Shown here piece after piece: positions 1 through 64,000 of a stretch of DNA of 64,000 bases. Where the stretch lies: assembly GCA_005223045.1 (NCBI GenBank), contig NJBM01000001.1:310001-374000 (forward strand). The letters are read 5' to 3'. This stretch comes from Planctomycetes bacterium B3_Pla. Its GTDB lineage: Bacteria; Planctomycetota; Phycisphaerae; Sedimentisphaerales; Anaerobacaceae. Position 1 is the stretch's first letter, and every line of letters begins with the position of its first letter. The position numbers were made by a program, and so were the translations under genes. The notes under the pieces are model-generated. The model saw only the letters and a program-made list of their open reading frames with translations. It was not told the DNA's origin and did no database searches.

Positions 1-288
1 CTCCTCCACGCTGAGTTCTTTAAACTGCGGCCTGGACGGCTCAGTCGCCACAGTCTGCGGGGCCGGTGCTGCCTGTTCGGGCTGCTGCACCGGCGCGGTC
101 GGAGCAGGCGGCGGCTCTTTGAACTGCGGTTCGGCCATCAGTCTCTTGTCGTCCTCTTCCCACGTGTCGTAAATTGTTTTGTCCGGCTCCTTCGGCTCCG
201 AATCGCCACCGGTAAAGGAACCTATGACGATGATCCCTGCGACGACTGCAATGGCGAGAGCCGCTATCTTCAACCAAAACGTATTCAC
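1..288 (-). CDS. Membrane-anchored proline-rich protein, N-terminal part only
   Basis: The reading frame runs off the left edge, so only the first 96 codons are present. I chose the GTG at 288 because it is followed at once by a hydrophobic segment (WLKIAALAIAVVAGIIVIG, residues 5-23) typical of a signal anchor. After it comes a charged linker and a Pro/Gln/Ala-rich stretch (about residues 55-85), which suggests a periplasmic spacer leading to a domain outside the window. The family cannot be named from this part. The overlapping ORF in another frame has the Arg/His-rich composition of a shadow. Confidence 0.6.
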   Translation of the reverse strand, partial: MNTFWLKIAALAIAVVAGIIVIGSFTGGDSEPKEPDKTIYDTWEEDDKRLMAEPQFKEPPPAPTAPVQQPEQAAPAPQTVATEPSRPQFKELSVEE

Positions 289-316
289 TATTGCCTTAGC
301 CCCCTCGGACCTCGAT

Positions 317-360
317 TTATTGATTATTGATTATTGGCTATTGACTATTTATAATCAATT
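317..360. repeat. TATTGATTATTGATTA word repeat upstream of ribE
   Basis: Imperfect tandem copies of TTGATTA and TTGACTA fill the space between the divergent partial gene and ribE. The same words occur in the arms around rnpB (28138-28173). A TTGACT at 341 lies inside the repeat, but no well-spaced -10 follows it, so I do not call a promoter. Confidence 0.6.
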
Positions 361-420
361 TTAGCGTATAAGCTGATCTTTTCAATAATAATTAACCTGC
401 AACGGTGTATTCCATTACAA

Positions 421-1062
421 ATGTTCACTGGGCTTGTAGAGACAATTTGTGTAGTCAAGTCGATCCGTCCGAGCGCCGGTTCAACGGTGCTGGTCATAGA
501 TATGGGCGAACTGGCCGGTGAGAGCAGGATCGGCGATAGTATTTCTATAAACGGCGTCTGCCTGACTGTCGCCGGGATTGAAGGCGCCCTTGTGAGCTTT
601 GACGTCAGTGCCGAGACGCTGGCAAAATCGACTCTGGGCAAGCTCAAATCCGGCTCGCAAGTCAATATTGAGCGGGCTTTGAAGGCTGCCGACCGGTTCG
701 GCGGGCATTTCGTCCAGGGCCACGTTGACGGCACGGCAACAATAGCAGCAATCACCAAACACGGTGAATTCGCCGATATCAGGTTCGCAGCAGAGGCCGA
801 ATTGCTTGATGCAATGGTGCCAAAAGGCTCGGTCGCCGTGGATGGAATCTCTTTGACGATAGCAAAAATTGACCAAAATGGCTTCACAATTGCTATAATA
901 CCTGAAACACTGAGAAGAACAACGTTAGGCAAAGCGAGAATCGGCGATTGCGTGAACATAGAAACTGATATAATTGTAAAGACGATAAAAAGACAGCTTG
1001 AGAATATTTTGCCAAAGAAAGAGCCGTTGACAGCCGAAAAATTAAAAGAGTTGGGCTTTTGA
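421..1062 (+). CDS. ribE: Riboflavin synthase, alpha chain
   Basis: This enzyme converts two molecules of 6,7-dimethyl-8-ribityllumazine into riboflavin and the pyrimidinedione product, the last step of riboflavin synthesis. The 213-residue length is normal for the family. The start MFTGLVE is the classic N-terminus. The two homologous lumazine-binding barrels are visible: the first holds INGVCLTV (residues 43-50), and the second opens with GHFVQGHVDG (95-104) and holds VDGISLTI. No strong ribosome binding site precedes the ATG. The upstream 60 bases are an AT-rich word repeat. pdxA follows 31 bases downstream, so the two may share a transcript. Confidence 0.96.
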   Translation: MFTGLVETICVVKSIRPSAGSTVLVIDMGELAGESRIGDSISINGVCLTVAGIEGALVSFDVSAETLAKSTLGKLKSGSQVNIERALKAADRFGGHFVQGHVDGTATIAAITKHGEFADIRFAAEAELLDAMVPKGSVAVDGISLTIAKIDQNGFTIAIIPETLRRTTLGKARIGDCVNIETDIIVKTIKRQLENILPKKEPLTAEKLKELGF

Positions 1063-1093
1063 GCCGCGTGCGAAACCTGACACAAGGCAAACA

Positions 1094-2158
1094 ATGTCGA
1101 TAAGCGCTATTATGAAAACCAATGGCAACAATAACAACTCGATAGCCGAACAGATGGTCATCGGCATAACAATGGGCGATGCCGGCGGTATCGGTCCGGA
1201 AATTGTTGTCAAAGCGCTTGCCGATCCTGAGATCCGCAAAGCGGCGAAATTCATCGTTTTCGGAATGAACGAGCAGCTTTGCTACGTCGCCGACGCCGCC
1301 GAGATCGAACCTTTCTGGGGCCGTCATCAGCACGAAAAGATCAACCGCGAGTACCCGTACAAAGTTGTTGTCGCCGATTATGACGAGTATTCCGTTCCGT
1401 CCTGGGTCAGAGGCCCGAGCAAATCAGCCGGGGAAGCATCCATGAGGTTCTGCGTTGATGCCATTGACGCGGCGCGGCGCGGCATCGTCGATGCGGTAGT
1501 GACGGCGCCGATCAGCAAGAGAAGCTGGAAGCTGGCCGGGTCGGACTGGCCGGGCCACACCGAGATGATCGCCGGTCAGTGCAAGTCCAAGCGGAAGGTA
1601 ATGATGTTTGTCGCCGGACCGTTGAAATTGGCGCTGGCAACAATTCATGAAGCCCTGTTCGATGTCAGGCACAAGTTTACCATCGGCTGCGTCTTCGAAC
1701 CGATAGATTTGCTCAACGACGCCCTGAAACAATACTTTGACATTGACAATCCCAGGATCGGCGTTGCCGCACTGAATCCTCATGCCGGCGAGAACGGACA
1801 ATTCGGCGACGAGGAGCAACGAATAATATCGCCCGCCCTCTTATTGGCGCAGGAACAGGGCATAAACTGTCTCGGGCCATTCAGCGCCGACACCCTCTTT
1901 TTGCGGGCCATCGAAGGCGAATTCGACGGTGTGGTCGCAATGTATCACGACCAGGGCATGATACCTGTGAAACTGCTGGACTTCGAGCGGGCGGTAAACG
2001 TCACGATCGGCATACCAATCGTAAGAACATCGCCCGCTCACGGGACGGCTTTCGACATCGCAGGCCGGAACATTGCCAATCCAGCCGGCATGAAATCCGC
2101 CATAACTACAGCAATAACAATGGCCAAAACGAAAAAGAATTTAGAAGTTAGAATTTAG
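1094..2158 (+). CDS. pdxA: 4-hydroxythreonine-4-phosphate dehydrogenase
   Basis: PdxA oxidises 4-phospho-hydroxy-L-threonine in the DXP-dependent pyridoxal phosphate pathway. The protein shows the N-terminal ITMGDAGGIGPEI (residues 25-37), GHTEMI with a likely metal-ligand His (154-159), NPHAGENG (228-235) and YHDQG (284-288). The ATG at 1094 has AAGG six bases upstream. An internal ATG at 1154 would give a shorter, more usual N-terminus, so the first 20 residues, rich in Asn, are uncertain. The last residues (NLEVRI) and the stop codon lie inside the left arm of an inverted repeat at 2137-2170. The C-terminus therefore appears to have been rewritten by repeat DNA. Confidence 0.94.
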   Translation: MSISAIMKTNGNNNNSIAEQMVIGITMGDAGGIGPEIVVKALADPEIRKAAKFIVFGMNEQLCYVADAAEIEPFWGRHQHEKINREYPYKVVVADYDEYSVPSWVRGPSKSAGEASMRFCVDAIDAARRGIVDAVVTAPISKRSWKLAGSDWPGHTEMIAGQCKSKRKVMMFVAGPLKLALATIHEALFDVRHKFTIGCVFEPIDLLNDALKQYFDIDNPRIGVAALNPHAGENGQFGDEEQRIISPALLLAQEQGINCLGPFSADTLFLRAIEGEFDGVVAMYHDQGMIPVKLLDFERAVNVTIGIPIVRTSPAHGTAFDIAGRNIANPAGMKSAITTAITMAKTKKNLEVRI

Positions 2159-2170
2159 AATTGAGAATGG
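2137..2170 (+). repeat. Left arm of AATTC-type inverted repeat around IVP-like gene
   Basis: The arm is made of GAATTTAGAA / GTTAGAATTT / AGAATTGAGAAT words. Its reverse complement, with small differences, is at 2561-2598. It covers the end of pdxA and the start codon of the next gene. Confidence 0.8.
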
Positions 2171-2550
2171 ACGACGCGCCACAGCAAAGGAATGGCCGGG
2201 AGAAGGATATCCAGAAAAGGGCGTTTTCGTTTGCGTGTCGAATTGTTAACCTGTATCGGTTCCTGGCAAAACAGAAGGGTACCGGAGAGGTTTTGGCCAG
2301 GCAGATTCTGCGGTCAGGAACATCCATCGGGGCCAATCTGGAGGAAGCAGCAGCAGGACAAAGCAGAGCCGATTTTATCTCAAAGCGCAACATCGCTCTC
2401 AAAGAAGCCCGTGAGACGCACTATTGGCTTCGGCTCTTCACAGAAACCAAAGTTGTCTCGCCCGAAAAGTTAAACGGATTACTCAACGAATCCAACGAAC
2501 TGGTCGCAATCTTGACAACTATAGTGAAGAATGCTCGGATTCCCGAATGA
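2167..2550 (+). CDS. Four-helix-bundle protein (IVP / 23S rRNA-intervening-sequence S23 family)
   Basis: This 127-residue protein resembles the four-helix-bundle family first found as ORFs inside 23S rRNA intervening sequences; avd proteins of diversity-generating retroelements share the fold. Diagnostic pieces are FSFACRIVNLYRFLA near the start, LARQILRSGTSIGANLEEA (about residues 44-62), SRADFISKRNIALKEARETHYWLRL and a final helix LNESNELVAILTTIVKNAR. I start at ATG 2167; a TTG at 2161 is possible. The molecular function of free-standing members is not established. The gene is bracketed by inverted word-repeat arms, like the stem that brackets a true intervening sequence, but it lies between pdxA and rsmA. 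No reverse transcriptase or variable repeat is nearby, so a DGR is unlikely. Confidence 0.88.
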   Translation: MDDAPQQRNGREKDIQKRAFSFACRIVNLYRFLAKQKGTGEVLARQILRSGTSIGANLEEAAAGQSRADFISKRNIALKEARETHYWLRLFTETKVVSPEKLNGLLNESNELVAILTTIVKNARIPE

Positions 2551-2560
2551 ACCCAATTGA

Positions 2561-2598
2561 CCATAAATTCTACATTCTAAATTCATAATTCTAAATTC
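2561..2598 (-). repeat. Right arm of AATTC-type inverted repeat
   Basis: The words ATTCTACATTCTAAATTC and ATAATTCTAAATTC are the reverse complement of the 2137-2170 arm apart from a few substitutions and small gaps. It ends ten bases before the rsmA start. Confidence 0.8.
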
Positions 2599-2607
2599 GC
2601 AGTTCCT

Positions 2608-3492
2608 ATGCAAACGAAGCGGCAAATCCGGCAGTTACTTTCATCGTCGGGCATTTCTCCGAACAAACGACTTGGTCAGCATTTTCTCATCGATCTGAAT
2701 CTAATGCGGCTGCTGGTCGATTCTGCGAACATTCAGAAAAACGACGTCGTGCTCGAGGTCGGCTGCGGCACGGGTTCTTTGACCGAGGCCCTGACCGAAA
2801 AAGCGGGCAGAACAATATCTGTCGAGCTTGACCGGAGCCTCGCCGGGATTGCAAGGAAACAACTCGCCGGCGCCGAGAACGTTGAGCTTATCAACGCCGA
2901 CATTCTCGAAAGTAAGAACACGTTGAGCCGGACTGTCACAGACGCATTGGCCCTTGCCCGCGTGAAACACGCCGGGCGGTTTCTGCTGGTTGCGAATCTA
3001 CCCTACAATGTCGCCTCACCCGTGATGATGAATCTGGTCACAGGCCCGACAAGGGCAGATTGCATGTATGTGACGGTTCAAAAAGAAGTTGCCGACAGGA
3101 TGACCGCCGGGCCGGCTTCCAGCGATTACGGCATACTGAGCATATTCCTGGCCGCAACCGGCGATGTAAAGACGATAAGAACTCTCAAGCCAACCGTTTT
3201 TTGGCCGCAGCCACAGGTTGACTCGGCGATGGTCGGCTTTGTCCGCGACCAGGCAAAATGCGAGCGGATTGCGAACATGGAATTGTTCAGCGAAACGGTG
3301 CATCTGTTTATGAGCCATCGCCGTAAGACTCTCTTGGCTTGCACCAAACTGGCCCGCGGCAGACTCGCCCGAATCGCCGATTGGCCCGAAATCTTCGAGC
3401 AATGCCGCATCGACCCGGCACAACGCCCTGAACAACTCAGCGCCGACGATTATGTCGCGGTCGCAGATTGCGCTGCAAATTGCCTGTTTTAG
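2608..3492 (+). CDS. rsmA: 16S rRNA A1518/A1519 N6-dimethyltransferase
   Basis: RsmA (KsgA) dimethylates two adjacent adenines in helix 45 of 16S rRNA, using SAM, late in small-subunit assembly. Visible motifs are RLGQHFLID (residues 21-29), the SAM-binding EVGCGTG (50-56) and the adenine-binding NLPYN (130-134). The 294-residue length is normal. The final 36 codons are copied a second time at 4452-4561 (see that entry). A sigma70-like promoter for the pilin array begins three bases after the stop codon. Confidence 0.96.
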   Translation: MQTKRQIRQLLSSSGISPNKRLGQHFLIDLNLMRLLVDSANIQKNDVVLEVGCGTGSLTEALTEKAGRTISVELDRSLAGIARKQLAGAENVELINADILESKNTLSRTVTDALALARVKHAGRFLLVANLPYNVASPVMMNLVTGPTRADCMYVTVQKEVADRMTAGPASSDYGILSIFLAATGDVKTIRTLKPTVFWPQPQVDSAMVGFVRDQAKCERIANMELFSETVHLFMSHRRKTLLACTKLARGRLARIADWPEIFEQCRIDPAQRPEQLSADDYVAVADCAANCLF

Positions 3493-3494
3493 AC

Positions 3495-3523
3495 TTGAAG
3501 GAAAATAAAATATAGGGTATAAT
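3495..3523 (+). promoter_or_regulatory. Sigma70-like promoter for the pseudopilin array
   Basis: TTGAAG at 3495-3500 and a perfect TATAAT at 3518-3523 are separated by 17 bases. The promoter sits directly after the rsmA stop and 115 bases before the first pseudopilin ATG, leaving a leader of about 110 nt. The same promoter layout is repeated at 4562-4590. Confidence 0.65.
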
Positions 3524-3637
3524 TTTTACCAGATTACTGGGACGTAAAAATGTTGAGTTTGAAGAACAGAAGAACGGTGAGGCACATCTTCCCAAAACGT
3601 AACCAAACGTTTTTGAGGCAATTTGAAGAGTATAAGT

Positions 3638-4387
3638 ATGTATAGAAATAAAGCATTCACTTTGATCGAGCTTTTAGTGGTGATTGCTATCATAGCGATA
3701 TTGATGGCCATCTTGATGCCGACCCTAAATCGGGCCAGAGAGCAGGGCAAACGTGCGGCTTGCCTTAGCAACGTCAAGCAGTTGACACTGGCATGGATTC
3801 TGTATGCAGATGATAACGACGGCAAGATGGCCAGCGGCAACACAAGCCTCGGCGGCCACAACAAAGACGGCACATGTTGGGTATATTGGCCGGGACGGAG
3901 TGCCTCAGAAGAAGAACGAATAAAAGATATCAAGAGGGGATTGTTATTTCCATACTGTCCAAACTTAAATCTCTACAAGTGCCCGACCGGTGTGCGAGGA
4001 GAGGTGGTGACGTATGCTATAGTTGACGCTATGAATGGTCACGACGCGATACCCGGCGCTGATGGACAGATACTTAAGAACAGAGTACAGATTCGCAGGC
4101 CGGGCCAGAGGGCTGTTTTTGTCGATGAGGGCCGATTGAGTCCGTCGAGCTGGACGGTTAATTATGATAAGGAACAGTGGTGGGACGGGATTACGGTACG
4201 CCACGGTGATGGAACGAACTTCTCTTTTGCGGACGGGCACAGTGAATACTGGAAGTGGAAGGATCCACGCACCATAAAGTTCGCGCGAGGTGAAATAAGC
4301 GGCCAGTCTTCGGTGCCGGATAATCTGGATTTGTATAGAGTGCAGAAAGCTGTGTGGGGGAAATTAGGTTATACACCGAACCGTTAG
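3638..4387 (+). CDS. Prepilin-type protein, class A (H-X9-DG), array gene 1
   Basis: A type IV/type II-like pseudopilin. The N-terminus [15 protein letters not shown] has the prepilin peptidase site with Glu at +5 of the mature chain, followed by the hydrophobic helix [13 protein letters not shown]. The C-terminal part holds the H-X9-DG motif (HGDGT...[13 protein letters not shown], about residues 189-208) known from planctomycete and lentisphaeral prepilin-like families. I chose ATG 3638 over the upstream TTG at 3623 because a GAAGAG site lies 7 bases before it. The protein should be inner-membrane anchored with a periplasmic globular head. Its assembly machinery is not in the window, so its target structure is unknown. 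Confidence 0.92.
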
Positions 4388-4394
4388 CAAACAG

Positions 4395-4437
4395 GATTCT
4401 TCCTGCCTATTGTGCTGTTGGAGGAAGGAGCCTTTTT
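4395..4437 (+). terminator. Possible rho-independent terminator after array gene 1
   Basis: A CTTCCT element and a GGAGGAAG element can pair across a loop of about 17 bases and are followed by a run of five T. Pairing is imperfect, so this is tentative. If real, it separates gene 1 from gene 2, which has its own promoter copy. Confidence 0.35.
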
Positions 4438-4451
4438 AATTGACAATTGTT

Positions 4452-4567
4452 CCCGAAATCTTCGAGCAATGCCGCATCGATCCGGCACAACGCCCTGAAC
4501 GACTCAGCGCCGATGATTATGCCGCGGTCGCAGATTGCGCTGCAAATTCCCGATTTTTGGGTTGAAC
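4452..4567 (+). pseudogene. Duplicated 3' end of rsmA
   Basis: The segment matches 3385-3500 without any gap, at a constant offset of 1067 bases, and still encodes the RsmA C-terminus from PEIFEQCRIDPAQRPE onward. Only scattered changes occur (for example CAA to CGA and GTC to GCC) until the last few codons. There it reads through to a new stop, TGA at 4563-4565. It has no start or catalytic domain, so it is a remnant. The similarity continues into the following promoter. Confidence 0.93.
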
Positions 4568-4590
4568 AACGCTCTGATGTCCGGTATAAT
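4562..4590 (+). promoter_or_regulatory. Second copy of the array promoter
   Basis: TTGAAC at 4562-4567, a 17-base spacer and TATAAT at 4585-4590 lie exactly 1067 bases after the first promoter. The spacer sequence has diverged while both hexamers are kept, which argues for selection on promoter function. Confidence 0.65.
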
Positions 4591-4723
4591 GTGCTAATCT
4601 GTGGAATTACGCCAGAAAAGCATAAGAAACGTCAAATTATCCGAACATAGGGGCATAGTGGCGCATCCTAACGCTGGTAAGTGTAAGTGATTTAACATTC
4701 GTGGAAAAGTGAGGAGTATTGTT

Positions 4724-5545
4724 ATGAGCAAGCGAACGGCATTCACCTTAATCGAGCTTCTGGTAGTGATTGCTATTATCGCAATTCTGTTGGCCATTTT
4801 GATGCCGGCGCTGCGAAGAGTCAAGGAACAGGGCAAGATGATAAGCTGCATGGGGAATCTCAAACAGTGGAATATGATTGCGGCGATGCATACCGAGGAA
4901 AATGACGGCAAGTTTTGGGACTCGGCGCCGGGGACACCCGGCTACTGGTGGGTACGATACCTGGAGGAAGAATACAAGAGCTGGAAGACAAACGAGCTTT
5001 GGTTTTGCCCTTCGGGCACTAAGCCAATTATCGACAAGTATGGCAACACGGCGCCTCGTACATTAAGCATCTACAACGCATGGGGCATATTCACGGGCAG
5101 CGATCTGAGCAGGGACGGCGTAGCCGGCAGCTTCGGGATCAATGGCTACTGCCTGATACCGGCAGGCCCGAATGCGGCGACTACATACGAGGGCGGTGTA
5201 CCCGTCACGAACGGGTGGAAGACTGCCGGTGTACGCGGCGCAAGCCAGGTGCCATGGTTCACTGAGGCCCTGCGTTTTGATCTCTGGCCGCTGCCGACTC
5301 ACGCACCTGCTCAAGAGGAATTTGCGGCCTGGTCCGGCAACAACATGGCCCGTACCTGCATCAACCGACATCAGGGATTTCTCAACGCCGCCTTTATGGA
5401 TTTTTCGGTAAGAAAGATCGGCCTCAAAGAGATGTGGACACTGAAGTGGCACAGGCAATTTGACATATCGGGCCCCTGGACCAAGGCCGGCGGCGCCCAA
5501 ACGAGTAGTTGGCCGGATTGGATTAGCCGGTTCAAAGATTATTAA
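4724..5545 (+). CDS. Prepilin-type protein, class B (H-X9-DF), array gene 2
   Basis: Same prepilin N-terminus ([15 protein letters not shown]), but the body belongs to a second class: [14 protein letters not shown] after the helix, [20 protein letters not shown] near residue 218, and a Trp-rich tail ending SRFKDY. The C-terminal motif is H-X9-D followed by Phe, where class A has DG. ATG 4724 is chosen because GAGGAG lies 7 bases upstream. The periplasmic head is about 240 residues and many Trp residues are conserved among class B members (genes 2, 4, 5, 6). Confidence 0.9.
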
Positions 5546-5603
5546 GAAACGAATTGTTGCAGGAAAACATACTTTTCGGATACTGATGAGGAAAGGTGTT
5601 GTT

Positions 5604-6386
5604 ATGCGCGCAAGGAAAGGGTTCACGCTAATCGAGCTTCTGGTAGTGATCGCTATCATTGCAATTCTGATGGCGATACTGATGCCCGCGATGAGCCGGG
5701 TCAAGGAACAGGGCAGACGCTCGACCTGCCTGAGCAACCTAAGACAGTTGACCCTGGGGTGGATTATGTACGCCGACGAACACGATGACATGCTCGTCAA
5801 CGGCGATACAGGCGAGTACGGCATCCATTCGGACCAGACGCCCTGGGTGCTCGCCGACTGGCGAAGCGGGATGACCAATCGCCAGAAAATTGACGCTATC
5901 AAGAACGGAGCCATGTGGCCATACGTCAAGGAATTGAAACTTTACAAATGCCCAACCGTCACCAAGATCGTTCGCGGAGGAACGCACGAAGACATTATGC
6001 GAACGTACTCCGTGTCCGATGCAATGAACTGCAAGGATTGGTCCAGCATGAATGCCAAGATGATTAAGAAAAGGCTGGAGATTCCCAATCCGGCCTACAG
6101 AATGGTCTTTGTCGACGACGGCGGCACGATAACCTCCGCGCTTGGCGGCTGGACGGTCTATGTTACCGAGGAGAGGTGGTGGGACCCGCCACCGGTGCGG
6201 CACGGTGACGGAACAACCTTTTCTTTTGCCGACGGGCACAGTGAGTACCACAAGTGGAAAGACCCTCGCACCATCGAATTCGGCAAGCAGGTGCCTCCAA
6301 CGGCTTTCTCGCCGAACCAGCCCGGCAACGAGGATCTTCATTGGGCCGCCGTAGCTATGTGGGGTAAGGAGGCGATGCATCAATAG
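5604..6386 (+). CDS. Prepilin-type protein, class A, array gene 3
   Basis: Begins [15 protein letters not shown] with GAGGAAAGG about 7 bases before ATG 5604; the open frame extends much further upstream, but that part overlaps gene 2. The head follows gene 1 closely: [17 protein letters not shown], a [16 protein letters not shown] block, and [20 protein letters not shown] with the H-X9-DG motif. Two Cys residues ([12 protein letters not shown] and LYKCPT) are shared with genes 1 and 8 and could form a disulfide in the periplasm. Confidence 0.92.
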
Positions 6387-6552
6387 CATCCATGCGCGAT
6401 GCGCGAGGTCATAATCTTATTCTTATTCGATGTTCGCTGATTTGTGCCGCCGGCGCCTGTTGTGACAGACGCCGGAATGTCTGTACGTTACTGTTTTCTG
6501 CAGATTCTTGACCATCGAGGACTTTTCCTGCAGAAAAACTGAGGGATTCGTT

Positions 6553-7374
6553 ATGTGCAAGCGCAGGGGCTTCACGTTAATAGAGCTTCTGGTGGTGATT
6601 GCAATCATCGCATTGCTGATGGCCATACTTATGCCGGCGCTTCAACGGGTTAAGAAACAGGCCAGGGGGGTCGTCTGCCAGGCGAACATCAAGCAATGGG
6701 GCACCATCTTCATGTTGTACACGCAGGACAACAATAATCAGTGGCCCGAGCGCCGGAGCGGCAGCAACGCTTACGGGCGGTGGATGGACTCGCTGCGCGA
6801 TCTCTACATTACAACCGAGGACATACGCTCCTGCCCGGTCGCTACGAAACTGGCGAATCCAACCGGAGACCCCGGCATGAGCATCTGGGGCTCGACCTTC
6901 GTCGCCTGGGGAAATCTGTTTGCCGTAGCCGGGCGGACGGCGGGATATTACGGCAGCTACGGGATGAACGGCTATCTCTACGTGCCTGTAGGCGACGCCG
7001 TTTACGGAAAACCGGCAAACAGATTCTGGAGGACCACCAATGTCAACGGCGCCTCCAGGATACCTATGTTCCTTGATTGCTGGGCTTGGTGCGGCTGGAT
7101 CGACGAAACGGACACACCCCCGGAATTCGACGGCCACACAAGAACCGGTGACACGAACTCGATAAATCGTTTCTGCCTCAACCGTCATGAGGCAGCCATA
7201 AACGGCTCTTTTCTGGATTATTCCGTCAGGAAGATCGGTCTCAAGGAATTGTGGACCTTCAAGTGGAGCCGCGTGTACAACCCGGTCAATTCCTGGACAA
7301 GAGCCGGCGGCGTCAGACCGGAAGACTGGGCAAACTGGGGGAACGGCTGGATGGCGGGATTTAAGGACTATTGA
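6553..7374 (+). CDS. Prepilin-type protein, class B, array gene 4
   Basis: Starts [15 protein letters not shown] with GAGGG upstream. It carries the class B blocks [63 protein letters not shown] (H-X9-DY) and the tail [12 protein letters not shown]...FKDY. It is closely related to gene 5, which follows after only 6 bases, so the two are surely cotranscribed and look like a recent duplication. Between gene 3 and this gene lie about 166 bases with no recognisable element. Confidence 0.9.
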
Positions 7375-7380
7375 TATACC

Positions 7381-8202
7381 ATGAAAGCCCGAAACGCATT
7401 CACACTGATAGAGCTTCTGGTGGTTATCGCCATAATAGCGTTGCTATTGGCGATTTTGATGCCGGCGTTGCAGCGAGTGAGGAAGCAGGCGAGAGGGGTT
7501 GTCTGCCAGGCGAACCTCAAGCAATGGGGCACGATTTTTGCGCTGTACACGGACGACAACAACGGCAATTTCCCCGAGCGTAGTAACAGTTCCGGGCGCT
7601 GGATGGATTCAATGCGTGATCTCTATATCAGCACAGAAGATATACGGTTGTGCCCTGTAGCCTCAAAACTCGCCAACCCAGACGGGATAGATGGGGTCGA
7701 TTTGTGGGGTAGCACATTTATAGGCTGGGGAGAGATTCCTGTTGCGGCCTCCGGAGGCGGGCGAACAATAGGTTACTATGGCAGCTACGGCGTAAATGGC
7801 TATATATATATTCCGCTGGGCGACGCGGTTTATGGAAAAGCGCCTAATAGATTCTGGAGAACCATTAACGTCAAAGGCGGCAACAAGATACCGATGTTCC
7901 TGGATTGCTACTTCTGGTGTGGGTGGCCCGATGATGACGACACGCCACCCCAGTACGACGGCCATCAAATGCGCCCCGACGCGGATGCAATGAATCGTTT
8001 CTGCCTGAACCGCCACAATGGAACCGTCAATGCCATTTTCATGGACTATCACGTGCAACCGGTGGGGCTAAAAGAGTTGTGGACGCTCAAGTGGAGCAAC
8101 GACTTCAACCCCGCCAATCCGTGGACCAGGGCCGGCGGCGTCCGACCCGAAGACTGGGCAAATTGGGGAAACGGCTGGATGGCAAAATTTAAGGACTATT
8201 GA
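7381..8202 (+). CDS. Prepilin-type protein, class B, array gene 5
   Basis: Nearly the same length and block order as gene 4: FTLIELLVV helix, [63 protein letters not shown] and the tail [12 protein letters not shown]...FKDY. It starts 6 bases after gene 4, and the AAGGA inside the gene 4 stop region is the only candidate ribosome site, suggesting translational coupling. Confidence 0.9.
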
Positions 8203-8208
8203 GATACG

Positions 8209-9024
8209 ATGAAGCGTCGAAGTGCATTTACGCTGATAGAGCTTTTGGTAGTCATTGCCATAATAGCGTTGCTAATGGCGATATTGATGCCTGCGTTGCA
8301 GCGAGTGAAGAAACAGGCCAAAGCCGTCATCTGTCAATCCAACCTCAAGCAATGGGGTTCCATCTTCGCACTGTATACCGACGACAATAACGGCTTCTTT
8401 CCAAAGCGCACCAGCGGCTCGGGACGTTGGATAAATGTGCTCTACGACTACTATTACCGCGAGGAAGACCTGCGCATCTGCCCGATGGCGACAAAGATCA
8501 AGGTCCCGGAGTACCCCAACTCAGTCAGCGGCACCCTTGAAGTAGGCGGCGACGCATTCACATCCTGGGGCAAGATCGGTGTGACCGGCTCGCGACCTGA
8601 CGGTACGTACGAGCCGGCCGGCACCTGGGGCAGCTATGGAATAAACCACTGGCTCTACGTAGCCGCGCAGGACCCGCTTTACGGGCAGGCCGCCAGAGAC
8701 TACTGGGGAACCGTCAATGTCAAGGGCAGCCACGAGATTCCGCTGTTCCTGGACTGCTGGTTCTGGTGCGGCGGGCCTGAAAATGACGACATCCCTCCGC
8801 AGTTTGACGGCCATAGGATGACGGGCCACACTAATTCGATGAATCGTTTCTGTATCAACAGGCATCAACAAGGAATAAACGGCATATTTCTGGATTATTC
8901 GGCAAGAAAAGTTTGGCTTAAGGAGCTGTGGCGGTTAAAATGGGGAAGGAACTTTAGTACATCTGCCCTTCTGCCCAATTGGGAGACAGAAGCGCCCTGG
9001 ATGGCAGCTTTCAAGGGGCCCTAA
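8209..9024 (+). CDS. Prepilin-type protein, class B, array gene 6
   Basis: Starts 6 bases after gene 5 with [15 protein letters not shown]. It keeps the class B blocks [28 protein letters not shown] and NRHQQGINGIFLDYSARKVW (H-X9-DY). The tail is shorter and diverged, ending MAAFKGP without the WANWGNGWM block, which makes it the most altered class B copy. Confidence 0.9.
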   Translation: MKRRSAFTLIELLVVIAIIALLMAILMPALQRVKKQAKAVICQSNLKQWGSIFALYTDDNNGFFPKRTSGSGRWINVLYDYYYREEDLRICPMATKIKVPEYPNSVSGTLEVGGDAFTSWGKIGVTGSRPDGTYEPAGTWGSYGINHWLYVAAQDPLYGQAARDYWGTVNVKGSHEIPLFLDCWFWCGGPENDDIPPQFDGHRMTGHTNSMNRFCINRHQQGINGIFLDYSARKVWLKELWRLKWGRNFSTSALLPNWETEAPWMAAFKGP

Positions 9025-9104
9025 TAAATAATAAGGAATAGCTGCGGCACCCGAAACGGATTGTTAGAGACGCAGTGCTTCTGAATTACTGAAGGAGTTT
9101 CGCT

Positions 9105-9911
9105 ATGAATAGACGAAGCGGATTTACGTTAATAGAACTTTTGGTTGTAATCGCTATCATCGCAATACTGATGGCAATAATGATGCCGGCGCTGCAGCGG
9201 GTAAAAGAGCAGGCCAGAGAGATGGTATGCCGGGCCAATCTGCGCCAATACGGCATAGCACAAACTATATACCTGGACGACCATGATGACCGCTATCCGT
9301 CTGCATGGAGATCTTTGGTCGCGAACGAGCATCCCGTAGCCGGGTATCAACGGTATTGTCGCTGGCACGATCCAAGATACCCGCCGGATGGCCCGTTTTG
9401 GCCATACCTGAAAGACGAGAAGGTGCATTTGTGTCCTTCTTTCAAAGTCCTTGCCAAGTCCGAGGGCACCCGGCACCCCAGCCACGTTTCTTCCAATCCG
9501 GTCATTCCCTACTACAGCTACAGCATGAATTCATGGTTGGGCGCCAAGAGAGGGGACCCGGGCGGCTCTTCGGCGACAGACTCCAACGGACGCGGCGGCA
9601 TTTACACACGCTCGGAGATAAGCCGGAGCCACGCGGAGGTGTTTTTCTTCGCAGCCGAGAATATGTGGCAGAGGCGGGGCAATAACAATGTGCTCAATGA
9701 CAACGCCTTGTGTCCCGACGGCCGCGACTGGTTCGGCACGTTTCACAACGCTCCGAGCGGAGACCTCAATTTGGGCACAGTCAACGTCGTCTTTGTGGAT
9801 GCCCATGTCGAGGAGGTGCGATCCGGATTGGCCCCCGACGGCAGCAGGACGGAGGCGGAATTCGGCAGATTCGAAAAACACGGCTGGCCGCACAGCGTGC
9901 CGTTTCAGTAA
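9105..9911 (+). CDS. Prepilin-type protein, class C, array gene 7
   Basis: Starts [15 protein letters not shown] with GAAGGAG upstream. The head is a third class: [81 protein letters not shown], and a final [17 protein letters not shown]. There is no H-X9-DG; a DAH stands where the Asp should be. It has a close partner in gene 9. It is preceded by 80 bases without an obvious promoter. Confidence 0.9.
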
Positions 9912-9964
9912 AATATGATATTATCAAGAACATAGAAATTGAAAGGTATTTGAGGAGTTTCTTT

Positions 9965-10855
9965 ATGAGAAAGCGCGAAGGTTTCACATTGATTGAGCTT
10001 TTGGTGGTAATTGCCATCATAGCAATATTGATGGCGATCCTGATGCCGGCACTGAACAGAGTCCGCGAGCAGGGCAAGCGGATCGTATGTGAGAGTAATC
10101 TCAAGACGCTGACGCTGGGCTGGATTATGTACGCCGACGAGAATGACGACAAGATCGCCAATGGAGCCGGTGGGTTCCACTACTTGAAAACCGGCGGACA
10201 AACGTCTAACGGCGCTGCGGCAGGCATCATTGAAAGGGCCTGGGTAGGCAAGGGTTGGGGAGCCAATTGGAACAATCAGAATGTCCGCAATAGCGGGATG
10301 ACCGAGGACCAAAAGAGATTAGGCATTCGCGAGGGTTCTCTATGGCCGATAGTCAAGAACTACGGCGTATACAAGTGTCCGACGGGACGGCCCGGTGAGT
10401 TTGTCACCTACGCCGCCGTAGATGCTATGAACGGTCTGATCCGCAACGGCACCGCCAGCAGGGGGAGCAATTCAAGTCACCCGTCCGCCGTGGGCAAGAG
10501 GATCGGTTCAACCACGTTGTGGGTCAAGCGAAGGAGCGAGATAAACAGCCCGCCCCCAGCCCAACGAATGGTCTATATCGACGAAGGGGCGATGACCCCG
10601 GACAGCTTCGCCGTGCACTACAGCCAACGAGGACCCTGGTGGGATGATCCGCCCGTCCGTCACGGGGACGGCACGACGGTATCGTGGGCCGACGGCCATG
10701 CCAGCCATCTCAAGTGGAAAGCCGCCGAAACTATCAAACGCGCCAGGGAAACCGCGGATTGGTATGGCGGCGGCGGCTTTATGCCTCAGACTCCGGAAGG
10801 CATCCAGGAGCTGGAGGATTTCCAGCGATCCGTGTGGGGCAGACTCGGCTATTAG
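9965..10855 (+). CDS. Prepilin-type protein, class A, array gene 8
   Basis: ATG 9965 follows GAGGAG and gives [15 protein letters not shown]. The class A head is longer than in genes 1 and 3 because of a Gly/Ser/Asn-rich insertion between residues 60 and 110 and another near residue 160. It keeps [40 protein letters not shown] and [20 protein letters not shown] with H-X9-DG. It sits between the two class C genes. Confidence 0.91.
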
Positions 10856-10930
10856 CCAGAGTAACTCAGAGCATGGCTCTCGGCGTCGGAGCAGCGTTTG
10901 AGTCCTGACAGTTGCGATTGGAGTGCTATT

Positions 10931-11710
10931 ATGAAAACGCAAAGAGGATTTACTCTGATAGAGCTTCTGGTTGTAATCGCTATCATCGCAATATTGATGG
11001 CGATAATGATGCCGGCGCTGCAGCGGGTCAAAGAGCAGGCCAGGGAGATGACCTGCCGGGCCAACCTGCGTCAATACGGCTTGTCGCAGAATCTGTATCT
11101 GGACGACAACGAAGACCGCTATCCTAGCGCGTGGACATCACTGGTCAAGACAGAGTCTCCTGTCGCCGGGTACGAGCGTTTCTGCCGATGGCACGACCCG
11201 AGATACCCGGCGGACGGCCCATTTTGGCCCTATTTGAAAGAGGGGAAGGTCCATCTGTGCCCGTCGTTTGCCGTAGTCGCCAAATCCGAGGGCACGAGGC
11301 ATCCGAGCCACGTTTCTTCCAACCCTGTCGTTCCCTACTACAGCTACAGCATGAACGCCTACTTAGGCTCAAGGAGCGGAGCCTCGGGCGGCGGCGTCTT
11401 GAAACGTTCCGAGGTCACAAGGAGTCATGCGGAGGTGTTTTTCTTCTCCGCCGAGAACATGTGGCAAAGGCCGGGCTGCAACTGGGTGCTAAACGACAAC
11501 GCTTTGTGCCCCGACGGCCGGGACTGGTTCGGCACTTTCCACAGCACTGCCAGCGGCGACCTCAACAGCGGCACCGTCAATGCCGTGTTTGTAGATGCAC
11601 ATGTGGAAGAAGTGCGTTCGGCCCTGAAGAAGATTACCAGCGACAACTCGGAAAAGGAGTTCGGTAGCTTTGAGAAATTCGGTTGGCCTAAAAAAGAGCC
11701 GTACCGGTAG
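10931..11710 (+). CDS. Prepilin-type protein, class C, array gene 9
   Basis: Starts [15 protein letters not shown] after a GGAGTG site. It is a close paralogue of gene 7 across its length: [93 protein letters not shown] and [14 protein letters not shown]. It is the last array gene and ends 23 bases from a convergent gene; no terminator hairpin is apparent between them. Confidence 0.9.
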
Positions 11711-11733
11711 TGAAGAATCCTTTACAATCGTAA

Positions 11734-14079
11734 TCAATCGACATTGACCTCAAAGGTCTTATATGTCGTGTTGCCGACCGCGTCGCTGACTCTGATAGTC
11801 AAAACGTGGTCGCCTTCCGGAAATTTCTTCTCCGCGTCCACTCTGACAGTGAATTTCTCGTCTTTAGTATCATAGACCAAATCGTCGGGCACGGTGCTTA
11901 TCCAGTCGGTGTTGCTGTCGATCGTGTATTCGAGTTTGCCGATCGCGCTTAGTTCGTCGGAGACCTCGACCTTGAAAACCCTGTACTGCCCATTGTTCTC
12001 GCGGGCCGGAGTCATCTCAATATCTTCGACAACAGGCCCGGTGTTATCAACCACTGCCGGCTCGCTCACCCTGCTGCCGGTCAATTTTGTTGACGCAGTG
12101 TTGCTTCGCTCGTCGCTGGCTGTCACCCTGACCTCGTACCGGCCGTCTTCGACGGTCTTGCCGTCCCAATCGAAGCTGGCGGCTGTCAACTTGTCTTTTA
12201 GCTCGATCCAGCTTGTCCTTCCGAGTTTCCTGAAATCTATCTTGTAAATCAGCTTATCGCCGTTGTCGTCTTTGGTCGCATAGCTGATCTTGAAAAATCC
12301 TTTCTTACCGGCCGCCGCAATTCTGCCGACTGTTACCGACGCAACCTTTGGCGCCAGGTTCGGAACGGTGCTGGCAACGGCAATCTCCCTGATAATCGGG
12401 CTTTTGTTGCCGTCCCGGCTTTGAAGCACGAGTCTGTATTGACAGAACCTGCCTAAAGGGCAGCGAAGCTGCGCCGGCCCGGTGACTTCGACAGGCTCGG
12501 ACCACTGCGAAAAAGTCGGATCGTTCACATCCTTTACATTCCCGCTGCGAGAGGCCACCCGCACCTGGCATCCCTGCGGGACATCCGCTTCGAGCTGCAG
12601 CTTGCCCCAATTCGCCGGCTGACCGGCATCGACAAGGGCGGAAGTGTAAGTCCCCTCAGCGGCAAAGCCTGAACCGAGCTTTATCAGCTTGGCGGGATTT
12701 GCCGTTCCGAGATACACATCGTCGCCCGCCACGGCTATCGACGTGATCTGGGCCGACTGCTTATCCTCATAGATAACCGCCTGTTGCTCCCGGGCCGGAT
12801 CGATGCTGTAGAGTTTGGCGCTGTTGCCGGTCCCGGCAAGCAGCTTTCCTTCGTGCTCGGCCAGGCAGAAGAAAACTACAGCCTCACCGAACACGTCCGT
12901 AACGAAGCCATCTTTGGTTATCTTGTATATGTGGCTGGCCCGACTCGGCTTAGCGCCTTTGCTTACCGGCGGCGGACTCGACGGCGGCTTCCTGCCCGCC
13001 GGCTTTGTGGTGTTTGCGATCTCCAGCTTACGGCCGCTGCCGCTCTGGTCCGGACCCTTGTCCTTGTCAGGCTCGGCATCCGGCCGCCCTGTCGAAGATC
13101 CTCGAACGGCTGACGCCGCAAACTGCGTCTGGGTCTGCACGATCTTTGCCGAGGTCGCCGCAGCATACAAACTAATAGCGTTTTTAGCGTTTAGTTTTCC
13201 GCTATCCGCTATTATTAGTGCCGTAATCTCCGGCTGGTCACTGTCATAGAGAACCGTTGCCTTCTCGGTGCGCGGGTCGATTTTATAGACCAATCCCCGG
13301 TTGTCACTTCCCGCATAGATGCTGCCGTCCTGCCCGATTGCAAGCGAAAGTATGTTCTTGTCCTTGCTGTCGTAAATGAGCCGGGCCTTATCGCCGAGAG
13401 GATCGAGTCTGTAAACCTTGCCTTCCGGCCCGGTCCCCAGGTAGATGTTGCCGTCGGCATCGATAACTATGGCAAAGATGTATTTGGCGTCATCCGGCTC
13501 AAAAATAACTTCCATCTTGTCGTCATCGAACCGGCACAGCTTGCACTCTTTGCCGCTGATACCCGCCAAAAGCCTGCCGGAAACGTCGGTTGCCATTGCG
13601 AAAATATGCTCATTGGTCAGATACTCCCCGCCTTCGACAATCTCCCTGACGAGCCTTTCTATTTCACCGAGTCCTTCGGGCGGTTTGGATTCCTCCGGTT
13701 TGGATTCTTCCGGCTCTGGCTCTTGGGCCTCGTCGTCATCCTCGGGGTAAATCTTCGTCAACTTGTTGAGGCCGTACTTGTAGATACCCCCATTGGGGCT
13801 TGTGCCGAAATAGATGGTCCCGCCACTGATAACGATACTGTTTATCGACCAAACATCGGCAAAGCCCTCGAAGTCCTTGACCACCGCCTCAGCCGCCCGC
13901 CCGAGCTGAATAGTCCCGCGCGAACCAATCACGACCTTTTCGATTTTGCCTTTGAGTAAATCGGCGCTGCTGGTATGACGTGTAATCTTACTGCTCACCG
14001 CCAAACAAGCCGACGCCAAAGCCAGACAAACCAAAAACGCGAGGGTCAGTCTATTATCAATGCCGAATCTGTTTTTCAT
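11734..14079 (-). CDS. Exported beta-propeller protein with C-terminal Ig/FN3-like region
   Basis: A 781-residue protein with an N-terminal signal peptide (LTLAFLVCLALASACLA, about residues 11-27). Repeated blades follow, with the motif [I/L]YxGT/GS...G-x-[V/I]Y[K/R][I/L]D, for example IYLGTGPEGKVYRLD and IYAGSDNRGLVYKID. An acidic Glu/Pro linker lies near residues 115-137 and a low-complexity Gly/Ser/Lys linker near 320-370. Residues from about 480 on look like beta-sandwich domains (DGRYEVRVTASDERSNT; GDHVLTIRVSDAVGN). It follows the S55 peptidase gene by 62 bases in the same direction. A 47-base palindromic repeat (13172-13218) is translated in frame inside one blade. Function is unknown; a scaffold or sensor outside the cytoplasm is plausible. 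Confidence 0.8.
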   Translation of the reverse strand: MKNRFGIDNRLTLAFLVCLALASACLAVSSKITRHTSSADLLKGKIEKVVIGSRGTIQLGRAAEAVVKDFEGFADVWSINSIVISGGTIYFGTSPNGGIYKYGLNKLTKIYPEDDDEAQEPEPEESKPEESKPPEGLGEIERLVREIVEGGEYLTNEHIFAMATDVSGRLLAGISGKECKLCRFDDDKMEVIFEPDDAKYIFAIVIDADGNIYLGTGPEGKVYRLDPLGDKARLIYDSKDKNILSLAIGQDGSIYAGSDNRGLVYKIDPRTEKATVLYDSDQPEITALIIADSGKLNAKNAISLYAAATSAKIVQTQTQFAASAVRGSSTGRPDAEPDKDKGPDQSGSGRKLEIANTTKPAGRKPPSSPPPVSKGAKPSRASHIYKITKDGFVTDVFGEAVVFFCLAEHEGKLLAGTGNSAKLYSIDPAREQQAVIYEDKQSAQITSIAVAGDDVYLGTANPAKLIKLGSGFAAEGTYTSALVDAGQPANWGKLQLEADVPQGCQVRVASRSGNVKDVNDPTFSQWSEPVEVTGPAQLRCPLGRFCQYRLVLQSRDGNKSPIIREIAVASTVPNLAPKVASVTVGRIAAAGKKGFFKISYATKDDNGDKLIYKIDFRKLGRTSWIELKDKLTAASFDWDGKTVEDGRYEVRVTASDERSNTASTKLTGSRVSEPAVVDNTGPVVEDIEMTPARENNGQYRVFKVEVSDELSAIGKLEYTIDSNTDWISTVPDDLVYDTKDEKFTVRVDAEKKFPEGDHVLTIRVSDAVGNTTYKTFEVNVD
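13172..13218. repeat. AGCG-word hairpin repeat inside the propeller gene
   Basis: The segment starts CTAATAGCG and ends CGCTATTATTAG, with AGCG and CCGCTAT words between. The related words GCGGATAGCG and ACGCTATACGCT occur between genes at 62247-62311. Here it is in frame and encodes roughly IADSGKLNAKNAIS. Confidence 0.7.
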
Positions 14080-14141
14080 TCCAATTCCTCAAATAAAACA
14101 GCCAAGTCCAGGTCGATGGATTGGCGCATTTTGGCACGTCT

Positions 14142-15977
14142 CTATTTTTCAACGGTAATGTGCAAGACTTTCTTGTCGATGACAACCGTGCCCGTTTCCA
14201 GACTTTGTTCGAGCCAATGTGAATGCGGCAGGATTCGAAGCGTCCTCTTTGTATCCCGCAGAATCAGCGTCTTGGTCGCCGGCAAATCGGGCAGCTCGGC
14301 CTTCTCAACTGTGACCCCGCCCGGGGGCAAAGCCAGAAGAAAGTACAGTCTGTCTCTGTCTATTTGCAGCGAATCGTTTAGCGCATCAATCAATTGCGGC
14401 AGATTTTGTGCAATGAATCTGTAAGGCACGACTTTGAGAAGGAACCGTTCATAATCGCGCTTGCCGCACACAGTCAGCTCATACTTGCCGGGCACCAGAT
14501 CTTCGGGTATCGTCAGCTTATGCCGGTACTTCTTCCTGCCCGCCAGGACGGATTCGATGATAACCCCAATCTCGACACTCTGGCCCGCTTTGACTTGCGA
14601 ATCGGACAAATCTGCAGACCATATATGTGAAACGATACTCTTCGGCATAATTCGGATGTCGAAATCGATAGATTCTATGTCAACTCGCTCGTATGGATTA
14701 TTCATAAGAAGCGCGATAGTGCTGATACTCTCGATTATTATCTCGTTCAGGCCAAAGCCGGTGGAGATGTTTTCAAAGGTAATCGATTCGGCGTCCTTTA
14801 TGCCGATAGCTACCTTGTATTCGAGCGTATGGTCGGGCGGAAAATTGCCGAGATAGAGAGCGGCGCCGGCCAACGTCGCACGCAGATACGACGGCGCCAG
14901 CAGCCGATTGTGCGTAAGCCGGCAGTTGTACAGGCGTTTTTCAGTGTCGTTGAACCGATCCACCTGTATCGTCAGTCGTATCGTTTTGGCTTTTGCGCCA
15001 ATAGTTCCGTAGATCCCCGCTGCTTCATCAAATGTCAGGGCGCCAATCGTCTCGACTACGCTGGCCAACTTAAAAGAGCTGACCGTGTTTGATACGACGG
15101 TGTGCACTTTCGCGGTGGCCATCGGCAGATCTACCTGCCCGTAGCCGAGCAACGAGTGCCCGAAACCGTAAACTTTGTCGCCCACAACTTCCGTTACGGT
15201 CCCATAGGTGCCGATTATTATATCGCCCGAGACTATCGGCACGGCAAGAGACGACCCAGGCGCCAATCGCAGCTTCTGACCGCCCTCGGCATTTCCACCA
15301 CCACCGCCTGCGACAACCATGAATCCGGAAGGTTCGACTTCCGCTCTCAACTGCTCGCGAACTTCGGCAGGCAGGCCGGAAGTTATCATAGGGCACGGCA
15401 GATAATTGGCGCTGCCGAAACTGCGGCTCGTTTTGACAACGCCGCTTCTGAGCTGCCTGTCAATCTCAGCTAAGTCGATCGGACCGGTAAAATCAAATGC
15501 AAAAGCCGCCTGCGCAGCATCTATCCCAGAGCCGCTTGCCCGGCCTCCCCGGCCCACCCTGAGCATCTCGGCGATTGGCGTCGCACCGTAAAGCGGATCC
15601 TCGGCATAAGGCCATGTGAAAGCCAGCGCCCCGGCCAATCGCCCGTCAATATAGACCGGCGAACCGCTGCAACCGGCTACAGGACCGGTGTGGACGAAAC
15701 GCTCATCCGTACCCTCAACCATTATCGCATCTCTGCCCGGCTCCATATTGCGCACCACGTCCACGACCTTCAAACCAAATCTCTCGATGCCGGCGGCGCC
15801 ATACTCGGTCAGGCAATATGCCTCCATCCCGGGCCTGATTTCATCAAGGCCGATATATCTGGCAGGATCCCAAATGCCTTCCAGTCCCTCCGGCTCATCG
15901 GCCGCGTACAGCGAGCCTGTCAAGGCCATAGAGATGCCGAAGCCAAGAAGTAAGAATTTCTGCCATATTTTTAACAT
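14142..15977 (-). CDS. SpoIVB-type (S55 family) serine peptidase-domain protein
   Basis: A 611-residue protein with a signal peptide (residues 1-25, ending SLYAA). Its first half matches the S55 peptidase domain seen in SpoIVB: LDEIRPGMEAYCLTEYG, GRDAIMVEG and the nucleophile region VAGCSGSPVYIDGRLAGAL (about residues 98-116), followed by GDIIIGTYGTVTEV and KVYGFGHSLLGYGQVDLPMA. The second half is beta-rich with no family I can name. GAAGGGG stands six bases before the ATG. It is first in a two-gene unit with the propeller gene. In sporulating bacteria the domain cleaves a partner to signal across a membrane; no sporulation context is seen here, so the substrate is unknown. Confidence 0.87.
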   Translation of the reverse strand: MLKIWQKFLLLGFGISMALTGSLYAADEPEGLEGIWDPARYIGLDEIRPGMEAYCLTEYGAAGIERFGLKVVDVVRNMEPGRDAIMVEGTDERFVHTGPVAGCSGSPVYIDGRLAGALAFTWPYAEDPLYGATPIAEMLRVGRGGRASGSGIDAAQAAFAFDFTGPIDLAEIDRQLRSGVVKTSRSFGSANYLPCPMITSGLPAEVREQLRAEVEPSGFMVVAGGGGGNAEGGQKLRLAPGSSLAVPIVSGDIIIGTYGTVTEVVGDKVYGFGHSLLGYGQVDLPMATAKVHTVVSNTVSSFKLASVVETIGALTFDEAAGIYGTIGAKAKTIRLTIQVDRFNDTEKRLYNCRLTHNRLLAPSYLRATLAGAALYLGNFPPDHTLEYKVAIGIKDAESITFENISTGFGLNEIIIESISTIALLMNNPYERVDIESIDFDIRIMPKSIVSHIWSADLSDSQVKAGQSVEIGVIIESVLAGRKKYRHKLTIPEDLVPGKYELTVCGKRDYERFLLKVVPYRFIAQNLPQLIDALNDSLQIDRDRLYFLLALPPGGVTVEKAELPDLPATKTLILRDTKRTLRILPHSHWLEQSLETGTVVIDKKVLHITVEK

Positions 15978-16063
15978 TCAGGCCCCTTCATTTAATTGCC
16001 CGGTTAAAATTCTAATCGGAAAATATGGCCATTGCAAGACAAAACGAATCCTGCTAAAATGAC

Positions 16064-16140
16064 TTCGTCGTGCGTGATGCGTACTGCGTGATAAAGTTAC
16101 GCGCCACGCAATACGCAATACGATATACGCAATGCGAAAC
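16064..16140. repeat. GCGTATTGCGT-word hairpin repeat
   Basis: GCGTGATGCGTACTGCGTGAT words on the left face ACGCAATACGCAATACG words on the right, so the segment can fold on itself. It lies between the divergent S55 and TPR genes. Copies with the same words occur at 19268-19330 and 56578-56663. Confidence 0.75.
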
Positions 16141-16153
16141 AGTGGAGTAAGAA

Positions 16154-16981
16154 ATGAAATCCGAACATCGGCACGAATTAAAGACTAATGAGCTGGCCGA
16201 ATGGCTGGCCAATCTGCCGCAGTGGACGAAGGAAAATCTCGTTACGATTATATGCGTATCGGTTTTTGTTGTCGTGCTCGCAGGCTTGTACTTCTGGAGA
16301 GGCTATAGCAAGAACGTTCTGCAGGTGCGGGAACGGACCGAGCTTACGTACCTGCTCAACCAGCTATCGGGAGGCAAGGTGCAGATTCTTCAGGCGCAGG
16401 CCCAGGGAAGAGACCTGTCGTTTCTGCTGCTCCAGCCCGCCAAGGGTCTCGAAGCTTTCGCTCAGACCACGAAGAACAACCGAATGGCGGCCCTGGCGCT
16501 CATTAAACAGGCCGAAGCCCTGCGCGGCGAGCTGCATTACGGGACTGCAGAACAGTCGTACGTAACAGAGCAGATAAGCAAGGCAAAGGCCAGTTACACG
16601 CAGGCAATGGAGATAAGCTCGAACAATCCTTCGTTGGCCGCCGGCGCCAGATTCGGGCTGGGACTCTGCGAAGAAGAACTCGGCAACTTCGAGCAGGCAC
16701 GGCAGATATACCGCGACATCGTTGCCGGCGCAGGCTACGAGGGCACTGTGGCAGTAAGCCAGGCACAGCGCCGCCTGAAAATAATGGCCGATCATGAGCA
16801 ACAGATCGCTTTTAAGCCCGATCCAAACCCAAAACCCACCGTTACTTCGCAACCGCAGATAGATATAAGACCCACGACTCCCGGCCTGCCGGCAAACATC
16901 ATCCCGCCGTTTAGCATTAACCGGCCCCTCGACTTCAGTATGTTCCCCGGGGCCAACGAGCCCGCTGGGAGTGAAGAATAG
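16154..16981 (+). CDS. YfgM-like membrane-anchored TPR protein
   Basis: A 275-residue protein with one transmembrane helix (LVTIICVSVFVVVLAGLYFW, about residues 29-48) after a cytoplasmic N-terminus. A tetratricopeptide-rich region follows, with ARFGLGLCEEELGNFEQARQIYRDIV near residues 157-182. The last 60 residues are Pro-rich and probably disordered. The arrangement resembles YfgM/BamD-like ancillary proteins of the envelope. The stop codon is followed at once by a word repeat and then an RluA-family gene. Confidence 0.75.
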   Translation: MKSEHRHELKTNELAEWLANLPQWTKENLVTIICVSVFVVVLAGLYFWRGYSKNVLQVRERTELTYLLNQLSGGKVQILQAQAQGRDLSFLLLQPAKGLEAFAQTTKNNRMAALALIKQAEALRGELHYGTAEQSYVTEQISKAKASYTQAMEISSNNPSLAAGARFGLGLCEEELGNFEQARQIYRDIVAGAGYEGTVAVSQAQRRLKIMADHEQQIAFKPDPNPKPTVTSQPQIDIRPTTPGLPANIIPPFSINRPLDFSMFPGANEPAGSEE

Positions 16982-17031
16982 GGAACTGAGAATTGGGAAT
17001 TCTAAATTCTACATTCTACATTCCAAACTCC
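16982..17031. repeat. Empty AATTC-type hairpin repeat
   Basis: GAACTGAGAATTGGGAATTC is followed immediately by GAATTC-sharing inverse words (CTAAATTCTACATTCTACATTCC). It has the same two arms as the IVP cassette at 2137-2598 but nothing between them. Confidence 0.75.
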
Positions 17032-17048
17032 GAATCGGAGCCGACACG

Positions 17049-18032
17049 ATGAAGAACACGGACACCGAGCCGGGGCCGTTGACGTTGCGTGTGGGAAACT
17101 CAATCAAAGAACGCAGGCTCGACAAGTACCTGCACGGGCGCTTCAGCAACTTCAGCCGGTGTTTCATCCAGGATGCAATCAAGCAGGGCGGCGTGAAGGT
17201 TAACGGCAAAATCGCAAAGCAAAGCCTCAAGCTCAGCCCGGGCGATGAGATTGTTCTGATTCTACCGGAACCGCCGAGCAAAGACATTTTGCCCGAGGAC
17301 ATCCCACTCGATATCATTTACGAGGATGCCGAGCTGATCGTCCTCAATAAGCAGCCCGGCATGATTGTTCATCCGGCACGGGGCAACACGCACGGCACTT
17401 TAGTGAACGCCCTTGTGCATTATTCGGACAAACTGTCGAGCGGACTGGGCGAGTTTCGTCCCGGCATCGTGCATCGACTCGACAAAGGCACCACCGGCGT
17501 TATGGTCGTGACAAAAAACGACGGCGCTCAGTGGAAAATCGCCAAACAATTCGAGCGCCGGCAGGTCAATAAAACCTATCTGGCGATAGTCCACGGCACG
17601 CCTGAACTGACGGCCGACCGCATAAACGCGCCTCTGGGCGTACACCCGACAGCCAGAGAGAAATATGCAATACGCCCGGACACGGGCAAAGAAGCAATCA
17701 CGTTCTACGAAGTGCTCGAATCATTTCGCGGTTTTTCGCTTGTGAAAATGACGCCCAGGACCGGGCGAACACATCAGATTCGAGTCCACCTGTCATACAT
17801 AAAGCACCCTATCGTGGCCGACGACATGTACGGGGGCAAACTCGTGTACCACTGGCAGTTGGCCGATGCCGAGCCGGCCGTGCAGGAGCCGATTTTGAAC
17901 CGGGTCGCGCTGCATGCCTTCAGCCTCGAATTCAAACACCCTGCAACCGATAAAACAGTGAAATTCGAGGCGCCCCTGCGTGAAGATATGCAGAGATTGC
18001 TCGACGCTCTCAGAGAGCACAGGAAAAACTGA
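17049..18032 (+). CDS. RluA-family 23S rRNA pseudouridine synthase (RluD-like)
   Basis: The protein isomerises uridine to pseudouridine in rRNA. It has an N-terminal S4 RNA-binding domain (RLDKYLHGRFSNFSRCFIQ, QGGVKVNG) and the catalytic core with PGIVHRLDKGTTGVMVVTKN, where the Asp of HRLD is the nucleophile. PRTGRTHQIRVHL follows near residue 238. The 327-residue length fits RluD. ATG 17049 is preferred; the frame stays open upstream only because it reads through a word repeat. Which uridine is modified cannot be told from sequence alone. Confidence 0.93.
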   Translation: MKNTDTEPGPLTLRVGNSIKERRLDKYLHGRFSNFSRCFIQDAIKQGGVKVNGKIAKQSLKLSPGDEIVLILPEPPSKDILPEDIPLDIIYEDAELIVLNKQPGMIVHPARGNTHGTLVNALVHYSDKLSSGLGEFRPGIVHRLDKGTTGVMVVTKNDGAQWKIAKQFERRQVNKTYLAIVHGTPELTADRINAPLGVHPTAREKYAIRPDTGKEAITFYEVLESFRGFSLVKMTPRTGRTHQIRVHLSYIKHPIVADDMYGGKLVYHWQLADAEPAVQEPILNRVALHAFSLEFKHPATDKTVKFEAPLREDMQRLLDALREHRKN

Positions 18033-18236
18033 GATAGCGTTTTGTTTTTGCTATCCACTGTTCCGTCGTCAGACGCTCCTGCAAAAGCACAGATTCCCAG
18101 GTATTACGCTAAAGTGAAGCCCGATACCGACCGATGTTTTCTATGCCGCAGGTCATTTTGGCTTATTGGTAAGTGGCGGCCCTGAGCGATAAGCTCCGGG
18201 AGGAAACCTCTGACGGAAAGGACAGGCTGTACAAGA

Positions 18237-18548
18237 ATGGAAACAGGCAAACCGGAACAAACGCCCCACGAACCAGTCATATCTGAAACAACACAATACG
18301 CTGCCGAAATAAACGATCCCAAATTCGAACAACAGAACCGCATGTGGACCACTATGCGATGGTTCGACGGCATCGAAAAAACCGAAGCGGCGTTCTACAC
18401 TCGCTTCCAGGACTTACCGGACGAAGACGCGGCTTTTCTAATGTCCTTCTATAACATTGCCGAAGACAGAGAGCTGTTCCGAATGATCTGCAAATTCTGG
18501 GATGTCAGCATATCCGGCGGAATGCAGGGCACAGAATGCGGGAAGTAG
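18237..18548 (+). CDS. Small acidic protein, unrecognised
   Basis: A 103-residue frame with protein-like composition, many Glu, Asp and aromatic residues and no membrane segment. The C-terminal half (KTEAAFYTRFQDLPDEDAA...FYNIAEDRELFRMICKFWDV) looks helical. No family is recognised. A weak AAGGA lies about 20 bases upstream. The 200 bases before it contain small inverted stretches such as GAGG-AAA-CCTC, but no riboswitch I can name. It may be lineage-specific. Confidence 0.5.
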   Translation: METGKPEQTPHEPVISETTQYAAEINDPKFEQQNRMWTTMRWFDGIEKTEAAFYTRFQDLPDEDAAFLMSFYNIAEDRELFRMICKFWDVSISGGMQGTECGK

Positions 18549-18575
18549 AATTCTCATATCTCCGTTCTCGATTCT

Positions 18576-19265
18576 CTATTCCTGCGGCAGCTTTGCGAGG
18601 TCGTGGTCGGAGCCGGCGACCATCAGGATGTCGTTCTCGTAAATCACAGTGCTGGGCATGGGAACATTGATGATCTTACCCTTGCCGGCCTTCTTTTCAT
18701 TGGCGTGCTCGCCTCGTTTTATCAGAACCAGATTCACGCTGTATTTCTGCCGAAGCTGCAAATCCATGACCGTCTTGCCGTCGAAACTGGCCGGCGCTTT
18801 TATCCGGGCCAGGCTGTAACCCTCGGCGAAGTCTATTTTTTCCCCGATTTGGGGCGCGATGAGCTTATAGGCCCATCGTTGGGCCGATTCGATTTCGGGG
18901 TAGATGACCTCGGTAGCTCCGACCTTGGAAAAGACCTCGCCCGCGATCAAGTCCTCTGCTCTTGCGTATATCCGCTTGACGCCCATTTGGCGCAGGTTGA
19001 CAACCGTCAGAATCGCCGACTCAAAGCCGCGCCCGGTCCCCTGTCCTATGCCGATGATAGCGACATCAGCCTTGTCGATGCCCTGGGCCTTTAGCGCCTC
19101 TTCATCGGTGCTATCGAGTCTTACAGCGTGACTTACCTGGTCCGTAAGAAGCTCTATCGCCTCTCGGTTCTTATCAATGGCAATGACCTCCGCCCCGCTC
19201 ATCGCAAGGGCGACAGCTAATTTCTTGCCGAACCGTCCTAATCCTATTACCGCGAACCGCCTCAT
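18576..19265 (-). CDS. trkA: Potassium uptake protein TrkA (KtrA-like, RCK domains)
   Basis: This is the cytoplasmic, nucleotide-binding gate of a Trk/Ktr potassium channel. It has the Rossmann motif VIGLGRFGKKLA (residues 5-16), the acidic end of beta-2 (VIAIDKN), and DATDEEAL-like SVRLDSTDEEAL. A C-terminal RCK_C region follows (YSLARIKAPASFDGKTVMDL...NDILMVAGSDHDLAKL). With 229 residues it holds one RCK_N plus RCK_C unit, as in KtrA. I start at ATG 19265, where the motif begins; the longer frame is repeat sequence. trkH lies just upstream in the same direction. Confidence 0.92.
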   Translation of the reverse strand: MRRFAVIGLGRFGKKLAVALAMSGAEVIAIDKNREAIELLTDQVSHAVRLDSTDEEALKAQGIDKADVAIIGIGQGTGRGFESAILTVVNLRQMGVKRIYARAEDLIAGEVFSKVGATEVIYPEIESAQRWAYKLIAPQIGEKIDFAEGYSLARIKAPASFDGKTVMDLQLRQKYSVNLVLIKRGEHANEKKAGKGKIINVPMPSTVIYENDILMVAGSDHDLAKLPQE

Positions 19266-19267
19266 AA

Positions 19268-19330
19268 TTCGTTCCTCGTATATCGTATTGCGTATATCGT
19301 ACTGCCTGCCGGTTTTGCGCGACACGCACT
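19268..19330. repeat. GCGTATATCGTA-word repeat between trkH and trkA
   Basis: CGTATATCGTATTGCGTATATCG words are followed by inverse words (ACACGCACTACGAAC), with a GC-rich centre. It belongs to the same family as 16064-16140. Confidence 0.7.
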
Positions 19331-19336
19331 ACGAAC

Positions 19337-21118
19337 TCATCCGACAATTATCGCCTCATCGGGGTAGTTGTATCGGGCGGGCCTTAAGTTAAACGTAAGC
19401 GCCGCCAACAGAGTCAGAGGCCCGAGCCTGCCGATAAGCATTGCTGTGATGATAATCAATTTCCCGGCGGTTGTCAAAAAGGGCGTTACTCCGGTTGTCA
19501 GGCCGACTGTCCCGAGAGCGGAAGCCGCCTCGAATGCGATGTCCGATATGGCAAAACCGTTTGAATTCTCGGAAATACTCAACGCCAACGTTGCGCAGAA
19601 CAAAACCGCCACGAAAAGCAACGTAACGGTGATCGCCCTGCCTACAACGACTACCCTGACCGAGCGCTTGAACATTTCGACTTCCTGACGTTTTCGCAGG
19701 GCTGCGACGGCGATCATTATCACCACCGCCAATGTCACCGTCTTTATCCCGCCCGCGGTCGAGCCTGGCGAACCGCCGATGAACATGAGCAAGATCAAAA
19801 CGAACCTGCTCGAAGGCGACATCGCCGAGACATCGACCGTGTTAAAGCCCGCCGTCCTGGCTGTAATCGACTGAAACAGGGCGCCAAGCACATCGGTTTT
19901 TGCAGCAGAATCGCCAGGACTCGCATAGCGCTCGAACAGGAGGATAGCCAACATCCCAAGGACTATGAGGGACGCACTTACACTAAGAACGATTTTGGTC
20001 TGAAGCCGCATCCTTTTCGGTGCTTCCATCGAGAACCTGTACCGCTTATTGAACCACTTTTTGAAGAACCGCTTTATTCGATCCACCGCAATGTTGATCA
20101 GATCGTAGAGCACGCTAAAGCCGAGACCGCCCAGGATTATTAGCGGACAGATCACTACATACACCTGCCAGCTCCGGTCGTAATCTTCAAAACTGCGGCT
20201 GTACAAGCTGAAACCAGCGTTGCAAAAAGCGCTGATGGAGTGAAAGACGCAGTAGAACCACTTGCGCTTAATATCGCCGTCCCACATCCCGAAGAGGCTG
20301 ATTGCACCGACGGCTTCGATGAGTATCGTACCTATGATGATGAAGGTTATCATATTGCCTATCCGGCTCAGCGTTCGGGCGCTGAGAAGGTCCTGCATCG
20401 CCACCCTTTCGCGCACGCTCAGAGCCTGACCCAGAAGCAGTGCAAAGACCGCACCGAACACCACTATTCCCAAGCCTCCGAGCTGAATCAGCATCAGGAT
20501 TACAACCTGCCCCATCAAACTAAAATTCTGGGTATCTTTCACAATCAGGCCGGTCACACAGGTTGCGCTGGTCGCTGTGAACAAGGCGTCGACAAGACTC
20601 AGGCTTTCTGTGTTCTCGGCAGATGCCTTCGGCAGCATCAGCAGCCCCGCCCCTGAGATTATCAAGACAAGAAAACTCGCGACCAAAGTTCGTGTTGTGT
20701 TCTGGCCTGATGCTGCCAGATTCACACTGGTCCTGCAAAGCTTGGCTACTACCTGCACGGCGAGGTAAACGCCAACCGCAAGATGCCTGACTACAGCAGC
20801 CTCTGTCCCAGACGGAGAAAACCATCGCCCTGCTCCCAAAACAGCAATTGCAAGCCCGAGCAAAAGCGGAATTTCAAACCTGTTTGCGCGCCAGAATTCA
20901 GCCTTTGAAACAGAATTGAACAGCCGGACTATCTTCTCGGCAACAAAGGCACAAAGTAAGACGGCCTGAACGCTATACAAGATCCAGGCCGGAATCGGAG
21001 GGTCATTGACGTCGAAACCAAACAGCAGAACGAAGGACGCCACGACCACCGCCGCTATCAGGGCGTTGACGCCGATCAACACCCTCTCCAAGCGCTTGTT
21101 TTTATACTGTATCTGCAT
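19337..21118 (-). CDS. trkH: Trk-type potassium channel/transporter membrane subunit
   Basis: A 593-residue polytopic protein of the TrkH/KtrB family, which forms the potassium pore gated by TrkA. Selectivity-filter loops are visible: TATSATCVTGL (about residues 187-197), FHSISAFCNAGFSL (about 299-312), TARTAGFNTVDVS and the last, SALGTVGLTTGVTP. The N-terminal 150 residues add extra hydrophobic segments before the core. It precedes trkA by 71 bases, a normal two-gene uptake unit apart from the repeat in the gap. Confidence 0.94.
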   Translation of the reverse strand: MQIQYKNKRLERVLIGVNALIAAVVVASFVLLFGFDVNDPPIPAWILYSVQAVLLCAFVAEKIVRLFNSVSKAEFWRANRFEIPLLLGLAIAVLGAGRWFSPSGTEAAVVRHLAVGVYLAVQVVAKLCRTSVNLAASGQNTTRTLVASFLVLIISGAGLLMLPKASAENTESLSLVDALFTATSATCVTGLIVKDTQNFSLMGQVVILMLIQLGGLGIVVFGAVFALLLGQALSVRERVAMQDLLSARTLSRIGNMITFIIIGTILIEAVGAISLFGMWDGDIKRKWFYCVFHSISAFCNAGFSLYSRSFEDYDRSWQVYVVICPLIILGGLGFSVLYDLINIAVDRIKRFFKKWFNKRYRFSMEAPKRMRLQTKIVLSVSASLIVLGMLAILLFERYASPGDSAAKTDVLGALFQSITARTAGFNTVDVSAMSPSSRFVLILLMFIGGSPGSTAGGIKTVTLAVVIMIAVAALRKRQEVEMFKRSVRVVVVGRAITVTLLFVAVLFCATLALSISENSNGFAISDIAFEAASALGTVGLTTGVTPFLTTAGKLIIITAMLIGRLGPLTLLAALTFNLRPARYNYPDEAIIVG

Positions 21119-21120
21119 AA

Positions 21121-21182
21121 GTCAATTTTCGATTGACGATTGTAAGTCCAAAATCGCAAATCGTAAATCGAAAATCGAGAAT
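21121..21182. repeat. AATCG-word repeat upstream of trkH
   Basis: AATTTTCGATTGACGATTG is followed by AAAATCGCAAATCGTAAATCGAAAATCG. The CGAAAATCG word recurs inside the coding region of the PpiC-like gene at 62372-62401. Confidence 0.7.
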
Positions 21183-21185
21183 TCT

Positions 21186-23282
21186 TCAGGCAACGTCCGC
21201 TAAGCCCAGCGCATCGCCGAACTTAGCCAACAGCGCCCGGCGGATGTTTTTATGCTCGGCCCGTGTCAACATCGGATCCTGCGAGACCAGCTCGAACGCA
21301 TTTTTCCTGGCCATAACCAGCAGATCAAAGTCGTCCACGATGCTCGCAATTTTCAAATCGGGCAGACCGTGCTGCCGCGTGCTGAACATCTCTCCCGGCC
21401 CTCGCAGCCGTAAATCATGCTCGGCTATCTCAAAACCGTCATTGCTCCTGGTCATTATTTCCAGTCTGCTCCCGGCTGTCTCGTTCTCGGTCTCGGCGAA
21501 CAATAGACAGTATGATTTCGCCTCCGCCCTTCCGATACGGCCTCTTAATTGATGTAATTGCGCCAAGCCAAATTGATCCGCCCCCTCTACTACCATTATC
21601 GTCGCGTTGGGAACATCTACCCCGACCTCCACGACAACAGTCGATACAAGCACATCAATCCTGCCCTTTCGGAACTCGGACATGATTTGTTGCTTCTTCG
21701 CGGAAGGCATTTGCCCGTGCAGAAGCTCAACGGCAAATTCCGGGAAAACCTTCGCCGAAAGATGCTTCCACTCGTCGGTGGCGGCCTTGACGTCGCCGGC
21801 CTGCTCAACCGCCGTGATGCGGGGATAGACGAAATACGCCTGTTTCTTTGCTTTGAGCCGTTCGCGAATAAACTCGTGCGCCTTCCGGCGGTGTTGCCGA
21901 TCGACCCAGCGTGTGACGACGGCGCCTCTGCCCGGAGGCGAGTGCTTGATAACGGACACGTCCAAATCGCCGAACGCTGTCATCGCCAGCGTTCGCGGGA
22001 TGGGGGTCGCGGTCATGACAAGGCAATGCGGCGTGGTTTGTTTTCGCAGTTGTGCGCGCTGGTGAACACCAAATTTGTGCTGTTCGTCAATTACAACCAG
22101 GCCCAACTTCTGAAATTCAATGTCAGCCTGCAACAGGGCCACCGTCCCGACCACAATATCAATCTCGCCGGACTTTATTCTGTCCAGGACCTCATTTCTC
22201 TTTTTGCCCGTCAGACCCCCCGTTATCAGAATCCTCCCGACGCTGCTTTTTCTCAGGTATCGCTCGATGCTCAGAAAGTGCTGGCCGGCCAGAATCTCCG
22301 TAGGCGCCATAATCGCCACTTGCATCCTGTTGGCGACAGCTAACAACGCGGCATAAAGCGCCACGACTGTCTTGCCCGAACCAACGTCACCCTGCAGCAG
22401 TCGGTTCATGGGCTGTGATTTGCCCATATCATCGGCAATTTCAGCTATGCAGCCGTTCTGGTCCTCGGTGAGCAGAAACGGAAAACGCTTTCTGATCCTG
22501 CTGTCGATTTCGTCCGTGCAAACACACTGGCCGGCCGCAGAGAAATGCTGAACTTTGTGCCGGCGAAGCGCCAGCCCCAACTGCATCAGGAACAGCTCGT
22601 CATATTTCAACCTGCGCTTGGCCTGGGCCAGCTTTTTCTCGTCCGGCGGCGAATGTATCCAACGAAACGCATCTTTTCTGCCGATAAGATTTGCCTGTTT
22701 GAGAAAAGGCTTGTCATAGAACTCCTGTATGAGCTGATCGGCTGCGTCGCGTACACGGCTGATTATCTTCTTGATCTGTGCGCTGCTCAATTTGCCGGAC
22801 GCAGGATAGACCCCGCCGCTGAATTGTTCGATCGATTGCGGTTGCTTCTCATCGAGCACGAGAAATTTGGGATTTGTCAACTGCAACTGATGCTTGTACA
22901 GAGCTGCCTTGCCCGATACCATTATGATTTGGCCCGGCTCCAACTGGTTGCGAAGGAATCCCCCGTGAAACCACAGGATCCTGCACACTCCCGTATCGTC
23001 GCTTATCAGAGCTTCAAACATCGGCTGCCGCCGATAACCCTGATAATCCGTTGATTCGATCATGCCGATAACGGTGGCTGTCCTGTCAGGCTCTATTTGA
23101 GATATTTTTGTCGGCTCCGGCAGGAAATTCCAGTCACGCGGATAATACTCCAGCAGATCCCCTACCGTCTCGACTCCCAATTGCGCAAAGGTCTCGGCCC
23201 TGGCCGGCCCGACACCCTTGATATATTGAACCGGCGTTGACAAGTCAAACTTGCTTTGTGATTTTTCACTAACCCCTGTCAT
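21186..23282 (-). CDS. recG: ATP-dependent DNA helicase RecG
   Basis: RecG reverses stalled forks and branch-migrates Holliday junctions. The 698-residue protein opens with a helix-hairpin-helix-like PVQYIKGVGPARAETFAQLG, then the wedge/OB domain (RTATVIGMIES; ITNPKFLVLD-like). The helicase core follows with Walker A GDVGSGKTVVA, the DEQH box (VIDEQHKFGV), MTATPIPRTLAMTAFGDLD, and QLRGRIGRAEAKSYCLL near the C-terminus. All expected motifs are present. It is monocistronic as seen here, with repeat DNA on both sides. Confidence 0.96.
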   Translation of the reverse strand: MTGVSEKSQSKFDLSTPVQYIKGVGPARAETFAQLGVETVGDLLEYYPRDWNFLPEPTKISQIEPDRTATVIGMIESTDYQGYRRQPMFEALISDDTGVCRILWFHGGFLRNQLEPGQIIMVSGKAALYKHQLQLTNPKFLVLDEKQPQSIEQFSGGVYPASGKLSSAQIKKIISRVRDAADQLIQEFYDKPFLKQANLIGRKDAFRWIHSPPDEKKLAQAKRRLKYDELFLMQLGLALRRHKVQHFSAAGQCVCTDEIDSRIRKRFPFLLTEDQNGCIAEIADDMGKSQPMNRLLQGDVGSGKTVVALYAALLAVANRMQVAIMAPTEILAGQHFLSIERYLRKSSVGRILITGGLTGKKRNEVLDRIKSGEIDIVVGTVALLQADIEFQKLGLVVIDEQHKFGVHQRAQLRKQTTPHCLVMTATPIPRTLAMTAFGDLDVSVIKHSPPGRGAVVTRWVDRQHRRKAHEFIRERLKAKKQAYFVYPRITAVEQAGDVKAATDEWKHLSAKVFPEFAVELLHGQMPSAKKQQIMSEFRKGRIDVLVSTVVVEVGVDVPNATIMVVEGADQFGLAQLHQLRGRIGRAEAKSYCLLFAETENETAGSRLEIMTRSNDGFEIAEHDLRLRGPGEMFSTRQHGLPDLKIASIVDDFDLLVMARKNAFELVSQDPMLTRAEHKNIRRALLAKFGDALGLADVA

Positions 23283-23315
23283 TCCTGCTTCTTTATAACG
23301 TTATCGCTTATTTAT

Positions 23316-23422
23316 GTCATTCCCGCTTCTCTTTGTCATTCCCGCCTCTCTTTGTCATTCCCGCGAAAGCGGGAATCCACTTAACAGCGACCGTTCTGGA
23401 TTCCTGCTTTCGCAGGAATGAC
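23316..23422. repeat. dRS3-like GTCATTCCCGC repeats
   Basis: Three GTCATTCCCGC copies occur in a row; the third pairs with GCGGGAAT, giving ATTCCCGCGAAAGCGGGAAT. An inverted partner (GGATTCCTGCTTTCGCAGGAATGAC) closes the cluster. The core resembles the dRS3-type 20-mer (ATTCCC, 8 bases, GGGAAT) of Neisseria and similar repeats in other phyla. It lies between the end of pcm and the start of recG. Confidence 0.8.
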
Positions 23423-23428
23423 AGTACG

Positions 23429-24106
23429 CTACTGCTCGAAACCGTGTTTGCCAAGCAGCCTTACGAATCGCACGTCACAGACTATTCTCTCAATGAGCTT
23501 GTCCTCCTTTTTCCGGCAGCTTACCAACGTCTGCGATCCTCGGCAACCCACAGGGGCAACTATAAAGCCGCCATCGACGAGCTGTCCGGCCAAAGGCGCC
23601 GGTATCTGCGGCACCGCGGCGGTAATCATAATCCTGTCGAAATATCCCGACGGCGGCAGTTTGGGCACCGGCCAGCCGCAACTGCCGTCGCCGACATGAA
23701 ACTCAATGTTGCTGACGCCCAATCTGCCCAGAACCGCCTGAGCTGATTCGGCTAACTCGCCGAATCTCTCTACTGTGTACACTTTTTTTGCCAGTTTGCT
23801 CAGTACCGCCGTCTGGTATCCGCTGCCGGTGCCGATTTCCAGAACATCGCAGCCTCGATCAATCCGCAGTTCCTGAGTCATCAAGGCAACGATATAAGGC
23901 TGAGAGATGGTCTGCCCCATTCCGATAGGCAGCGGGCCGTCACTATAAGCCTGCGACTGATGCGAACTTGGAATAAATTCATCCCTCGGAACCTCGGCCA
24001 TCACCGCCAACACACGAGGATCGGTAATATCACGCCCTTTCAGATCCCAGGTGAGCATCCGTTCCCGGCTAGCGCTAAATCCATCCTTTTTCTGCCGTCC
24101 AGGCAT
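23429..24106 (-). CDS. pcm: Protein-L-isoaspartate O-methyltransferase
   Basis: This enzyme methylates isoaspartyl residues in aged proteins so they can be repaired. Family landmarks are VPRDEFIP, AYSDGPLPIGMGQTISQPYIVALM (about residues 59-82), the SAM site VLEIGTGSGYQTAVLS and FDRIMITAAVPQIP. The 225-residue length is normal. The last residues, including GKHGFEQ, end five bases from the dRS3-like cluster. Confidence 0.95.
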   Translation of the reverse strand: MPGRQKKDGFSASRERMLTWDLKGRDITDPRVLAVMAEVPRDEFIPSSHQSQAYSDGPLPIGMGQTISQPYIVALMTQELRIDRGCDVLEIGTGSGYQTAVLSKLAKKVYTVERFGELAESAQAVLGRLGVSNIEFHVGDGSCGWPVPKLPPSGYFDRIMITAAVPQIPAPLAGQLVDGGFIVAPVGCRGSQTLVSCRKKEDKLIERIVCDVRFVRLLGKHGFEQ

Positions 24107-24168
24107 GGTCTCGGTTGTTACTCCTCAGCCAAATATTTCACAAACCTATTATGCTCTGTCTATTCCAA

Positions 24169-24906
24169 TTAGAACAGAAGTTTGATGGCCGCGGCGACTG
24201 CCAGAATCTGCACGATAGTGGAAAACGCCTTCTGTGGGATTCGCTTTAGAAAAAATATCCCCGCAGCGGCCCCGGCGGCGATGAACGGCAGCATCATCAG
24301 ATCAAGCTTGACCGATTCGACGGTCATCAAGCCCAGATTCGCACTTAGCGGCACCTTGAGCCAGTTGACAACAAAAAAGAACCACGCCCCGGTTCCCACA
24401 AACTCTATCTTGGGCAGTCGCATAGCCAGCAAATAAATAATCATTACAGGCCCGGCGGCATTGGCCATCATTGTCGTTACCCCGGCGATAAACCCAAGTC
24501 CGACCGCAAACCACCATTGTGCCGGAATCGGCGCATCCTGGCCCCTGGCTCTGGTGCGCCAATAATTTATGCCCAGCATCACGACTACTATTGCGCCAAT
24601 AATCGGCTTGAGCTGCCGGTCGCTGATCTGACTCATCATCAGGTAACCGACCACAATACCCGCGAAGGCGGCCGGGAGCAGGCGAATCACATGGCGCCAC
24701 CTGGCGTTACGCCGGTGGTAGAAAATGGCAAACAAATCCGCTAATATCAGAATGCCAAGCAGTATTCCAGTCGATTTTCGTGCCGGCAGAACCATCGCCA
24801 TCAGAGGCACCACGAGGATTCCAATCCCGGGAATTCCGGTCTTGGCTATTCCCACCATCACAGCACATAAGCCAACCACAACCCAGCCAGATATATCCAG
24901 ATCCAA
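24169..24906 (-). CDS. TSUP (TauE/SafE) family permease
   Basis: A 245-residue protein with seven or eight hydrophobic segments, the glycine-rich GIAKTGIPGIGILVVPLMA near the start and GFIAGVTTMMANAAGPVMIIYLL in the middle. Both are hallmarks of the TauE/SafE group of sulfite, sulfonate or other anion exporters. The frame begins with TTG at 24906, which has AAGGA nine bases upstream; no ATG fits. The substrate cannot be told and no sulfur-metabolism genes are adjacent. Confidence 0.88.
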   Translation of the reverse strand: MDLDISGWVVVGLCAVMVGIAKTGIPGIGILVVPLMAMVLPARKSTGILLGILILADLFAIFYHRRNARWRHVIRLLPAAFAGIVVGYLMMSQISDRQLKPIIGAIVVVMLGINYWRTRARGQDAPIPAQWWFAVGLGFIAGVTTMMANAAGPVMIIYLLAMRLPKIEFVGTGAWFFFVVNWLKVPLSANLGLMTVESVKLDLMMLPFIAAGAAAGIFFLKRIPQKAFSTIVQILAVAAAIKLLF

Positions 24907-25079
24907 CGTATTTAATCCTTCGCCAGAGTCCTATTATCGTAAGTTCAAGCCCTTAATCCCCGCAATCTATCGGTTTTAGGTTCGCTTTGCAATTGACAAT
25001 TGGCAACAGATGGCTGAAAATGCTCGATAGCAGATAAAGGTTTGGGGCAAAACTGTCATTATTCAAAGGAGACCGGACA

Positions 25080-25640
25080 ATGAACGCCAAAAAGCTTCTC
25101 TTTTACACGTTGGCTGTCCTTCTGGGTGGCTGCGTGCCTTCGCTGCATCAGCTTTACACCGACAAAGACCTCGTCTTCGATGAAAACCTGCTTGGTGCGT
25201 GGGCGGACGATGACACTCGCTGGGCATTCCAAAAGGGTGCCGATCCAAATTCTTACAAACTTGCAGTCACTGACGACGAGGGAAAGGGTGAATTTGTTGC
25301 CCATTTAGTCAAGATCGACGATATGTTGTTTCTCGACCTGTTCCCGGAAGAGCCCAAATTGGAGCAATCCAATGACTTCTATAAGATGCATCTCGTGGGA
25401 GCCCATACATTTATCAAGGTCGAGCAAATCGAGCCAATATTACAGATGCGAGTGATGAACCCTGAACAAATAGAGAAAATGCTCGAAAATGATCCTAATC
25501 TATTGAAGCACGAGAAGATACAAGATCGTATAATACTGACCGCCTCGCCGAAGGAGCTACAAAGGTTTATGAGGAAGTACGCAAACGTTGATGAAGTTTT
25601 CGGCGATTCGAGCGATCTCAAGCGGGTCGAGCCCGAGTAG
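25080..25640 (+). CDS. Lipoprotein, unrecognised
   Basis: A 186-residue protein with a type II signal peptide: MNAKKLLFYTLAVLLGG-C, lipobox LLGGC with Cys18. AAAGGAG stands seven bases before the ATG. The mature part is acidic and soluble, with DENLLGAWADDDTRWAFQKG resembling the start of small lipocalin-like or heme-sensing outer-membrane proteins, though I cannot assign a family. The C-terminus is helical (SPKELQRFMRKYAN). It precedes nadB by 65 bases, but a functional link is not evident. Confidence 0.75.
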   Translation: MNAKKLLFYTLAVLLGGCVPSLHQLYTDKDLVFDENLLGAWADDDTRWAFQKGADPNSYKLAVTDDEGKGEFVAHLVKIDDMLFLDLFPEEPKLEQSNDFYKMHLVGAHTFIKVEQIEPILQMRVMNPEQIEKMLENDPNLLKHEKIQDRIILTASPKELQRFMRKYANVDEVFGDSSDLKRVEPE

Positions 25641-25705
25641 CCGAAGGGCTTGCCGACCCGATTTCTAATCAAGAATCCGAAAGACAAGATGAAGGCACGG
25701 CACTT

Positions 25706-27316
25706 ATGACCACTCAATTGGCATCAAGACGTTACTTAGTGGATATTGACTCGATCTCCGCGCAACAGCTCTTTACCGACTGTCTGGTGATTGGGACCGG
25801 CATCGCAGGTCTTCGTGCCGCCATCGAAACAGCCGAGCACCGCAACGTAATCATTGTCTGCAAGGGTAAGGTCAAAGACAGCAACACTTTCAAGGCCCAG
25901 GGCGGGATAGCCTCGGTGCTTGACGAAGCAGATACGTTTGAATCGCACATCGCCGATACTCTCAAGACCGGTTGTGGGATATGTGACGAAGACGTGGTCG
26001 ATCTGGTCGTTCGCCAGGGACCGGAGCTGATAGAGCAACTGCTCGGGTGGGACACTGAGTTCGATCTGGCCGGCAGCCGCGTAGCCACCACGCTTGAGGG
26101 GGGCCACAGTCATCCTCGTGTCGCTCACGCTCACGGCGACGAAACCGGCCGGATAATCGCCGAAGCGCTGATAAGAAAGGTCAGGCAGAACTCGAACATA
26201 AGAATACTGGAGGATTTCTACTCTATCGATTTGCTCACCAACCACGAGAACAAGTGCATGGGAGTGATCGGGTGGGACAACCAGAGGGGGCCGCAAGTGA
26301 TCTGGGCCGCAAAAACGATCCTGGCGACCGGTGGGGTCGGCCGGCTGTATCGTGAAACGACAAACCCGGAAGGGGCAACCGCCGACGGTATCGCAATGGC
26401 TTACCGGGCCGGGGCTGTGATGCAGGATTTGGAGTTCGTACAATTCCATCCGACCACGCTCTACATCGCCGGCGCCACGCGGGCACTGATTACCGAGACG
26501 CTCCGGGGTGAAGGAGCGGTCCTCTTGAATAACAAGGGCCGGCAGTTCATGAAGGACTATCATGAAGCCGCCGAGCTTGCCCCTCGCGACGTCGTAAGCC
26601 GGGCCATTCTGGACCAGATGAGAAAGAGCGAGTCAACGCATGTCCATCTGGACGTCAGGCACTTCGATAAGGCATACTTCGCAAAAAGATTCCCCTGGAT
26701 CAACGAGCTGCTCGGCAGTTTCGATATAGACATCGGCAAGGATCTTGTCCCCGTGAGGCCCAGCGCGCACTATATGATCGGCGGCGTGAAGACCGACAAC
26801 TCGGCAAGAACAAGTATCGACAATCTCTACGCCTGCGGCGAAATAGCTTCTACGGGCCTGCACGGCGCAAATCGACTCGGCAGCAACTCTCTGCTCGAAG
26901 GGCTGGTATTCGGCAAGATAGCAGGTCAGGCCGTTTCCAAAAGCACAAAAGCAACCGCTGCTCATCTCAAGCATCCCCTGATAAAATACCAGATAGCGCC
27001 GTCGGACCGCACTCGCCTGGACGCCGATGACGTCAGGAACTCGCTTCGAGCACTCATGTGGCGAAACGTCGGCATCACCCGCTCGGACCAGCCGCTCTCA
27101 GAAGCCCAGGAAATCATCAGATTCTGGCAACGGTATGTAATGGACAAAGTCTTCGATTCACCCGAAGGCTGGGAATGCCAGAACATGCTCACCGCTTCCC
27201 TGCTTATAACCCAATCCGCCCAGAAGCGTCAGGAAAGCCGGGGCGTCCACTTCAGAAGAGATTTCCCCGACACCGACAACGAGCACTTCAAAAAACATAT
27301 TGAACTGACAAGATAA
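25706..27316 (+). CDS. nadB: L-aspartate oxidase
   Basis: NadB oxidises L-aspartate to iminoaspartate, the first step of bacterial de novo NAD synthesis. It shows the FAD site VIGTGIAGLRAAIETA (about residues 29-44), FKAQGGIASVLDEAD, the active-site EGGHSHPRVAHAHGDETGR, EFVQFHPTTL and ANRLGSNSLLEGLVFG near residue 395. The 536-residue length is normal. nadA and nadC are not in the window. Confidence 0.95.
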   Translation: MTTQLASRRYLVDIDSISAQQLFTDCLVIGTGIAGLRAAIETAEHRNVIIVCKGKVKDSNTFKAQGGIASVLDEADTFESHIADTLKTGCGICDEDVVDLVVRQGPELIEQLLGWDTEFDLAGSRVATTLEGGHSHPRVAHAHGDETGRIIAEALIRKVRQNSNIRILEDFYSIDLLTNHENKCMGVIGWDNQRGPQVIWAAKTILATGGVGRLYRETTNPEGATADGIAMAYRAGAVMQDLEFVQFHPTTLYIAGATRALITETLRGEGAVLLNNKGRQFMKDYHEAAELAPRDVVSRAILDQMRKSESTHVHLDVRHFDKAYFAKRFPWINELLGSFDIDIGKDLVPVRPSAHYMIGGVKTDNSARTSIDNLYACGEIASTGLHGANRLGSNSLLEGLVFGKIAGQAVSKSTKATAAHLKHPLIKYQIAPSDRTRLDADDVRNSLRALMWRNVGITRSDQPLSEAQEIIRFWQRYVMDKVFDSPEGWECQNMLTASLLITQSAQKRQESRGVHFRRDFPDTDNEHFKKHIELTR

Positions 27317-27401
27317 TGAACTTTGTGAGACCCGGACCGTATTGTTTTCGTCCGCCCGATCTGTGAAAGCTGCAATTGAATTATGTTCACGAGGAAAAGT
27401 T

Positions 27402-27971
27402 ATGAAGATTCTCGGTATTTCAGGAAGCGCACGTGCTCCGGAGACTTCCGGGGTGAATAAAGTAGTAAAAACTCTGCTCGAAGCAACGGGACTTGACTAC
27501 GAGCTTGTCTCGCTCAGAGGCAAGATCATAGGCGGCTGCATCGCATGTCTGGGCTGTGTGAAAGACAACGTGTGTAAGGTGCAGGATGACATGGCAGCTC
27601 TTCGGGACAAAATAATCGGAGCCGACGCCTATGTCATCGGAGCGCCGAATTACTATACGGGCCTGAACGCCCTGACCCACGCCCTGCTGGAAAGACTGTA
27701 CCAGTTCAGGCACCAGGAAGGAGACACCTTATGGGGCAAACTCGCCGTAGCGGTCGGAATCGGCGCGAGTTCGGGGCAGTGCTGTTGTGCTGACATAGAG
27801 CGATTCATGGCATACAATTTCGTAGAGACGATTGCAAAAGTCTCGGGCCAGGGCGCCGCCTCGTGCTATTCATGCGGACACGGGGGAACCTGCAGGGTCG
27901 GCGTGCCGATTATGATCCACGGAGAGGGCGTCAAAATCACCGACGATATGATTCCGGATGTCACTCAGTAG
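27402..27971 (+). CDS. NADPH-dependent FMN reductase / flavodoxin-fold iron-sulfur flavoprotein-like
   Basis: A 189-residue flavodoxin-fold protein. The FMN phosphate loop is GISGSARAPETSGVNK (residues 4-19), and SPNYYTG-like GAPNYYTGLNALTHALLER follows. The short Cys-rich block GCIACLGCVKDNVCKVQDD (near residues 47-65) matches the compact cluster-binding motif of iron-sulfur flavoproteins. Additional Cys residues (GQCCCADIE; CYSCGHGGTCRVG) are unusually many, so it may bind more than one cluster or metal. ATG 27402 has GAGGA upstream. A redox role is likely; the partner is unknown. Confidence 0.82.
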   Translation: MKILGISGSARAPETSGVNKVVKTLLEATGLDYELVSLRGKIIGGCIACLGCVKDNVCKVQDDMAALRDKIIGADAYVIGAPNYYTGLNALTHALLERLYQFRHQEGDTLWGKLAVAVGIGASSGQCCCADIERFMAYNFVETIAKVSGQGAASCYSCGHGGTCRVGVPIMIHGEGVKITDDMIPDVTQ

Positions 27972-28137
27972 CCGGAAGTGATTGCTGACGCCGAACAGGC
28001 CGGCAAACTCTTAGCTCAACGGCTGACCAACGGGCACGACCGTTCGGAAGTGACCGGTAAAATGCAAACAATAATGATGGAGAAATTCAAAAGCTCCACC
28101 TGAACCGGATTCATGGTATAATGACCTGCAATAGTAA

Positions 28138-28173
28138 CAAAATAATCAATAGTCAATAGTAAATAATCAATTG
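28138..28173. repeat. Left arm of ATAATCAAT repeat around rnpB
   Basis: AATAATCAATAGTCAATAGTAAATAATCAATTG precedes the RNase P RNA. Inverse words follow the gene at 28583-28606. Confidence 0.65.
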
Positions 28174-28175
28174 AA

Positions 28176-28581
28176 AAGAGTGGGTCGGGCGGTCGCTGGT
28201 TCGCCTCTGGCGTGCCGGAGGAAAGTCCGAGCAGGACAGGGCAACGGTGGTGGCTAACGGCCACCCGGGGTGACCCGCGGGAAAGTGCCGCAGAAAATAC
28301 ACAGCCGATGGCCCCGATTCGTCGGGAAACAGGCAAAGGTGAAATGGTGCGGTAAGAGCGCACCGCGGCGTCGGTGACGACGCCGGCAGGGCAAACCCCA
28401 CCGCCTGCAAGACCAAGCAGCCGGTTACTCGGCCCGGGTGTGAGCGGTTAAGTTTACCGCTCTGCCGGCGGGTAGGTCGCTTGCCGAAAGGCAGAGCCGG
28501 CCGGCAACGGTCGGTCAAGATAAATGATCGCCGCCCGCTGTTATCGGCGGGACACAGGACTCGGCTTACAGACCCACTCTT
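28176..28581 (+). ncRNA. rnpB: RNase P RNA, bacterial class A
   Basis: This is the catalytic RNA that matures the 5' ends of tRNAs. Conserved pieces are GAGGAAAGTCCGAGC near the 5' end (CR-I), ACAGAAAATACA-like GCCGCAGAAAATACA, GGTAAGAGCGCACCG, and AGATAAATGATCGCC with GACACAGGACTCGGCTTACAGACCCACT at the 3' end (CR-V). The P1 helix is formed by AAGAGTGGGTC (28175-28185) and GACCCACTCTT (28571-28581). A TATAAT at 28117-28122 is a candidate -10, with a weak -35, leaving a short leader that contains the left repeat arm. ORFs predicted across this region are spurious. Confidence 0.95.
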
Positions 28582-28582
28582 T

Positions 28583-28606
28583 TCGATTGATTGTCAATTA
28601 CTGACT
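28583..28606. repeat. Right arm of repeat around rnpB
   Basis: CGATTGATTGTCAATTACTGACTG is roughly the reverse complement of the left arm. Transcribed together, the arms could lengthen the P1 helix of the RNase P precursor. Confidence 0.5.
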
Positions 28607-28707
28607 GCTCGGCATTGTCAGTGAAAACACACCGAAGCGCAGCGGCAAGCGCAAATTGATCCGGCCTCGTGCGCCGCATGAGATTCCCCTCAAATCCGGC
28701 CCACAGC

Positions 28708-29712
28708 CTAAGCTTCTTTCGAATCAATCCACTTCATCATTTTGCGCAATTTTCTGCCGACGGTTTCCAACTGGCTGTCGTGGTCCTTCTCGTACAGTGC
28801 GTCGAAGTTCTTATGCCCCGATTGGTACTCATTCACCCATTCTTTGGCGAATTCACCTGATGTGACCTCCGCCAGTATCTTCTTCATCTCGGCTTTGGTC
28901 TGCTCGGGAATAATCCTCGGCCCGCGCGTCAGATCGCCGTACTCAGCGGTGTTGGATACGCTGTACCTCATGTAGTTCATCCCGCCCTGATACATCAGGT
29001 CAACTATCAGCTTGACCTCGTGCATGCACTCGAAGTAGGCAATTTCAGGCTGGTACCCGGCTTCCACCAACGTCTCGAAGCCGGCTTTAATCAGCGCGGT
29101 AAGCCCGCCGCAAAGAACGCACTGCTCGCCGAACAGGTCGGTCTCGGTCTCTTCCTTGTACGTTGTTTCGATGATACCCGCCCTGGCGCCGCCGATCCCG
29201 TTGGCCCATGCAAGTGCGATCTGCTTGGCGTCGCCGGTCGCATCCTGCTCGACGGCGATAAGGCACGGCACGCCGCCGCCCTTTTCGTACTCGCTGCGAA
29301 CCAGATGTCCCGGCCCCTTGGGGGCAATCATCACAACGTTGACGTCCTTGGGCGGCTCAATGTACTTAAAGTGGATATTGAAGCCGTGGCAAAAGCCGAG
29401 CGTCTGACCCGCTACGAGGCAGGGCCCAATCTGAGCGGCGTAAACTTTCGCCTGAACCTCATCAGGGAGCGTTACGATAATTAGCGTCGCGCCCTCGCAG
29501 GCCTGCTTAATGTCGGTCGGTTTTAGCCCATGCTCGACCGCGAGCTTATAATTGTCCGTCCCCTCCAGCTCGGCTACCGCCACCTCTATACCGCTATCGC
29601 GCAGATTCAGGCTATGCGCGTGGCCCTGGCTGCCGTAGCCGATAACCGCCACCTTCTTGCCCTTCAGCGCATCTATCGGGGCATCTTCTTTGTAATAAAT
29701 TGTTACTGCCAT
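28708..29712 (-). CDS. ilvC: Ketol-acid reductoisomerase, class I
   Basis: IlvC rearranges and reduces acetolactate or acetohydroxybutyrate in valine, leucine and isoleucine synthesis. The dinucleotide motif GYGSQGHAHSLNLRDSG (about residues 24-40) and the knotted C-terminal domain (ETDLFGEQCVLCGGL, ECMHEVKLIVDLMYQGG) are clear. The 334-residue length is class I. ATG 29712 follows AAGGAG by nine bases; the longer frame is non-coding. Other ilv genes are not in the window. Confidence 0.96.
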   Translation of the reverse strand: MAVTIYYKEDAPIDALKGKKVAVIGYGSQGHAHSLNLRDSGIEVAVAELEGTDNYKLAVEHGLKPTDIKQACEGATLIIVTLPDEVQAKVYAAQIGPCLVAGQTLGFCHGFNIHFKYIEPPKDVNVVMIAPKGPGHLVRSEYEKGGGVPCLIAVEQDATGDAKQIALAWANGIGGARAGIIETTYKEETETDLFGEQCVLCGGLTALIKAGFETLVEAGYQPEIAYFECMHEVKLIVDLMYQGGMNYMRYSVSNTAEYGDLTRGPRIIPEQTKAEMKKILAEVTSGEFAKEWVNEYQSGHKNFDALYEKDHDSQLETVGRKLRKMMKWIDSKEA

Positions 29713-29976
29713 ATCTTCATTCTCCTTATTTGTGCTAAATCGTACGTCAACCGCCAAATTTCCAATTTTCGCGGTATATTAACCAAAGACTGCCAGCCAA
29801 GCAAGGATTTTATGGCTACTTCAAGAATCGCCCCTACCCCCAAAGGGGTAGAGAGAAGAAAAGCCCTGGAATACCTGCGCATACGGCTCGGATTGGGCCG
29901 CTCTTGACGCGGTGATGGGGGCTTGGTATCCTACTGCGAAGACCGTAAACCTACACTAAATAGAAGGAAGGTTGCA

Positions 29977-30915
29977 ATGAAACGCAGAACATTTCTTGCA
30001 TTAGGCACCACCACTATCGGCGGTCTTTGTATTCAGCCGTCGGTGTCGGCGCCTGGCAAACAGACAGAGAAAAAGGGAGATAAGATGAAGTCCGGCAAGA
30101 AGTTACCCTTTAAGATTTCTTTAGCTCAGTGGTCCTGGCATAACAGGCTCTTCGGCAGGGCCGAGCCGAAAATGGACAATCTCGACTTCGCAAAGGAAGC
30201 CAAAAACCTCGGCATCAAAGCCGTCGAGTACGTCAATGTGTTCTTCAAGGACAAGGCCAACGATTCCAAGTATCTGGCGGAGATGAAGAAGCGCGAGAAA
30301 GACAACGGCGTCAAATCCCTGCTGATTATGTGCGACGGCGAAGGCAATCTCGGCGATCCCGACACCAAGCGCCGGACGCAGGCCATCGAGAATCACCACA
30401 AGTGGGTGGACGCCGCGAAGTACTTGGGCTGTCATTCGATCAGGGTCAACGCCAGCTCCAAAGGCTCGTACGACGAACAAATCAAGCTCGCCGCCGACGG
30501 ACTCGCACGTCTGAGCGAGTATGCCGCCGAGTCTAAACTCAACGTGATCGTCGAAAACCACGGCGGCCTCTCGTCCAACGGGCAGTGGCTGACCAGCGTT
30601 ATCAAGAAGGTGGACCTGCCCAATTGCGGGACGCTGCCCGACTTCGGCAATTTTCCGCCCGAAACCGATAACTACGAAGCGGTCGAGATGCTTATGCCGT
30701 ACGCCAAGGCGGTCAGTGCGAAGAGCTACGACTTCGACGAGAAAGGCGATGAGACCAGGATCGACTACTACCGGATGATGAAGATTGTCCTTAACGCCGG
30801 CTACAAAGGCTTCGTCGGCATCGAGTACGAGGGCAAAAGGCTCAGCGAAACCGACGGCATCGTAGCGACAAAGAAGCTGCTGGACAAAATCTGCAAACAG
30901 CACGTGAAGGCATAG
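29977..30915 (+). CDS. Exported sugar phosphate isomerase/epimerase-like protein (AP endonuclease 2 fold)
   Basis: A 312-residue TIM-barrel protein. The N-terminus [18 protein letters not shown] is a Tat-type signal, so it probably folds before export. Barrel motifs include [64 protein letters not shown] with the metal-binding Glu, LPDFGNFP, and [13 protein letters not shown]. These are typical xylose-isomerase-like (AP_endonuc_2) metal sites. GAAGGAAGG stands upstream of the ATG. Many planctomycete paralogues of this type are thought to act on unusual sugars; the substrate is unknown. Confidence 0.87.
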
Positions 30916-30942
30916 GGCAGGCACGCAGGCCTGCCCCCTACT
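30915..30942. repeat. Half copy of the 53-bp GTAGGGGC element
   Basis: GGGCAGGCACGCAGGCCTG...CCCCTAC is one of the two hairpins of the element described at 53822 and 60724. It supplies the stop codon of queG (30938-30940) and touches the stop of the epimerase-like gene. Confidence 0.75.
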
Positions 30943-31888
30943 GTAACGTCGCGTTGGCGAGGCAGATTCGAGCGTTTCTTTTCAGGCCTTCGAGACCCAA
31001 ACGCTTGATTGGAGAATCGGCGAATCCGGCCTCGAACGATTCGACGTCCATACCCAGAACCTCCTGCAGGTCGAGTTCCGCCCGGTCGCTATAGAATTTT
31101 AATTGCCGGTCCCGACAGGCCGGGGCGTCTTTTTGATACGGACAGGAGAGCACGCACTCGTCGCAGCCGAACAGCCGGTCGCCTACTTTCCCTGCCAGTT
31201 CCTGCCGGATCGGGCCTTTGTGTTCTATTGTCAAATAGCTGATGCACCTGCCGGCGTCGAATTGCCCGTCGGCGCGTAGAGCACCCGTCGGGCAGGCCTC
31301 GATGCACTTGTTGCAGCCTGAGCAGTCGGCTGAGACCGGCTCATCAAGCGGCAGTTTCAGGTCGGTTATGACCTCGCCTAAGAATATCTGGCAGCCGAGT
31401 TCGGGGTTGATGAGCATGTGGTTCTTGCCGATGAAACCCAGGCCCGCCCGGACCGCTAACGCCCGTTCGGCTAAGGGCGCTGAGTCAACGCAAATCTTGA
31501 ACTTGAATTCGGTATCGACAAGCGAGCTTACAAAAACGATCATCTCGCGCAACCGTTCTTTGACAAATTGATGATAATCTTCGTACAAAGCGTAGTTGGC
31601 CACTATGCCCGTCGGCGCTGCTGCGCCTGGATGTCCCGGTCGCAGCTTCGGCGGCGTATAGTTCAGACCCACGACGATAACTGATTGTGCACCTTTCATG
31701 AGTCTGGCCGGATTAAGTCGCTTCTGCAGATTCCTGTGCATATACTCCATCTGGCCTGCGAAGCCCGATTCTAACCAGAAGGCAAAGAATTCCGCCTGCC
31801 TGTCATCCACCGGCGCTGCGTCCGTCACGCCGACAAGGTCAAAACCCAATTCGCTCGTTTTGTGCTTTATGTCTTGAGCTAAACTCAT
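30938..31888 (-). CDS. queG: Epoxyqueuosine reductase
   Basis: QueG reduces epoxyqueuosine to queuosine in tRNA using cobalamin and two [4Fe-4S] clusters. Two ferredoxin-type motifs are present: CSGCNKCIEACPTGAL and CDECVLSCPYQKDA plus an earlier Cys (GRCISYLTIEHKG). The active-site CVDSAPLAERALAVRAGLGFIGKN block is typical. I start at ATG 31888 (MSLAQDIKHKTSELGFD); the longer frame would add a non-conserved stretch. It converges on the epimerase-like gene, and the shared 3' end lies in a repeat hairpin. Confidence 0.95.
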   Translation of the reverse strand: MSLAQDIKHKTSELGFDLVGVTDAAPVDDRQAEFFAFWLESGFAGQMEYMHRNLQKRLNPARLMKGAQSVIVVGLNYTPPKLRPGHPGAAAPTGIVANYALYEDYHQFVKERLREMIVFVSSLVDTEFKFKICVDSAPLAERALAVRAGLGFIGKNHMLINPELGCQIFLGEVITDLKLPLDEPVSADCSGCNKCIEACPTGALRADGQFDAGRCISYLTIEHKGPIRQELAGKVGDRLFGCDECVLSCPYQKDAPACRDRQLKFYSDRAELDLQEVLGMDVESFEAGFADSPIKRLGLEGLKRNARICLANATLQ

Positions 31889-31958
31889 AGAAGCGATTAT
31901 ACTAAACACCGCCATTAATTTTAAGTTTGCAGTTCGCCGGTTACAAAATGGAGAACCA

Positions 31959-32900
31959 ATGGATACCGAATCAAACTCGAATGCATTACCCAATCCCCTA
32001 CGCGGCATCATTCCGCCTATGGTCACGCCGCTTCTGGACCGCGACACCCTTGATGCGGCCGGCCTTGAGCGGCTCATCGAACACATTCTCGCCGGCGGTG
32101 TTCACGGCCTGTTCATCCTTGGGACAACCGGCGAGGCCCCAAGTCTCAGCTATCGCCTGCGCTATGAACTTATCGAACGAGTCTGCGGGCAAGTTGCCGG
32201 GCGTGTGCCGGTGCTGGTCGGAATAACCGACACATGCTTCACCGAGTCGCTAAACACAGCCAACAAGGCCGGGGACGCCGGCGCTCAGGCGGTCGTGCTG
32301 GCGCCGCCATACTACTTTCCGGCCGGCCAGGCGGAACTGTTAGAGTACCTTGAGCATTTGACGCCGGAATTGCCGCTGCCCTTATTCCTGTACAACATGC
32401 CAAGCCTCACCAAAGCGGTATTTGAGCCTCAGACCGTAAAAGCAGCGGCACAGATTAGCGGCATTGCCGGCATAAAAGACAGCTCCGGCAACATGGTCTA
32501 TTTTCATCAGCTCCAGTCCATACTAAGGGATCATCCGGGCTTCGCGCTTCTCGTGGGCCGGGAGGAACTACTGGCCGAGGCCGTTCTATTGGACGGGCAC
32601 GGCGGTGTCTGCGGCGGAGCGAATTTTATTCCAAAGCTCTATGTCGATCTCTACAACGCGGCTTGCTCACGAGATGTGCCAACGGTAGAGGCTTTGCATG
32701 AAAAAGTCATGCAGATCAGCAGTGCTATCTATAGCGTCGGGCACTACGAGTCGAGCTACCTCAAGGGACTAAAATGCACACTTTCGTGCATGAATATATG
32801 CAGTGATTTCTTGGCTGAGCCGTTTCATCGTTTCCGCCAGGAAGAACATGACAAGATTCAGCGGTACGTAAAAGAACTTGGAATTGCACTCAAAAGATAA
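31959..32900 (+). CDS. DapA/NanA-family aldolase (dihydrodipicolinate synthase / N-acetylneuraminate lyase type)
   Basis: A 313-residue (beta/alpha)8 Schiff-base aldolase. Motifs: GIIPPMVTPLLDRDTLD at the start, GLFILGTTGEAPSLS with the pyruvate carboxylate-binding GTTGE, LYNMPSLTK with the catalytic Tyr, and GIAGIKDSSGN with the Schiff-base Lys. The last helix contains SSYLKGLKCTL. Substrate specificity in this family cannot be read from these motifs. As first gene of a co-directional run with a sodium symporter and a CMP-sugar-acid type enzyme, a role with an acid sugar is more likely than lysine synthesis. Confidence 0.87.
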   Translation: MDTESNSNALPNPLRGIIPPMVTPLLDRDTLDAAGLERLIEHILAGGVHGLFILGTTGEAPSLSYRLRYELIERVCGQVAGRVPVLVGITDTCFTESLNTANKAGDAGAQAVVLAPPYYFPAGQAELLEYLEHLTPELPLPLFLYNMPSLTKAVFEPQTVKAAAQISGIAGIKDSSGNMVYFHQLQSILRDHPGFALLVGREELLAEAVLLDGHGGVCGGANFIPKLYVDLYNAACSRDVPTVEALHEKVMQISSAIYSVGHYESSYLKGLKCTLSCMNICSDFLAEPFHRFRQEEHDKIQRYVKELGIALKR

Positions 32901-32927
32901 GAACAGATTTGGACAGGTTGAACGATT

Positions 32928-34415
32928 ATGCAGGGAAATCTTGATACAATTGATGTTGCCATCCTCATTCTTTATAGTGCTGTGCTGATCGGAATGGGTG
33001 TCTATTACACCCGCAAATGCCGGACTTCGGAACAGTTCATGGTTGCCGGCCGCTCTATTCCGGCGTGGGCGGCCGGACTTGCCGTGATGAGCGCTTATAC
33101 GAGCAGCATTTCATATATTGCTCATCCGGGAAAGGCCTTCGACAGCAACTGGCATCCTTTGATTTTCTCGCTTTGCATCTTTCCGGTGGTATGGGTAGTC
33201 TGTAAATACGCCGTGCCGTATTATCGAAAAGCACAGTTAATCAGCGTTTACAGCTTTCTGGAGGAAAGACTCGGCTCGTGGGGTCGCATTTATGCAGCAC
33301 TGGCCTTTGTGCTTTATATGATAGGGCGCGTTGCTGTTATTCTTTACTTAGGCAGCTTGTTGTTAAGTACATTTGTTCCCTGGAACATTATTACTGTAAT
33401 TATAGCTATCGGGCTTATTACTATAATTTATACACTTCTTGGCGGTATGGAAGCCGTGATTTGGACGGACGTAATGCAGTCGATAATAATGATAGTAGGC
33501 ATTATTTTTTGTGCTATTAGTTTGTCCCGCGATGTTTTCTCCGGATCCGAACCCCTAATCCAATCTGCTATAGATGCGAATAAATTCAGCTTCGGCAGTT
33601 GGGATCTGTCGCTGTCGTCACGTACGATATGGGTAATGATTATCTATGGGATTACGGAGAATCTTCGGAGTTTGTTAGCCGACCAGAACTATGTACAAAA
33701 GTACTGCTCTGTACCCACGGAGCGAGAAGCAAAACGCTCAATCTGGATTGCGATGCTGATTTATATTCCTCTTCAAGCAATTTTTCTTTATATCGGGACA
33801 ACACTTTTTGCCTTTTACTCTCAAGGTGACGAATTGGTGAGAGCCGGCATAACCAAGGGTGATGATGTTTTCCCTTACTTTATTGCGACACAAGTACCTG
33901 CGGGTCTGAAAGGACTAATTATCGCAGCTATTATAGCGGCTGCAATGAGTACTGTGGATTCGGCATTGAACTGCTCGGCGACTGTTTTGCTGCTTGACGT
34001 CTATAAGCGATATTTTAAGCCGAACATTTCAGAGCGGGCCAGCATGATATTTCTTCGAGGATCGACGGTGGTGTGGGGTCTGCTGGGAACAGGCGCCGCC
34101 CTTTGGATGATTAAAGCAAAGAGTGCTTTGGACGTTTGGTGGCAAATATCGGGAATCTTTGGCGGGGCGATTCTGGGATTGTTTCTTTTAGCGTTCATGC
34201 GAGTTCGCCTTCGGCTGTGGCATGGCCTTGTTTCTATCGGAGCGAGTATTGCTGTTATCAGTTGGGCAACTTTTGCGCGTAATTTACCGGAATCATGGCA
34301 GTGGGCGCAGTGTAACCTTGATGGGGTTATCATAGGCGCAACGGGAACAGCGGCACTGATGGTAGTCGCGTGCATTTTCGGTTTGTTTAACCGCAAGCGA
34401 GATATTCAAGCCTGA
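32928..34415 (+). CDS. Sodium:solute symporter (SSS family)
   Basis: A 495-residue protein with about 13 membrane segments and SSS hallmarks: the first helix followed by SEQFMVAGRSIPAWAAGLAVMSAYTSSISY, LLGGMEAVIWTDVMQS in TM6, LLADQNYVQKY, and GLIIAAIIAAAMSTVDSALNCSAT in TM9 with the sodium-2 site Ser/Thr. Several sialic-acid and sugar transporters are in this family. It follows the aldolase gene by 27 bases and precedes the KdsB paralogue by 14, suggesting import of the substrate of this cluster. Confidence 0.92.
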   Translation: MQGNLDTIDVAILILYSAVLIGMGVYYTRKCRTSEQFMVAGRSIPAWAAGLAVMSAYTSSISYIAHPGKAFDSNWHPLIFSLCIFPVVWVVCKYAVPYYRKAQLISVYSFLEERLGSWGRIYAALAFVLYMIGRVAVILYLGSLLLSTFVPWNIITVIIAIGLITIIYTLLGGMEAVIWTDVMQSIIMIVGIIFCAISLSRDVFSGSEPLIQSAIDANKFSFGSWDLSLSSRTIWVMIIYGITENLRSLLADQNYVQKYCSVPTEREAKRSIWIAMLIYIPLQAIFLYIGTTLFAFYSQGDELVRAGITKGDDVFPYFIATQVPAGLKGLIIAAIIAAAMSTVDSALNCSATVLLLDVYKRYFKPNISERASMIFLRGSTVVWGLLGTGAALWMIKAKSALDVWWQISGIFGGAILGLFLLAFMRVRLRLWHGLVSIGASIAVISWATFARNLPESWQWAQCNLDGVIIGATGTAALMVVACIFGLFNRKRDIQA

Positions 34416-34429
34416 GAAAGTTGTTCATA

Positions 34430-35206
34430 GTGGGAAATTCAGAAATAAGCAGAGGTCGTATTGTCGGAATCATTCCTGCACGATATGGCTCGTCGAGATT
34501 CGAAGGGAAGGTGCTGGCGGATATTGCCGGCAAGCCCATGATTCAATGGGTGTATGAACGAGCACATCAATCAAAGACGCTGGACGAACTTTTTGTAGCC
34601 GTAGATGACCCGCGCGTCCAGTCCCGAGTAGAGCAATTCGGCGGCAAAGCCGTTCTGACGGCAGCGCACCATAAATCGGGAACGGACAGGATCGCTGAAG
34701 TCGTTGAGAAAATGCCGGCGGACATTGTCGTTAACATCCAGGGAGATCAGCCGCTTATTGATCCCAATATGATCGATGAAGCGGTTCAACCTATGATCGA
34801 TAATCCCGAGATTCAAATGTCAACTTTGAAAAGGGAAATAGAAAAAGACGAGTTCGACGATACCGGCGTGGTAAAGGTCGTGGTTGACGATCAGGATTTC
34901 GCGCTCTATTTTTCAAGATCGCTCATCCCCTATCCGCGTTACGATGAAAATATTCGAGTCTTCGAACATGTTGGATTGTATGTCTATCGCAAAGATTTTC
35001 TTCTGAAAATATCCAAAATGCCGCAGGGATACTTGGAGAAAATCGAATCGTTGGAGCAGCTTCGTGTTTTGGAGAAAGGTTATAGAATTCTGGTTGTCGA
35101 AACGAAAATGGATCGATTGGCCGGAATAAGCGTAGATACACCTGAAGATATCAAAAAGGTAGAAAAAATACTCAGCCGGATGAAAGGCATAAGCGATGGT
35201 CGCTAA
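34430..35206 (+). CDS. KdsB-like CMP-sugar-acid synthetase (cluster paralogue)
   Basis: Resembles 3-deoxy-manno-octulosonate cytidylyltransferase, which makes CMP-Kdo. Motifs: GIIPARYGSSRFEGKVLADI, VDDPRV, HKSGTDRIAEVVE, NIQGDQPLIDPNMID and ALYFSRSLIPYPR. Starts are weak: GTG 34430 with GAGAAAG ten bases upstream, or TTG 34421. A second KdsB gene is at 43322-44104, so this copy may serve a different sugar acid. The stop overlaps the start of the next gene by 11 bases, indicating translational coupling. Confidence 0.85.
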   Translation: MGNSEISRGRIVGIIPARYGSSRFEGKVLADIAGKPMIQWVYERAHQSKTLDELFVAVDDPRVQSRVEQFGGKAVLTAAHHKSGTDRIAEVVEKMPADIVVNIQGDQPLIDPNMIDEAVQPMIDNPEIQMSTLKREIEKDEFDDTGVVKVVVDDQDFALYFSRSLIPYPRYDENIRVFEHVGLYVYRKDFLLKISKMPQGYLEKIESLEQLRVLEKGYRILVVETKMDRLAGISVDTPEDIKKVEKILSRMKGISDGR

Positions 35207-36380
35207 CAGAGAACCAATCGAACTTCTCTACCGGAACCTTCCGGTCGATACGAAAGAGATGCTTGATCGTGCAATTTCAAACATCGTATCTGCAAAGAAA
35301 AAAGACGGCAAGGTCGTTGTCGTTACCGGAAGCGGCCCCAATATTCATGAGGGAGTGACAACGCTAATTTCAGAGCTTATTCACAAAGGAATAATTGACG
35401 GCGTGACTACCAGTTCGGCGGTTATTGCCCATGAAATGGCCGGGGCACTGGAAGAGGTAAAAAGGGTGGACGGCAAAAAATTGGGATTTCCGGAAGCCAT
35501 GCTTCCCAAAGGCAGCATCTTCGAGGCGACTCTGATGCCGGCCGATTTTATAAAACAACTCGAAAAAGAAATGCTTATCGATACGGCACTGCTTGAAAAA
35601 ATACTCTCGCTCGATGGAAGTGTCATAATTAAAGCCGCCGGCAACATGGCTTATCCTTTGGGATTGCGCACGGAGAATTTAGCTAAAGAGATACTATTTT
35701 TCGCAAAAAGCAAAGGAGTCCCTTTCGAAGTGGTTGCCGGCGCCGGCGCGGACAGACTTACAATGCTCGGAGCGGCCCATGCTAAAGGCATACCGATCCT
35801 GGTGACTATACCACAGTTAGTTGGCGGAGGAATGGTGGGACTGGCCATAGGGGATTCTATTTCCCTCACGGAAAGAGCAACAAAAGTAGCTAAGATGCTG
35901 CAATCCGCCGATGTCATTATTGAGTCCGCCGTTGCCTTAACCCAGGAAATCCACGATGGCCCGTTTGAAACCTACACCGGACACGGCCTATGGTCACGTT
36001 GGGAAGGTTATGACACCTACAGTTTGAAAGACAAGGTGCTGATACGCATCGACCTTGACCCAAGCCTCAAGAAGGCCTGGGAATTCGAGAAGCAATCGAG
36101 CAAAGTCCAGGCTGCGATAGATGAAGGATTACCCAAAACCAAACTCATGTCGATTCCTTTCCGGATGGAAATGTCCGGTTTTGCACGGTTGGAGAAAAGC
36201 ATTCCGGTCGTTGCCGATTTAGGTGTTGCCTGGCCCATCATCGCTCTTCGTTTAGAACAGCAGCTCGGAATATCGCTTGATTTCATCTCTTACCCGCAGC
36301 AGAGTCCCCAAGGGCAGGAAATGCGGAAATGGATCGTCGAGAATGTCCAGCCAATCGTAAAGAAGAAACTATTTCAATAG
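35196..36380 (+). CDS. Conserved-looking protein of unknown family in the acid-sugar cluster
   Basis: A 394-residue soluble protein that I do not recognise with confidence. It has the look of a Rossmann-like alpha/beta enzyme. A Gly-rich loop VVTGSGPNIHEGVTTLIS occurs near residue 41, followed by IIDGVTTSSAVIAHEMAGALEEV. A second Gly-rich segment, EVVAGAGADRLTMLGAAHAKG, lies near residue 180, and IPQLVGGGMVGLAIGDSIS after it. A distant likeness to deoxyhypusine-synthase-like folds is possible, but I would not name it that. Its start lies inside the KdsB-like gene, so the two products probably work together. Confidence 0.8.
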   Translation: MVANREPIELLYRNLPVDTKEMLDRAISNIVSAKKKDGKVVVVTGSGPNIHEGVTTLISELIHKGIIDGVTTSSAVIAHEMAGALEEVKRVDGKKLGFPEAMLPKGSIFEATLMPADFIKQLEKEMLIDTALLEKILSLDGSVIIKAAGNMAYPLGLRTENLAKEILFFAKSKGVPFEVVAGAGADRLTMLGAAHAKGIPILVTIPQLVGGGMVGLAIGDSISLTERATKVAKMLQSADVIIESAVALTQEIHDGPFETYTGHGLWSRWEGYDTYSLKDKVLIRIDLDPSLKKAWEFEKQSSKVQAAIDEGLPKTKLMSIPFRMEMSGFARLEKSIPVVADLGVAWPIIALRLEQQLGISLDFISYPQQSPQGQEMRKWIVENVQPIVKKKLFQ

Positions 36381-36415
36381 ATATGCGCTAAAGCAAAATA
36401 TAAAGGAGGCTGGTT

Positions 36416-39109
36416 ATGCCTGTTACTAAGCTCGGTAAAAGCCCCGGGACAAATTTAAGAGTCTCCCTCATACTATCCGTTGTTATGGGGATTTTGGCGG
36501 CGCCTGCCTCAACTCCCGGGAAAACGGTGACCGAATGGAACTTCAGCGAAGGACTACAGGGCTGGACCGGAAACAACAGAGTCGAGAACCTCTCATATTC
36601 GCCGGAAGGGCTGATTTTCCAATCCACTGGGGAAGATCCGTGGATAGAAGGGCCGGCTATAGATCTGCCAAGCGGCAGAATAACCAGAGTGAAAATCCGT
36701 ATGAGATCGAATGCCGATACAGCCGCGGAACTGTTCTACGGCAAGACATTCAGGGCGGGACATTCCGTTCGATTCACTGTCCGAAACGACGGGCAATGGC
36801 ACGACTACTCACTCGTCATCCGGGAAAAACTGGGGCCCGGCACGCGTTTTCGCCTCGATCCCTGCATGAGAGCCGGTGACGTAACGGTTGCCTTCATCGG
36901 GATCGAAGCAATCAGCGAGATAGTCGTGTCGGCGCTGGAGAAACCTAAGGAACCGGACAGGTCCGGGGGCGACAAGATTTCGGTCAAATCCGGGAGCCTG
37001 GAATTTGAGCACTATGGAGGAAAGTGGGGAAACTACGTTCTTAAAGTGGACGGCGCGGAAATGGCTGCCGGATACCAGAGCGAGCCGATCGGTCTTGTGT
37101 TCGATGAACGCACCGAATGGCTTAACCTCAAGAATGCAAGAATCGTGCTCGATCGCAGCGAATTTAAGATCAAAGCAAACATTAACGACAGCAAAGGCGG
37201 AAAATGGGAAATCCGAAGAACCGTAAGACCTGCGAAACAACAAGGAACACTCGTAGTCGAAACCGAACTGAGCGTAAACAGAGACAGAGACGTTCTGCAT
37301 TTTCCCTGGCTGACGATCTTCCCGGGCCTCGGCACATTCGGCGAGAGAAAATATCAGGGCCTGTTCGCAGGGCTGGAATACCTTTGCGATGAACCCAGCA
37401 GCAGCGAAGCCGACATAGCCACGCCCGACCATGTCCGCCGGGTCCCCGATCCGGTAAAAATAACCTTTCCCCTGATGGCGATTGCACACGGCGGCAATTA
37501 TATCGGCGTGATCTGGGAGCCTTCCGAGACGGTCGCGGCGACTTTCGATTCGCCCGACACTGCTTATGATTCCGGCGCGCACGTCATGGCGCTGTCGGCC
37601 CCGGGCGTCGGTGAGCTTCGTTTCGAGAATGATTTTGCCGCCCACTCACCATTCAGGCTCAAGGCAAACAAGCCCCTGAAAAATTCCGTACTGATAATAG
37701 GCGGAAAGGGAAAGACTATCGTGCCGGCAGTGAAACATTACGTAGCTCTCAAGGGGCTGCCCGCCGTGCCCGAATTCGAGAGCGGTTTCGACGCCGCGGT
37801 CGATCTGCTTGCCCATGGCTGGCTGGATTCGCAGATAAACGAGAATGCACTCTTCCGACACGCCGTTTGGGGCAAGAACTTCCCGGCCTCTCCGGCCGCC
37901 GATGCAGCGATGTTCATCGACTGGCTCGCCATTCATACCAAAGACGACAAGCTCCGTGAAAGACTCGGCGATGTCGAAAGCAAGGCGCTTGGCAAAATCC
38001 CGCCGGCACAACCCTTCTCAAGCAGTGTCTCGCACGCACACCTGCCCACAGCACCGTTTGTTTTCGGGCGCACTCTCGAATTCGTCCAGCAAAGACAGAG
38101 CGAAGCATGGCGCCTGCTCAGGAACTTCGACGCCGACGGCATAAAACTCTACAGGCCGGGCAAGGCGGATTATGCAAAAACACATTTCGCTAAACACGCC
38201 AACGGCCTGGCCGGTCGGGACATGGTCGGGATTCTCGAAGGGGCAACTCTCTCGGCGGATAAAGAACTCATCGGCGAGGCGCTTAAACTGCTCGACAAGC
38301 AGACTGCTCTTTATGCCGACACTGTACCGCGCGGCGCACAGACCTGGGAGGTCCCCCTGCATACGCCGGACATATTGGCCTCGGCCCACATGGTCAGGGC
38401 TTACGCTCTCGGCTACATTATTTCAGGCAATAAGCAGTATCTTGAGCAGGCCGGATACTGGGCGTGGACGGGCGTGCCGTTTGTCTATCTTTACCCGCCG
38501 ACAGCCGGCAGAGTAGGGCCATATTCAACAATAGCAGTCCTGGGCGCAACCAACTGGAAGGCCCCGTTGTGGCTGGGCCGGCCCGTCCAGTGGTGCGGGC
38601 TTGTTTACTGCTCGGCTTTGCACTTGCTCAGCGAGTGCGATCCGAAAGATCCCTGGGAAAAGATCGCTAAGGGGATCACAACAACCGGCCTGCAGATGAC
38701 GTGGCGCCGAACCGACGAGGAACGTCAGGGACTGTTGCCTGATTTCTTTGATTTCAGGGGGCAGATTGGCGAAGGCCCGGCCATAAATCCCGGCACGGTT
38801 CAGGCCCACTTAGCCGAGCTTTATGGAAAAGGCACGATATACGATTTAAAGAAACTGCCCGATCACGGCTGGTTCATTCATGCGCCTTGTGCGCTGAGCA
38901 ATATCCGAGAAAGCAGAGATTCAGTGACTTTCGTAGCTGACGGCTGGGGCGACCGGCCATACTATGTGTTGATTTCCGGCATTGAAGAGGAGCCAGGCGA
39001 AGTCAGCATACGCGAAGTCGCTGAAGATTCCGCCAGGAAGGAGTTTTACAGCGAACGCAACATCCTGGTAATTGCTTTGGAGGGAAAAGCAAGAATCCGG
39101 ATACGATGA
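36416..39109 (+). CDS. Large exported protein with predicted alpha-toroid, glycoside-processing type
   Basis: An 897-residue protein behind a strong AAAGGAGG site. It has a signal peptide (RVSLILSVVMGILAAPASTPG, about residues 16-36). A beta-sandwich, carbohydrate-binding-like region follows (EWNFSEGLQGWTGNNRVENLSYSPEGLIF through about residue 160), then a second beta-rich domain. From about residue 440 the chain is helical (DAAVDLLAHGWLDSQ; SEAWRLLRNFDADGIKLYR; HMVRAYALGYIISGNKQYLEQAGYWAW), like (alpha/alpha) toroids of polysaccharide lyases and hydrolases. No catalytic residues are claimed. As last gene of the cluster it could release the acid sugar imported by the symporter. Confidence 0.7.
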   Translation: MPVTKLGKSPGTNLRVSLILSVVMGILAAPASTPGKTVTEWNFSEGLQGWTGNNRVENLSYSPEGLIFQSTGEDPWIEGPAIDLPSGRITRVKIRMRSNADTAAELFYGKTFRAGHSVRFTVRNDGQWHDYSLVIREKLGPGTRFRLDPCMRAGDVTVAFIGIEAISEIVVSALEKPKEPDRSGGDKISVKSGSLEFEHYGGKWGNYVLKVDGAEMAAGYQSEPIGLVFDERTEWLNLKNARIVLDRSEFKIKANINDSKGGKWEIRRTVRPAKQQGTLVVETELSVNRDRDVLHFPWLTIFPGLGTFGERKYQGLFAGLEYLCDEPSSSEADIATPDHVRRVPDPVKITFPLMAIAHGGNYIGVIWEPSETVAATFDSPDTAYDSGAHVMALSAPGVGELRFENDFAAHSPFRLKANKPLKNSVLIIGGKGKTIVPAVKHYVALKGLPAVPEFESGFDAAVDLLAHGWLDSQINENALFRHAVWGKNFPASPAADAAMFIDWLAIHTKDDKLRERLGDVESKALGKIPPAQPFSSSVSHAHLPTAPFVFGRTLEFVQQRQSEAWRLLRNFDADGIKLYRPGKADYAKTHFAKHANGLAGRDMVGILEGATLSADKELIGEALKLLDKQTALYADTVPRGAQTWEVPLHTPDILASAHMVRAYALGYIISGNKQYLEQAGYWAWTGVPFVYLYPPTAGRVGPYSTIAVLGATNWKAPLWLGRPVQWCGLVYCSALHLLSECDPKDPWEKIAKGITTTGLQMTWRRTDEERQGLLPDFFDFRGQIGEGPAINPGTVQAHLAELYGKGTIYDLKKLPDHGWFIHAPCALSNIRESRDSVTFVADGWGDRPYYVLISGIEEEPGEVSIREVAEDSARKEFYSERNILVIALEGKARIRIR

Positions 39110-39209
39110 AGACGACAGTTTTCAAGTTCAACAAGCTTGCAAAACAATTGTAAAGGCATCACGAAGGACTTACCATGATGGTCAACTATGTTAGACAGGG
39201 CAATGGACT

Positions 39210-40085
39210 ATGGCAGAAGAATTGATTGGCATAATTGGCGGCACAGGCTTAGGTGATGCGCTGGCCGAACATATTACGGGCGCCGAGCGCCGCGACGTCG
39301 ATACGCCGTTCGGCAAGCCGAGCACGACTATCACGGTCGGCAGGTTCGGCAAGAAGAAAATCGCATTTTTGAGCCGTCACGGGGACGGACACAAACTCTC
39401 CCCGAGCGAGGTGCCGTTTGCAGCCAACATCTTCGCTCTGAAGAAACTCGGCGTCCATACGATCATAGGCAGCGGAGCGGTAGGATCGCTTGCCGAGCGG
39501 ATCGTTCCGGGCGATTTGGTTATCGTTGACCAGTTTATCGACAAGACGTTCAGACGGCAGAGCAGCTTCTTTCGTGGTTTCGGGGCCGTGCACTGCGAGA
39601 TGGCCGAGCCGACCTGCGAGCGGGTAGGAGATATGCTCCTCGATACTGCGAACGGCATCAATCTGACAACGCATCCCAAGGGTACATACGTGTGTATGGA
39701 AGGGCCCCAGTTTTCCACACGGGCCGAATCGCTCATGCACAAGGCCTGGGGCGGCGACCTGATCGGCATGACCGCTATGCCGGAGGCCAAATTGGCCCGA
39801 GAGGCGCAAATCTGCTACGCACTGGTCGCGCTGGCGAGCGATTACGACTGCTGGAGACCGCACGAGGACAGCAAAGACAAGCAGACGCTGCTCAAAGAGA
39901 TAATAGGCAATCTGCAGGCGGCGACGAACAACTGCCTGGAGTTGATTAAAGCCGTGCTGAGCAGCGAACATGAGCTTGTCGGCGAGAATTGTCACTGTCG
40001 CAAGAGTCTCGACCTCGCCGTCTGGACGGATCAAAGCCGGATCGATAAGGCTAACAAAGAGAAATTGAAGGTGCTTTTCGAGTAA
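39210..40085 (+). CDS. mtnP: S-methyl-5'-thioadenosine phosphorylase
   Basis: MTAP phosphorolyses methylthioadenosine to adenine and methylthioribose-1-phosphate in methionine salvage. Motifs: GIIGGTGLGDAL (residues 7-18), LSRHGDGHKLSPSEVPFAAN, GSGAVGSLAERIVPGDLVIVDQFID, the signature YVCMEGPQFSTRAES and GMTAMPEAKLAREAQICYA. The 291-residue length is normal. No other methionine-salvage gene is nearby. Confidence 0.94.
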   Translation: MAEELIGIIGGTGLGDALAEHITGAERRDVDTPFGKPSTTITVGRFGKKKIAFLSRHGDGHKLSPSEVPFAANIFALKKLGVHTIIGSGAVGSLAERIVPGDLVIVDQFIDKTFRRQSSFFRGFGAVHCEMAEPTCERVGDMLLDTANGINLTTHPKGTYVCMEGPQFSTRAESLMHKAWGGDLIGMTAMPEAKLAREAQICYALVALASDYDCWRPHEDSKDKQTLLKEIIGNLQAATNNCLELIKAVLSSEHELVGENCHCRKSLDLAVWTDQSRIDKANKEKLKVLFE

Positions 40086-40088
40086 CTG

Positions 40089-40165
40089 GTAGGGTGGGCT
40101 TTAGCCCACCGATAAACGATGGTGGGGCAATACCGTAAGACATCCCCAAAGGAGCCCCACCCTAC
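40089..40165. repeat. GTAGGGTGGGC palindromic element
   Basis: It begins GTAGGGTGGGC and ends GCCCCACCCTAC, with an inner hairpin GGGCTTTAGCCC. The terminal inverted repeats and bipartite form resemble the 53-bp GTAGGGGC elements elsewhere in the window. Confidence 0.75.
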
Positions 40166-40211
40166 AAGCTGATTTTCGATTTTTGCATTTTGCTGTGAAA
40201 GGATTGGGAAA

Positions 40212-40580
40212 ATGAAGAAACCGGCATGGAAGGCGTTGTTTATAACAATCGGTCTTGGCGTCCTGTTGATTGCGGGCTGCGGGGAAAAAGAGCCGCCGAG
40301 CGTGAAACAGAGCAGGGTAATAGCGGCCGAGAACATTGAGCTGAAGAAACAACTTAACCGTAGCAACGCACGAATCGAGAACCTCAAAGAGCAGTACGAT
40401 AAGGAACTCGACAAGAAGCATAAACTGCTCGTAAAATGCAAACAGGAACGGGACCAGTGGAAAGCAAAGTCACAGCAGAACGTTCGAGACCAGGTAAAGG
40501 ACGTCCTTGACACCGTCATGGCGGAGAACACAAGGCTGCGCGAAGAAAACGCCATACTCAAGTCGCAGATAAAGAATTGA
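40212..40580 (+). CDS. Small coiled-coil lipoprotein
   Basis: A 122-residue protein with a type II signal peptide: ALFITIGLGVLLIAG-C, lipobox LIAGC with Cys23. The mature chain is a continuous charged coiled coil (AENIELKKQLNRSNARIENLKEQY; VMAENTRLREENAILKSQ). It is probably anchored to the outer membrane, as are Lpp-like or DivIVA-unrelated spacer proteins; the function is not known. Confidence 0.75.
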   Translation: MKKPAWKALFITIGLGVLLIAGCGEKEPPSVKQSRVIAAENIELKKQLNRSNARIENLKEQYDKELDKKHKLLVKCKQERDQWKAKSQQNVRDQVKDVLDTVMAENTRLREENAILKSQIKN

Positions 40581-40657
40581 GAATTTGGAATTTAGAATTC
40601 TCTCCATAGGGGACGCCTTACGGTGAGTTCTCAATTCTCAATTCTAAATTCTAAATT
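40577..40657. repeat. AATTC-type hairpin between convergent genes
   Basis: Left arm AATTGAGAATTTGGAATTTAG, a loop of about 25 bases, and right arm TTCTCAATTCTCAATTCTAA. It separates the convergent lipoprotein and pyrG genes and could act as a two-way terminator. Its arm words match those around the IVP-like gene. Confidence 0.8.
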
Positions 40658-40658
40658 C

Positions 40659-42365
40659 CTACCGCATCGCCGCTGCGACGAGTCCTACGAACATCGGCTG
40701 CGGTTTGAGCGGGCGGGAAGTCAGGCAGGGATGCGCCTGTGTGCCGAAGAAGTACGGATGGGACGGCAGTTCCAGTATCTGCATGATCGGCTGATTGGGG
40801 GCTTTGCCGGAAAAGACCAGACCCGCCTCTTCCAACCGTTCGATGTAGCGAGGATCAACCTCGTAACGATGCCTGAACCGCATCCTGACCGAATCCGCCT
40901 TGCCGAAAAGCTTCCATGCCATCGTTTCGGCTTTCAGTTCTATGTCCTTTCCGCCGAGGCGCATGTTCCCGCCGAGACCTTCTATCTTTTTCTGCTCCGG
41001 CAGTATGTCAATCACCGGCTCGGGGCCATCGGGCTCAATCTCAGTGCTGTTGGCCTGCTTCATGCCGCAGACATTGCGGGCGAATTCGATGACAGCCATT
41101 TGAAAACCGAGGCATAATCCCAGATACGGCAGGTTATTCTCCCGCGCGTATTTAATGCAGGCAATTTTCCCCTCGGCGCCGCGCGTGCCGAATCCGCCGG
41201 GGACAATGATGCCGTCAACGTCTTTGAGGCTCTCGGCTGCGTTCTTGTCCGTGAGATTGGAAGTGTCGATCCACTTGATTTTGACATCGCAGCCAAGGGC
41301 AATCCCGGCATGTTCGAGGGCGTTGATTATCGAGGCGTAGCTGTCGCGGACGGACGTGTATTTGCCCGTAATGCCGATTGTTATTTGCCGGTCGGCCGAG
41401 CCGATCTTGTCGGTGAAGTCGCACCACTTCGCCCAGGCCTTGCGTTCTTTGCGCAGTTTGATTCTGTCTTCTATTTTCAGCAGCCTGGCGACCTCGAAAT
41501 CCAGGCCGACCTCCCTGAGCATCGCCGGTATCATATAGATACTCGCCGAGTCCGGCAGGCTGATGACCCTCCCAAAGGGGACATTGCTGTAAACACTTAT
41601 TTTCTGGCGCACCTTTTCCGTAGCGGGCCTGGACGCCCGGCAGGCAATGATGTCCGGCTGAATGCCGCATTGCATAAGCTGCTTGATCCCCAACTGTGCC
41701 GCCTTTGATTTCTGCTCGCCGAGCGTCTTGGGCTCGAGTATGTAAGTCAGGGCCACAAAGCAGCAACTGTTCGGACCTTCCTCGTAGGCTAATTCGCGCA
41801 TCGCCTCGATATAGTAAGCATTTTCCAGGTCGCCGACCGTGCCGCCTATCTCGACGAAAACGATGTCGGCATCGGACTCCATTGCTAATTGGCGCAATTT
41901 CAACGTGACCTCGCCGGTAACGTGGGGGATCATCTGAACGTCTCTGCCGAGATAATCGCCGTGGCGCTCCTTGTACAGGACCGAGCTGAATATCTGCCCG
42001 CTCGTGGCAAAGTTTGCCTTGCTCAAATCCTGATTGAGCATTCTTTCATAAGTGCCCAGGTCCATGTCGCATTCCATGCCGTCATCGAGCACGAACACCT
42101 CTCCGTGCCGGAAGGGATTGAGCGTGCCAGAATCCACATTCAAATAGCCTTCGAGCTTAATTGGCGCAACTTTGAGGCCCTTGTCCTGCATCAGCTTGGC
42201 CAGACAGGATGAGAATATCCCCTTGCCCAAGCCGCTCATCACGGTCCCCATGACGAAGCAATAGCGGGCCTTTCCCTTCCTATACCCCTTAGGCATAGGC
42301 GAGAAAAACTCGCTCTCATCCGATGTATCACTAATCGAGGCTAACAAATCCTTATCTTTCGACAT
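40659..42365 (-). CDS. pyrG: CTP synthase
   Basis: PyrG aminates UTP to CTP using ATP and glutamine. The synthetase domain has MSGLGKGIFSSCLAKLMQ (about residues 43-60), EIGGTVGDLEN and VPFGRVISLPDSASIY. The glutaminase domain has GLCLGFQMAVIEFARNV with the nucleophilic Cys. It carries an unusual 30-residue N-terminal extension (MSKDKDLLASISDTSDE...). At the C-terminus the usual His-Pro-Glu of the catalytic triad reads His-Pro-Cys (QAHPCLTSRP), checked on the nucleotide sequence (CAT CCC TGC). Ammonia production from glutamine may therefore be altered. Confidence 0.94.
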   Translation of the reverse strand: MSKDKDLLASISDTSDESEFFSPMPKGYRKGKARYCFVMGTVMSGLGKGIFSSCLAKLMQDKGLKVAPIKLEGYLNVDSGTLNPFRHGEVFVLDDGMECDMDLGTYERMLNQDLSKANFATSGQIFSSVLYKERHGDYLGRDVQMIPHVTGEVTLKLRQLAMESDADIVFVEIGGTVGDLENAYYIEAMRELAYEEGPNSCCFVALTYILEPKTLGEQKSKAAQLGIKQLMQCGIQPDIIACRASRPATEKVRQKISVYSNVPFGRVISLPDSASIYMIPAMLREVGLDFEVARLLKIEDRIKLRKERKAWAKWCDFTDKIGSADRQITIGITGKYTSVRDSYASIINALEHAGIALGCDVKIKWIDTSNLTDKNAAESLKDVDGIIVPGGFGTRGAEGKIACIKYARENNLPYLGLCLGFQMAVIEFARNVCGMKQANSTEIEPDGPEPVIDILPEQKKIEGLGGNMRLGGKDIELKAETMAWKLFGKADSVRMRFRHRYEVDPRYIERLEEAGLVFSGKAPNQPIMQILELPSHPYFFGTQAHPCLTSRPLKPQPMFVGLVAAAMR

Positions 42366-42385
42366 AATCTTCCTTTTTTATTTTT

Positions 42386-42405
42386 TAGCCACAGAGGGCA
42401 CAGAG
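42386..42405 (+). repeat. Left copy of 20-bp perfect inverted repeat
   Basis: TAGCCACAGAGGGCACAGAG is repeated as its exact reverse complement at 43305-43324, on the other side of the cyclase-like gene. ACACAGAG-type words are a widespread intergenic repeat in several phyla. Confidence 0.9.
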
Positions 42406-42417
42406 TTCACAGAGAAG

Positions 42418-42472
42418 GTAGGGTGTGCATTGCACACCATTTTTAAAAGTTAGTGGGCATAGCCCACCGTAC
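42418..42472. repeat. GTAGGGTG palindromic pair
   Basis: Two small hairpins lie side by side: GGTGTGCATTGCACACC and GTGGGCATAGCCCAC, beginning GTAGGGTG and ending CACCGTAC. The layout is like 40089-40165. Confidence 0.7.
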
Positions 42473-42477
42473 AATAT

Positions 42478-43293
42478 CTAATATTTTTCTAACCCATAAT
42501 TTCCCTTTTTTTTGCGACAGCCAGCACAGGGTTCATCCTGCTCTATCCTGACCTCACTTTGTAATGAAGGATAAAGAAACAAAAGATAATTCTCTGTATT
42601 ACGATATTTGGTAAATATCCTTTTGCATTTTGAGCAGGTATCAATATTTTCATTCTCTTTTTCGTCTGGCAAAGCAAGGAAGGCCTCATTTCTCATGTTA
42701 CTCAGAGCCTCCCACCAACGTTCTGGATAATTTGGGGAACCGCTATAAGGTCTATAGGCAAGTAGATTTCGTCTTTTTGCTTCTTTTTTATAAGGAACAT
42801 CATATTCGTGAAACGAGGAATATTTACTTGATTTGAATCCCTTTGATTCATAATCCTCGAATTTTCGTCTGGCTTCATCAGAGAGTACAAAACCAATCCA
42901 GTTTTGACCTTCAGCGCAATGATATGCGTCTATAAGTGCACGGCCAAAAAAGATACCATTTTCTTCATCAGCATAAAACTTTCCTACGTTCAAACATCCT
43001 CGCATCGGAAAGTGTGGAAGCTTCTTTCTGGTAAACATTGCTCTGAAAAAAAACGCCGAGGCTCCTCTTATGCACTGAAAAGAATACGGAGAAACATTTT
43101 CTGTATAAAATATGAAGCTATCAGAGAAAAATTTAAATCTACAGATCGCGTTAAATTGTTCAACTTCCTTCAGGGCTTCCTTGAATTTGTCTCGAACAAA
43201 CTCAACAGGAAAGCTTTCCACCATATTGCTAAAACCAAGAATATCGAAGTATGCAAGCCAGCAATTGCCGTCTATTATTTTGTTATTTTCCAT
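42478..43293 (-). CDS. Class III nucleotidyl cyclase-like protein with C-terminal zinc-ribbon-like cysteines
   Basis: A 271-residue protein, visibly AT-richer than its neighbours. The N-terminal 150 residues follow the order of a class III cyclase core. YFDILGF has Asp17 where cyclases hold a metal ion. FKFFSDSFIFY has Asp58 at the second metal position. MRGCLNVGKFYA and FFGRALIDAYHCAEG...FVLSDEA resemble the later strands. Whether substrate-specifying Lys/Asp and transition-state residues exist is unclear. Two CxxC pairs (CSKC near residue 222 and CAGC near 258) suggest a zinc site. It lies between 20-bp perfect inverted repeats, suggesting it was acquired. A role in signalling or defence is speculative. 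Confidence 0.72.
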   Translation of the reverse strand: MENNKIIDGNCWLAYFDILGFSNMVESFPVEFVRDKFKEALKEVEQFNAICRFKFFSDSFIFYTENVSPYSFQCIRGASAFFFRAMFTRKKLPHFPMRGCLNVGKFYADEENGIFFGRALIDAYHCAEGQNWIGFVLSDEARRKFEDYESKGFKSSKYSSFHEYDVPYKKEAKRRNLLAYRPYSGSPNYPERWWEALSNMRNEAFLALPDEKENENIDTCSKCKRIFTKYRNTENYLLFLYPSLQSEVRIEQDEPCAGCRKKKGNYGLEKY

Positions 43294-43304
43294 TTTAATT
43301 TTTT

Positions 43305-43324
43305 CTCTGTGCCCTCTGTGGCTA
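43305..43324 (-). repeat. Right copy of 20-bp perfect inverted repeat
   Basis: Exact reverse complement of 42386-42405. It includes the stop codon of kdsB (43322-43324). Confidence 0.9.
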
Positions 43325-44104
43325 TTTCTTTTTGTATCTTTTAACGAATTCGGCGTATTGTTCGGGGGTGTCTATGCCGTCGCAGGTGTGTTGGACTTTG
43401 CCGACTAAGATCGGGTAGCCGTTTTCGATTGCTCTTAGCTGCTCGAGTTTTTCGATTTTTTCCAGCGGCGTCTGCGGCAGAGTTGTTATCTCCAACAGGA
43501 ATTGCTTGCGATAAGCATATATTCCCAAGTGCCGCAGGTATTGCCGCACGTTTCCGACGCCGGCTTCTTCTCGGTCGTAAGGAATCGGTGAACGCGAGAA
43601 ATAAATCGCCCGGCCGGTTTCGTCCCTCGTCCCTCGTCCCTCGTCCCTCGCAGCGGCATCACCGCGAGCCACTATCACTTTGACGATATTCGGATCGGCG
43701 ACCTGCCCGGCGGTCTGGAAGTCTGCTGAGAGCGTGGCCATCGGGCAATCGGGGTTGTCCATAAGCAGCCTGGCGAGGTAGTCAATGTTGCCGGGATCGA
43801 TCTCCGGCTCATCGCCCTGGAGGTTGACGACAATCTCGACATCCATATCGGCAACGGCCTCGGCGATGCGGTCCGTGCCGCTCTGGTGGTCGGGCGAAGT
43901 CAGGACGCACTCTGCATCGAATGTCTTGGCGGCGGCAACGACTTTTTCGTCATCGGCGGCTATTATCACCTTCTCAGGCAGCTTAGCTAAGCACGCTTGC
44001 TCATAAGTGTGCTGGATTAGGAACTTGCCCGTATCTTTGGCGAGAACTTTGCCGGCGAATCTGGTCGAACTATAACGCGCCGGTATAACAGCTATAACCT
44101 TCAA
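43322..44104 (-). CDS. kdsB: 3-deoxy-manno-octulosonate cytidylyltransferase
   Basis: KdsB makes CMP-Kdo for lipopolysaccharide core synthesis. Motifs: MKVIAVIPARYSSTRFAGKV, HQSGTDRIAEAVADM, VNLQGDEPEIDPGNIDYLA, and AIYFSRSPIPYDRE. I start at the TTG at 44104, which has AAAGG eight bases upstream and yields the family N-terminus; no ATG fits. Between the PNIVKV strand and the AIYFSR strand there is an insertion of about 15 residues relative to the other KdsB gene. It is encoded by four 7-bp repeats (43621-43648). The insertion is in a surface loop position if the fold is normal. Confidence 0.93.
   Translation of the reverse strand: MKVIAVIPARYSSTRFAGKVLAKDTGKFLIQHTYEQACLAKLPEKVIIAADDEKVVAAAKTFDAECVLTSPDHQSGTDRIAEAVADMDVEIVVNLQGDEPEIDPGNIDYLARLLMDNPDCPMATLSADFQTAGQVADPNIVKVIVARGDAAARDEGRGTRDETGRAIYFSRSPIPYDREEAGVGNVRQYLRHLGIYAYRKQFLLEITTLPQTPLEKIEKLEQLRAIENGYPILVGKVQHTCDGIDTPEQYAEFVKRYKKK
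43621..43650. repeat. Four tandem CGTCCCT heptamers inside kdsB
   Basis: Four exact CGTCCCT copies plus CG, read in frame on the minus strand as GRGTRDEGRG-type residues. This is the pattern of short tandemly repeated repetitive (STRR) sequences of cyanobacteria, but inside a conserved gene. Confidence 0.9.
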
Positions 44105-44353
44105 TCTCAAAGCCTTTACGTCAGCAAAGTCATTCTGCCGGGTAAGTTTACATATTCAGGGAACTCAAAAGCCGCGATGCCTGTGCAAACCCGAAATTCC
44201 AACTGGACTTTCATGATAAAGAGAGGGAGCAGTATTGTCAACAGGTGAGTCGGAAATTTTGTGTTTTTGGATTATATTGTCGGCCAAAGAGTTTCTTTTC
44301 AAGAACGCGGGATTGGATTATGCTTTGTTGGCCATATATCAAGGAGCAAGTCC

Positions 44354-45913
44354 ATGAATAAACTCAGAAGTTCCGTTCTTGTCGCCACATTGCTTGTGGT
44401 CTGTTGTCAAGCAGTGCTTTTCGCGGAGGCACACACCACTGTCGAACCTCGGGATGCCTTAGTCATGGTGAACATGCGTTCCATCATGGGAAAATCTGCA
44501 GGCAACGGTTTCGTGATTGGCGATGGCACGCTGGTTGTAACTGCGCATCATCTGGTTTTTGAAGAATCCGAACAAGGTCAACACGAAATGAGGGCGCTGG
44601 TTTTCGTAGCCAGTCCCTACCTTGGGGATGCGTCCGAAGCCATGATCGTTGCCGCTGATGGAGAGCTTGACCTTGCTGTCCTTAAAATACCCTGGAAGGG
44701 GCATCCCGCGTTGAGATTGATTGACGAACCCAGTCTTCTATCAGCCGAACGGCTGACCGTGGTGGGCATCCCAGAGACAATTCGAAGTATTGGTCCCGGC
44801 GCACATGGACCCGTTTTGGAAAGTCTCGACGGGCAGACTGAAGATCTGACCATTGACTTTGTCGCTATGCGCCAGAAAATCCCACGGTTCATATCTCTGT
44901 CCGGGGTTGGGCAACTCGGCCATGGTTGGAGCGGATCACCGATGCTGGTGCCAGACTCGGATATCGCCGCAGGTTGTTTCACATCGCTGCACACAAAACG
45001 TGGTGAATTGATAGGCGCCAGAGGCCCCGCCGCCACCCAGGTCGGACGTCTGCTCAAGCAAAGCGGCTGCGAACAATCCCTTATGCCTGCCGATTCGCAC
45101 TTGTCTCGATGCGAAGACGCAATGGACGCTTTTATACTTCTTGCTCAAGCCTATCACCATTCTTCGAATGATCAGTACGGACGGGCTTCCGATCGGATTG
45201 AGAAGTTCATTAATATGAGACCTGAATCTTCTTTTGGATATGTTCAGTCGGCGATGATCGCCGAGAAACAGGAGAGGTTTGATCTGGCCGAACAACACCA
45301 CCAGAAGGCTCTTGAGTTGAATCCTGATGCAATGGGATGGCGGTTCTATTACGCCCAATTCCTTACAAGCCGGCAACCTGACAAGGCTCTTGAGATTCTC
45401 CAGGGAATGTGGCACGTTGACGAATTGAAACCTGCTGTTGCATTATTGATGTTCAATGTTCTCTCTGGACGCGGCCAATTCCAACGCGCCGGCGAATTGC
45501 TGAATGAGGCTCTGAAGCTCAATCCCAGAAATGCCTATCTGCGGTTGAATTTGGGTGCTTGTCAATACCAGTCTGACAAAATCGACGAGGCGATTGCTAA
45601 CTGTACCAAAGCTGTGGAACTGCTGCCGGAAAGAGGCCCTTTCCGGGCCCAGCTCGCGCGCATGCTCGAAGAAGCCGGCCGACTCGACGAGGCCGAGGAG
45701 CATTTCCGCGAGCTTTTGAAGATCGAGCCCGATAATCCGGTCGTACATCTTTGGCTCGCCCGGTTCCTGGGCAAACATCGCCCCCAAGGCAAAGACGAGG
45801 CCCTGAAAGAAGCTCAAATTGCTCTCGAACTGCCCCGCAAGAAAGGCCTGTCGAAAAAGAAAATCGAGCAGGTAATTCAAGAACTGCGATCCAAAACCAC
45901 GCCTGCTCCCTGA
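44354..45913 (+). CDS. Trypsin-fold serine protease with C-terminal TPR domain
   Basis: A 519-residue exported protein. AAGGAG stands upstream of ATG 44354, and a signal peptide covers residues 1-25 (LVATLLVVCCQAVLFAEA). The protease domain has TAHHLV with the likely catalytic His, GELDLAVLKI with Asp, and GHGWSGSPML with the active-site Ser of a GxSGSP motif. From about residue 270 on, TPR units follow, for example NPRNAYLRLNLGACQYQSDKIDEAIANCTKAV and the next unit ending FRELLKIEPDNP. It is probably a periplasmic quality-control protease. Regulation is not evident; the 250 bases upstream show no clear promoter. Confidence 0.86.
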   Translation: MNKLRSSVLVATLLVVCCQAVLFAEAHTTVEPRDALVMVNMRSIMGKSAGNGFVIGDGTLVVTAHHLVFEESEQGQHEMRALVFVASPYLGDASEAMIVAADGELDLAVLKIPWKGHPALRLIDEPSLLSAERLTVVGIPETIRSIGPGAHGPVLESLDGQTEDLTIDFVAMRQKIPRFISLSGVGQLGHGWSGSPMLVPDSDIAAGCFTSLHTKRGELIGARGPAATQVGRLLKQSGCEQSLMPADSHLSRCEDAMDAFILLAQAYHHSSNDQYGRASDRIEKFINMRPESSFGYVQSAMIAEKQERFDLAEQHHQKALELNPDAMGWRFYYAQFLTSRQPDKALEILQGMWHVDELKPAVALLMFNVLSGRGQFQRAGELLNEALKLNPRNAYLRLNLGACQYQSDKIDEAIANCTKAVELLPERGPFRAQLARMLEEAGRLDEAEEHFRELLKIEPDNPVVHLWLARFLGKHRPQGKDEALKEAQIALELPRKKGLSKKKIEQVIQELRSKTTPAP

Positions 45914-45965
45914 GGCCTTTTTCAAACGGCGTGCTTGTAACCGGCGGCAAAGCAGTTATACTTTG

Positions 45966-45995
45966 TTGACTATGATGTGTTAAATCCTTTATTGT
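45966..45995 (+). promoter_or_regulatory. Candidate promoter of the sugar ABC operon
   Basis: TTGACT at 45966-45971 and TATTGT at 45990-45995 with an 18-base spacer, 35 bases before the substrate-binding protein start. The -10 matches the consensus at only four of six positions. Confidence 0.35.
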
Positions 45996-46029
45996 CACTG
46001 TCAAAACCAAGTTTCAGGGAGCCGGAACC

Positions 46030-47064
46030 ATGAAAAAGATTTTAGGATTACTTGTTCTTGCAGTTCTGATTGTTATCATCGGCTCAATCGGCTGCAAGCA
46101 GGAAAATGACCAGCAAGAAGAAGGAACCGCCGCGAAATATCACATAGCCGTCATTCCCAAGGGAACCACGCATGTTTTCTGGAAGTCGATTCACGCCGGT
46201 GCAGTCAAGGCCGAGCGGGAATTGAAAGAGTCCGGTCTGGACGTCAAAATCACGTGGAAAGGGCCGCTCAAGGAAGACGACCGGGAATCGCAAATCAGAG
46301 TGATGGAGGATTTCATAACGCGAGGCGTAACCGGAATAGTCTTGGCGCCGCTGGACGACGCGGCGCTGCGCATGCCGGTCAAAGACGCTGTCAACAACGG
46401 CATCCCCGTAGTGATAATCGACAGCGGGCTAAAGAGCGAAGACTACATCAGTTTCGTTGCGACCGACAACTACGTAGGCGGTAGAAAGGGCGGCCAGCGC
46501 CTGGCTCAGCTTCTGGGCGGCAAAGGCAAGGTAATACTGCTGCGATACCAGGAAGGCTCGGCGAGCACTATGAAGCGGGAAAAGGGCTTCCTGGACGTAC
46601 TCAAAGAGGAGTATCCTGAAATCGAGGTGGTCAGTTCGAACCAGTACGGCGGGGCAACCACCGAAAGCGCCTACATGGCCAGCGAGAACGTGCTGGCGCC
46701 GTTTCGCACACCCGACGGAGAATTGACAGTTCACGGAATCTTCTGCCCGAATGAGTCAACGACCTTCGCAATGCTGCGCGCGTTGCAGGAAAGCCGCCTG
46801 GCCGGTAAAGTCAAATTTGTCGGCTTCGACAGTTCCGAGCGGCTGGTCCAGGGCCTGCGCGACGGCCAGATTCACGGACTCGTCGTGCAGGACCCAATCA
46901 ATATGGGCTACCTGGGCGTCAAAACGATTGTGGCGCATCTTCAGGGCAAAAAGGTGGAGAAACTAACCGACACCGGCTCGGATGTGGCGACTCTGGAGAA
47001 CATGGACGATCCGAGGATGAAGGATCTGTTGGAGCCGGATGTCAAAAGATGGCTGAACGAATAG
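46030..47064 (+). CDS. Sugar ABC transporter, substrate-binding lipoprotein (ribose/autoinducer-2 type)
   Basis: A 344-residue periplasmic-binding protein of the RbsB class. The signal peptide ends in the lipobox IGSIGC (Cys22). The body shows YHIAVIPKGTTHVFWKSIHAGAVKAERELKE, DFITRGVTGIVLAPLDDAAL, GIPVVIIDSGL, FVATDNYVGGRKGGQRLAQLL and FVGFDSSERLVQGLRDGQIHGLVVQDP. All fit a sugar-binding type I fold. The sugar is not identifiable. It overlaps the ATPase gene by 16 bases and starts a three-gene operon. Confidence 0.93.
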   Translation: MKKILGLLVLAVLIVIIGSIGCKQENDQQEEGTAAKYHIAVIPKGTTHVFWKSIHAGAVKAERELKESGLDVKITWKGPLKEDDRESQIRVMEDFITRGVTGIVLAPLDDAALRMPVKDAVNNGIPVVIIDSGLKSEDYISFVATDNYVGGRKGGQRLAQLLGGKGKVILLRYQEGSASTMKREKGFLDVLKEEYPEIEVVSSNQYGGATTESAYMASENVLAPFRTPDGELTVHGIFCPNESTTFAMLRALQESRLAGKVKFVGFDSSERLVQGLRDGQIHGLVVQDPINMGYLGVKTIVAHLQGKKVEKLTDTGSDVATLENMDDPRMKDLLEPDVKRWLNE

Positions 47065-48584
47065 ATTCGCAGCAGAAGGCGGCCCGGCTTTGTATGCAGG
47101 GGGTCAGCAAACGCTTCGGGGCCACCGTCGCCCTTCAAGATGTGGGGATAGAAGTAGCCGCGGGGCAGGTTCTTGCACTGGTAGGCGAAAACGGCGCCGG
47201 CAAGAGCACGCTGATGAAGGTGCTCTCTGGTGCGATCAAATCCGATGCCGGTCGAATGTCGCTTGACGGCGAGCCGTATAGCCCGAGCAATCCGCTCGAC
47301 GCCCGGCAGGCCGGGGTGGCGATGATCTACCAGGAACTGTCCCTGACGCCGCATCAGAGCGTCCAGGAAAATATCATGCTCGGCATGGAGCCGGCAACGC
47401 TCGGAATTGTACGCTGGAAAGAAGTACGCCGGCGGGCAATCGAAGCGATCAAAGAGTTCGACAATCCGGAACTGACGCCGGACGCCCGGGTCAGGAAACT
47501 ATCGGTCGGTTCGCAACAGTTGGTGGAAATTGCACGGGCTTTGGCTATCGGTTGCCGCGTGCTGGTTCTCGACGAGCCGACCAGCAGCCTGACCCAACAG
47601 GACGTCGAGCGATTGTTCGAGATCATAGGGCGGTTGAAACAGCAGGGCAAAGCCATCGTTTACATTTCGCATTTTATCGAAGAAGTAAGGCGCGTTGCAG
47701 ATAGAGTGACAGTCCTGCGGGACGGCCAGGTGGTCGGCAGCAACGACGTCGATGCCATAAGCAACGAGCAGATAATCGCCCTGATGGTTGGCCGGCAGGT
47801 CGAGGAGCTTTATCCGAGATCGGCCAGGAAGCCCGGCGAGGTTGTTCTGGACATCAAGAATCTCGCTGGCGTCGATAAACCCAAGTCTGCGACTCTGCAA
47901 CTGCGAAGGGGAGAAGTCGTGGGTATTGCCGGGCTGATTGGAGCCGGTCGCACCGAGCTGCTGCGAAGCCTGTTCGGGCTGGATCCGGTGCGTTCCGGTC
48001 AAATCCAATTGGGCGTTTATACCGGAGAAGCATCTCCCGCCCGGCGGTGGATGCAGGGAGCCGGCTTCTTGAGCGAAGATCGCAAAGAAGAGGGTTTGGC
48101 TCTGGCGCTGAGTATTTCAGAGAACGTTACTCTTTCGAGACTCAACGGCTTTGGTCCGCTGGGCCTGGTCCTGCCGGGCAGACAGGACAGGGCCGCCGGT
48201 CGCTGGATAGAGAAGCTGGGCATACGATGCCGCGATCCGAGGCAATCGGTGTTGTCTCTGTCCGGAGGTAACCAGCAGAGGGTTGCGCTGGCCAGGCTGC
48301 TCCAGCACGATGTGGATGTGTTGCTGCTGGATGAGCCGACGAGGGGCATCGACGTTGCGGCCAAGGCGCTTATCTATCAGTTGATCGATGAGCTGGCGAG
48401 CGGCTCGCCCGCCGAAGGACGTAAGCCAAAAGCTGTATTGATGGTCAGCAGTTATTTGCCGGAATTGCTGGGTGTCTGCGACCGGGTAGCCGTAATGTGC
48501 CGGGGCAAATTGGGACCGACTCACCGGATCGACCAGACAGACGAGCACAAACTTATGCTCGAAGCGACCGGACAGAAGAATTGA
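47049..48584 (+). CDS. Sugar ABC transporter ATPase, double domain (RbsA/MglA type)
   Basis: A 511-residue protein with two ABC domains. The first has Walker A GENGAGKST, Q-loop IYQELS, signature LSVGSQQ and Walker B VLVLDEPT. The second has a degenerate Walker A GLIGAGRTE, signature LSGGNQQ and VLLLDEPTRGIDV. This asymmetry is usual for the family. Its start lies inside the binding-protein gene. Confidence 0.95.
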   Translation: MAERIDSQQKAARLCMQGVSKRFGATVALQDVGIEVAAGQVLALVGENGAGKSTLMKVLSGAIKSDAGRMSLDGEPYSPSNPLDARQAGVAMIYQELSLTPHQSVQENIMLGMEPATLGIVRWKEVRRRAIEAIKEFDNPELTPDARVRKLSVGSQQLVEIARALAIGCRVLVLDEPTSSLTQQDVERLFEIIGRLKQQGKAIVYISHFIEEVRRVADRVTVLRDGQVVGSNDVDAISNEQIIALMVGRQVEELYPRSARKPGEVVLDIKNLAGVDKPKSATLQLRRGEVVGIAGLIGAGRTELLRSLFGLDPVRSGQIQLGVYTGEASPARRWMQGAGFLSEDRKEEGLALALSISENVTLSRLNGFGPLGLVLPGRQDRAAGRWIEKLGIRCRDPRQSVLSLSGGNQQRVALARLLQHDVDVLLLDEPTRGIDVAAKALIYQLIDELASGSPAEGRKPKAVLMVSSYLPELLGVCDRVAVMCRGKLGPTHRIDQTDEHKLMLEATGQKN

Positions 48585-48686
48585 GAATTTAGAATTTGAA
48601 ATGTAGAATGACGGCACGGAACGCATAGAATGAAGATCGAAACAGGCACACATAATTCTCAATTCTCAATTCTCAATTCTGCATTC
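48581..48686. repeat. AATTC-type repeat that enters the permease gene
   Basis: Left arm AATTGAGAATTTAGAATTTG starts at the ATPase stop; right arm CATAATTCTCAATTCTCAATTC ends inside the permease coding sequence. About 38 bases separate the arms. Confidence 0.8.
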
Positions 48687-49655
48687 ACAAGCAACTGGCG
48701 GCGCTGGCTCAACACGTTTGGGCCTCTGCTGGCCTTGTCGGTGGTTTACGGAATATTCGCGTGTATCGCACCGTCGAGTTTCAGAACGCCCAGAACTCTT
48801 GAGATGATTGCGAAACACACGACCATCGTCGGCATGGCGGCGCTGGGCATGACATTAGTAATCATCTCCGGCGGGATAGATTTATCCGTCGGCTCGATCG
48901 TCGCTATGGCCACGGCGGTGATTGCAAAGCTGTTGCAGGATTACGGCGCCGGGCCGGTTGCCGCTGCGCTCGGCGGCGTCGCGGCCGGGGCGCTCGTTGG
49001 CCTGCTAAGCGGGACGCTGATAACGTCGCTTCGCGTGGTCCCGTTCATAGTCACTTTGGGCATGATGCTCATCGTCCGGGGGACCGCCAAATTGATAGGC
49101 CAGGAGCAAAAGATAGACGTCGATACCGAGAAGCTCAGATGGCTCGACGAGCTTATGGCCTCGGTCCCAAGGGGCCAGGGCTGGCCGTGGCTGCCGTTAG
49201 GCGTGTGGCTCTTGATCGTTATGGCTCTGGCGGTGGCCTTTCTGCTGCGATACACGCGCTTGGGCCGGCACATTTTCGCGGTCGGCTCGAATGAGCAAAC
49301 GGCCCGGCTGTGCGGGGTAGTGGTGTGGCGCGTCAAGGTAATGGTCTTTATGCTGTGCGGCGCCTTTGCCGGCTTAGCGGGACTCATGCAGTTTTCCAGG
49401 CTCACGGTCGGCGATCCGACCGTAGCGGTCGGCCTGGAGCTTGATGTAATCGCAGCAGTGGTAATAGGCGGCGGCAGCCTGTCCGGCGGCGAAGGTTCGG
49501 TCTTAGGCACGCTCGTCGGGGCACTGATTATGACCGTCATAGCATCGGGCTGCACGCAGATGGGACTGCCGAACTACTGGCAGGAAATCATAACAGGCGC
49601 GATCATCATCGTAGCCGTAGCGCTCGACCGCCTGAGACACCGCCGAGCTGCGTAA
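48630..49655 (+). CDS. Sugar ABC transporter permease (RbsC type)
   Basis: A 341-residue membrane protein with eight to ten hydrophobic segments. Family markers are GMTLVIISGGIDLSVGSIVAM (near residue 73), AVGSNEQTARLCGV and GGGSLSGGEGSVLGTLVGALIM. The first 20 residues before the usual start (MKIETGTHNSQFSILNSAFT) are translated repeat and lack a ribosome site. The true start might be later, but no good alternative is seen before the first membrane helix. It ends the three-gene operon. Confidence 0.92.
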   Translation: MKIETGTHNSQFSILNSAFTSNWRRWLNTFGPLLALSVVYGIFACIAPSSFRTPRTLEMIAKHTTIVGMAALGMTLVIISGGIDLSVGSIVAMATAVIAKLLQDYGAGPVAAALGGVAAGALVGLLSGTLITSLRVVPFIVTLGMMLIVRGTAKLIGQEQKIDVDTEKLRWLDELMASVPRGQGWPWLPLGVWLLIVMALAVAFLLRYTRLGRHIFAVGSNEQTARLCGVVVWRVKVMVFMLCGAFAGLAGLMQFSRLTVGDPTVAVGLELDVIAAVVIGGGSLSGGEGSVLGTLVGALIMTVIASGCTQMGLPNYWQEIITGAIIIVAVALDRLRHRRAA

Positions 49656-50098
49656 TTTCGATTCTCGATGCTGGATTCTCGGTTCTCGTTCAGGCTACGT
49701 CACGGCCTCGGCGGAAGGCAATTGTAGGGGCGGCCCCATGTGGCCGCCCTAATAACGACGGGAGCAAGGGCGACCACACAGGGCCGCCCCTACTGTCCTT
49801 GAAGAAATAATCATTTTTCCACCAACACTTCGGTGTCCCCGAGCATTATACTTGTAGACATTAGGGGGCAGGCTCATCTTTTTGCGTTTGGAAGATTACG
49901 CCACACCTTCGGTGCGTCCTTTAGGCCGCCGATTCTCCTGGGCCACTAAGCTTACTTACCGTATACCTGCAACCCATCCACTACAATACAAAAAACCTCT
50001 CGTCAACAGCAAAAAGATAGACCTGACCCCTTGGCTAACCCTTGGTCAATTTGACTCACTTGTACTTCATTCTTGAGAGCTGGAACTGGGATGCGTGA
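49656..50098. other. Intergenic region with repeats, no gene seen
   Basis: Begins with ATTCTCGATGCTGGATTCTCGG words (49660-49692), inverse of the words at 52352-52390. A GTAGGGGC element follows at 49724-49793. The remaining 300 bases include GATAGACCTGACCCCTTGG (about 50017-50035), a string often seen near REP-associated tyrosine transposases, but no transposase frame is present. ORFs here have no protein-like features. Confidence 0.6.
49724..49793. repeat. GTAGGGGC element, long form
   Basis: Starts GTAGGGGCGGCCCC, ends GGGCCGCCCCTAC, with an inner GGCCGCCC and GGGCGACC. It is related to the 53-bp elements but has a longer centre. Confidence 0.75.
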
Positions 50099-50716
50099 TT
50101 AGTCTGCCACGTTCAAGCATTCGCCATCTATCTTGCATCTTGAGACTAAGATGTCAACGATCTCCTCCCAATTCTGAGCACGTGTTAAAAACTCGGTCTT
50201 ATGCACATTATTCCACGGATGAGCCAGAAGATATGAAGAGATCTCAAGATTTGCAAATTCACGAGCCTGATCTAGGTCATCCTCAATGACCCCAGCACAA
50301 TTTTGAAATATTAGATGTTTACAGCGATGTTTCACAAAATGGAGTCCGTGATGGGGTATTTCATGTTTGTTCAACCAGGTTACAGTAGATTCTCTTGCGC
50401 TATTCAAACGAGATGTCACCAGCTGGATACAATAACCAGCATCACTTAGACTGGAGAGATGTGTTTGTATGTCTGAGTATGGTTGAATTCTAAGAATATT
50501 CTCTTCTCTTGAGAATTTATCATGTATAAGATGCCATTCATCTTCTTTGAGTCGTTTTCCTTGTCGGTCTAGACATTTTGCGTAGTCAAAATGTTTTATA
50601 TCTTCATAGCAAAAGTCTACATGATTTACAGAATATTTCTTGATAACGTCGCGCATGACCTCATCTGTACACGCAATAACATTGTCAATATCAATCACAA
50701 GATATGTGTTGCTCAC
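50099..50716 (-). CDS. HAD-superfamily 5'(3')-deoxyribonucleotidase-like protein
   Basis: A 205-residue HAD protein. The N-terminus MSNTYLVIDIDNVIACTDEV has the DxD nucleophile pair (Asp9, Asp11). CIQLVTSRLNSARESTVTWL and the late GVIEDDLDQAREFA motif with acidic metal ligands are as in the NT5C group, which dephosphorylates dNMPs. GTG 50716 follows GGAGAGG by six bases. It is the third gene of a tightly packed AT-rich unit (12 bases after the deaminase). The pairing with a cytidine deaminase suggests pyrimidine nucleotide breakdown or modification. Confidence 0.8.
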   Translation of the reverse strand: MSNTYLVIDIDNVIACTDEVMRDVIKKYSVNHVDFCYEDIKHFDYAKCLDRQGKRLKEDEWHLIHDKFSREENILRIQPYSDIQTHLSSLSDAGYCIQLVTSRLNSARESTVTWLNKHEIPHHGLHFVKHRCKHLIFQNCAGVIEDDLDQAREFANLEISSYLLAHPWNNVHKTEFLTRAQNWEEIVDILVSRCKIDGECLNVAD

Positions 50717-50728
50717 AGTAACCTCTCC

Positions 50729-51133
50729 CTACAAATGAAACGCATGCGGCAGCAAATCACCCATATTAGCTTTCTTTACATTCTTATTATTGCATGCAAT
50801 AACTTCAAGATCCTCGCGGCCAAGTTCAAAAAGTGACTGCCTGCACATGCCACAAGGAAAACACGGTTCATCTGCATTTGTAAAAACAGCAATTTTTATT
50901 GGTTTCAAGTCACCTGCCGAGACCATCGCGCTAATCGCTGCTTCTTCTGCATGGATTGTATTTGTGTAATTGTCAAACTCAACATTACAGCCAACGTAGA
51001 TATTGCCATTTTCTGACAGAATCGCAGCGCCAACATGGAATCCAGAAAGATGTACCCTTGCATTATGAGAAATGGACCTGGCCATCTCAACGAGCTTCGT
51101 ATCCATGTCATTCAGACTTGTCGTATCTTTCAT
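50729..51133 (-). CDS. Cytidine deaminase
   Basis: A 134-residue homotetrameric-type cytidine deaminase, which turns cytidine or deoxycytidine into uridine. Zinc-site motifs are HAEEAAI (His and catalytic Glu) and PCFPCGMCRQ with the two Cys ligands. FHVGAAILSENGNIYVGCNVEF fits the substrate pocket. It is the middle gene of the unit, 11 bases after the membrane-protein gene. Confidence 0.92.
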   Translation of the reverse strand: MKDTTSLNDMDTKLVEMARSISHNARVHLSGFHVGAAILSENGNIYVGCNVEFDNYTNTIHAEEAAISAMVSAGDLKPIKIAVFTNADEPCFPCGMCRQSLFELGREDLEVIACNNKNVKKANMGDLLPHAFHL

Positions 51134-51144
51134 GTAAATGTGCC

Positions 51145-51882
51145 CTACACAGATTGAGGTTGAGTTCTTATGTCCTTTTGATAGATTTTACTGATAGGTC
51201 TTCTGTAGTACAATACTAAACAATATATTGCAGTGAGGCAGACGGCGCTGTCAAATGTTATAGATCTGCCCAATGGCCAAATTCTAACGTAGAAAAACAG
51301 TGCGATTAGTAGCGAGAGAAGAAAGTAATTCAAATTCACACGACAAGCTTTCTTCACCTTTTTTGTGTTCGGCTCTGGAGGCTGTTGACAGATTCGTATT
51401 AATTCCCATATCCAGTATAGAAAAAACATGGCAGCGTATATAAAGAGCAATCTTTGCATGGATCCTCTTAAGTTGATCAGTAACCAATACACGATCATTA
51501 GAAAGCAGTCTACTGTATACAAAAGAACATTATTCTCTTTTGGACCTGCTATAGTTCCCTTATGATAGAACCACCAACTTAATACCACTGCGATGTAGCC
51601 AATTATCAAAAGAAGGAGATCACTTACAAAATGCGCTTGATCAATATGATTCAATTGCTCAAGACCCAAACCTAAGACAACGGCAAAGAGAATGGTTACT
51701 AGTTCACGACTAGATTTGCTAAATTCATCATTCTTTTTAGAATCACCCATATCTAAATTAAGCTTTTGTACTACCATAAAAACATAGGATTGCATTCGGG
51801 TTACGACACTCACAAATAGTCCTGTAAGTCCTACTTTGCCTACATTATCTATACGCTTCGTCTTGATATCTGGCGGCACCAT
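51145..51882 (-). CDS. Multi-spanning membrane protein, unrecognised
   Basis: A 245-residue protein with about six hydrophobic helices from residue 60 on (for example LVTILFAVVLGLGLEQL, LLLLIIGYIAVVLSWWFY and LFIYAAMFFLYWIWELI). A 60-residue polar N-terminus precedes them. GGAG stands seven bases before ATG 51882. No family is recognised. It is first in the unit with the deaminase and nucleotidase, in the position often held by a membrane effector in defence operons; that role is only an inference. Confidence 0.75.
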   Translation of the reverse strand: MVPPDIKTKRIDNVGKVGLTGLFVSVVTRMQSYVFMVVQKLNLDMGDSKKNDEFSKSSRELVTILFAVVLGLGLEQLNHIDQAHFVSDLLLLIIGYIAVVLSWWFYHKGTIAGPKENNVLLYTVDCFLMIVYWLLINLRGSMQRLLFIYAAMFFLYWIWELIRICQQPPEPNTKKVKKACRVNLNYFLLSLLIALFFYVRIWPLGRSITFDSAVCLTAIYCLVLYYRRPISKIYQKDIRTQPQSV

Positions 51883-52389
51883 ACTTAACTCCAGTCTATG
51901 TCTGCGTTCCTCGCGTTCTCGGCTTTGGTGGTTTGCTTAGCAAGAGGTGTCGAATATCTGCGCCAGTTGATCTTATCGGCCGAACACAGGTGTGGAATAA
52001 GCAGAAATTGACGGGATAATTTGAGGGGCAAGGGAAAGAAATATCTTTTTTGACAGGATTAACAGGATTTACAGAGATTATCGCTACGGACGTTGTCATT
52101 TCGACCGGAATCCCGACGAAGTCGGGACCCTTCGGCTTCGCTCAGAGCTTGCCCTGAACTTGTCGAACGGGGCAGGTTGCGTGGAGAAATCTGTGTTCGA
52201 GCGGGATGGACTATACAATCGCAGGGCAGATTTCTCGACTTCGCTGCGCTCGAAATGACAATCGGTAGGGTGCGATGAATCGCACCGGTTATGTACAAGG
52301 AGCGATGAAGAAGGTAAGATAAGCTTAGTGCTTGATCTGAGTCGCGAGATTCGTGTCGAGTATCGAGCATCCGGTATCGAGGATCGAGA
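51883..52389. other. Intergenic region with composite repeat, no gene seen
   Basis: The first 130 bases show nothing. A GACAGGATTAACAGGATTTACAG word repeat lies at about 52050-52072, then the element at 52093-52261, a small GTAGGGTGCGATGAATCGCACC hairpin (52265-52286), and TCGAGTATCGAGCAT words running into the DUF503 start. Confidence 0.6.
52093..52261. mobile_element. MITE-like composite with 12-bp terminal inverted repeats
   Basis: TTGTCATTTCGA at the left end and TCGAAATGACAA at the right end are exact inverses. Inside, GGAGAAATCTG pairs with CAGATTTCTC. The element is about 170 bases and encodes no transposase. GTCATTTCGA elements with the same ends are common in other bacteria. Confidence 0.75.
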
Positions 52390-52677
52390 ATGATTGTCGG
52401 GGTAATGACAGCTAATTTGTCCATGCAGGGGATAACTTCGCTCAAGGGTAAGAGGAGCATCGTCAAGAGCGTGATCGGGCGTCTCAAGAGCCGGTTCAAT
52501 ATCTCAATCTCGGAGGTCGATCATCAGGACAGCAAGGCAAGCGCTGTTGTTGGGATAGCAATCGTCAGCAACGACGCTCAGTTCATAGACCGGCAGTTTG
52601 ACGCAATCATAAGTTTCATGCGCAATGACGGCCGATTCTATCTCGGGCAGATCGAAAGGGAAACCTTTGGAATTTAG
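52390..52677 (+). CDS. DUF503 family protein (YlxP-like)
   Basis: A 95-residue protein with the family landmarks MIVGVMTANLSMQG at the start, SLKGKRSIVKSVIGRLKSRFNIS, VDHQDSKASAVVGIAIVSND and IDRQFDAIISFM. In many bacteria it sits with infB and rbfA, but not here. Function in ribosome assembly is suspected from context elsewhere. The start ATG overlaps an ATCGAG-word repeat. Confidence 0.9.
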   Translation: MIVGVMTANLSMQGITSLKGKRSIVKSVIGRLKSRFNISISEVDHQDSKASAVVGIAIVSNDAQFIDRQFDAIISFMRNDGRFYLGQIERETFGI

Positions 52678-52735
52678 AATTAGGAATTTGGAATGTAGAA
52701 TTCTAAATTCTCAACTCTACATTCTTAATTCTCAA
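52668..52735. repeat. AATTC-type hairpin between convergent genes
   Basis: GGAATTTAGAATTAGGAATTTGG meets AATTCTAAATTCTCAACTCTAC directly, with no cargo. It lies between the stop of the DUF503 gene and the stop of the next membrane-protein gene. It covers both stop codons. Confidence 0.8.
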
Positions 52736-53796
52736 AGGCTCTTATCGACAACAAATGTTGCTCCAAGAAATATGTCCAGCGCCATTGGTGCACATAGCAA
52801 CGCGAGCCGCAATGGATTTATACGCAGTTTTGCGCGCGCTACAAAAAAAAGAATCCCCCCGGCAATAGCGCCGAGTATGTACATGTTTGCCGTCTGGATG
52901 AAAAGCATGGCGTATGCGTCGCCCATCCCCATGAATGACTGGAAATATTTTGTTGCCAGAAGCAGTGTCACGATGGCGAGGATTCCCATTACTATTGCGG
53001 TGAGCAGGATCCACTTTCTGTCTGCCGGACCGGCGGAGACCAGTCCCTGCATGCCGGCGCCAACGAGTATCGAGCAGCAGAGCGTGCTAATTGCGAAAAA
53101 TATTATGGGGCTGATATCAAGATACGAATCGCAAAAGGCCAGCGCCGCAGCGCCTGCAAAGATTGCGATAATACCGAACCGCCGAGTCGCCAGGGACGCC
53201 GTGGATCGTACCCTCTGGGCGATTCCGCCGGTTATCAGAAGTCTGAGAGGAGCCAGAAACATTGCGATACCCATGATCAGCGGTGCGATTGGAACATGGT
53301 AGAACCCGATCAAGGTTTTTTGCCGTCTGGCTGCGGCCAGAGGGGTCAACATGCCGGTCAGGTCTGCGAAATGCAGTTTCAGTCTTATTGGGACCGGATA
53401 TAATGCGAAGCTCGCGGATACCTGGAAAAACAGAAGGATCGCCAGGAAAGGCAGAGCAGCCAACGGCACGCGGAGCCACCGCCACCTGCCTTCAGGGCCA
53501 AACACGGCCGGGCAGAACATCCAGGGTATGGCCGCCACTAAGAAGCCTGCCGTGGGGTGAAACTTGCCTAACCCAAGTGCAAAAGGCCCGAAGCCGTAAA
53601 GGGCGCCTGCAAAAAACGACTCGGCAAATCCAGCCACCCAGCGTCTGCTAAGCACATAGCAGCCTAGAGAACCCAGGCAAGCGTTTAACGTAAGAAGGTG
53701 CTGCCATCTGTCGAAGTTTTTGAAATACGGCTGATACAAATACACGGCGAAGGCACAGTATATCAATGCTGCTGCGGCAAACCTGGCATATTTCAT
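52732..53796 (-). CDS. Polytopic membrane protein, unrecognised
   Basis: A 354-residue protein with eight to ten hydrophobic segments from the N-terminus on (FAAAALIYCAFAVYLY, LGKFHPTAGFLVAAIPWMF, FLAILLFFQVSASFALYPV, IMGIAMFLAPLRLLITGG and others). Short charged loops lie between them. No known motif is evident; the general look recalls glycosyltransferase-related or lipid-linked membrane proteins, without proof. It follows purM by 84 bases, but a repeat element is between them. Confidence 0.75.
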   Translation of the reverse strand: MKYARFAAAALIYCAFAVYLYQPYFKNFDRWQHLLTLNACLGSLGCYVLSRRWVAGFAESFFAGALYGFGPFALGLGKFHPTAGFLVAAIPWMFCPAVFGPEGRWRWLRVPLAALPFLAILLFFQVSASFALYPVPIRLKLHFADLTGMLTPLAAARRQKTLIGFYHVPIAPLIMGIAMFLAPLRLLITGGIAQRVRSTASLATRRFGIIAIFAGAAALAFCDSYLDISPIIFFAISTLCCSILVGAGMQGLVSAGPADRKWILLTAIVMGILAIVTLLLATKYFQSFMGMGDAYAMLFIQTANMYILGAIAGGILFFVARAKLRINPLRLALLCAPMALDIFLGATFVVDKSL

Positions 53797-53821
53797 AATG
53801 TCTGAGTTTTTGGTTTTGGGT

Positions 53822-53874
53822 GTAGGGGCAACCCTGTGTGGTTGCCCTGGGCAGGCACGCAGACCTGCCCCTAC
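53822..53874 (+). repeat. 53-bp GTAGGGGC element, copy 1
   Basis: Two hairpins in series, GGGCAACC...GGTTGCCC and GGGCAGGC...GACCTGCCC, framed by GTAGGGGC and GCCCCTAC. It differs from the reverse complement of copy 2 (60724-60776) at only three of 53 positions. Confidence 0.88.
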
Positions 53875-53880
53875 ATTTCT

Positions 53881-54948
53881 TCATTTCAGGACCACTTTGC
53901 CGGTCCCTGTGGTTATCCTGCCTATCCTATAAACCTTCTCGCCGAATTTCGTCAGCTTCCTGGCAATTGAATTGGCGAAATCCTCGGCCACTATCAGCAC
54001 GAATCCTATTCCCATGTTGAAGACCCGGAACATCTCCTCTTCTTTGACAGGGCCTGCATTTTGCAGGAATGTGAAGATATTATGTCTGGACCAGCTTGAT
54101 TTTTTTATGACTGCGTTGCAGTCTTTCGGCAGGACTCGTGGAATGTTGCCTACCAATCCCCCGCCGGTAATGTGCGCCATCCCGTGGACTACACGTTTTA
54201 CCTTGTACTTTGAGAGTAACCTTATCAGCGGGCGAACGTATATGCGTGTCGGCTCCAATAGAACATTACCCAGCACGGCGCCGCCGAGCCCTTCCGGTCT
54301 ATCGGTCATCTTGAGCCTGGCTCGCTTGAAACAGATATTGCGAACGAGCGTGAATCCGTTGCTGTGCAATCCGTTTGAGGCAAGACCAAGAATCACATCG
54401 CCCTTTCCTATCATTTGGCCCGTGATTATTTTCTTTCGCTCGATAACACCTACTGCGAATCCGGCCATGTCGAAATCTTCGGGCGAATAGGTATCCGGCA
54501 TTTCGGCGGTTTCTCCGCCGATCAGCGCACAGTCGGCCTGGCGACATCCGGCCGCAACGCCTTTTACAAGCTCGGCCACGAATTCCGGCTCCAGCTTGTG
54601 GACGGCTAAGTAGTCTAAGAAAAACAACGGCTCAGCGCCCTGAACGAGCATATCGTTGACGCTCATCGCCACCAGGTCGATGCCGACGGTATCGAACTTC
54701 TTTATCTCGCCGGCCAATTGGACCTTGCTTCCCACGCCATCGGTACAGGCCACAAGAACAGGATTCTTGTAGTTTCTCTTGAAGAGTCGTTCGTCGTAAT
54801 CCAGACGAAACATCCCGGCAAAGCCATCCCGTGATTCGATCACCCGCGGGCCGAAAGTGCTGGCTACAGCCGAGTATATCTGCCGGACCATCTGGTCGTT
54901 GGCATCAATACTGACTCCGGATTGTTCGTAACTTATATGCTCACTCAT
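53881..54948 (-). CDS. purM: Phosphoribosylformylglycinamidine cyclo-ligase
   Basis: PurM (AIR synthase) closes the imidazole ring in purine synthesis. Motifs: SYEQSGVSIDANDQMV, VACTDGVGSKVQLAG (near residue 66), VAMSVNDMLVQGAEPLFFLDYLA and LIGGETAEMPDTYSPEDFDMAGFAVG. The 355-residue length is normal. purF lies next upstream in the same direction, 190 bases away, with an ATCAGG-word repeat filling the gap. Confidence 0.96.
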   Translation of the reverse strand: MSEHISYEQSGVSIDANDQMVRQIYSAVASTFGPRVIESRDGFAGMFRLDYDERLFKRNYKNPVLVACTDGVGSKVQLAGEIKKFDTVGIDLVAMSVNDMLVQGAEPLFFLDYLAVHKLEPEFVAELVKGVAAGCRQADCALIGGETAEMPDTYSPEDFDMAGFAVGVIERKKIITGQMIGKGDVILGLASNGLHSNGFTLVRNICFKRARLKMTDRPEGLGGAVLGNVLLEPTRIYVRPLIRLLSKYKVKRVVHGMAHITGGGLVGNIPRVLPKDCNAVIKKSSWSRHNIFTFLQNAGPVKEEEMFRVFNMGIGFVLIVAEDFANSIARKLTKFGEKVYRIGRITTGTGKVVLK

Positions 54949-54974
54949 TCGCGAACCATATATTAAACAACAAA

Positions 54975-55125
54975 GGGAACCAGGTTATCAGGTTATCAGG
55001 ATGTAAGCGATCAGGGTCTCAGGGAATCAGGGAATACAGCAACCCCGATAGACGTGCATCGGGGGATGCACCTGATATTCTGATAACCTGATAACCACTA
55101 CCTGATAAACTGATACCCTGATGCC
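54975..55125. repeat. ATCAGG-word hairpin repeat
   Basis: AGGTTATCAGGTTATCAGG and further ATCAGGG words on the left face CCTGATATTCTGATAACC and CCTGATAAACTGATACC words on the right. It lies between purF and purM and can form a long imperfect stem in the transcript. Confidence 0.85.
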
Positions 55126-55138
55126 CAATGACTCGATT

Positions 55139-56581
55139 CTACTCCATTTCATCAAACATATTCATCTGGTAGCGTTCCATGGCGAACTTGTTGACGGCAA
55201 CATCGATCGGTATCCTGTATTTGCCGCTCCAGCAAGCGGTGCAGTAGTGGTCCGCGGGCAGAGCCGCGCACTGAAGAAGCCCTTCCAGCGACGTATAACC
55301 TATACTGTCAACCTCAAGAAATTCCCTTATTTGCTCGATATCGCGGTTGTTTGCCAGCAGCTCCTCTTTGGTCGGGAAATCAACGCCGTAAAAGCAGGGG
55401 AATCTGATAGGCGGGCAACTCACTCGCATGTGGATTTCTTTTGCCCCCGACTTGCGCAATGCCCTGATTTTGCCCCTGGTGGTGGTGCCGCGAACTATGG
55501 AATCGTCAACTACGACTATGCGCTTGCCGGCTACAACCTCGTTTACCACCGCCAGCTTGAGCCTGACCTCCAGTTCCCTCGATCTCTGGTCCGGCGCTAT
55601 GAACGTCCGGCCCACATAATGGCTTCTCACCAGTCCCATGTCGAACGGTATTTTGCTCTGCTCGGCGTATCCCACCCCAGCGGACGTTCCCGAGTCCGGC
55701 ACGGGTATCACAACGTCGGCATCGACAGGGTGTTCCACAGCCAGTTGCCTTCCAAGCTTCTTCCTGAACTCGTGGACATTCTCGCCGAAAAACGTACTGT
55801 TTTGCTTGGCGAAATAGACGTGCTCGAAGATGCAATGGGCGGGTGTAACGGTGCCGGGCGTGATGAAAAATCTGCTGGACAGGCCATCTTTGTCCAGCCG
55901 AACGATTTCACCCGGCTCAACTTCACGAACGAACTCGGCCGCGATAGCATCCAAAGCACACGTCTCGCTGGCAACAACATAACAGCCCTCTTCGGTCTGG
56001 CCTATGCACAAGGGCCTGATCCCGTAGGGATCGCGGGCAGCTTCAATGCGATCGGCAAACAAAAAGAGCAGACTATAGGCGCCCTGCAGGTGGTTCAACA
56101 CATGCGCCAGTGGATCGGGTCTGCTGACATGGGTCGGCTTGGCGAGCAAATGAATGATGACTTCGGTATCTCCGGTGGACTTGAAGATGCTGCCGTACGC
56201 CTCATATTCGTCGTGCAGCAGCGGCGCATTGATGAGGTTGCCGTTATGCGCCACCGCCACCTGCCCTCTGGAATACTCGGCCAACAGCGGCTGACTGTTC
56301 GCAGCCCTGCTGGCGCCCGTCGTCGAATACCGCACGTGCCCGATCACTATCGGATTGGCCAGTTTGTCGAAGATATTCCTTCCGGCCCGAAAAACACGCC
56401 TGACCGTACCCATGCCGGTATAGCACTGGATCGATTCACCGTCGCTCGATGCGATCCCCGCCGATTCCTGCCCCCGATGCTGAAGGCTGTGCAGGCCGAA
56501 ATAGGTCTTTTGAACCGCATCGGGATCGCCGAAAATCCCAAAAAGACCGCAATTTTCTTTTTTGTCTGAAACCATAAACAT
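55139..56581 (-). CDS. purF: Amidophosphoribosyltransferase
   Basis: PurF makes phosphoribosylamine from PRPP and glutamine, the first committed step of purine synthesis. The N-terminal propeptide MFMVSDKKEN precedes the nucleophile Cys11 in CGLFGIFGD. The PRPP-binding VVDDSIVRGTTTRG and the cluster-type Cys in CPPIRFPCFYGVDFPTKEEL point to the Fe-S form of the enzyme. I chose ATG 56581; ATG 56575 is equally possible, and the upstream extension of the frame is a GCGTATTGCG-word repeat. Length is about 480 residues. Confidence 0.95.
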   Translation of the reverse strand: MFMVSDKKENCGLFGIFGDPDAVQKTYFGLHSLQHRGQESAGIASSDGESIQCYTGMGTVRRVFRAGRNIFDKLANPIVIGHVRYSTTGASRAANSQPLLAEYSRGQVAVAHNGNLINAPLLHDEYEAYGSIFKSTGDTEVIIHLLAKPTHVSRPDPLAHVLNHLQGAYSLLFLFADRIEAARDPYGIRPLCIGQTEEGCYVVASETCALDAIAAEFVREVEPGEIVRLDKDGLSSRFFITPGTVTPAHCIFEHVYFAKQNSTFFGENVHEFRKKLGRQLAVEHPVDADVVIPVPDSGTSAGVGYAEQSKIPFDMGLVRSHYVGRTFIAPDQRSRELEVRLKLAVVNEVVAGKRIVVVDDSIVRGTTTRGKIRALRKSGAKEIHMRVSCPPIRFPCFYGVDFPTKEELLANNRDIEQIREFLEVDSIGYTSLEGLLQCAALPADHYCTACWSGKYRIPIDVAVNKFAMERYQMNMFDEME

Positions 56582-56663
56582 ATTCGCATTGCGTATATCG
56601 TATTGCGTGATGCGTATTGGCATTCCTCTTTTTCGCAATACGCAATACGCACGACGCATCACG
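56578..56663. repeat. GCGTATTGCGT-word hairpin upstream of purF
   Basis: GCATTGCGTATATCGTATTGCG words are followed by CGCAATACGCAATACGCACG words around a short AT-rich centre. Same family as 16064-16140 and 19268-19330. Confidence 0.85.
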
Positions 56664-56690
56664 AACATTTTGCAATCATATCAAATCAAT

Positions 56691-56720
56691 TTGAAATTAG
56701 AAGTTTGAAATTAGAAATTG
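56691..56720. repeat. AATTAGAA words downstream of the thioesterase gene
   Basis: TTTGAAATTAGAAGTTTGAAATTAGAAATTG is an F-type arm without a partner. Confidence 0.55.
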
Positions 56721-57134
56721 TTACTCGGGGTACATGAATTCGGGAATTCGTTGAATCTTACCCTCGGCGTTGACGCAGGCCAATATGGTAGTGCCCTCGG
56801 CCAGGACTACGCCGTCGCCGGCACGCGAGAGTTTGTACGTGTGCTCGACCTTGCTGGCAGTAACCGCCGAGCAGGTCGTCTGAAGTTGAAGTTTCTCATC
56901 GTATTGCACAGGCCGGCGATATTTTACACTCAACCGGGCCACGACAAAGAAAACTCCCGCCTGTTCAAGGTCTTTGTACGCCAGGCCGTTGGCCCGCAAC
57001 AGTTCCGTACGACCCATCTCAAACCACACGGGATGAACGCAGTGATGTACCACACCGCCCTTATCGGTCTCGGCATACCGAGGCACGACAGTAATCGTGT
57101 GGCTCTGAATGGTCATTCTTTGCGGAAAATCCAT
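56721..57134 (-). CDS. Acyl-CoA thioesterase, YbgC/FadM hot-dog family
   Basis: A 137-residue hot-dog fold protein. TVVPRYAETDKGGVVHHCVHPVWFEMGRTELLR (residues 15-47) holds the catalytic Asp-His region of the 4HBT family. VARLSVKYRRPVQYDEKLQL follows. ATG 57134 has GGAG upstream. In other bacteria YbgC is with tol-pal, which is not seen here; the substrate acyl chain is unknown. Confidence 0.9.
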   Translation of the reverse strand: MDFPQRMTIQSHTITVVPRYAETDKGGVVHHCVHPVWFEMGRTELLRANGLAYKDLEQAGVFFVVARLSVKYRRPVQYDEKLQLQTTCSAVTASKVEHTYKLSRAGDGVVLAEGTTILACVNAEGKIQRIPEFMYPE

Positions 57135-57152
57135 CGCAAACTCCAGATGAAA

Positions 57153-57232
57153 TATCAAAATTCAAATATTAAAAGTCAAAATAGCGGAGTTGCCGCGTGG
57201 CGGCAACGACTTCCTTAATTTTGCATTTTGCA
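57153..57232. repeat. TCAAAAT-word repeat, left of the MFS gene
   Basis: AAATATCAAAATTCAAATATTAAAAG words, a GCCGCGTGGCGGC hairpin, then inverse words TTTTGCATTTTGCAC. Matching words are on the other side of the sugar porter gene. Confidence 0.65.
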
Positions 57233-57233
57233 C

Positions 57234-58619
57234 TTAGGTCTGCCAGTGTTTCTCTATCTCTTCGAGCGTTTTGCCCTTCGTTTCCGGCACAAATCGCCAT
57301 ACAAAACTCAACAACACCACGCAGAAGATGCCGTAGAGCCAGAACGGGAAGGCATGGTGGAACTTGTCGAGCAGCCATTTATTCTCGTTCATCATCGGAA
57401 ACGTCTGCGAAATAACGTAGTTCGCGACCCACAGACATACCGTCGCGATAGCCATCGCCCTGCCGCGAATCCGCGTGGGGAATATCTCCGAGAGAATCAC
57501 CCAGGTTACAGGCCCGACCGAAAGGGCGAAGCAGGCGATATAGCCCAGGATAAACAGCAGAATCCACAATTCCGTTCTCTGGCAGTAGGACGCTAAACCC
57601 ATCGCCAACAGAGAAATCCCCATCCCGGCAGAGCCGATCATCATCAAAGGCTTTCGACCCAGCCGATCCACCGTCCAGATGGCGATAACAGTGAAACTCA
57701 GGTTTACCACACCTATGATCACGGTCTGGAGAAGTGCGGCGTTGGTCTCGGAACCCATCTTCTTGAAGATTTCCGTGCCGAAGTAGAGGAAAACGTTAAT
57801 CCCGGTAACTTGTTGCAGAACAGCCAATACAATCCCGATCACAAGCACGATTTTCATGCCGGGCTGAAGCAGTTGCCTGAGCGATCCGCTTTCGTGGGCG
57901 AGGGCGTCCTCGATCTCCGACAGCTCGGTTTTGGCGTATTGGGCACCGTCAACACGGGTCAGAATCTCCAGCGCCTCGTCGCCGCGGTTTTGCTTGGTCA
58001 GCCAGCGCGGGCTTTCAGGCACTAAAAAGAGCAGAACCAGCAGAATTAAAGCCGGCAGAGCCTCCGAACCGAACATCCACCGCCAGCCGAGTTGTTGGTT
58101 CCATGCCGAATCGCCTTGAAGGGCAATAAAGTAGTTCGCAAAATAAACGACCAAAAAGCCGGTCACAATCGCAAACTGGTTGACCGAGACCATCCGGCCT
58201 CGAATTCTCGCCGGGCTAATCTCGGCAATATACATCGGCGAGGACATCGACGCCGCCCCGACACCGACACCGCCTACTATGCGGAAAATGATAAAAGTGG
58301 CAATATCTCTTGGCAAAGCCGTTCCTATCGCCGAGACAAGGAATAGAATCGCCGAGACTATCAGCACCTTTTTCCGTCCTAATCGGTCGCTGAACACGCC
58401 GGCAAGCGCCGCACCGACGGCGCATCCGAGAAGCGCACAACCGGTCACCCAGCCTTCCTGGCTCGCATCGAGAGTGAAGTGCGCCTTGAGAGGACCTATC
58501 GCTCCGTTGATTACTCCAGTGTCGTAGCCGAACAAGAGCCCCCCCAAAGCGGCTACGAGGCACACGATCATCACATATACGATACTGCCTTTTTCTTCGG
58601 TAGAAAGCCGGCTGCTCAT
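57234..58619 (-). CDS. MFS sugar porter (XylE/GLUT-like)
   Basis: A 461-residue, 12-helix major facilitator of the sugar porter family. Signatures: GGLLFGYDTGVINGA in TM1, DRLGRKK in loop 2-3, PESPRWL between TM6 and TM7, QQVTGINVFLYFGTEIF in TM7, DRLGRKPLM, and the C-terminal PETKGKTLEEIE. It probably takes up a hexose or pentose with protons. The gene has TCAAAAT-type repeats directly on both sides. Confidence 0.94.
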   Translation of the reverse strand: MSSRLSTEEKGSIVYVMIVCLVAALGGLLFGYDTGVINGAIGPLKAHFTLDASQEGWVTGCALLGCAVGAALAGVFSDRLGRKKVLIVSAILFLVSAIGTALPRDIATFIIFRIVGGVGVGAASMSSPMYIAEISPARIRGRMVSVNQFAIVTGFLVVYFANYFIALQGDSAWNQQLGWRWMFGSEALPALILLVLLFLVPESPRWLTKQNRGDEALEILTRVDGAQYAKTELSEIEDALAHESGSLRQLLQPGMKIVLVIGIVLAVLQQVTGINVFLYFGTEIFKKMGSETNAALLQTVIIGVVNLSFTVIAIWTVDRLGRKPLMMIGSAGMGISLLAMGLASYCQRTELWILLFILGYIACFALSVGPVTWVILSEIFPTRIRGRAMAIATVCLWVANYVISQTFPMMNENKWLLDKFHHAFPFWLYGIFCVVLLSFVWRFVPETKGKTLEEIEKHWQT

Positions 58620-58620
58620 A

Positions 58621-58757
58621 GCAAATATTAAAGATCAAACATCAAAAATTAAAATTGATGAGCCGCTTCGCGGGCTGTTTTTAAAAGCCTCGCCTAAGGC
58701 GAATCCGAAATTTTGATATTTGCACTTTGATTTTTTCATTTTCCTACTGCATTTTGA
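58621..58757. repeat. TCAAAAT-word repeat, right of the MFS gene
   Basis: ATTAAAGATCAAACATCAAAAATTAAAATTG words, a GCCGCTTCGCGGGC hairpin, then inverse words TTTTGATATTTGCACTTTGATTTT and more. The last part encodes the C-terminal AKIKMQ of the sulfatase. Confidence 0.7.
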
Positions 58758-60699
58758 TCTTTGCATTTATTTGGCAATTCTCCAACGCGTTTTTCAGCGC
58801 CCAATCAATGAACATTGCATGATTGTTATTTATGGGTGTCCCGTCCGGTTTCGTATATTTTGCTCTGACTCGTTCCATCTGCCTGGCAATCGGACATGCC
58901 CTGGCGCCGATACTCTGCAATTCGCGAGCTGCGTACAGGACCGTCTCTTGCCGTTTCTCTTGCAGGCCTTCTGCCAACACGCCCAGAGCATCCTCACACA
59001 AATCCAGATTACACAGCACCCCGGCCGCGGCAAATCGAACGTTCGGAGCCGGATCTTTCAGCAGGGGCTTCAACGCATCTGCGGCGGCTTCCCCCTCGGA
59101 ACCAAGGGCGCCAATGGCTACCGCAGCCCAATACCGTGCCGCGCTGTCCGAATCCCTCAGCAGGCTGATTAATCTCGGGAGATTATGCCGTCCTTTGCCG
59201 ACCAGATCGGCCGCCCTAAGGATACGCCGCTGGGGATACATGCGGGCATTTCGCGCGATTTCATAGGGCGTGGCCCCTTCGGAGCGAATGTGCATCTCCG
59301 CCTCCGGCAGTAATCCCGTGTCCCGCGTACCGAGCATCCATTTGCGGAGCACACCGCGAAGTCTCCCAAGAGTCTTGCGATGCTGAGTGGAATTTGCCAG
59401 GTTGCTAATCTCGTGCGGATCGGCCGACGTGTCGTAAAGTTCCTCGACAGGCTTGGTCGGCCCCCAGAGCAGTTTCTGCATGTCCGACAGTTCCTCATCC
59501 GCCACCGCCCGCCGAAGCTCTTTCATAATCTCTGCCCTGTCGGGGTATTCACTCGGCTGGATGTACGGCAAGTGCGGCATAAAATTGCGGATGTACTTAT
59601 AACGCTTATCGCGCACGCAGCGCGAGAATTCATAAGCCTCATCGACCCGGCTGGCTGCCGCGAAGATATACTCTCGCTGCGCCCCCGCCTTTCTGCCGAG
59701 GAATGCAGTTCCCTGCATGTAGTCCGGGATCGGCAACCCGAGAAGGTTCAATACGCTGGGAGCAAAATCTATGGAGCTGACTAATCTGTCGGTCTTCCTG
59801 CCCGTCCTGGCAGGCGAGAGCTTTCTATAACGCCCGGGGAAATGAATAAGCAACGGCACATGAAGGCCCGTATCGTAGAGCGTTCTTTTGAAGCGGGGGA
59901 TGCCCAGCCCGTGGTCGGAGAAGAAGAACACTATCGTGTTGTCAGCCAGCCCGTCAGCTTCGAGCTGGGCGAGCAAATCGCCGACCTGCTTGTCCATGAA
60001 GGTAATCAAGTTGTAGTAGCGTGCCCAGATTTTCCGCACAAACGGAGTATCAGGATAGTACGGCGGAAGAGTGAATTTCGCCGGATCGTGGCGCTCTTCG
60101 GATTTGAGCTTCGAACTGTACTTGTCAAAAAACTCCTCGTCGGAACCGTTAATCTGTCCCTGGTGCGTGGAGACAAAATTAAACACGCTAAAGAACGGCT
60201 GATCGCCCTCTCGCTTGCGCCAGTGGGCCTCGTGACTCGATTCGTCCCAGACATCGACGTCGATGAAATTGTAGTCCTTTTTGTAATTGTTCGAGCAGTA
60301 GTATCCGGCCTGCCGCAGGTATTGGGGGAAACACTTGACTTGTTCCGGCAGCTTAACATCGGAGCGCAGGTGCTGAGTCCCGAGGGAAGTGGCGTGTACG
60401 CCCGTGACCAGGCACGAGCGCATCGGCGCGCATACCGGCGCAGTCACAAAAGCTTTCATATACTGCACCGACTCGCCGGCCAGCTTATCAATGTTCGGCG
60501 TTAGCGCGTGAGTGTCACCGTAGCAACCCAGGTACGGACTGATATCTTCACACGTAATCCAGAGAATGTTAGGTTTGTCTTCAGGAGCGTCGCCTGGTAA
60601 CAGTCTTGTCAACCGCGTGCAGCCCGAGAAGGCAAAGACCGAGGCGGAGAGTCCCGCTGCTTTTAGAAAACCACGGCGTGTATTGAAGGAAGCACTCAT
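58744..60699 (-). CDS. Exported S1-type sulfatase with C-terminal HEAT-like repeats
   Basis: A 651-residue sulfatase. The N-terminus TRRGFLKAAGLSASVFAFSGC has a Tat motif and a lipobox-like FSGC, so it may be a Tat-exported lipoprotein. The sulfatase core has KPNILWITCEDISPYLGCYG, VCAPMRSCLVTG with the Cys converted to formylglycine (core CxPxR; position four is Met instead of the usual Ser/Ala) and FFFSDHGLGIPRFKRTLYDTG. Residues from about 530 on are HEAT-like (AARYWAAVAIGALGSEGEAAADALKPLLKDPAPNVRFAAA). ATG 60699 overlaps the stop of the UroD-like gene by one base. The sulfated substrate is unknown. Confidence 0.92.
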   Translation of the reverse strand: MSASFNTRRGFLKAAGLSASVFAFSGCTRLTRLLPGDAPEDKPNILWITCEDISPYLGCYGDTHALTPNIDKLAGESVQYMKAFVTAPVCAPMRSCLVTGVHATSLGTQHLRSDVKLPEQVKCFPQYLRQAGYYCSNNYKKDYNFIDVDVWDESSHEAHWRKREGDQPFFSVFNFVSTHQGQINGSDEEFFDKYSSKLKSEERHDPAKFTLPPYYPDTPFVRKIWARYYNLITFMDKQVGDLLAQLEADGLADNTIVFFFSDHGLGIPRFKRTLYDTGLHVPLLIHFPGRYRKLSPARTGRKTDRLVSSIDFAPSVLNLLGLPIPDYMQGTAFLGRKAGAQREYIFAAASRVDEAYEFSRCVRDKRYKYIRNFMPHLPYIQPSEYPDRAEIMKELRRAVADEELSDMQKLLWGPTKPVEELYDTSADPHEISNLANSTQHRKTLGRLRGVLRKWMLGTRDTGLLPEAEMHIRSEGATPYEIARNARMYPQRRILRAADLVGKGRHNLPRLISLLRDSDSAARYWAAVAIGALGSEGEAAADALKPLLKDPAPNVRFAAAGVLCNLDLCEDALGVLAEGLQEKRQETVLYAARELQSIGARACPIARQMERVRAKYTKPDGTPINNNHAMFIDWALKNALENCQINAKIKMQ

Positions 60700-62057
60700 T
60701 ACTCTTTTCTCCTTGTCTGATCGGTAGGGGCAGGCCTGCGTGTCTGCCCAGGGCAACCACATAGGGTTGCCCCTACTCGTCCCAATGCTTCGAACATCGC
60801 CAGCACGTTCTCTGTGGGCGTGTTACATTGGATATTATGAACGGTGGCGAAGACGAATCCGTTCTTCGCGTTGAATATCTCTTCGCGTTCGGCGACCTGT
60901 TGACGGACTTCATCGGGCTTGCCAAAAGGCAGCGTCTTTTGAGTATCGGCGCCGCCTCCCCAGAATATGATCCTGCCGCCATATTTTTCAACGAGCAACT
61001 GCGGTTCCATATCCTTGGCGGAGGTCTGGACGGGATTGAGGATGTCAAAGCCCGCTTCGATAAATCCCTCAATTAACGGCTCACAGCCGCCGCAGCAGTG
61101 CTTCATGGATTTCCACTTAGTGTTGGCGTGAATCCAATCGTTAAGTTTCCTGCTGTACGGCAGATAAAGTTCCCGATACGTATCCGGGCTGCAAAACAAT
61201 GTGTTCTGTGCCGCCAGGTCGGTCCCGTCCAGCCATACGGCGTGTACCCTGTCGCCGACGGCCTGGTGAATCCGCTGGAGATTCTTTACCGCAATCTCAG
61301 CCTGGCCGGCAAAGACATCTTTTATGTACTCTCTTCGCGAGATCGTGCTGATATACCATTCCTCGATATCACGAATTCCTTTTGGATGTTTGAGAAATGC
61401 CGCCGGCACAAGCGCTATATCGCCGAAAGCGGTTCCGGGCAATCCGGTTGTTATCGCAAGGTCGGTATTATCATAGAGATCGCGTGCGCGCTGTTCATAG
61501 AGCTTGAGGTCTTCTTCGCCGACGAGTGCAAAATCCTCAAGGTTGTCGGCAGGATCAAGCTTAGCCTCGTCAATCGGCTCCTGGCGGACAATATCGTCAA
61601 AGTAAAATCCGCCTTTGGGCATCCGGCCCGAAGCGGGAGCGGACTTATCGCCCTGGGGGTACTGCAGAACATCGCCGTTCGGCTCCGGCTCGGTATTGAA
61701 CTTGCCTGCGACCAGTACATCTGTGCCGTCAAAAGTTCTCCATGGTTTCCAGTCCACATCTGCGAAACCAAAATGATTCCTGGTTCCGGGCAGATTCACC
61801 GTATCAATCCCCAACATATCCCGCAGATCCGCCGCCACCTCGCCGAGCATCTGATAGGGTTCGACAACCTTTACAGCAGCGCCCGGCTCATCCAGCCCGA
61901 GGGCCCGGCGCAGATTCGCAATCACGCTTACGTGAGCTCCCGTGCCCAGCGTTCCGCCCAAATCAACGGGCACGCGATCCACCGGCTGGTAGCTCAGAGC
62001 CTTGAGCACCCGCTGCCTGGAGGTCATAGCCGGCTGTTTATTTGAATTATCGCTCAT
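60699..62057 (-). CDS. Uroporphyrinogen decarboxylase-like protein (UroD/MtaA fold)
   Basis: A 452-residue protein of the UroD superfamily. RQRVLKALSYQPVDRVPVDLGG at the start and SMKHCCGGCEPLIEGFIEAGFDILNPVQTSA near residue 340 are typical of the planctomycete paralogues that are not heme enzymes; several act as corrinoid methyltransferases. ATG 62057 has GGAG upstream. The last about 30 residues (from VGATLCGCPGQTRRPAPT) are encoded by a 53-bp intergenic-type element. It is coupled to the sulfatase by a TAATG overlap, so both probably serve one catabolic route. Confidence 0.88.
   Translation of the reverse strand: MSDNSNKQPAMTSRQRVLKALSYQPVDRVPVDLGGTLGTGAHVSVIANLRRALGLDEPGAAVKVVEPYQMLGEVAADLRDMLGIDTVNLPGTRNHFGFADVDWKPWRTFDGTDVLVAGKFNTEPEPNGDVLQYPQGDKSAPASGRMPKGGFYFDDIVRQEPIDEAKLDPADNLEDFALVGEEDLKLYEQRARDLYDNTDLAITTGLPGTAFGDIALVPAAFLKHPKGIRDIEEWYISTISRREYIKDVFAGQAEIAVKNLQRIHQAVGDRVHAVWLDGTDLAAQNTLFCSPDTYRELYLPYSRKLNDWIHANTKWKSMKHCCGGCEPLIEGFIEAGFDILNPVQTSAKDMEPQLLVEKYGGRIIFWGGGADTQKTLPFGKPDEVRQQVAEREEIFNAKNGFVFATVHNIQCNTPTENVLAMFEALGRVGATLCGCPGQTRRPAPTDQTRRKE
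60724..60776 (-). repeat. 53-bp GTAGGGGC element, copy 2, inside the UroD-like gene
   Basis: Reverse complement of 53822-53874 except at three positions. It is read in frame as part of the C-terminus of the UroD-like protein. Confidence 0.88.
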
Positions 62058-62246
62058 AACGAATCTCCACAATCGGTTTTGAGTTTTTGGCACGTTTGCT
62101 TAACTCAAAACTGTTAATTGCCGGCATTCTATCACGTTTTCAGCATCATTACAAAGGTAAACGCTATACCCTATTTCTTTGTTAGTGTTGTCCCTGATCT
62201 GTTTTTGTCTTGCTTTTCGGCAAGAAATTTGAGATAATTAACAAAT

Positions 62247-62311
62247 GGCGGATAGCGTAGAGCGGATAGCGGATAAGGCATAGGCTCTTAATACGCTATA
62301 CGCTGTTTTTT
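62247..62311. repeat. GCGGATAGCG-word hairpin
   Basis: GGCGGATAGCGTAGAGCGG words face ACGCTATACGCTG words across a short spacer. The same words are found in frame inside the propeller gene at 13172-13218. Confidence 0.75.
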
Positions 62312-62332
62312 ATATGCGAAAGGACGTAAACC

Positions 62333-63457
62333 ATGGGAAATAACAGACTTAACGCATTGCCGATTTGTGACAATCGAAAACCGAAAATCGAAAACCGAAA
62401 ATACATTCGGCAACCGTTCATAGCCGCAACCTTTGTGCCTTTGTGCCTTTGTGCCTTTGTGCTCTTTAACCTGAGTTGCAGATCCAAGAGCACTGAGGAA
62501 TCCAAGGCCGATAAATCCGAACCTAATGCCGTTGCTACATCGGTCGCCGACGATGTTGCCGTTACGGTCAACGGAGTCGATATCCTCCGGAGCGAGGTGG
62601 AAAAGCTCATCAGGCCTCAGCTTGATGCGGTGGCCGAACAGGCCAGACAACAGCCGCCCCAGGTGCTTGCGCAAATCGCCGCCCAGTTCAGACAGGAGAC
62701 CCTGGAACAGCTCATCCGCAGGCAATTGCTGGACGGAAAGATACAGCAGTCCAACATCATAGTCACCGACGAAGAGGTAATGAGCCAGATCCGAGAGATT
62801 GCCTCGGCCCAGGAATTGTCGGTGGAGGATTTCTTCAAGACATTGGAGCAGTACGGCAGCAGTGCTGAGGAAATAAAAGAGGACGTTCGCAGAGGACTTT
62901 CACGCAACAAGTTCATGGAAATCCAATGGGCGGGCAAGATAAACGTCACAGAAGACGATGCGAAGCAGTATTACGACGAGAAACCGGAGCGTTTTAGAGT
63001 GCCCGAGCAAGTCAGAGTCAGCCATATCCTCATTACACCCGAAGCCGGCGCCGATCCAAACGAGGCCCAAGCAAAGGCCAGGATAAAGAGTGAAGATTTG
63101 CTCAGACAAATCAAAGGCGGAGCAGATTTTGCCGAATTAGCCAGGACCAATTCTTCCTGCCCGTCAGCCCCGGATGGCGGCGATCTGAACTTCTTCCCAA
63201 GAGGTAAGACAACACCGGCTTTTGAGAAGGTAGCTTTCGAGTTGGACATCGGGCAGATGAGCGACGTGGTGGAAACCGAATTCGGGTACCACATAATAAA
63301 AGCCACCGGCCACAAAGATCCAAGTGTCATTTCGTTTGAGCGGGCTAAGGACAGGATAATAGCACAGCTAACGGCACAGAAACAGTCTGCATTCGCCGAA
63401 AACTTCCTCAAGACGCTCAAGGCCGAAGCTGAAATAACCTATCCGTCAGGCCAATAG
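62333..63457 (+). CDS. Parvulin-type peptidyl-prolyl isomerase lipoprotein (PpiC/SurA-like)
   Basis: A 374-residue protein. A SurA-like N-terminal helical domain spans about residues 60-200 (VAVTVNGVDILRSEVEKLI). The parvulin domain follows: VRVSHILITPEAGADPNEA, IKGGADFAELARTNSSCPSAPDGGDLNFFPRGK and FELDIGQMSDVVETEFGYHIIKATG. It should help fold proteins outside the inner membrane. The signal region is odd: residues 13-24 come from CGAAAA-type words, and the hydrophobic core (TFVPLCLCAFVLF) comes from four exact 8-bp CCTTTGTG repeats. FNLSC may serve as a weak lipobox. Earlier start codons are absent, so this signal seems real. Confidence 0.88.
   Translation: MGNNRLNALPICDNRKPKIENRKYIRQPFIAATFVPLCLCAFVLFNLSCRSKSTEESKADKSEPNAVATSVADDVAVTVNGVDILRSEVEKLIRPQLDAVAEQARQQPPQVLAQIAAQFRQETLEQLIRRQLLDGKIQQSNIIVTDEEVMSQIREIASAQELSVEDFFKTLEQYGSSAEEIKEDVRRGLSRNKFMEIQWAGKINVTEDDAKQYYDEKPERFRVPEQVRVSHILITPEAGADPNEAQAKARIKSEDLLRQIKGGADFAELARTNSSCPSAPDGGDLNFFPRGKTTPAFEKVAFELDIGQMSDVVETEFGYHIIKATGHKDPSVISFERAKDRIIAQLTAQKQSAFAENFLKTLKAEAEITYPSGQ
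62372..62401. repeat. AATCGAAAACCG words inside the PpiC-like gene
   Basis: Two alternating copies of AATCGAAAACCGAAA, encoding NRKPKIENRK. They resemble the words at 21121-21182. Confidence 0.8.
62430..62461. repeat. Four tandem CCTTTGTG octamers encoding a signal peptide core
   Basis: Four exact 8-bp copies. Because 8 is not a multiple of 3, the reading frame cycles and gives Phe-Val-Pro-Leu-Cys-Leu-Cys-Ala in 24 bases, all hydrophobic. Confidence 0.95.
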
Positions 63458-63506
63458 TCGTTGTCCGGCACAAATCGCCGGTGTTTGCCCCGGGGCAGGC
63501 TCGCCT

Positions 63507-64000
63507 TTACTTAAGAAGCGTGGCCGGGTCGAGGTTGACGGCTTCTATGCCCTTGAAGTATTGTGCCGTGCCGACCTTCAACTCTATCGTGGCCTCTTCA
63601 TCGCAGACGATAATGCCCTTTTCGTGCATTTGCAGGGCGCTGATTGTCCATATATGATTGATGCTGCCTTCCACGGCGTGCCGCAATGCGTTAGCCTTAT
63701 TGTGGCCGTTGACGATAATTATCACTTCTTCGGCATCCATAACAGTGCCGACGCCTACGGTCAACGCCGTTTTGGGCACCTTGTTGATGTCGTTGTCAAA
63801 GAACCGCGAATTGGCCACGATTGTGTCGTAGGTGAGAGTTTTCACGCGGGTCCTGGACGACAATGACGAACCCGGCTCATTAAACGCGATATGACCGTCC
63901 GGGCCAATACCGCCGACAAAGAGCTTCACGCCGCCCAGCTCCTTTATCTTTTCTTCGTAGCGCACGCATTCGGCTTCAGGGTCCGGCGCGTTGCCGTCGA
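63507..64000 (-). CDS. nagB: Glucosamine-6-phosphate deaminase, C-terminal part
   Basis: NagB converts glucosamine-6-phosphate to fructose-6-phosphate and ammonia. The gene runs off the right edge, so the N-terminal third is missing. Visible family motifs are [41 protein letters not shown] with the catalytic Asp/His region, [28 protein letters not shown] and [14 protein letters not shown]. The C-terminus ends LDPATLLK. A short GTG-initiated frame at 63965 is not the true start. Confidence 0.95.

Follow-up and report, generated by a model that had tools for sequence, protein, structure and literature searches.

An IVP gene between inverted heptamer arrays at a pdxA-rsmA junction: one copy of a candidate small mobile cassette

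A short gene framed by inverted word arrays lies between pdxA and rsmA

The window analysed here is a stretch of 64,000 nucleotides from Planctomycetes bacterium B3_Pla (contig NJBM01000001.1, positions 310,001 to 374,000). Near its start, a short gene of the IVP/S23 family (2167-2550) lies between pdxA (1094-2158; PF04166) and rsmA (2608-3492; PF00398), all three on the plus strand. The IVP gene encodes a four-helix-bundle protein of 127 aa when read from its ATG, and the frame is also open from an alternative TTG start at 2161. Its left arm (2137-2168) is an array of the 7-nt words GAATTTA, GAAGTTA, GAATTTA and GAATTGA, ending in GAAT, while the right arm (2567-2598) repeats the reverse complement of the left-arm word GAATTTA, with a periodicity that spans 2564-2598. 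The two arms, also read on the plus strand, are 32 nt each, are separated by 398 nt and are 84% complementary, which bears out a preliminary description of this DNA, where they were called near reverse complements around a four-helix-bundle gene. From end to end the element measures about 462 nt (2137-2598).

The element is fitted closely to its neighbours. The pdxA stop codon TAG (2156-2158) falls inside the left arm, which also reaches the IVP start codon, and rsmA begins 9 bases past the end of the right arm. When pdxA is compared with the empty junctions of relatives, its last codons and stop are seen to come from the left arm, as the preliminary description had held in saying that the arm replaced the pdxA stop region. 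That description had also proposed folding the 2137-2598 region, and in the predicted RNA fold the arms indeed pair around the ORF (z = -2.9). At this locus (L003) the arm-complementarity score, which compares the 130 bases upstream of a gene with the 130 bases downstream, is 23, compared with 16 for the best of 276 control genes.

The protein is a clear family member, matching PF05635 (23S_rRNA_IVP) with an E-value of 3.5e-23 (82 bits; curated cut-off 33.8) and NCBIfam TIGR02436 with 2.8e-27 (95 bits; cut-off 24). To our knowledge, IVP/S23 proteins ('four helix bundle protein'), although present in many phyla, have had no known function so far. The solved relatives of the window protein are PDB 2rld and 2gsc, the latter a pentamer of four-helix bundles according to the passages of PMC4990558 and PMC3936711 that cite Lin et al. 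(2006). Searches of the sole ORF of the cassette against Pfam, NCBIfam and PHROGs gave no transposase or recombinase, and no nuclease was recognised in the cassette. We also considered an anti-phage defence gene and rejected it, as PADLOC-DB gave no match. Comparison between loci indicates that the protein is kept by selection: dN/dS was 0.05-0.13 in the pairs where it could be computed, so that it is under strong purifying selection.

Matched word arms accompany IVP genes in many phyla

Our main sample comprised 94 IVP loci in 41 genomes belonging to the order of the window genome; 90 of the loci were usable for scoring. The preliminary description had looked to the IVP genes of relatives for the same framing, and it is there: 62% of the 90 loci reach the arm threshold of 16, compared with 0.4% (1/276) of control genes from the same group (Mann-Whitney p 1e-27 for the scores). 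About 30-40% of IVP loci stay below the threshold, with arms that are short, decayed or farther off. When the left arm of one locus was paired with the right arm of another, only 3.3% of such mismatched pairs reached 16; the arms are thus locus-specific, and one conserved arm sequence for all loci is ruled out. The flanks carry a period of 7, with a lag-7 match of 0.43/0.40 vs 0.24 within the ORF and further signals at lags 14 and 21. The word itself differs from locus to locus, and its period is sometimes 6, 8 or 9.

A similar picture emerged from a wider sample, where 71% of 80 IVP loci from about 15 phyla reach the threshold, the groups including Nitrospirae, Desulfobacterota, Bacteroidota, Acidobacteriota, Clostridia, KSB1, WOR-3 and CPR. 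Here arms were found at 56/73 IVP genes vs 23/227 other genes of the same loci. Most genomes in the species set are draft metagenome assemblies. IVP copies on cyanobacterial plasmids are framed by word arms as well. The genes are placed in a characteristic way: they are co-directional with both neighbours in 118/145 cases vs 114/229 for control genes (Fisher p = 3e-10), and the arms abut the neighbours, the median distance being -2 nt on the side of the upstream stop and +4 nt on the side of the downstream start.

Two single loci may be recorded here. On the Pseudanabaena plasmid pPg_01 (L228, 2004-2363), the cas6 and cas4 genes of a type I-D CRISPR locus are separated by an IVP cassette whose long arrays are of the AAAAGCT type, and at another locus (L290; G137 C1:594893-595645) two tandem IVP genes, 95% identical, are preceded, separated and followed by arrays that all use one word.

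The arm word goes with the IVP lineage

For 76 pairs of IVPs that are at least 65% identical and occupy non-orthologous sites, arm similarity was 16.4, compared with a permutation mean of 9.0 and a maximum of 10.4 over 1000 permutations. The coupling extends across phyla: in 68 cross-phylum pairs with an identity of 55% or more, arm similarity was 12.3 vs 9.4 under within-phylum permutation (p = 5e-4); the clearest sharing of a word is between L145 of Nitrospirae, L147 of Desulfobacteraceae and L146 of KSB1. Over the full range of identities a Mantel test of IVP identity against arm similarity was not significant (r 0.05), the signal being confined to close pairs. Close IVP relatives, in other words, have words in common and distant ones do not.

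At orthologous sites, the arms of one locus match each other better than they match the arms of the same site in another species (19.2 vs 14.5, p = 2e-9), and the two arrays therefore change together. At sdhA-IVP-sdhB of Bacteroidota, for example, the words differ by species and the arms match inside each species. The cause is either selection on pairing or the use of one arm as template for the other. Comparison of loci thus shows that the word is tied to the IVP lineage, and that species differ in their word with no loss of match between the two arms. In a tree built on few columns, the IVPs of one orthologous site mostly form one clade, and a cassette can therefore persist long after its arrival. 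Indeed, the gene looks largely vertically inherited at several sites, such as sdhA-sdhB in Bacteroidota and next to a nifU-like neighbour in six genera, a pattern that is more host-like than selfish.

Inverted arrays also occur without the gene

The preliminary description listed cargo-free versions of the arms near 16982, 40577, 48581 and 52668, and inverted arrays of a TAGAATT-type word were found at all four: a hairpin with zero loop at 16976-17023, an intergenic pair with a 28-nt spacer at 40573-40658, a pair at 48577-48687, and an intergenic near-perfect palindrome at 52666-52735. Two further gene-less pairs, built of other words, had been missed. The one at 54981-55120, intergenic, uses TATCAGG, as does the resident IVP L002, and the one at 56586-56666 uses GTATTGC, the type of word found at the resident IVP L001. 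The word AATTTAGAAT is thus one of dozens, each cassette lineage having a word of its own.

Statements about whole genomes rest here on pattern counts and fetched stretches. Three copies of TAGAATT (a 21-mer with at most 3 mismatches) give 104 overlapping matches in the window genome, compared with 4 for the reversed control, and GTATTGC gives 205 overlapping matches in this genome, which has five IVPs; the counts are not element numbers, because a single array may be matched several times. In 41 genomes, IVP gene density correlates with the density of three words (rho 0.67; 0.58 within the family), and the median number of array matches is 1.5 in six IVP-less genomes vs 28 in IVP-bearing ones. 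Array counts also follow the word of the resident IVP for the three words, with p = 1e-4, 0.02 and 0.05, the last, borderline value being that of the window's own word.

Other arrays were seen in the window. A TCGTCCC heptamer array at 43620-43650 lies within a predicted ORF on the minus strand (43322-44110), and an IVP with this word was not seen in the genome. At 62375-62462, two arrays of different words adjoin each other, one of CGAAAAC/CGAAAAT and one of the 8-nt word CCTTTGTG.

Junctions with, without and partly with the cassette

The preliminary description had weighed the possibility that the order pdxA-IVP-rsmA is ancient, and the relatives speak against it: in most of them pdxA and rsmA overlap or lie a few bases apart, and arms are absent. 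Arms together with an IVP occupy this junction in three genera (G000, G009, G015). Arms of the AATTTAGAAT type without the gene are found in G019, G014 and G045, and G007 has the right arm only; in G041 and G048 the junction holds arrays of other words.

The rny-ymdB junction presents a comparable series. The window genome has a full cassette there. In its congener G001, both arms are present along with the ribosome-site region of the IVP and its first codons (score 25, the shuffle maximum being 17), a second congener, G002, retains a remnant of about 16 nt only, and G020 has nothing. Because the IVP start region is retained, we read the arms-only state in G001 as a deletion and not as a target. 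At both junctions the flanks are too diverged for a target-site duplication to be read.

Three other arrangements were observed at rny-ymdB. One locus (L235, G009) has arms, built of a 9-nt word (GTGACTAAA type), that enclose no gene but about 150 nt of other sequence, and another (L234, G015) has a long non-repetitive hairpin (CCCGCACCCACTTTGGC ... GCCAAAGTGGGTGCGGG). In L236 (G018) and L237 (G011) there are two short genes that by eye, with no profile, resemble a HEPN/MNT nucleotidyltransferase pair; we did not count them as kin of the cassette because there is no clear matching right arm.

A further trace of movement comes from a single genome (G066), in which two IVPs, L281 and L282, are 94% identical at unrelated places. 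Their homology covers 454 nt at 88% identity, starting and ending in the arrays, and the flanks are unrelated. More generally, IVP presence is patchy, with 98/197 genomes of the phylum carrying 1-22 copies, and insertions occur in unrelated contexts that include plasmids and a type I-D CRISPR locus. A search for a phage vector gave no match among 50,697 phage records. Some IMG/VR contigs do carry armed IVP genes; these contigs may be host DNA. Comparison thus shows that array, IVP and array are gained, duplicated and lost as a block, and that arms-only remnants can arise by internal deletion. The preliminary description had spoken of autonomous, gene-bearing forms and empty ones. Both forms exist, and at least one arms-only copy is a product of internal deletion; that the gene-bearing form moves by the agency of its own IVP is something we only infer.

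A probable mobile cassette with a proposed word-reading protein

Taken together, the data are best explained by a small mobile cassette of which 2137-2598 is one copy, with lineage-specific word arrays around an IVP that acts on its own word, a joint reading to which we give a probability of roughly 0.6. The cassette by itself merits more confidence than this, and the mechanism less. In the mechanism that we propose, the arms would fold into a hairpin, and a ring of IVP subunits would recognise repeats of its own word in the single-stranded DNA or RNA of the hairpin arms. The word-bound protein might then help host enzymes to copy the cassette or place it at gene junctions; host enzymes are invoked because the cassette has no recognised nuclease or transposase. 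That the insertions lie between co-transcribed genes points to a step linked to RNA or transcription. Slippage and hairpin-templated repair would account for the continued match of the two arrays.

A different and rather unlikely account takes the arrays to be independent intergenic palindromes, with the IVP gene homing into arrays of its own word and the arms-only sites being its targets. In its favour, array matches far outnumber the five IVP genes of the window genome, and the account sits well with array counts that track IVP number and with the sharing of words between similar IVPs. It is harder to reconcile with the arms-only copy at rny-ymdB of G001, where the start of the IVP is retained, with the many empty pdxA-rsmA junctions that have no arms at all, or with the homology limits of L281 and L282, which fall in the arrays.

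Less probable still, to our mind, is that the arm stem is a host RNA device, a domesticated and non-mobile structure that isolates or processes a useful IVP within operons, for instance through RNase III. The excess of co-directional insertions, the pairing of the arms in the predicted RNA, the purifying selection and the retention at one site across genera would all suit a device of this kind; its patchy presence, the copies within one genome, the arms of other words at the same junction and the insertions into contexts as unrelated as plasmids and a type I-D CRISPR locus would not. We strongly disfavour the idea that AT-rich, weakly palindromic junctions grow arrays as a mutational by-product of slippage and hairpin repair, with the IVP incidental, because, although the word repeats look slippage-like and the arms change in concert, only 1/276 control genes reaches the arm threshold and the words track the IVP lineage over sites and phyla.

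The mobile cassette with a word-reading IVP could represent a categorically new class of transposase-less mobile element, spread over many phyla, in which a four-helix-bundle ring reads a lineage-specific arm word and directs insertion between co-directional genes, with the 23S intervening sequence as a special case; we put this generalisation forward tentatively, at somewhat short of even odds. We know of no mechanism ever given for the rRNA intervening sequences with an IVP, which have been called selfish. Should free-standing IVP genes prove to be the gene-bearing form of a mobile cassette that has no transposase, the family would gain a role and would be linked to unexplained intergenic heptamer arrays of bacteria. 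Each IVP would then be predicted to prefer its own word, and the lineage-varying pairs of protein and word would make up a natural collection of proteins, about 120 residues long, that read nucleic acids in a sequence-specific way.

Comparison with known elements

The nearest known kind of element is the IVP-bearing 23S rRNA intervening sequence (IVS) of Coxiella, Leptospira and Brucella, which has the same protein family, an ORF looped between complementary ends and a sporadic distribution. The Coxiella IVS is of similar size (428 nt vs about 462 nt for the window cassette) and has three tandem heptamers, GACAGAT, just upstream of its ORF (PMC4990558). The window cassette shares the layout of an ORF within complementary, stem-forming ends; we do not file it as a 23S rRNA IVS because it lacks the defining location, and no 23S signature words were present in any of the loci covered by that test. 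In contrast to the IVS, the cassettes described here lie between protein genes, have cassette-specific word arrays and leave arms-only remnants. Moreover, the present IVPs are under purifying selection, whereas the ORF in Coxiella has been described as decaying and as unlikely to be expressed.

Heptamer arrays have been reported before. Published cases include TAACTGA arrays in Beggiatoaceae, Cyanobacteria and Bacteroidetes and GGGAATC heptamers of Xanthomonas, with 70 inverted pairs in X. campestris (PMC4679880, PMC4692102); S23/IVP is not mentioned in the searched text of either paper. Like the arms, these arrays and the cyanobacterial STRR consist of tandem 7-nt words in intergenic positions, sometimes as inverted pairs, but they are families of one or a few words, whereas here there are many words tied to IVP lineages. 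In the open-access literature, with preprints and most subscription journals falling outside, we found no work tying IVP genes to matched word arms or heptamers.

REP palindromes with their RAYT, and MITEs with their IS, likewise combine a gene-bearing form with many gene-less intergenic palindromes, the arms being specific to the protein lineage. The cassette resembles such transposase elements in its terminal inverted repeats and gene-less derivatives; it differs from them in having no recognised transposase or recombinase, and in arms that consist of word arrays and have no single fixed sequence. IVP genes have also been noted in cas loci (PMC3936711), which fits a mobile cassette. The homology of the four-helix bundle to Avd of diversity-generating retroelements is treated in PMC10053308. 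We ruled out that the window IVP is an Avd, as it has no Avd match and its neighbours are pdxA and rsmA, not a reverse transcriptase. The resident IVP L001 did match the NCBIfam Avd model (E 2.4e-8, 34 bits), under the cut-off of 80, and also PHROG 3206.

As a minor observation elsewhere in the window, three successive genes at 3623-6386 share one type IV pilin-like start signal.

What the first reader, a model, noticed from the sequence alone, without database searches (positions are those of the whole stretch)
62372..62461. Signal peptide built from tandem repeats
The N-terminus of the PpiC-like protein is made of two repeat types. Four exact CCTTTGTG octamers give FVPLCLCAFVL, a hydrophobic core in every frame. 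This is a plausible route for making an export signal from repeat DNA, and loss or gain of one octamer would shift the frame, offering phase variation.
Basis: partly seen in the sequence, partly recalled or inferred. Interest (0 to 1): 0.66.

Follow-up and report, generated by a model that had tools for sequence, protein, structure and literature searches.

The report
Repeat DNA rebuilt into signal peptides
A short DNA repeat that reads as greasy protein in all three frames of one strand and as positively charged protein on the other has taken over the export signal of a bacterial chaperone, and the same repeat family has done this to other exported proteins in related bacteria.

Summary
Four exact CCTTTGTG copies (62430-62461) and a 14-bp repeat (62372-62402) make up most of the N-terminus of a PpiC/SurA-like lipoprotein (62333-63457). 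ATG 62333 carries the ribosome site conserved in relatives. None of 29 related loci has the octamers. Close relatives reach the lipobox cysteine after 23-25 residues; here it takes 49. So repeat DNA lengthened or replaced an existing export signal rather than inventing one. It is not unique. The octamer family is dispersed in this bacterial order. In five further gene families octamer arrays form the signal peptide's core while repeat-free relatives have ordinary signals. The clearest is an in-frame hairpin insertion between same-genus species. Sense arrays give PLCLCAFV (hydrophobic) and antisense arrays KGTKAQRH (basic), in every frame. Antisense arrays also sit in frame inside enzymes such as AroE and MurE. 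Phase variation is not supported: copies 1, 4 or 7 keep the frame, but two arrays compared across species drift in sequence without changing length; strain data were not available. The closest precedents are the enterobacterial RU-2 repeat in a predicted signal peptide and Rickettsia palindromic elements. I call it a new variant of a known kind.

The parts
62248..62275 (+). GCGGATA heptamer array (4.0 copies), upstream of the gene, untranslated
62319..62324 (+). ribosome-binding site AAAGGA, 8 nt before ATG 62333
   Evidence: read; the same GAAAGGA-type motif precedes the start in most of the 29 related loci
62333..63457 (+). PpiC/SurA-like peptidyl-prolyl isomerase lipoprotein, 374 aa
   Evidence: Rotamase_3 2.9e-28, SurA_N_3 3.9e-16
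62333..62479 (+). signal peptide region to the putative lipobox cysteine (residue 49)
   Evidence: translation; compared with relatives
62372..62402 (+). 14-bp repeat (two AAAAYCG-type heptamers), encodes the basic n-region NRKPKIENRK
   Evidence: the heptamer pattern occurs at two further places in the genome, reversed control 0
62430..62467 (+). CCTTTGTG array, four exact copies plus partial, encodes the hydrophobic core FVPLCLCAFVLF
62999..63310 (+). PPIC-type PPIase domain (residues 223-326)

Best explanation
The repeats are a working part of the signal peptide of an exported PpiC/SurA-like lipoprotein. An ancestral lipoprotein signal of about 25 residues was lengthened to 49 when short-repeat DNA got into it and was kept in frame: a heptamer-type repeat now encodes the basic n-region and CCTTTGTG copies the hydrophobic core. 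This is one case of a wider process in this bacterial order, in which members of a dispersed CCTTTGTG/CACAAAGG family enter genes in frame. They survive where their sequence is tolerated: sense arrays (PLCLCAFV in every frame) in signal-peptide cores, antisense arrays (KGTKAQRH in every frame) in n-regions, surface loops and tails. The unit has no stop in six frames, so only net length decides survival. Shown: anatomy, conserved start, absence from relatives, and other cases with repeat-free relatives. Inferred: that export works, and that the window's array grew by tandem duplication from a seed octamer (1 to 4 copies adds exactly 8 residues).
For: The start site is conserved and 0 of 29 related loci have octamers within -300 to +250 of the start. 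NagB-like coding sequence lies downstream in the window and in L003, L005 and L020 (read). Independent takeovers: (a) G000:C41, MRKNRFHQEK[AQKHRATKAQRGPIITLLLCAFVPLQFCLF]CLPAVGADTG against MRKNRFQQEKTVVVLLGIALACLPAIGADTG in an 84% relative without octamers; (b) G002:C132, an insertion after MKTKV that is absent from same-genus relatives at 84% and 85%; (c) a TPR/peptidase-MA protein with the array in G001 and G002 but not in G000; (d) a lipoprotein in G087 and its congener G020, with other signals in other genera; (e) a PQQ protein at G000:C34. Orientation sorting among homology-supported, single-orientation cases: sense 5 of 6 in signal peptides, antisense 0 of 8, Fisher P = 0.003. Arrays in signal peptides: 6 of 114 against 1.7 expected, P = 0.007.
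Against: No export was measured and no SignalP-type predictor was available. In the window itself insertion and local expansion cannot be told apart, because no close relative (above 60% identity) was found. The window array lacks the inverted partner and hairpin seen in two of the other cases. Residue -3 of the lipobox is N, which is unusual. The 6 and the 5-of-6 counts rest on cases I classified after seeing them. One sense array sits in a sulfatase C-terminal tail, outside any signal peptide. Most arrays lie outside genes or could not be placed: 47 of 114 had no qualifying open frame.
Confidence: 0.74

Rival explanations
1. Pure local slippage: one octamer that happened to lie in the ancestral hydrophobic core was tandemly multiplied from 1 to 4 copies. 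This added 8 residues neutrally and has nothing to do with the dispersed family.
For: The exact 16-mer occurs only here in the genome. The four copies are identical, while other copies in the genome are degenerate. With one copy the core reads FIAATFVLFNLSC, close in length to relatives.
Against: It does not explain the second repeat in the same signal, the extra 24 residues, or the other genes with octamer-built signals. Degenerate arrays of the same family are elsewhere in the genome.
Confidence: 0.18
2. Phase-variable contingency locus: octamer gain or loss switches the chaperone on and off.
For: Only 1, 4 or 7 copies keep the frame; 2, 3, 5 and 6 give 41-50 residue peptides.
Against: There are only four copies. 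In two other octamer-built signals, species pairs differ by unit substitutions and not by copy number. The gene belongs to a family found in 59 of 61 genomes, which is not a typical contingency gene.
Confidence: 0.05
3. Annotation artefact: the true start is downstream and the repeats are untranslated.
For: GTG and TTG codons occur in the array.
Against: Starting after the array leaves at most MLFNLSC before the cysteine, with no n-region. ATG 62333 has the ribosome site conserved in relatives, and relatives have signals at this position.
Confidence: 0.03

Closest known systems
[quoted passage not shown] homologues in other genera have unrelated signals.
   Different: RU-2 is a 168-bp element; here the unit is 8 bp, hydrophobic in all three sense frames and basic in all three antisense frames, and the takeover recurs in several gene families.
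Rickettsia palindromic elements (described in PMC10969869, passages read; original papers not read)
   Same: Repeat elements sitting in frame in unrelated genes; hairpin form in two of the cases here.
   Different: About 150 bp against an 8-bp unit; no sorting by orientation into signal peptides was seen in the passages read.
PARCELs (PMC2996958, abstract read)
   Same: Palindromic repeat DNA read as protein and co-opted in membrane-targeted proteins.
   Different: 25-residue repeats forming mature domains, not signal peptides.
Heptameric direct repeats in bacterial intergenic DNA (PMC4679880, PMC4692102, search listing only) and cyanobacterial STRR (recalled)
   Same: Short-unit dispersed direct repeats.
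   Different: Described as intergenic or regulatory in the listings; not as signal-peptide parts.

Membership tests
PpiC/SurA-like periplasmic PPIase lipoprotein | SurA_N and PPIC rotamase domains | tested here: met
PpiC/SurA-like periplasmic PPIase lipoprotein | N-terminal lipoprotein signal with lipobox cysteine | tested here: inconclusive
   FNLSC at residues 45-49; relatives end in SLSC, SVSC or NLNC; no predictor or experiment
Phase-variable simple-sequence contingency locus | copy number not a multiple of 3 nt switches the frame | tested here: met
Phase-variable simple-sequence contingency locus | copy number varies among cells or strains | not testable with these tools
   one genome per species and no reads; between species, two comparable arrays kept their length
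In-frame dispersed repeat elements (RPE/RU type) | same repeat family in frame in several unrelated genes | tested here: met
In-frame dispersed repeat elements (RPE/RU type) | insertion visible against an empty site in a relative | tested here: met
   G002 against G001 and G000; not shown for the window gene
In-frame dispersed repeat elements (RPE/RU type) | palindromic or hairpin form | tested here: inconclusive
   met for L282 (z -6.5) and L329 (z -3.7); not met for the window (z +0.5)

The most novel reading that the evidence does not exclude
The CCTTTGTG/CACAAAGG family behaves as a ready-made signal-peptide donor. Its inverted form encodes a basic n-region followed by a hydrophobic core whatever the frame, so one insertion can swap a protein's export signal. 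The unit may have spread partly because it is tolerated or useful in coding DNA in either orientation.
Probability: 0.22. Interest if true: 0.82.

Novelty: new variant of a known kind. Interest (0 to 1): 0.63.

Why it matters
Signal peptides change fast and tolerate many sequences, but cases where the donor DNA can be traced are rare (recalled, not searched exhaustively). Here the donor is an 8-bp repeat whose coding content does not depend on frame, with empty-site relatives in the same genus for one of the genes, so the step from non-coding repeat to export signal can be tested directly. It also predicts which repeat families can enter genes and where: those that are hydrophobic on one strand, basic on the other and free of stops in six frames.

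Tried and rejected
Origin of export from nothing: rejected, relatives already have signals. A window hairpin: rejected, z +0.5. The octamer as an exact repeat elsewhere in the genome: rejected, the 16-mer is only here, though degenerate forms exist. The GTDB survey (170 arrays in 114 stretches) gave sense 21 and antisense 7 arrays open for at least 100 codons with any start. I did not build on it: on inspection many looked like arrays upstream of genes, and one Opitutales genome supplied much of the set. In the order survey (114 arrays) the same count was 14 sense and 12 antisense, so open-frame counts alone show no bias there. L277 was dropped as a case because a normal lipoprotein start lies inside it. 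L237 (RecJ), L273 and L243 were read as arrays upstream of the true start and dropped. L224, L271, L245, L228, L305, L323, L270 and L278 were left out of the Fisher count for want of Pfam or relative support. L329 and L282 were left out of the P = 0.003 count because they carry both orientations; with them the table is 7 of 8 against 0 of 8, P = 0.0014. Paper searches for the octamer alone (578 papers, the 20 listed all unrelated) and for signal peptide with repeats gave nothing on this repeat in their listings.

Full report
What is there. The ORF 62333-63457 encodes a 374-residue PpiC/SurA-like peptidyl-prolyl isomerase. Its N-terminus reads MGNNRLNALPICDNRKPKIENRKYIRQPFIAATFVPLCLCAFVLFNLSC. 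A 14-bp repeat at 62372-62402 encodes the basic stretch, and four exact CCTTTGTG units at 62430-62461 encode the hydrophobic core. The array is the longest perfect tandem run of period 4-15 in the window: 33 bp, against a maximum of 24 in 20 Markov resamplings. Because 8 is not a multiple of 3, every sense frame gives the same cycle PLCLCAFV (mean hydropathy 2.48) and every antisense frame KGTKAQRH (mean -2.29), with no stop in six frames. Of all 65,536 octamers, 1,623 read in tandem reach a mean of 2.0 or more without a stop on that strand.

Is the start right? ATG 62333 follows AAAGGA at 8 nt. A GAAAGGA-type site stands at the same place in most related loci. The first call recovered matches in 59 of 61 genomes, and the best 29 besides the window were read as loci. 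None of these 29 has an octamer of either orientation within -300 to +250 of the start; some contigs are cut short upstream. I read 19 of the 29 by eye as lipoprotein-like (a cysteine after a short hydrophobic stretch) and 10 as other hydrophobic N-termini. The three closest reach the cysteine at residue 25 and L020 at 23; the window reaches it at 49. NagB-like coding sequence lies downstream in the window and in L003, L005 and L020 (read), which supports orthology. So repeat DNA lengthened or replaced an existing signal. The closest relative is only 60% identical, so the window case alone cannot tell insertion from slippage. With 1, 4 or 7 copies the frame is kept; with 2, 3, 5 or 6 the product is 41-50 residues.

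A dispersed family. The exact 16-mer occurs only here in the genome, but degenerate octamer arrays occur at further places (13 rows for the 24-mer with up to 3 mismatches, two of them the window's own, reversed control 0). In the order, 26 of 161 genomes hold the exact 16-mer, with the reversed control 0 in all. 24 of 161 hold CTYTGTGCCTYTGTGCC, with one reversed-control match. In GTDB genomes 114 stretches hold the 32-mer, from records named Opitutales, Bacteroidetes, Spirochaetes, Deltaproteobacteria and others. The heptamer of the second repeat also occurs at two further places in the genome.

Other signal peptides made of it. I fetched 110 places (90 merged, 20; the window's own was left out) and found 114 arrays. 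Five further gene families show an octamer-built signal with repeat-free relatives. (a) G000:C41: MRKNRFHQEK[AQKHRATKAQRGPIITLLLCAFVPLQFCLF]CLPAVGADTG, where relatives at 84%, 80% and 77% identity read MRKNRFQQEKTVVVLLGIALACLPAIGADTG or similar. (b) G002:C132, a LamG protein: MKTKV[KAQRHKVAKAQSASVPLCLCAFVPL]YLCIASTGSAFAA against MKTKVPYLLLCICVASPGSAVAA in G001 (84%) and MKTKLSYLVLVCTCVASIGGVSAA in G000 (85%); the alignment shows a 57-nt gap. (c) A TPR/peptidase-MA protein whose signal has sense octamers in G001 and G002 (90% identical) but not in G000 (75%). (d) A lipoprotein of G087, RISLCLCAFVPLCLICLSGC, kept as RIYLCLCLFVPLCLICFAGC in its congener G020 (67%), while other genera have other signals. 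(e) A PQQ protein, G000:C34, with ordinary-looking hydrophobic N-termini in relatives at 64-83%. In (c) and (d) the species differ by base changes in the units, not in array length.

Sorting by orientation. Antisense arrays lie in frame inside genes with Pfam support: AroDE (L232), MurE (L263), ParB (L265), a DnaX-like protein (L309), a UvrD-like helicase (L223), an LptC-like protein (L222), and the tails of UvrB (L290) and an EngA-like GTPase (L246). One sense array lies in a sulfatase tail (L261). Among homology-supported arrays of one orientation, sense arrays are in signal peptides in 5 of 6 cases (window, L276, L221, L257, L324; not L261) and antisense in 0 of 8, P = 0.003. I classified these after seeing them and dropped the rows listed under Tried and rejected. 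L221 also has some antisense units in its n-region and a shorter possible start inside. As a crude density test, signal-peptide DNA makes up 1.5% of the 110 loci by a generous rule; 6 of 114 arrays in signals (L224, L257, L276, L282, L324, L329) against 1.7 expected gives P = 0.007.

How it works. The unit is stop-free in six frames, hydrophobic one way and basic the other. Signal peptides need only a basic n-region and a hydrophobic core (established knowledge), so the inverted form of the repeat can supply both, as in (a) and (b), where the RNA is predicted to fold as a strong hairpin (z -3.7 and -6.5). The window has no such hairpin (z +0.5) and uses a heptamer-type repeat for its n-region instead. 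Whether the arrays move as elements or arise locally is not known.

What is known. [quoted passage not shown] Rickettsia palindromic elements sit in frame in many genes (PMC10969869, passages). A survey of prokaryote satellites notes heptamer- and hexamer-derived families in bacteria and rare non-coding families (PMC6749651, passages). A search for PLCLCAFV, KGTKAQRH and the two 16-mers found 0 papers in the held library. So the kind is known; the frame-independent unit, its recurrence in signal peptides and the orientation sorting are the new parts.

Limits. No export data, no signal-peptide predictor, no strains or reads; the genomes behind the survey are unnamed and many are fragmentary. 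The taxon of the window was not established.

Noticed in passing
L232, L263, L265, L309, L223, L222, L290, L246: Antisense octamer arrays (KGTKAQRH-like) in frame inside or at the tail of AroDE, MurE, ParB, DnaX-like, UvrD-like, LptC-like, UvrB and EngA-like proteins.
   Followed up: partly
L134:95-1771 and L137 (Verrucomicrobia, Opitutia/Opitutales records): Two similar proteins (LTAS-QTPEEAEAYYE... region) in different genomes both have CCTTTGTG arrays in a signal-peptide-like N-terminus, outside the window's order.
   Followed up: no
JAJDZZ records (Opitutales bacterium jk18x7bins.13), many of L078-L156: One genome carries a very large number of CCTTTGTG arrays, on both strands.
   Followed up: no
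window 2136, 2564, 16106, 19276, 21150, 40573, 43620, 48577, 52666 and others: Many period-7 tandem arrays of several families (AATTCTA, TCGTATA, AAAATCG, TCGTCCC) in 64 kb.
   Followed up: no
window 23277-23364: 19-bp TGTCATTCCCGCTTCTCTA tandem repeat, 4.6 copies.
   Followed up: no
window 54974-55122: CAGGTTAT / ATCAGGGA / ACCTGATA period-8 arrays close together.
   Followed up: no
L370 (G000:C47:19219): The AAAAYCG heptamer array lies in frame in a long open frame (500 codons before, 414 after).
   Followed up: no
L276 N-terminus and L330: Several heptamer families (GACGAAG, CGTCCATC) sit next to octamers in the same stretch, as if short repeats cluster.
   Followed up: no
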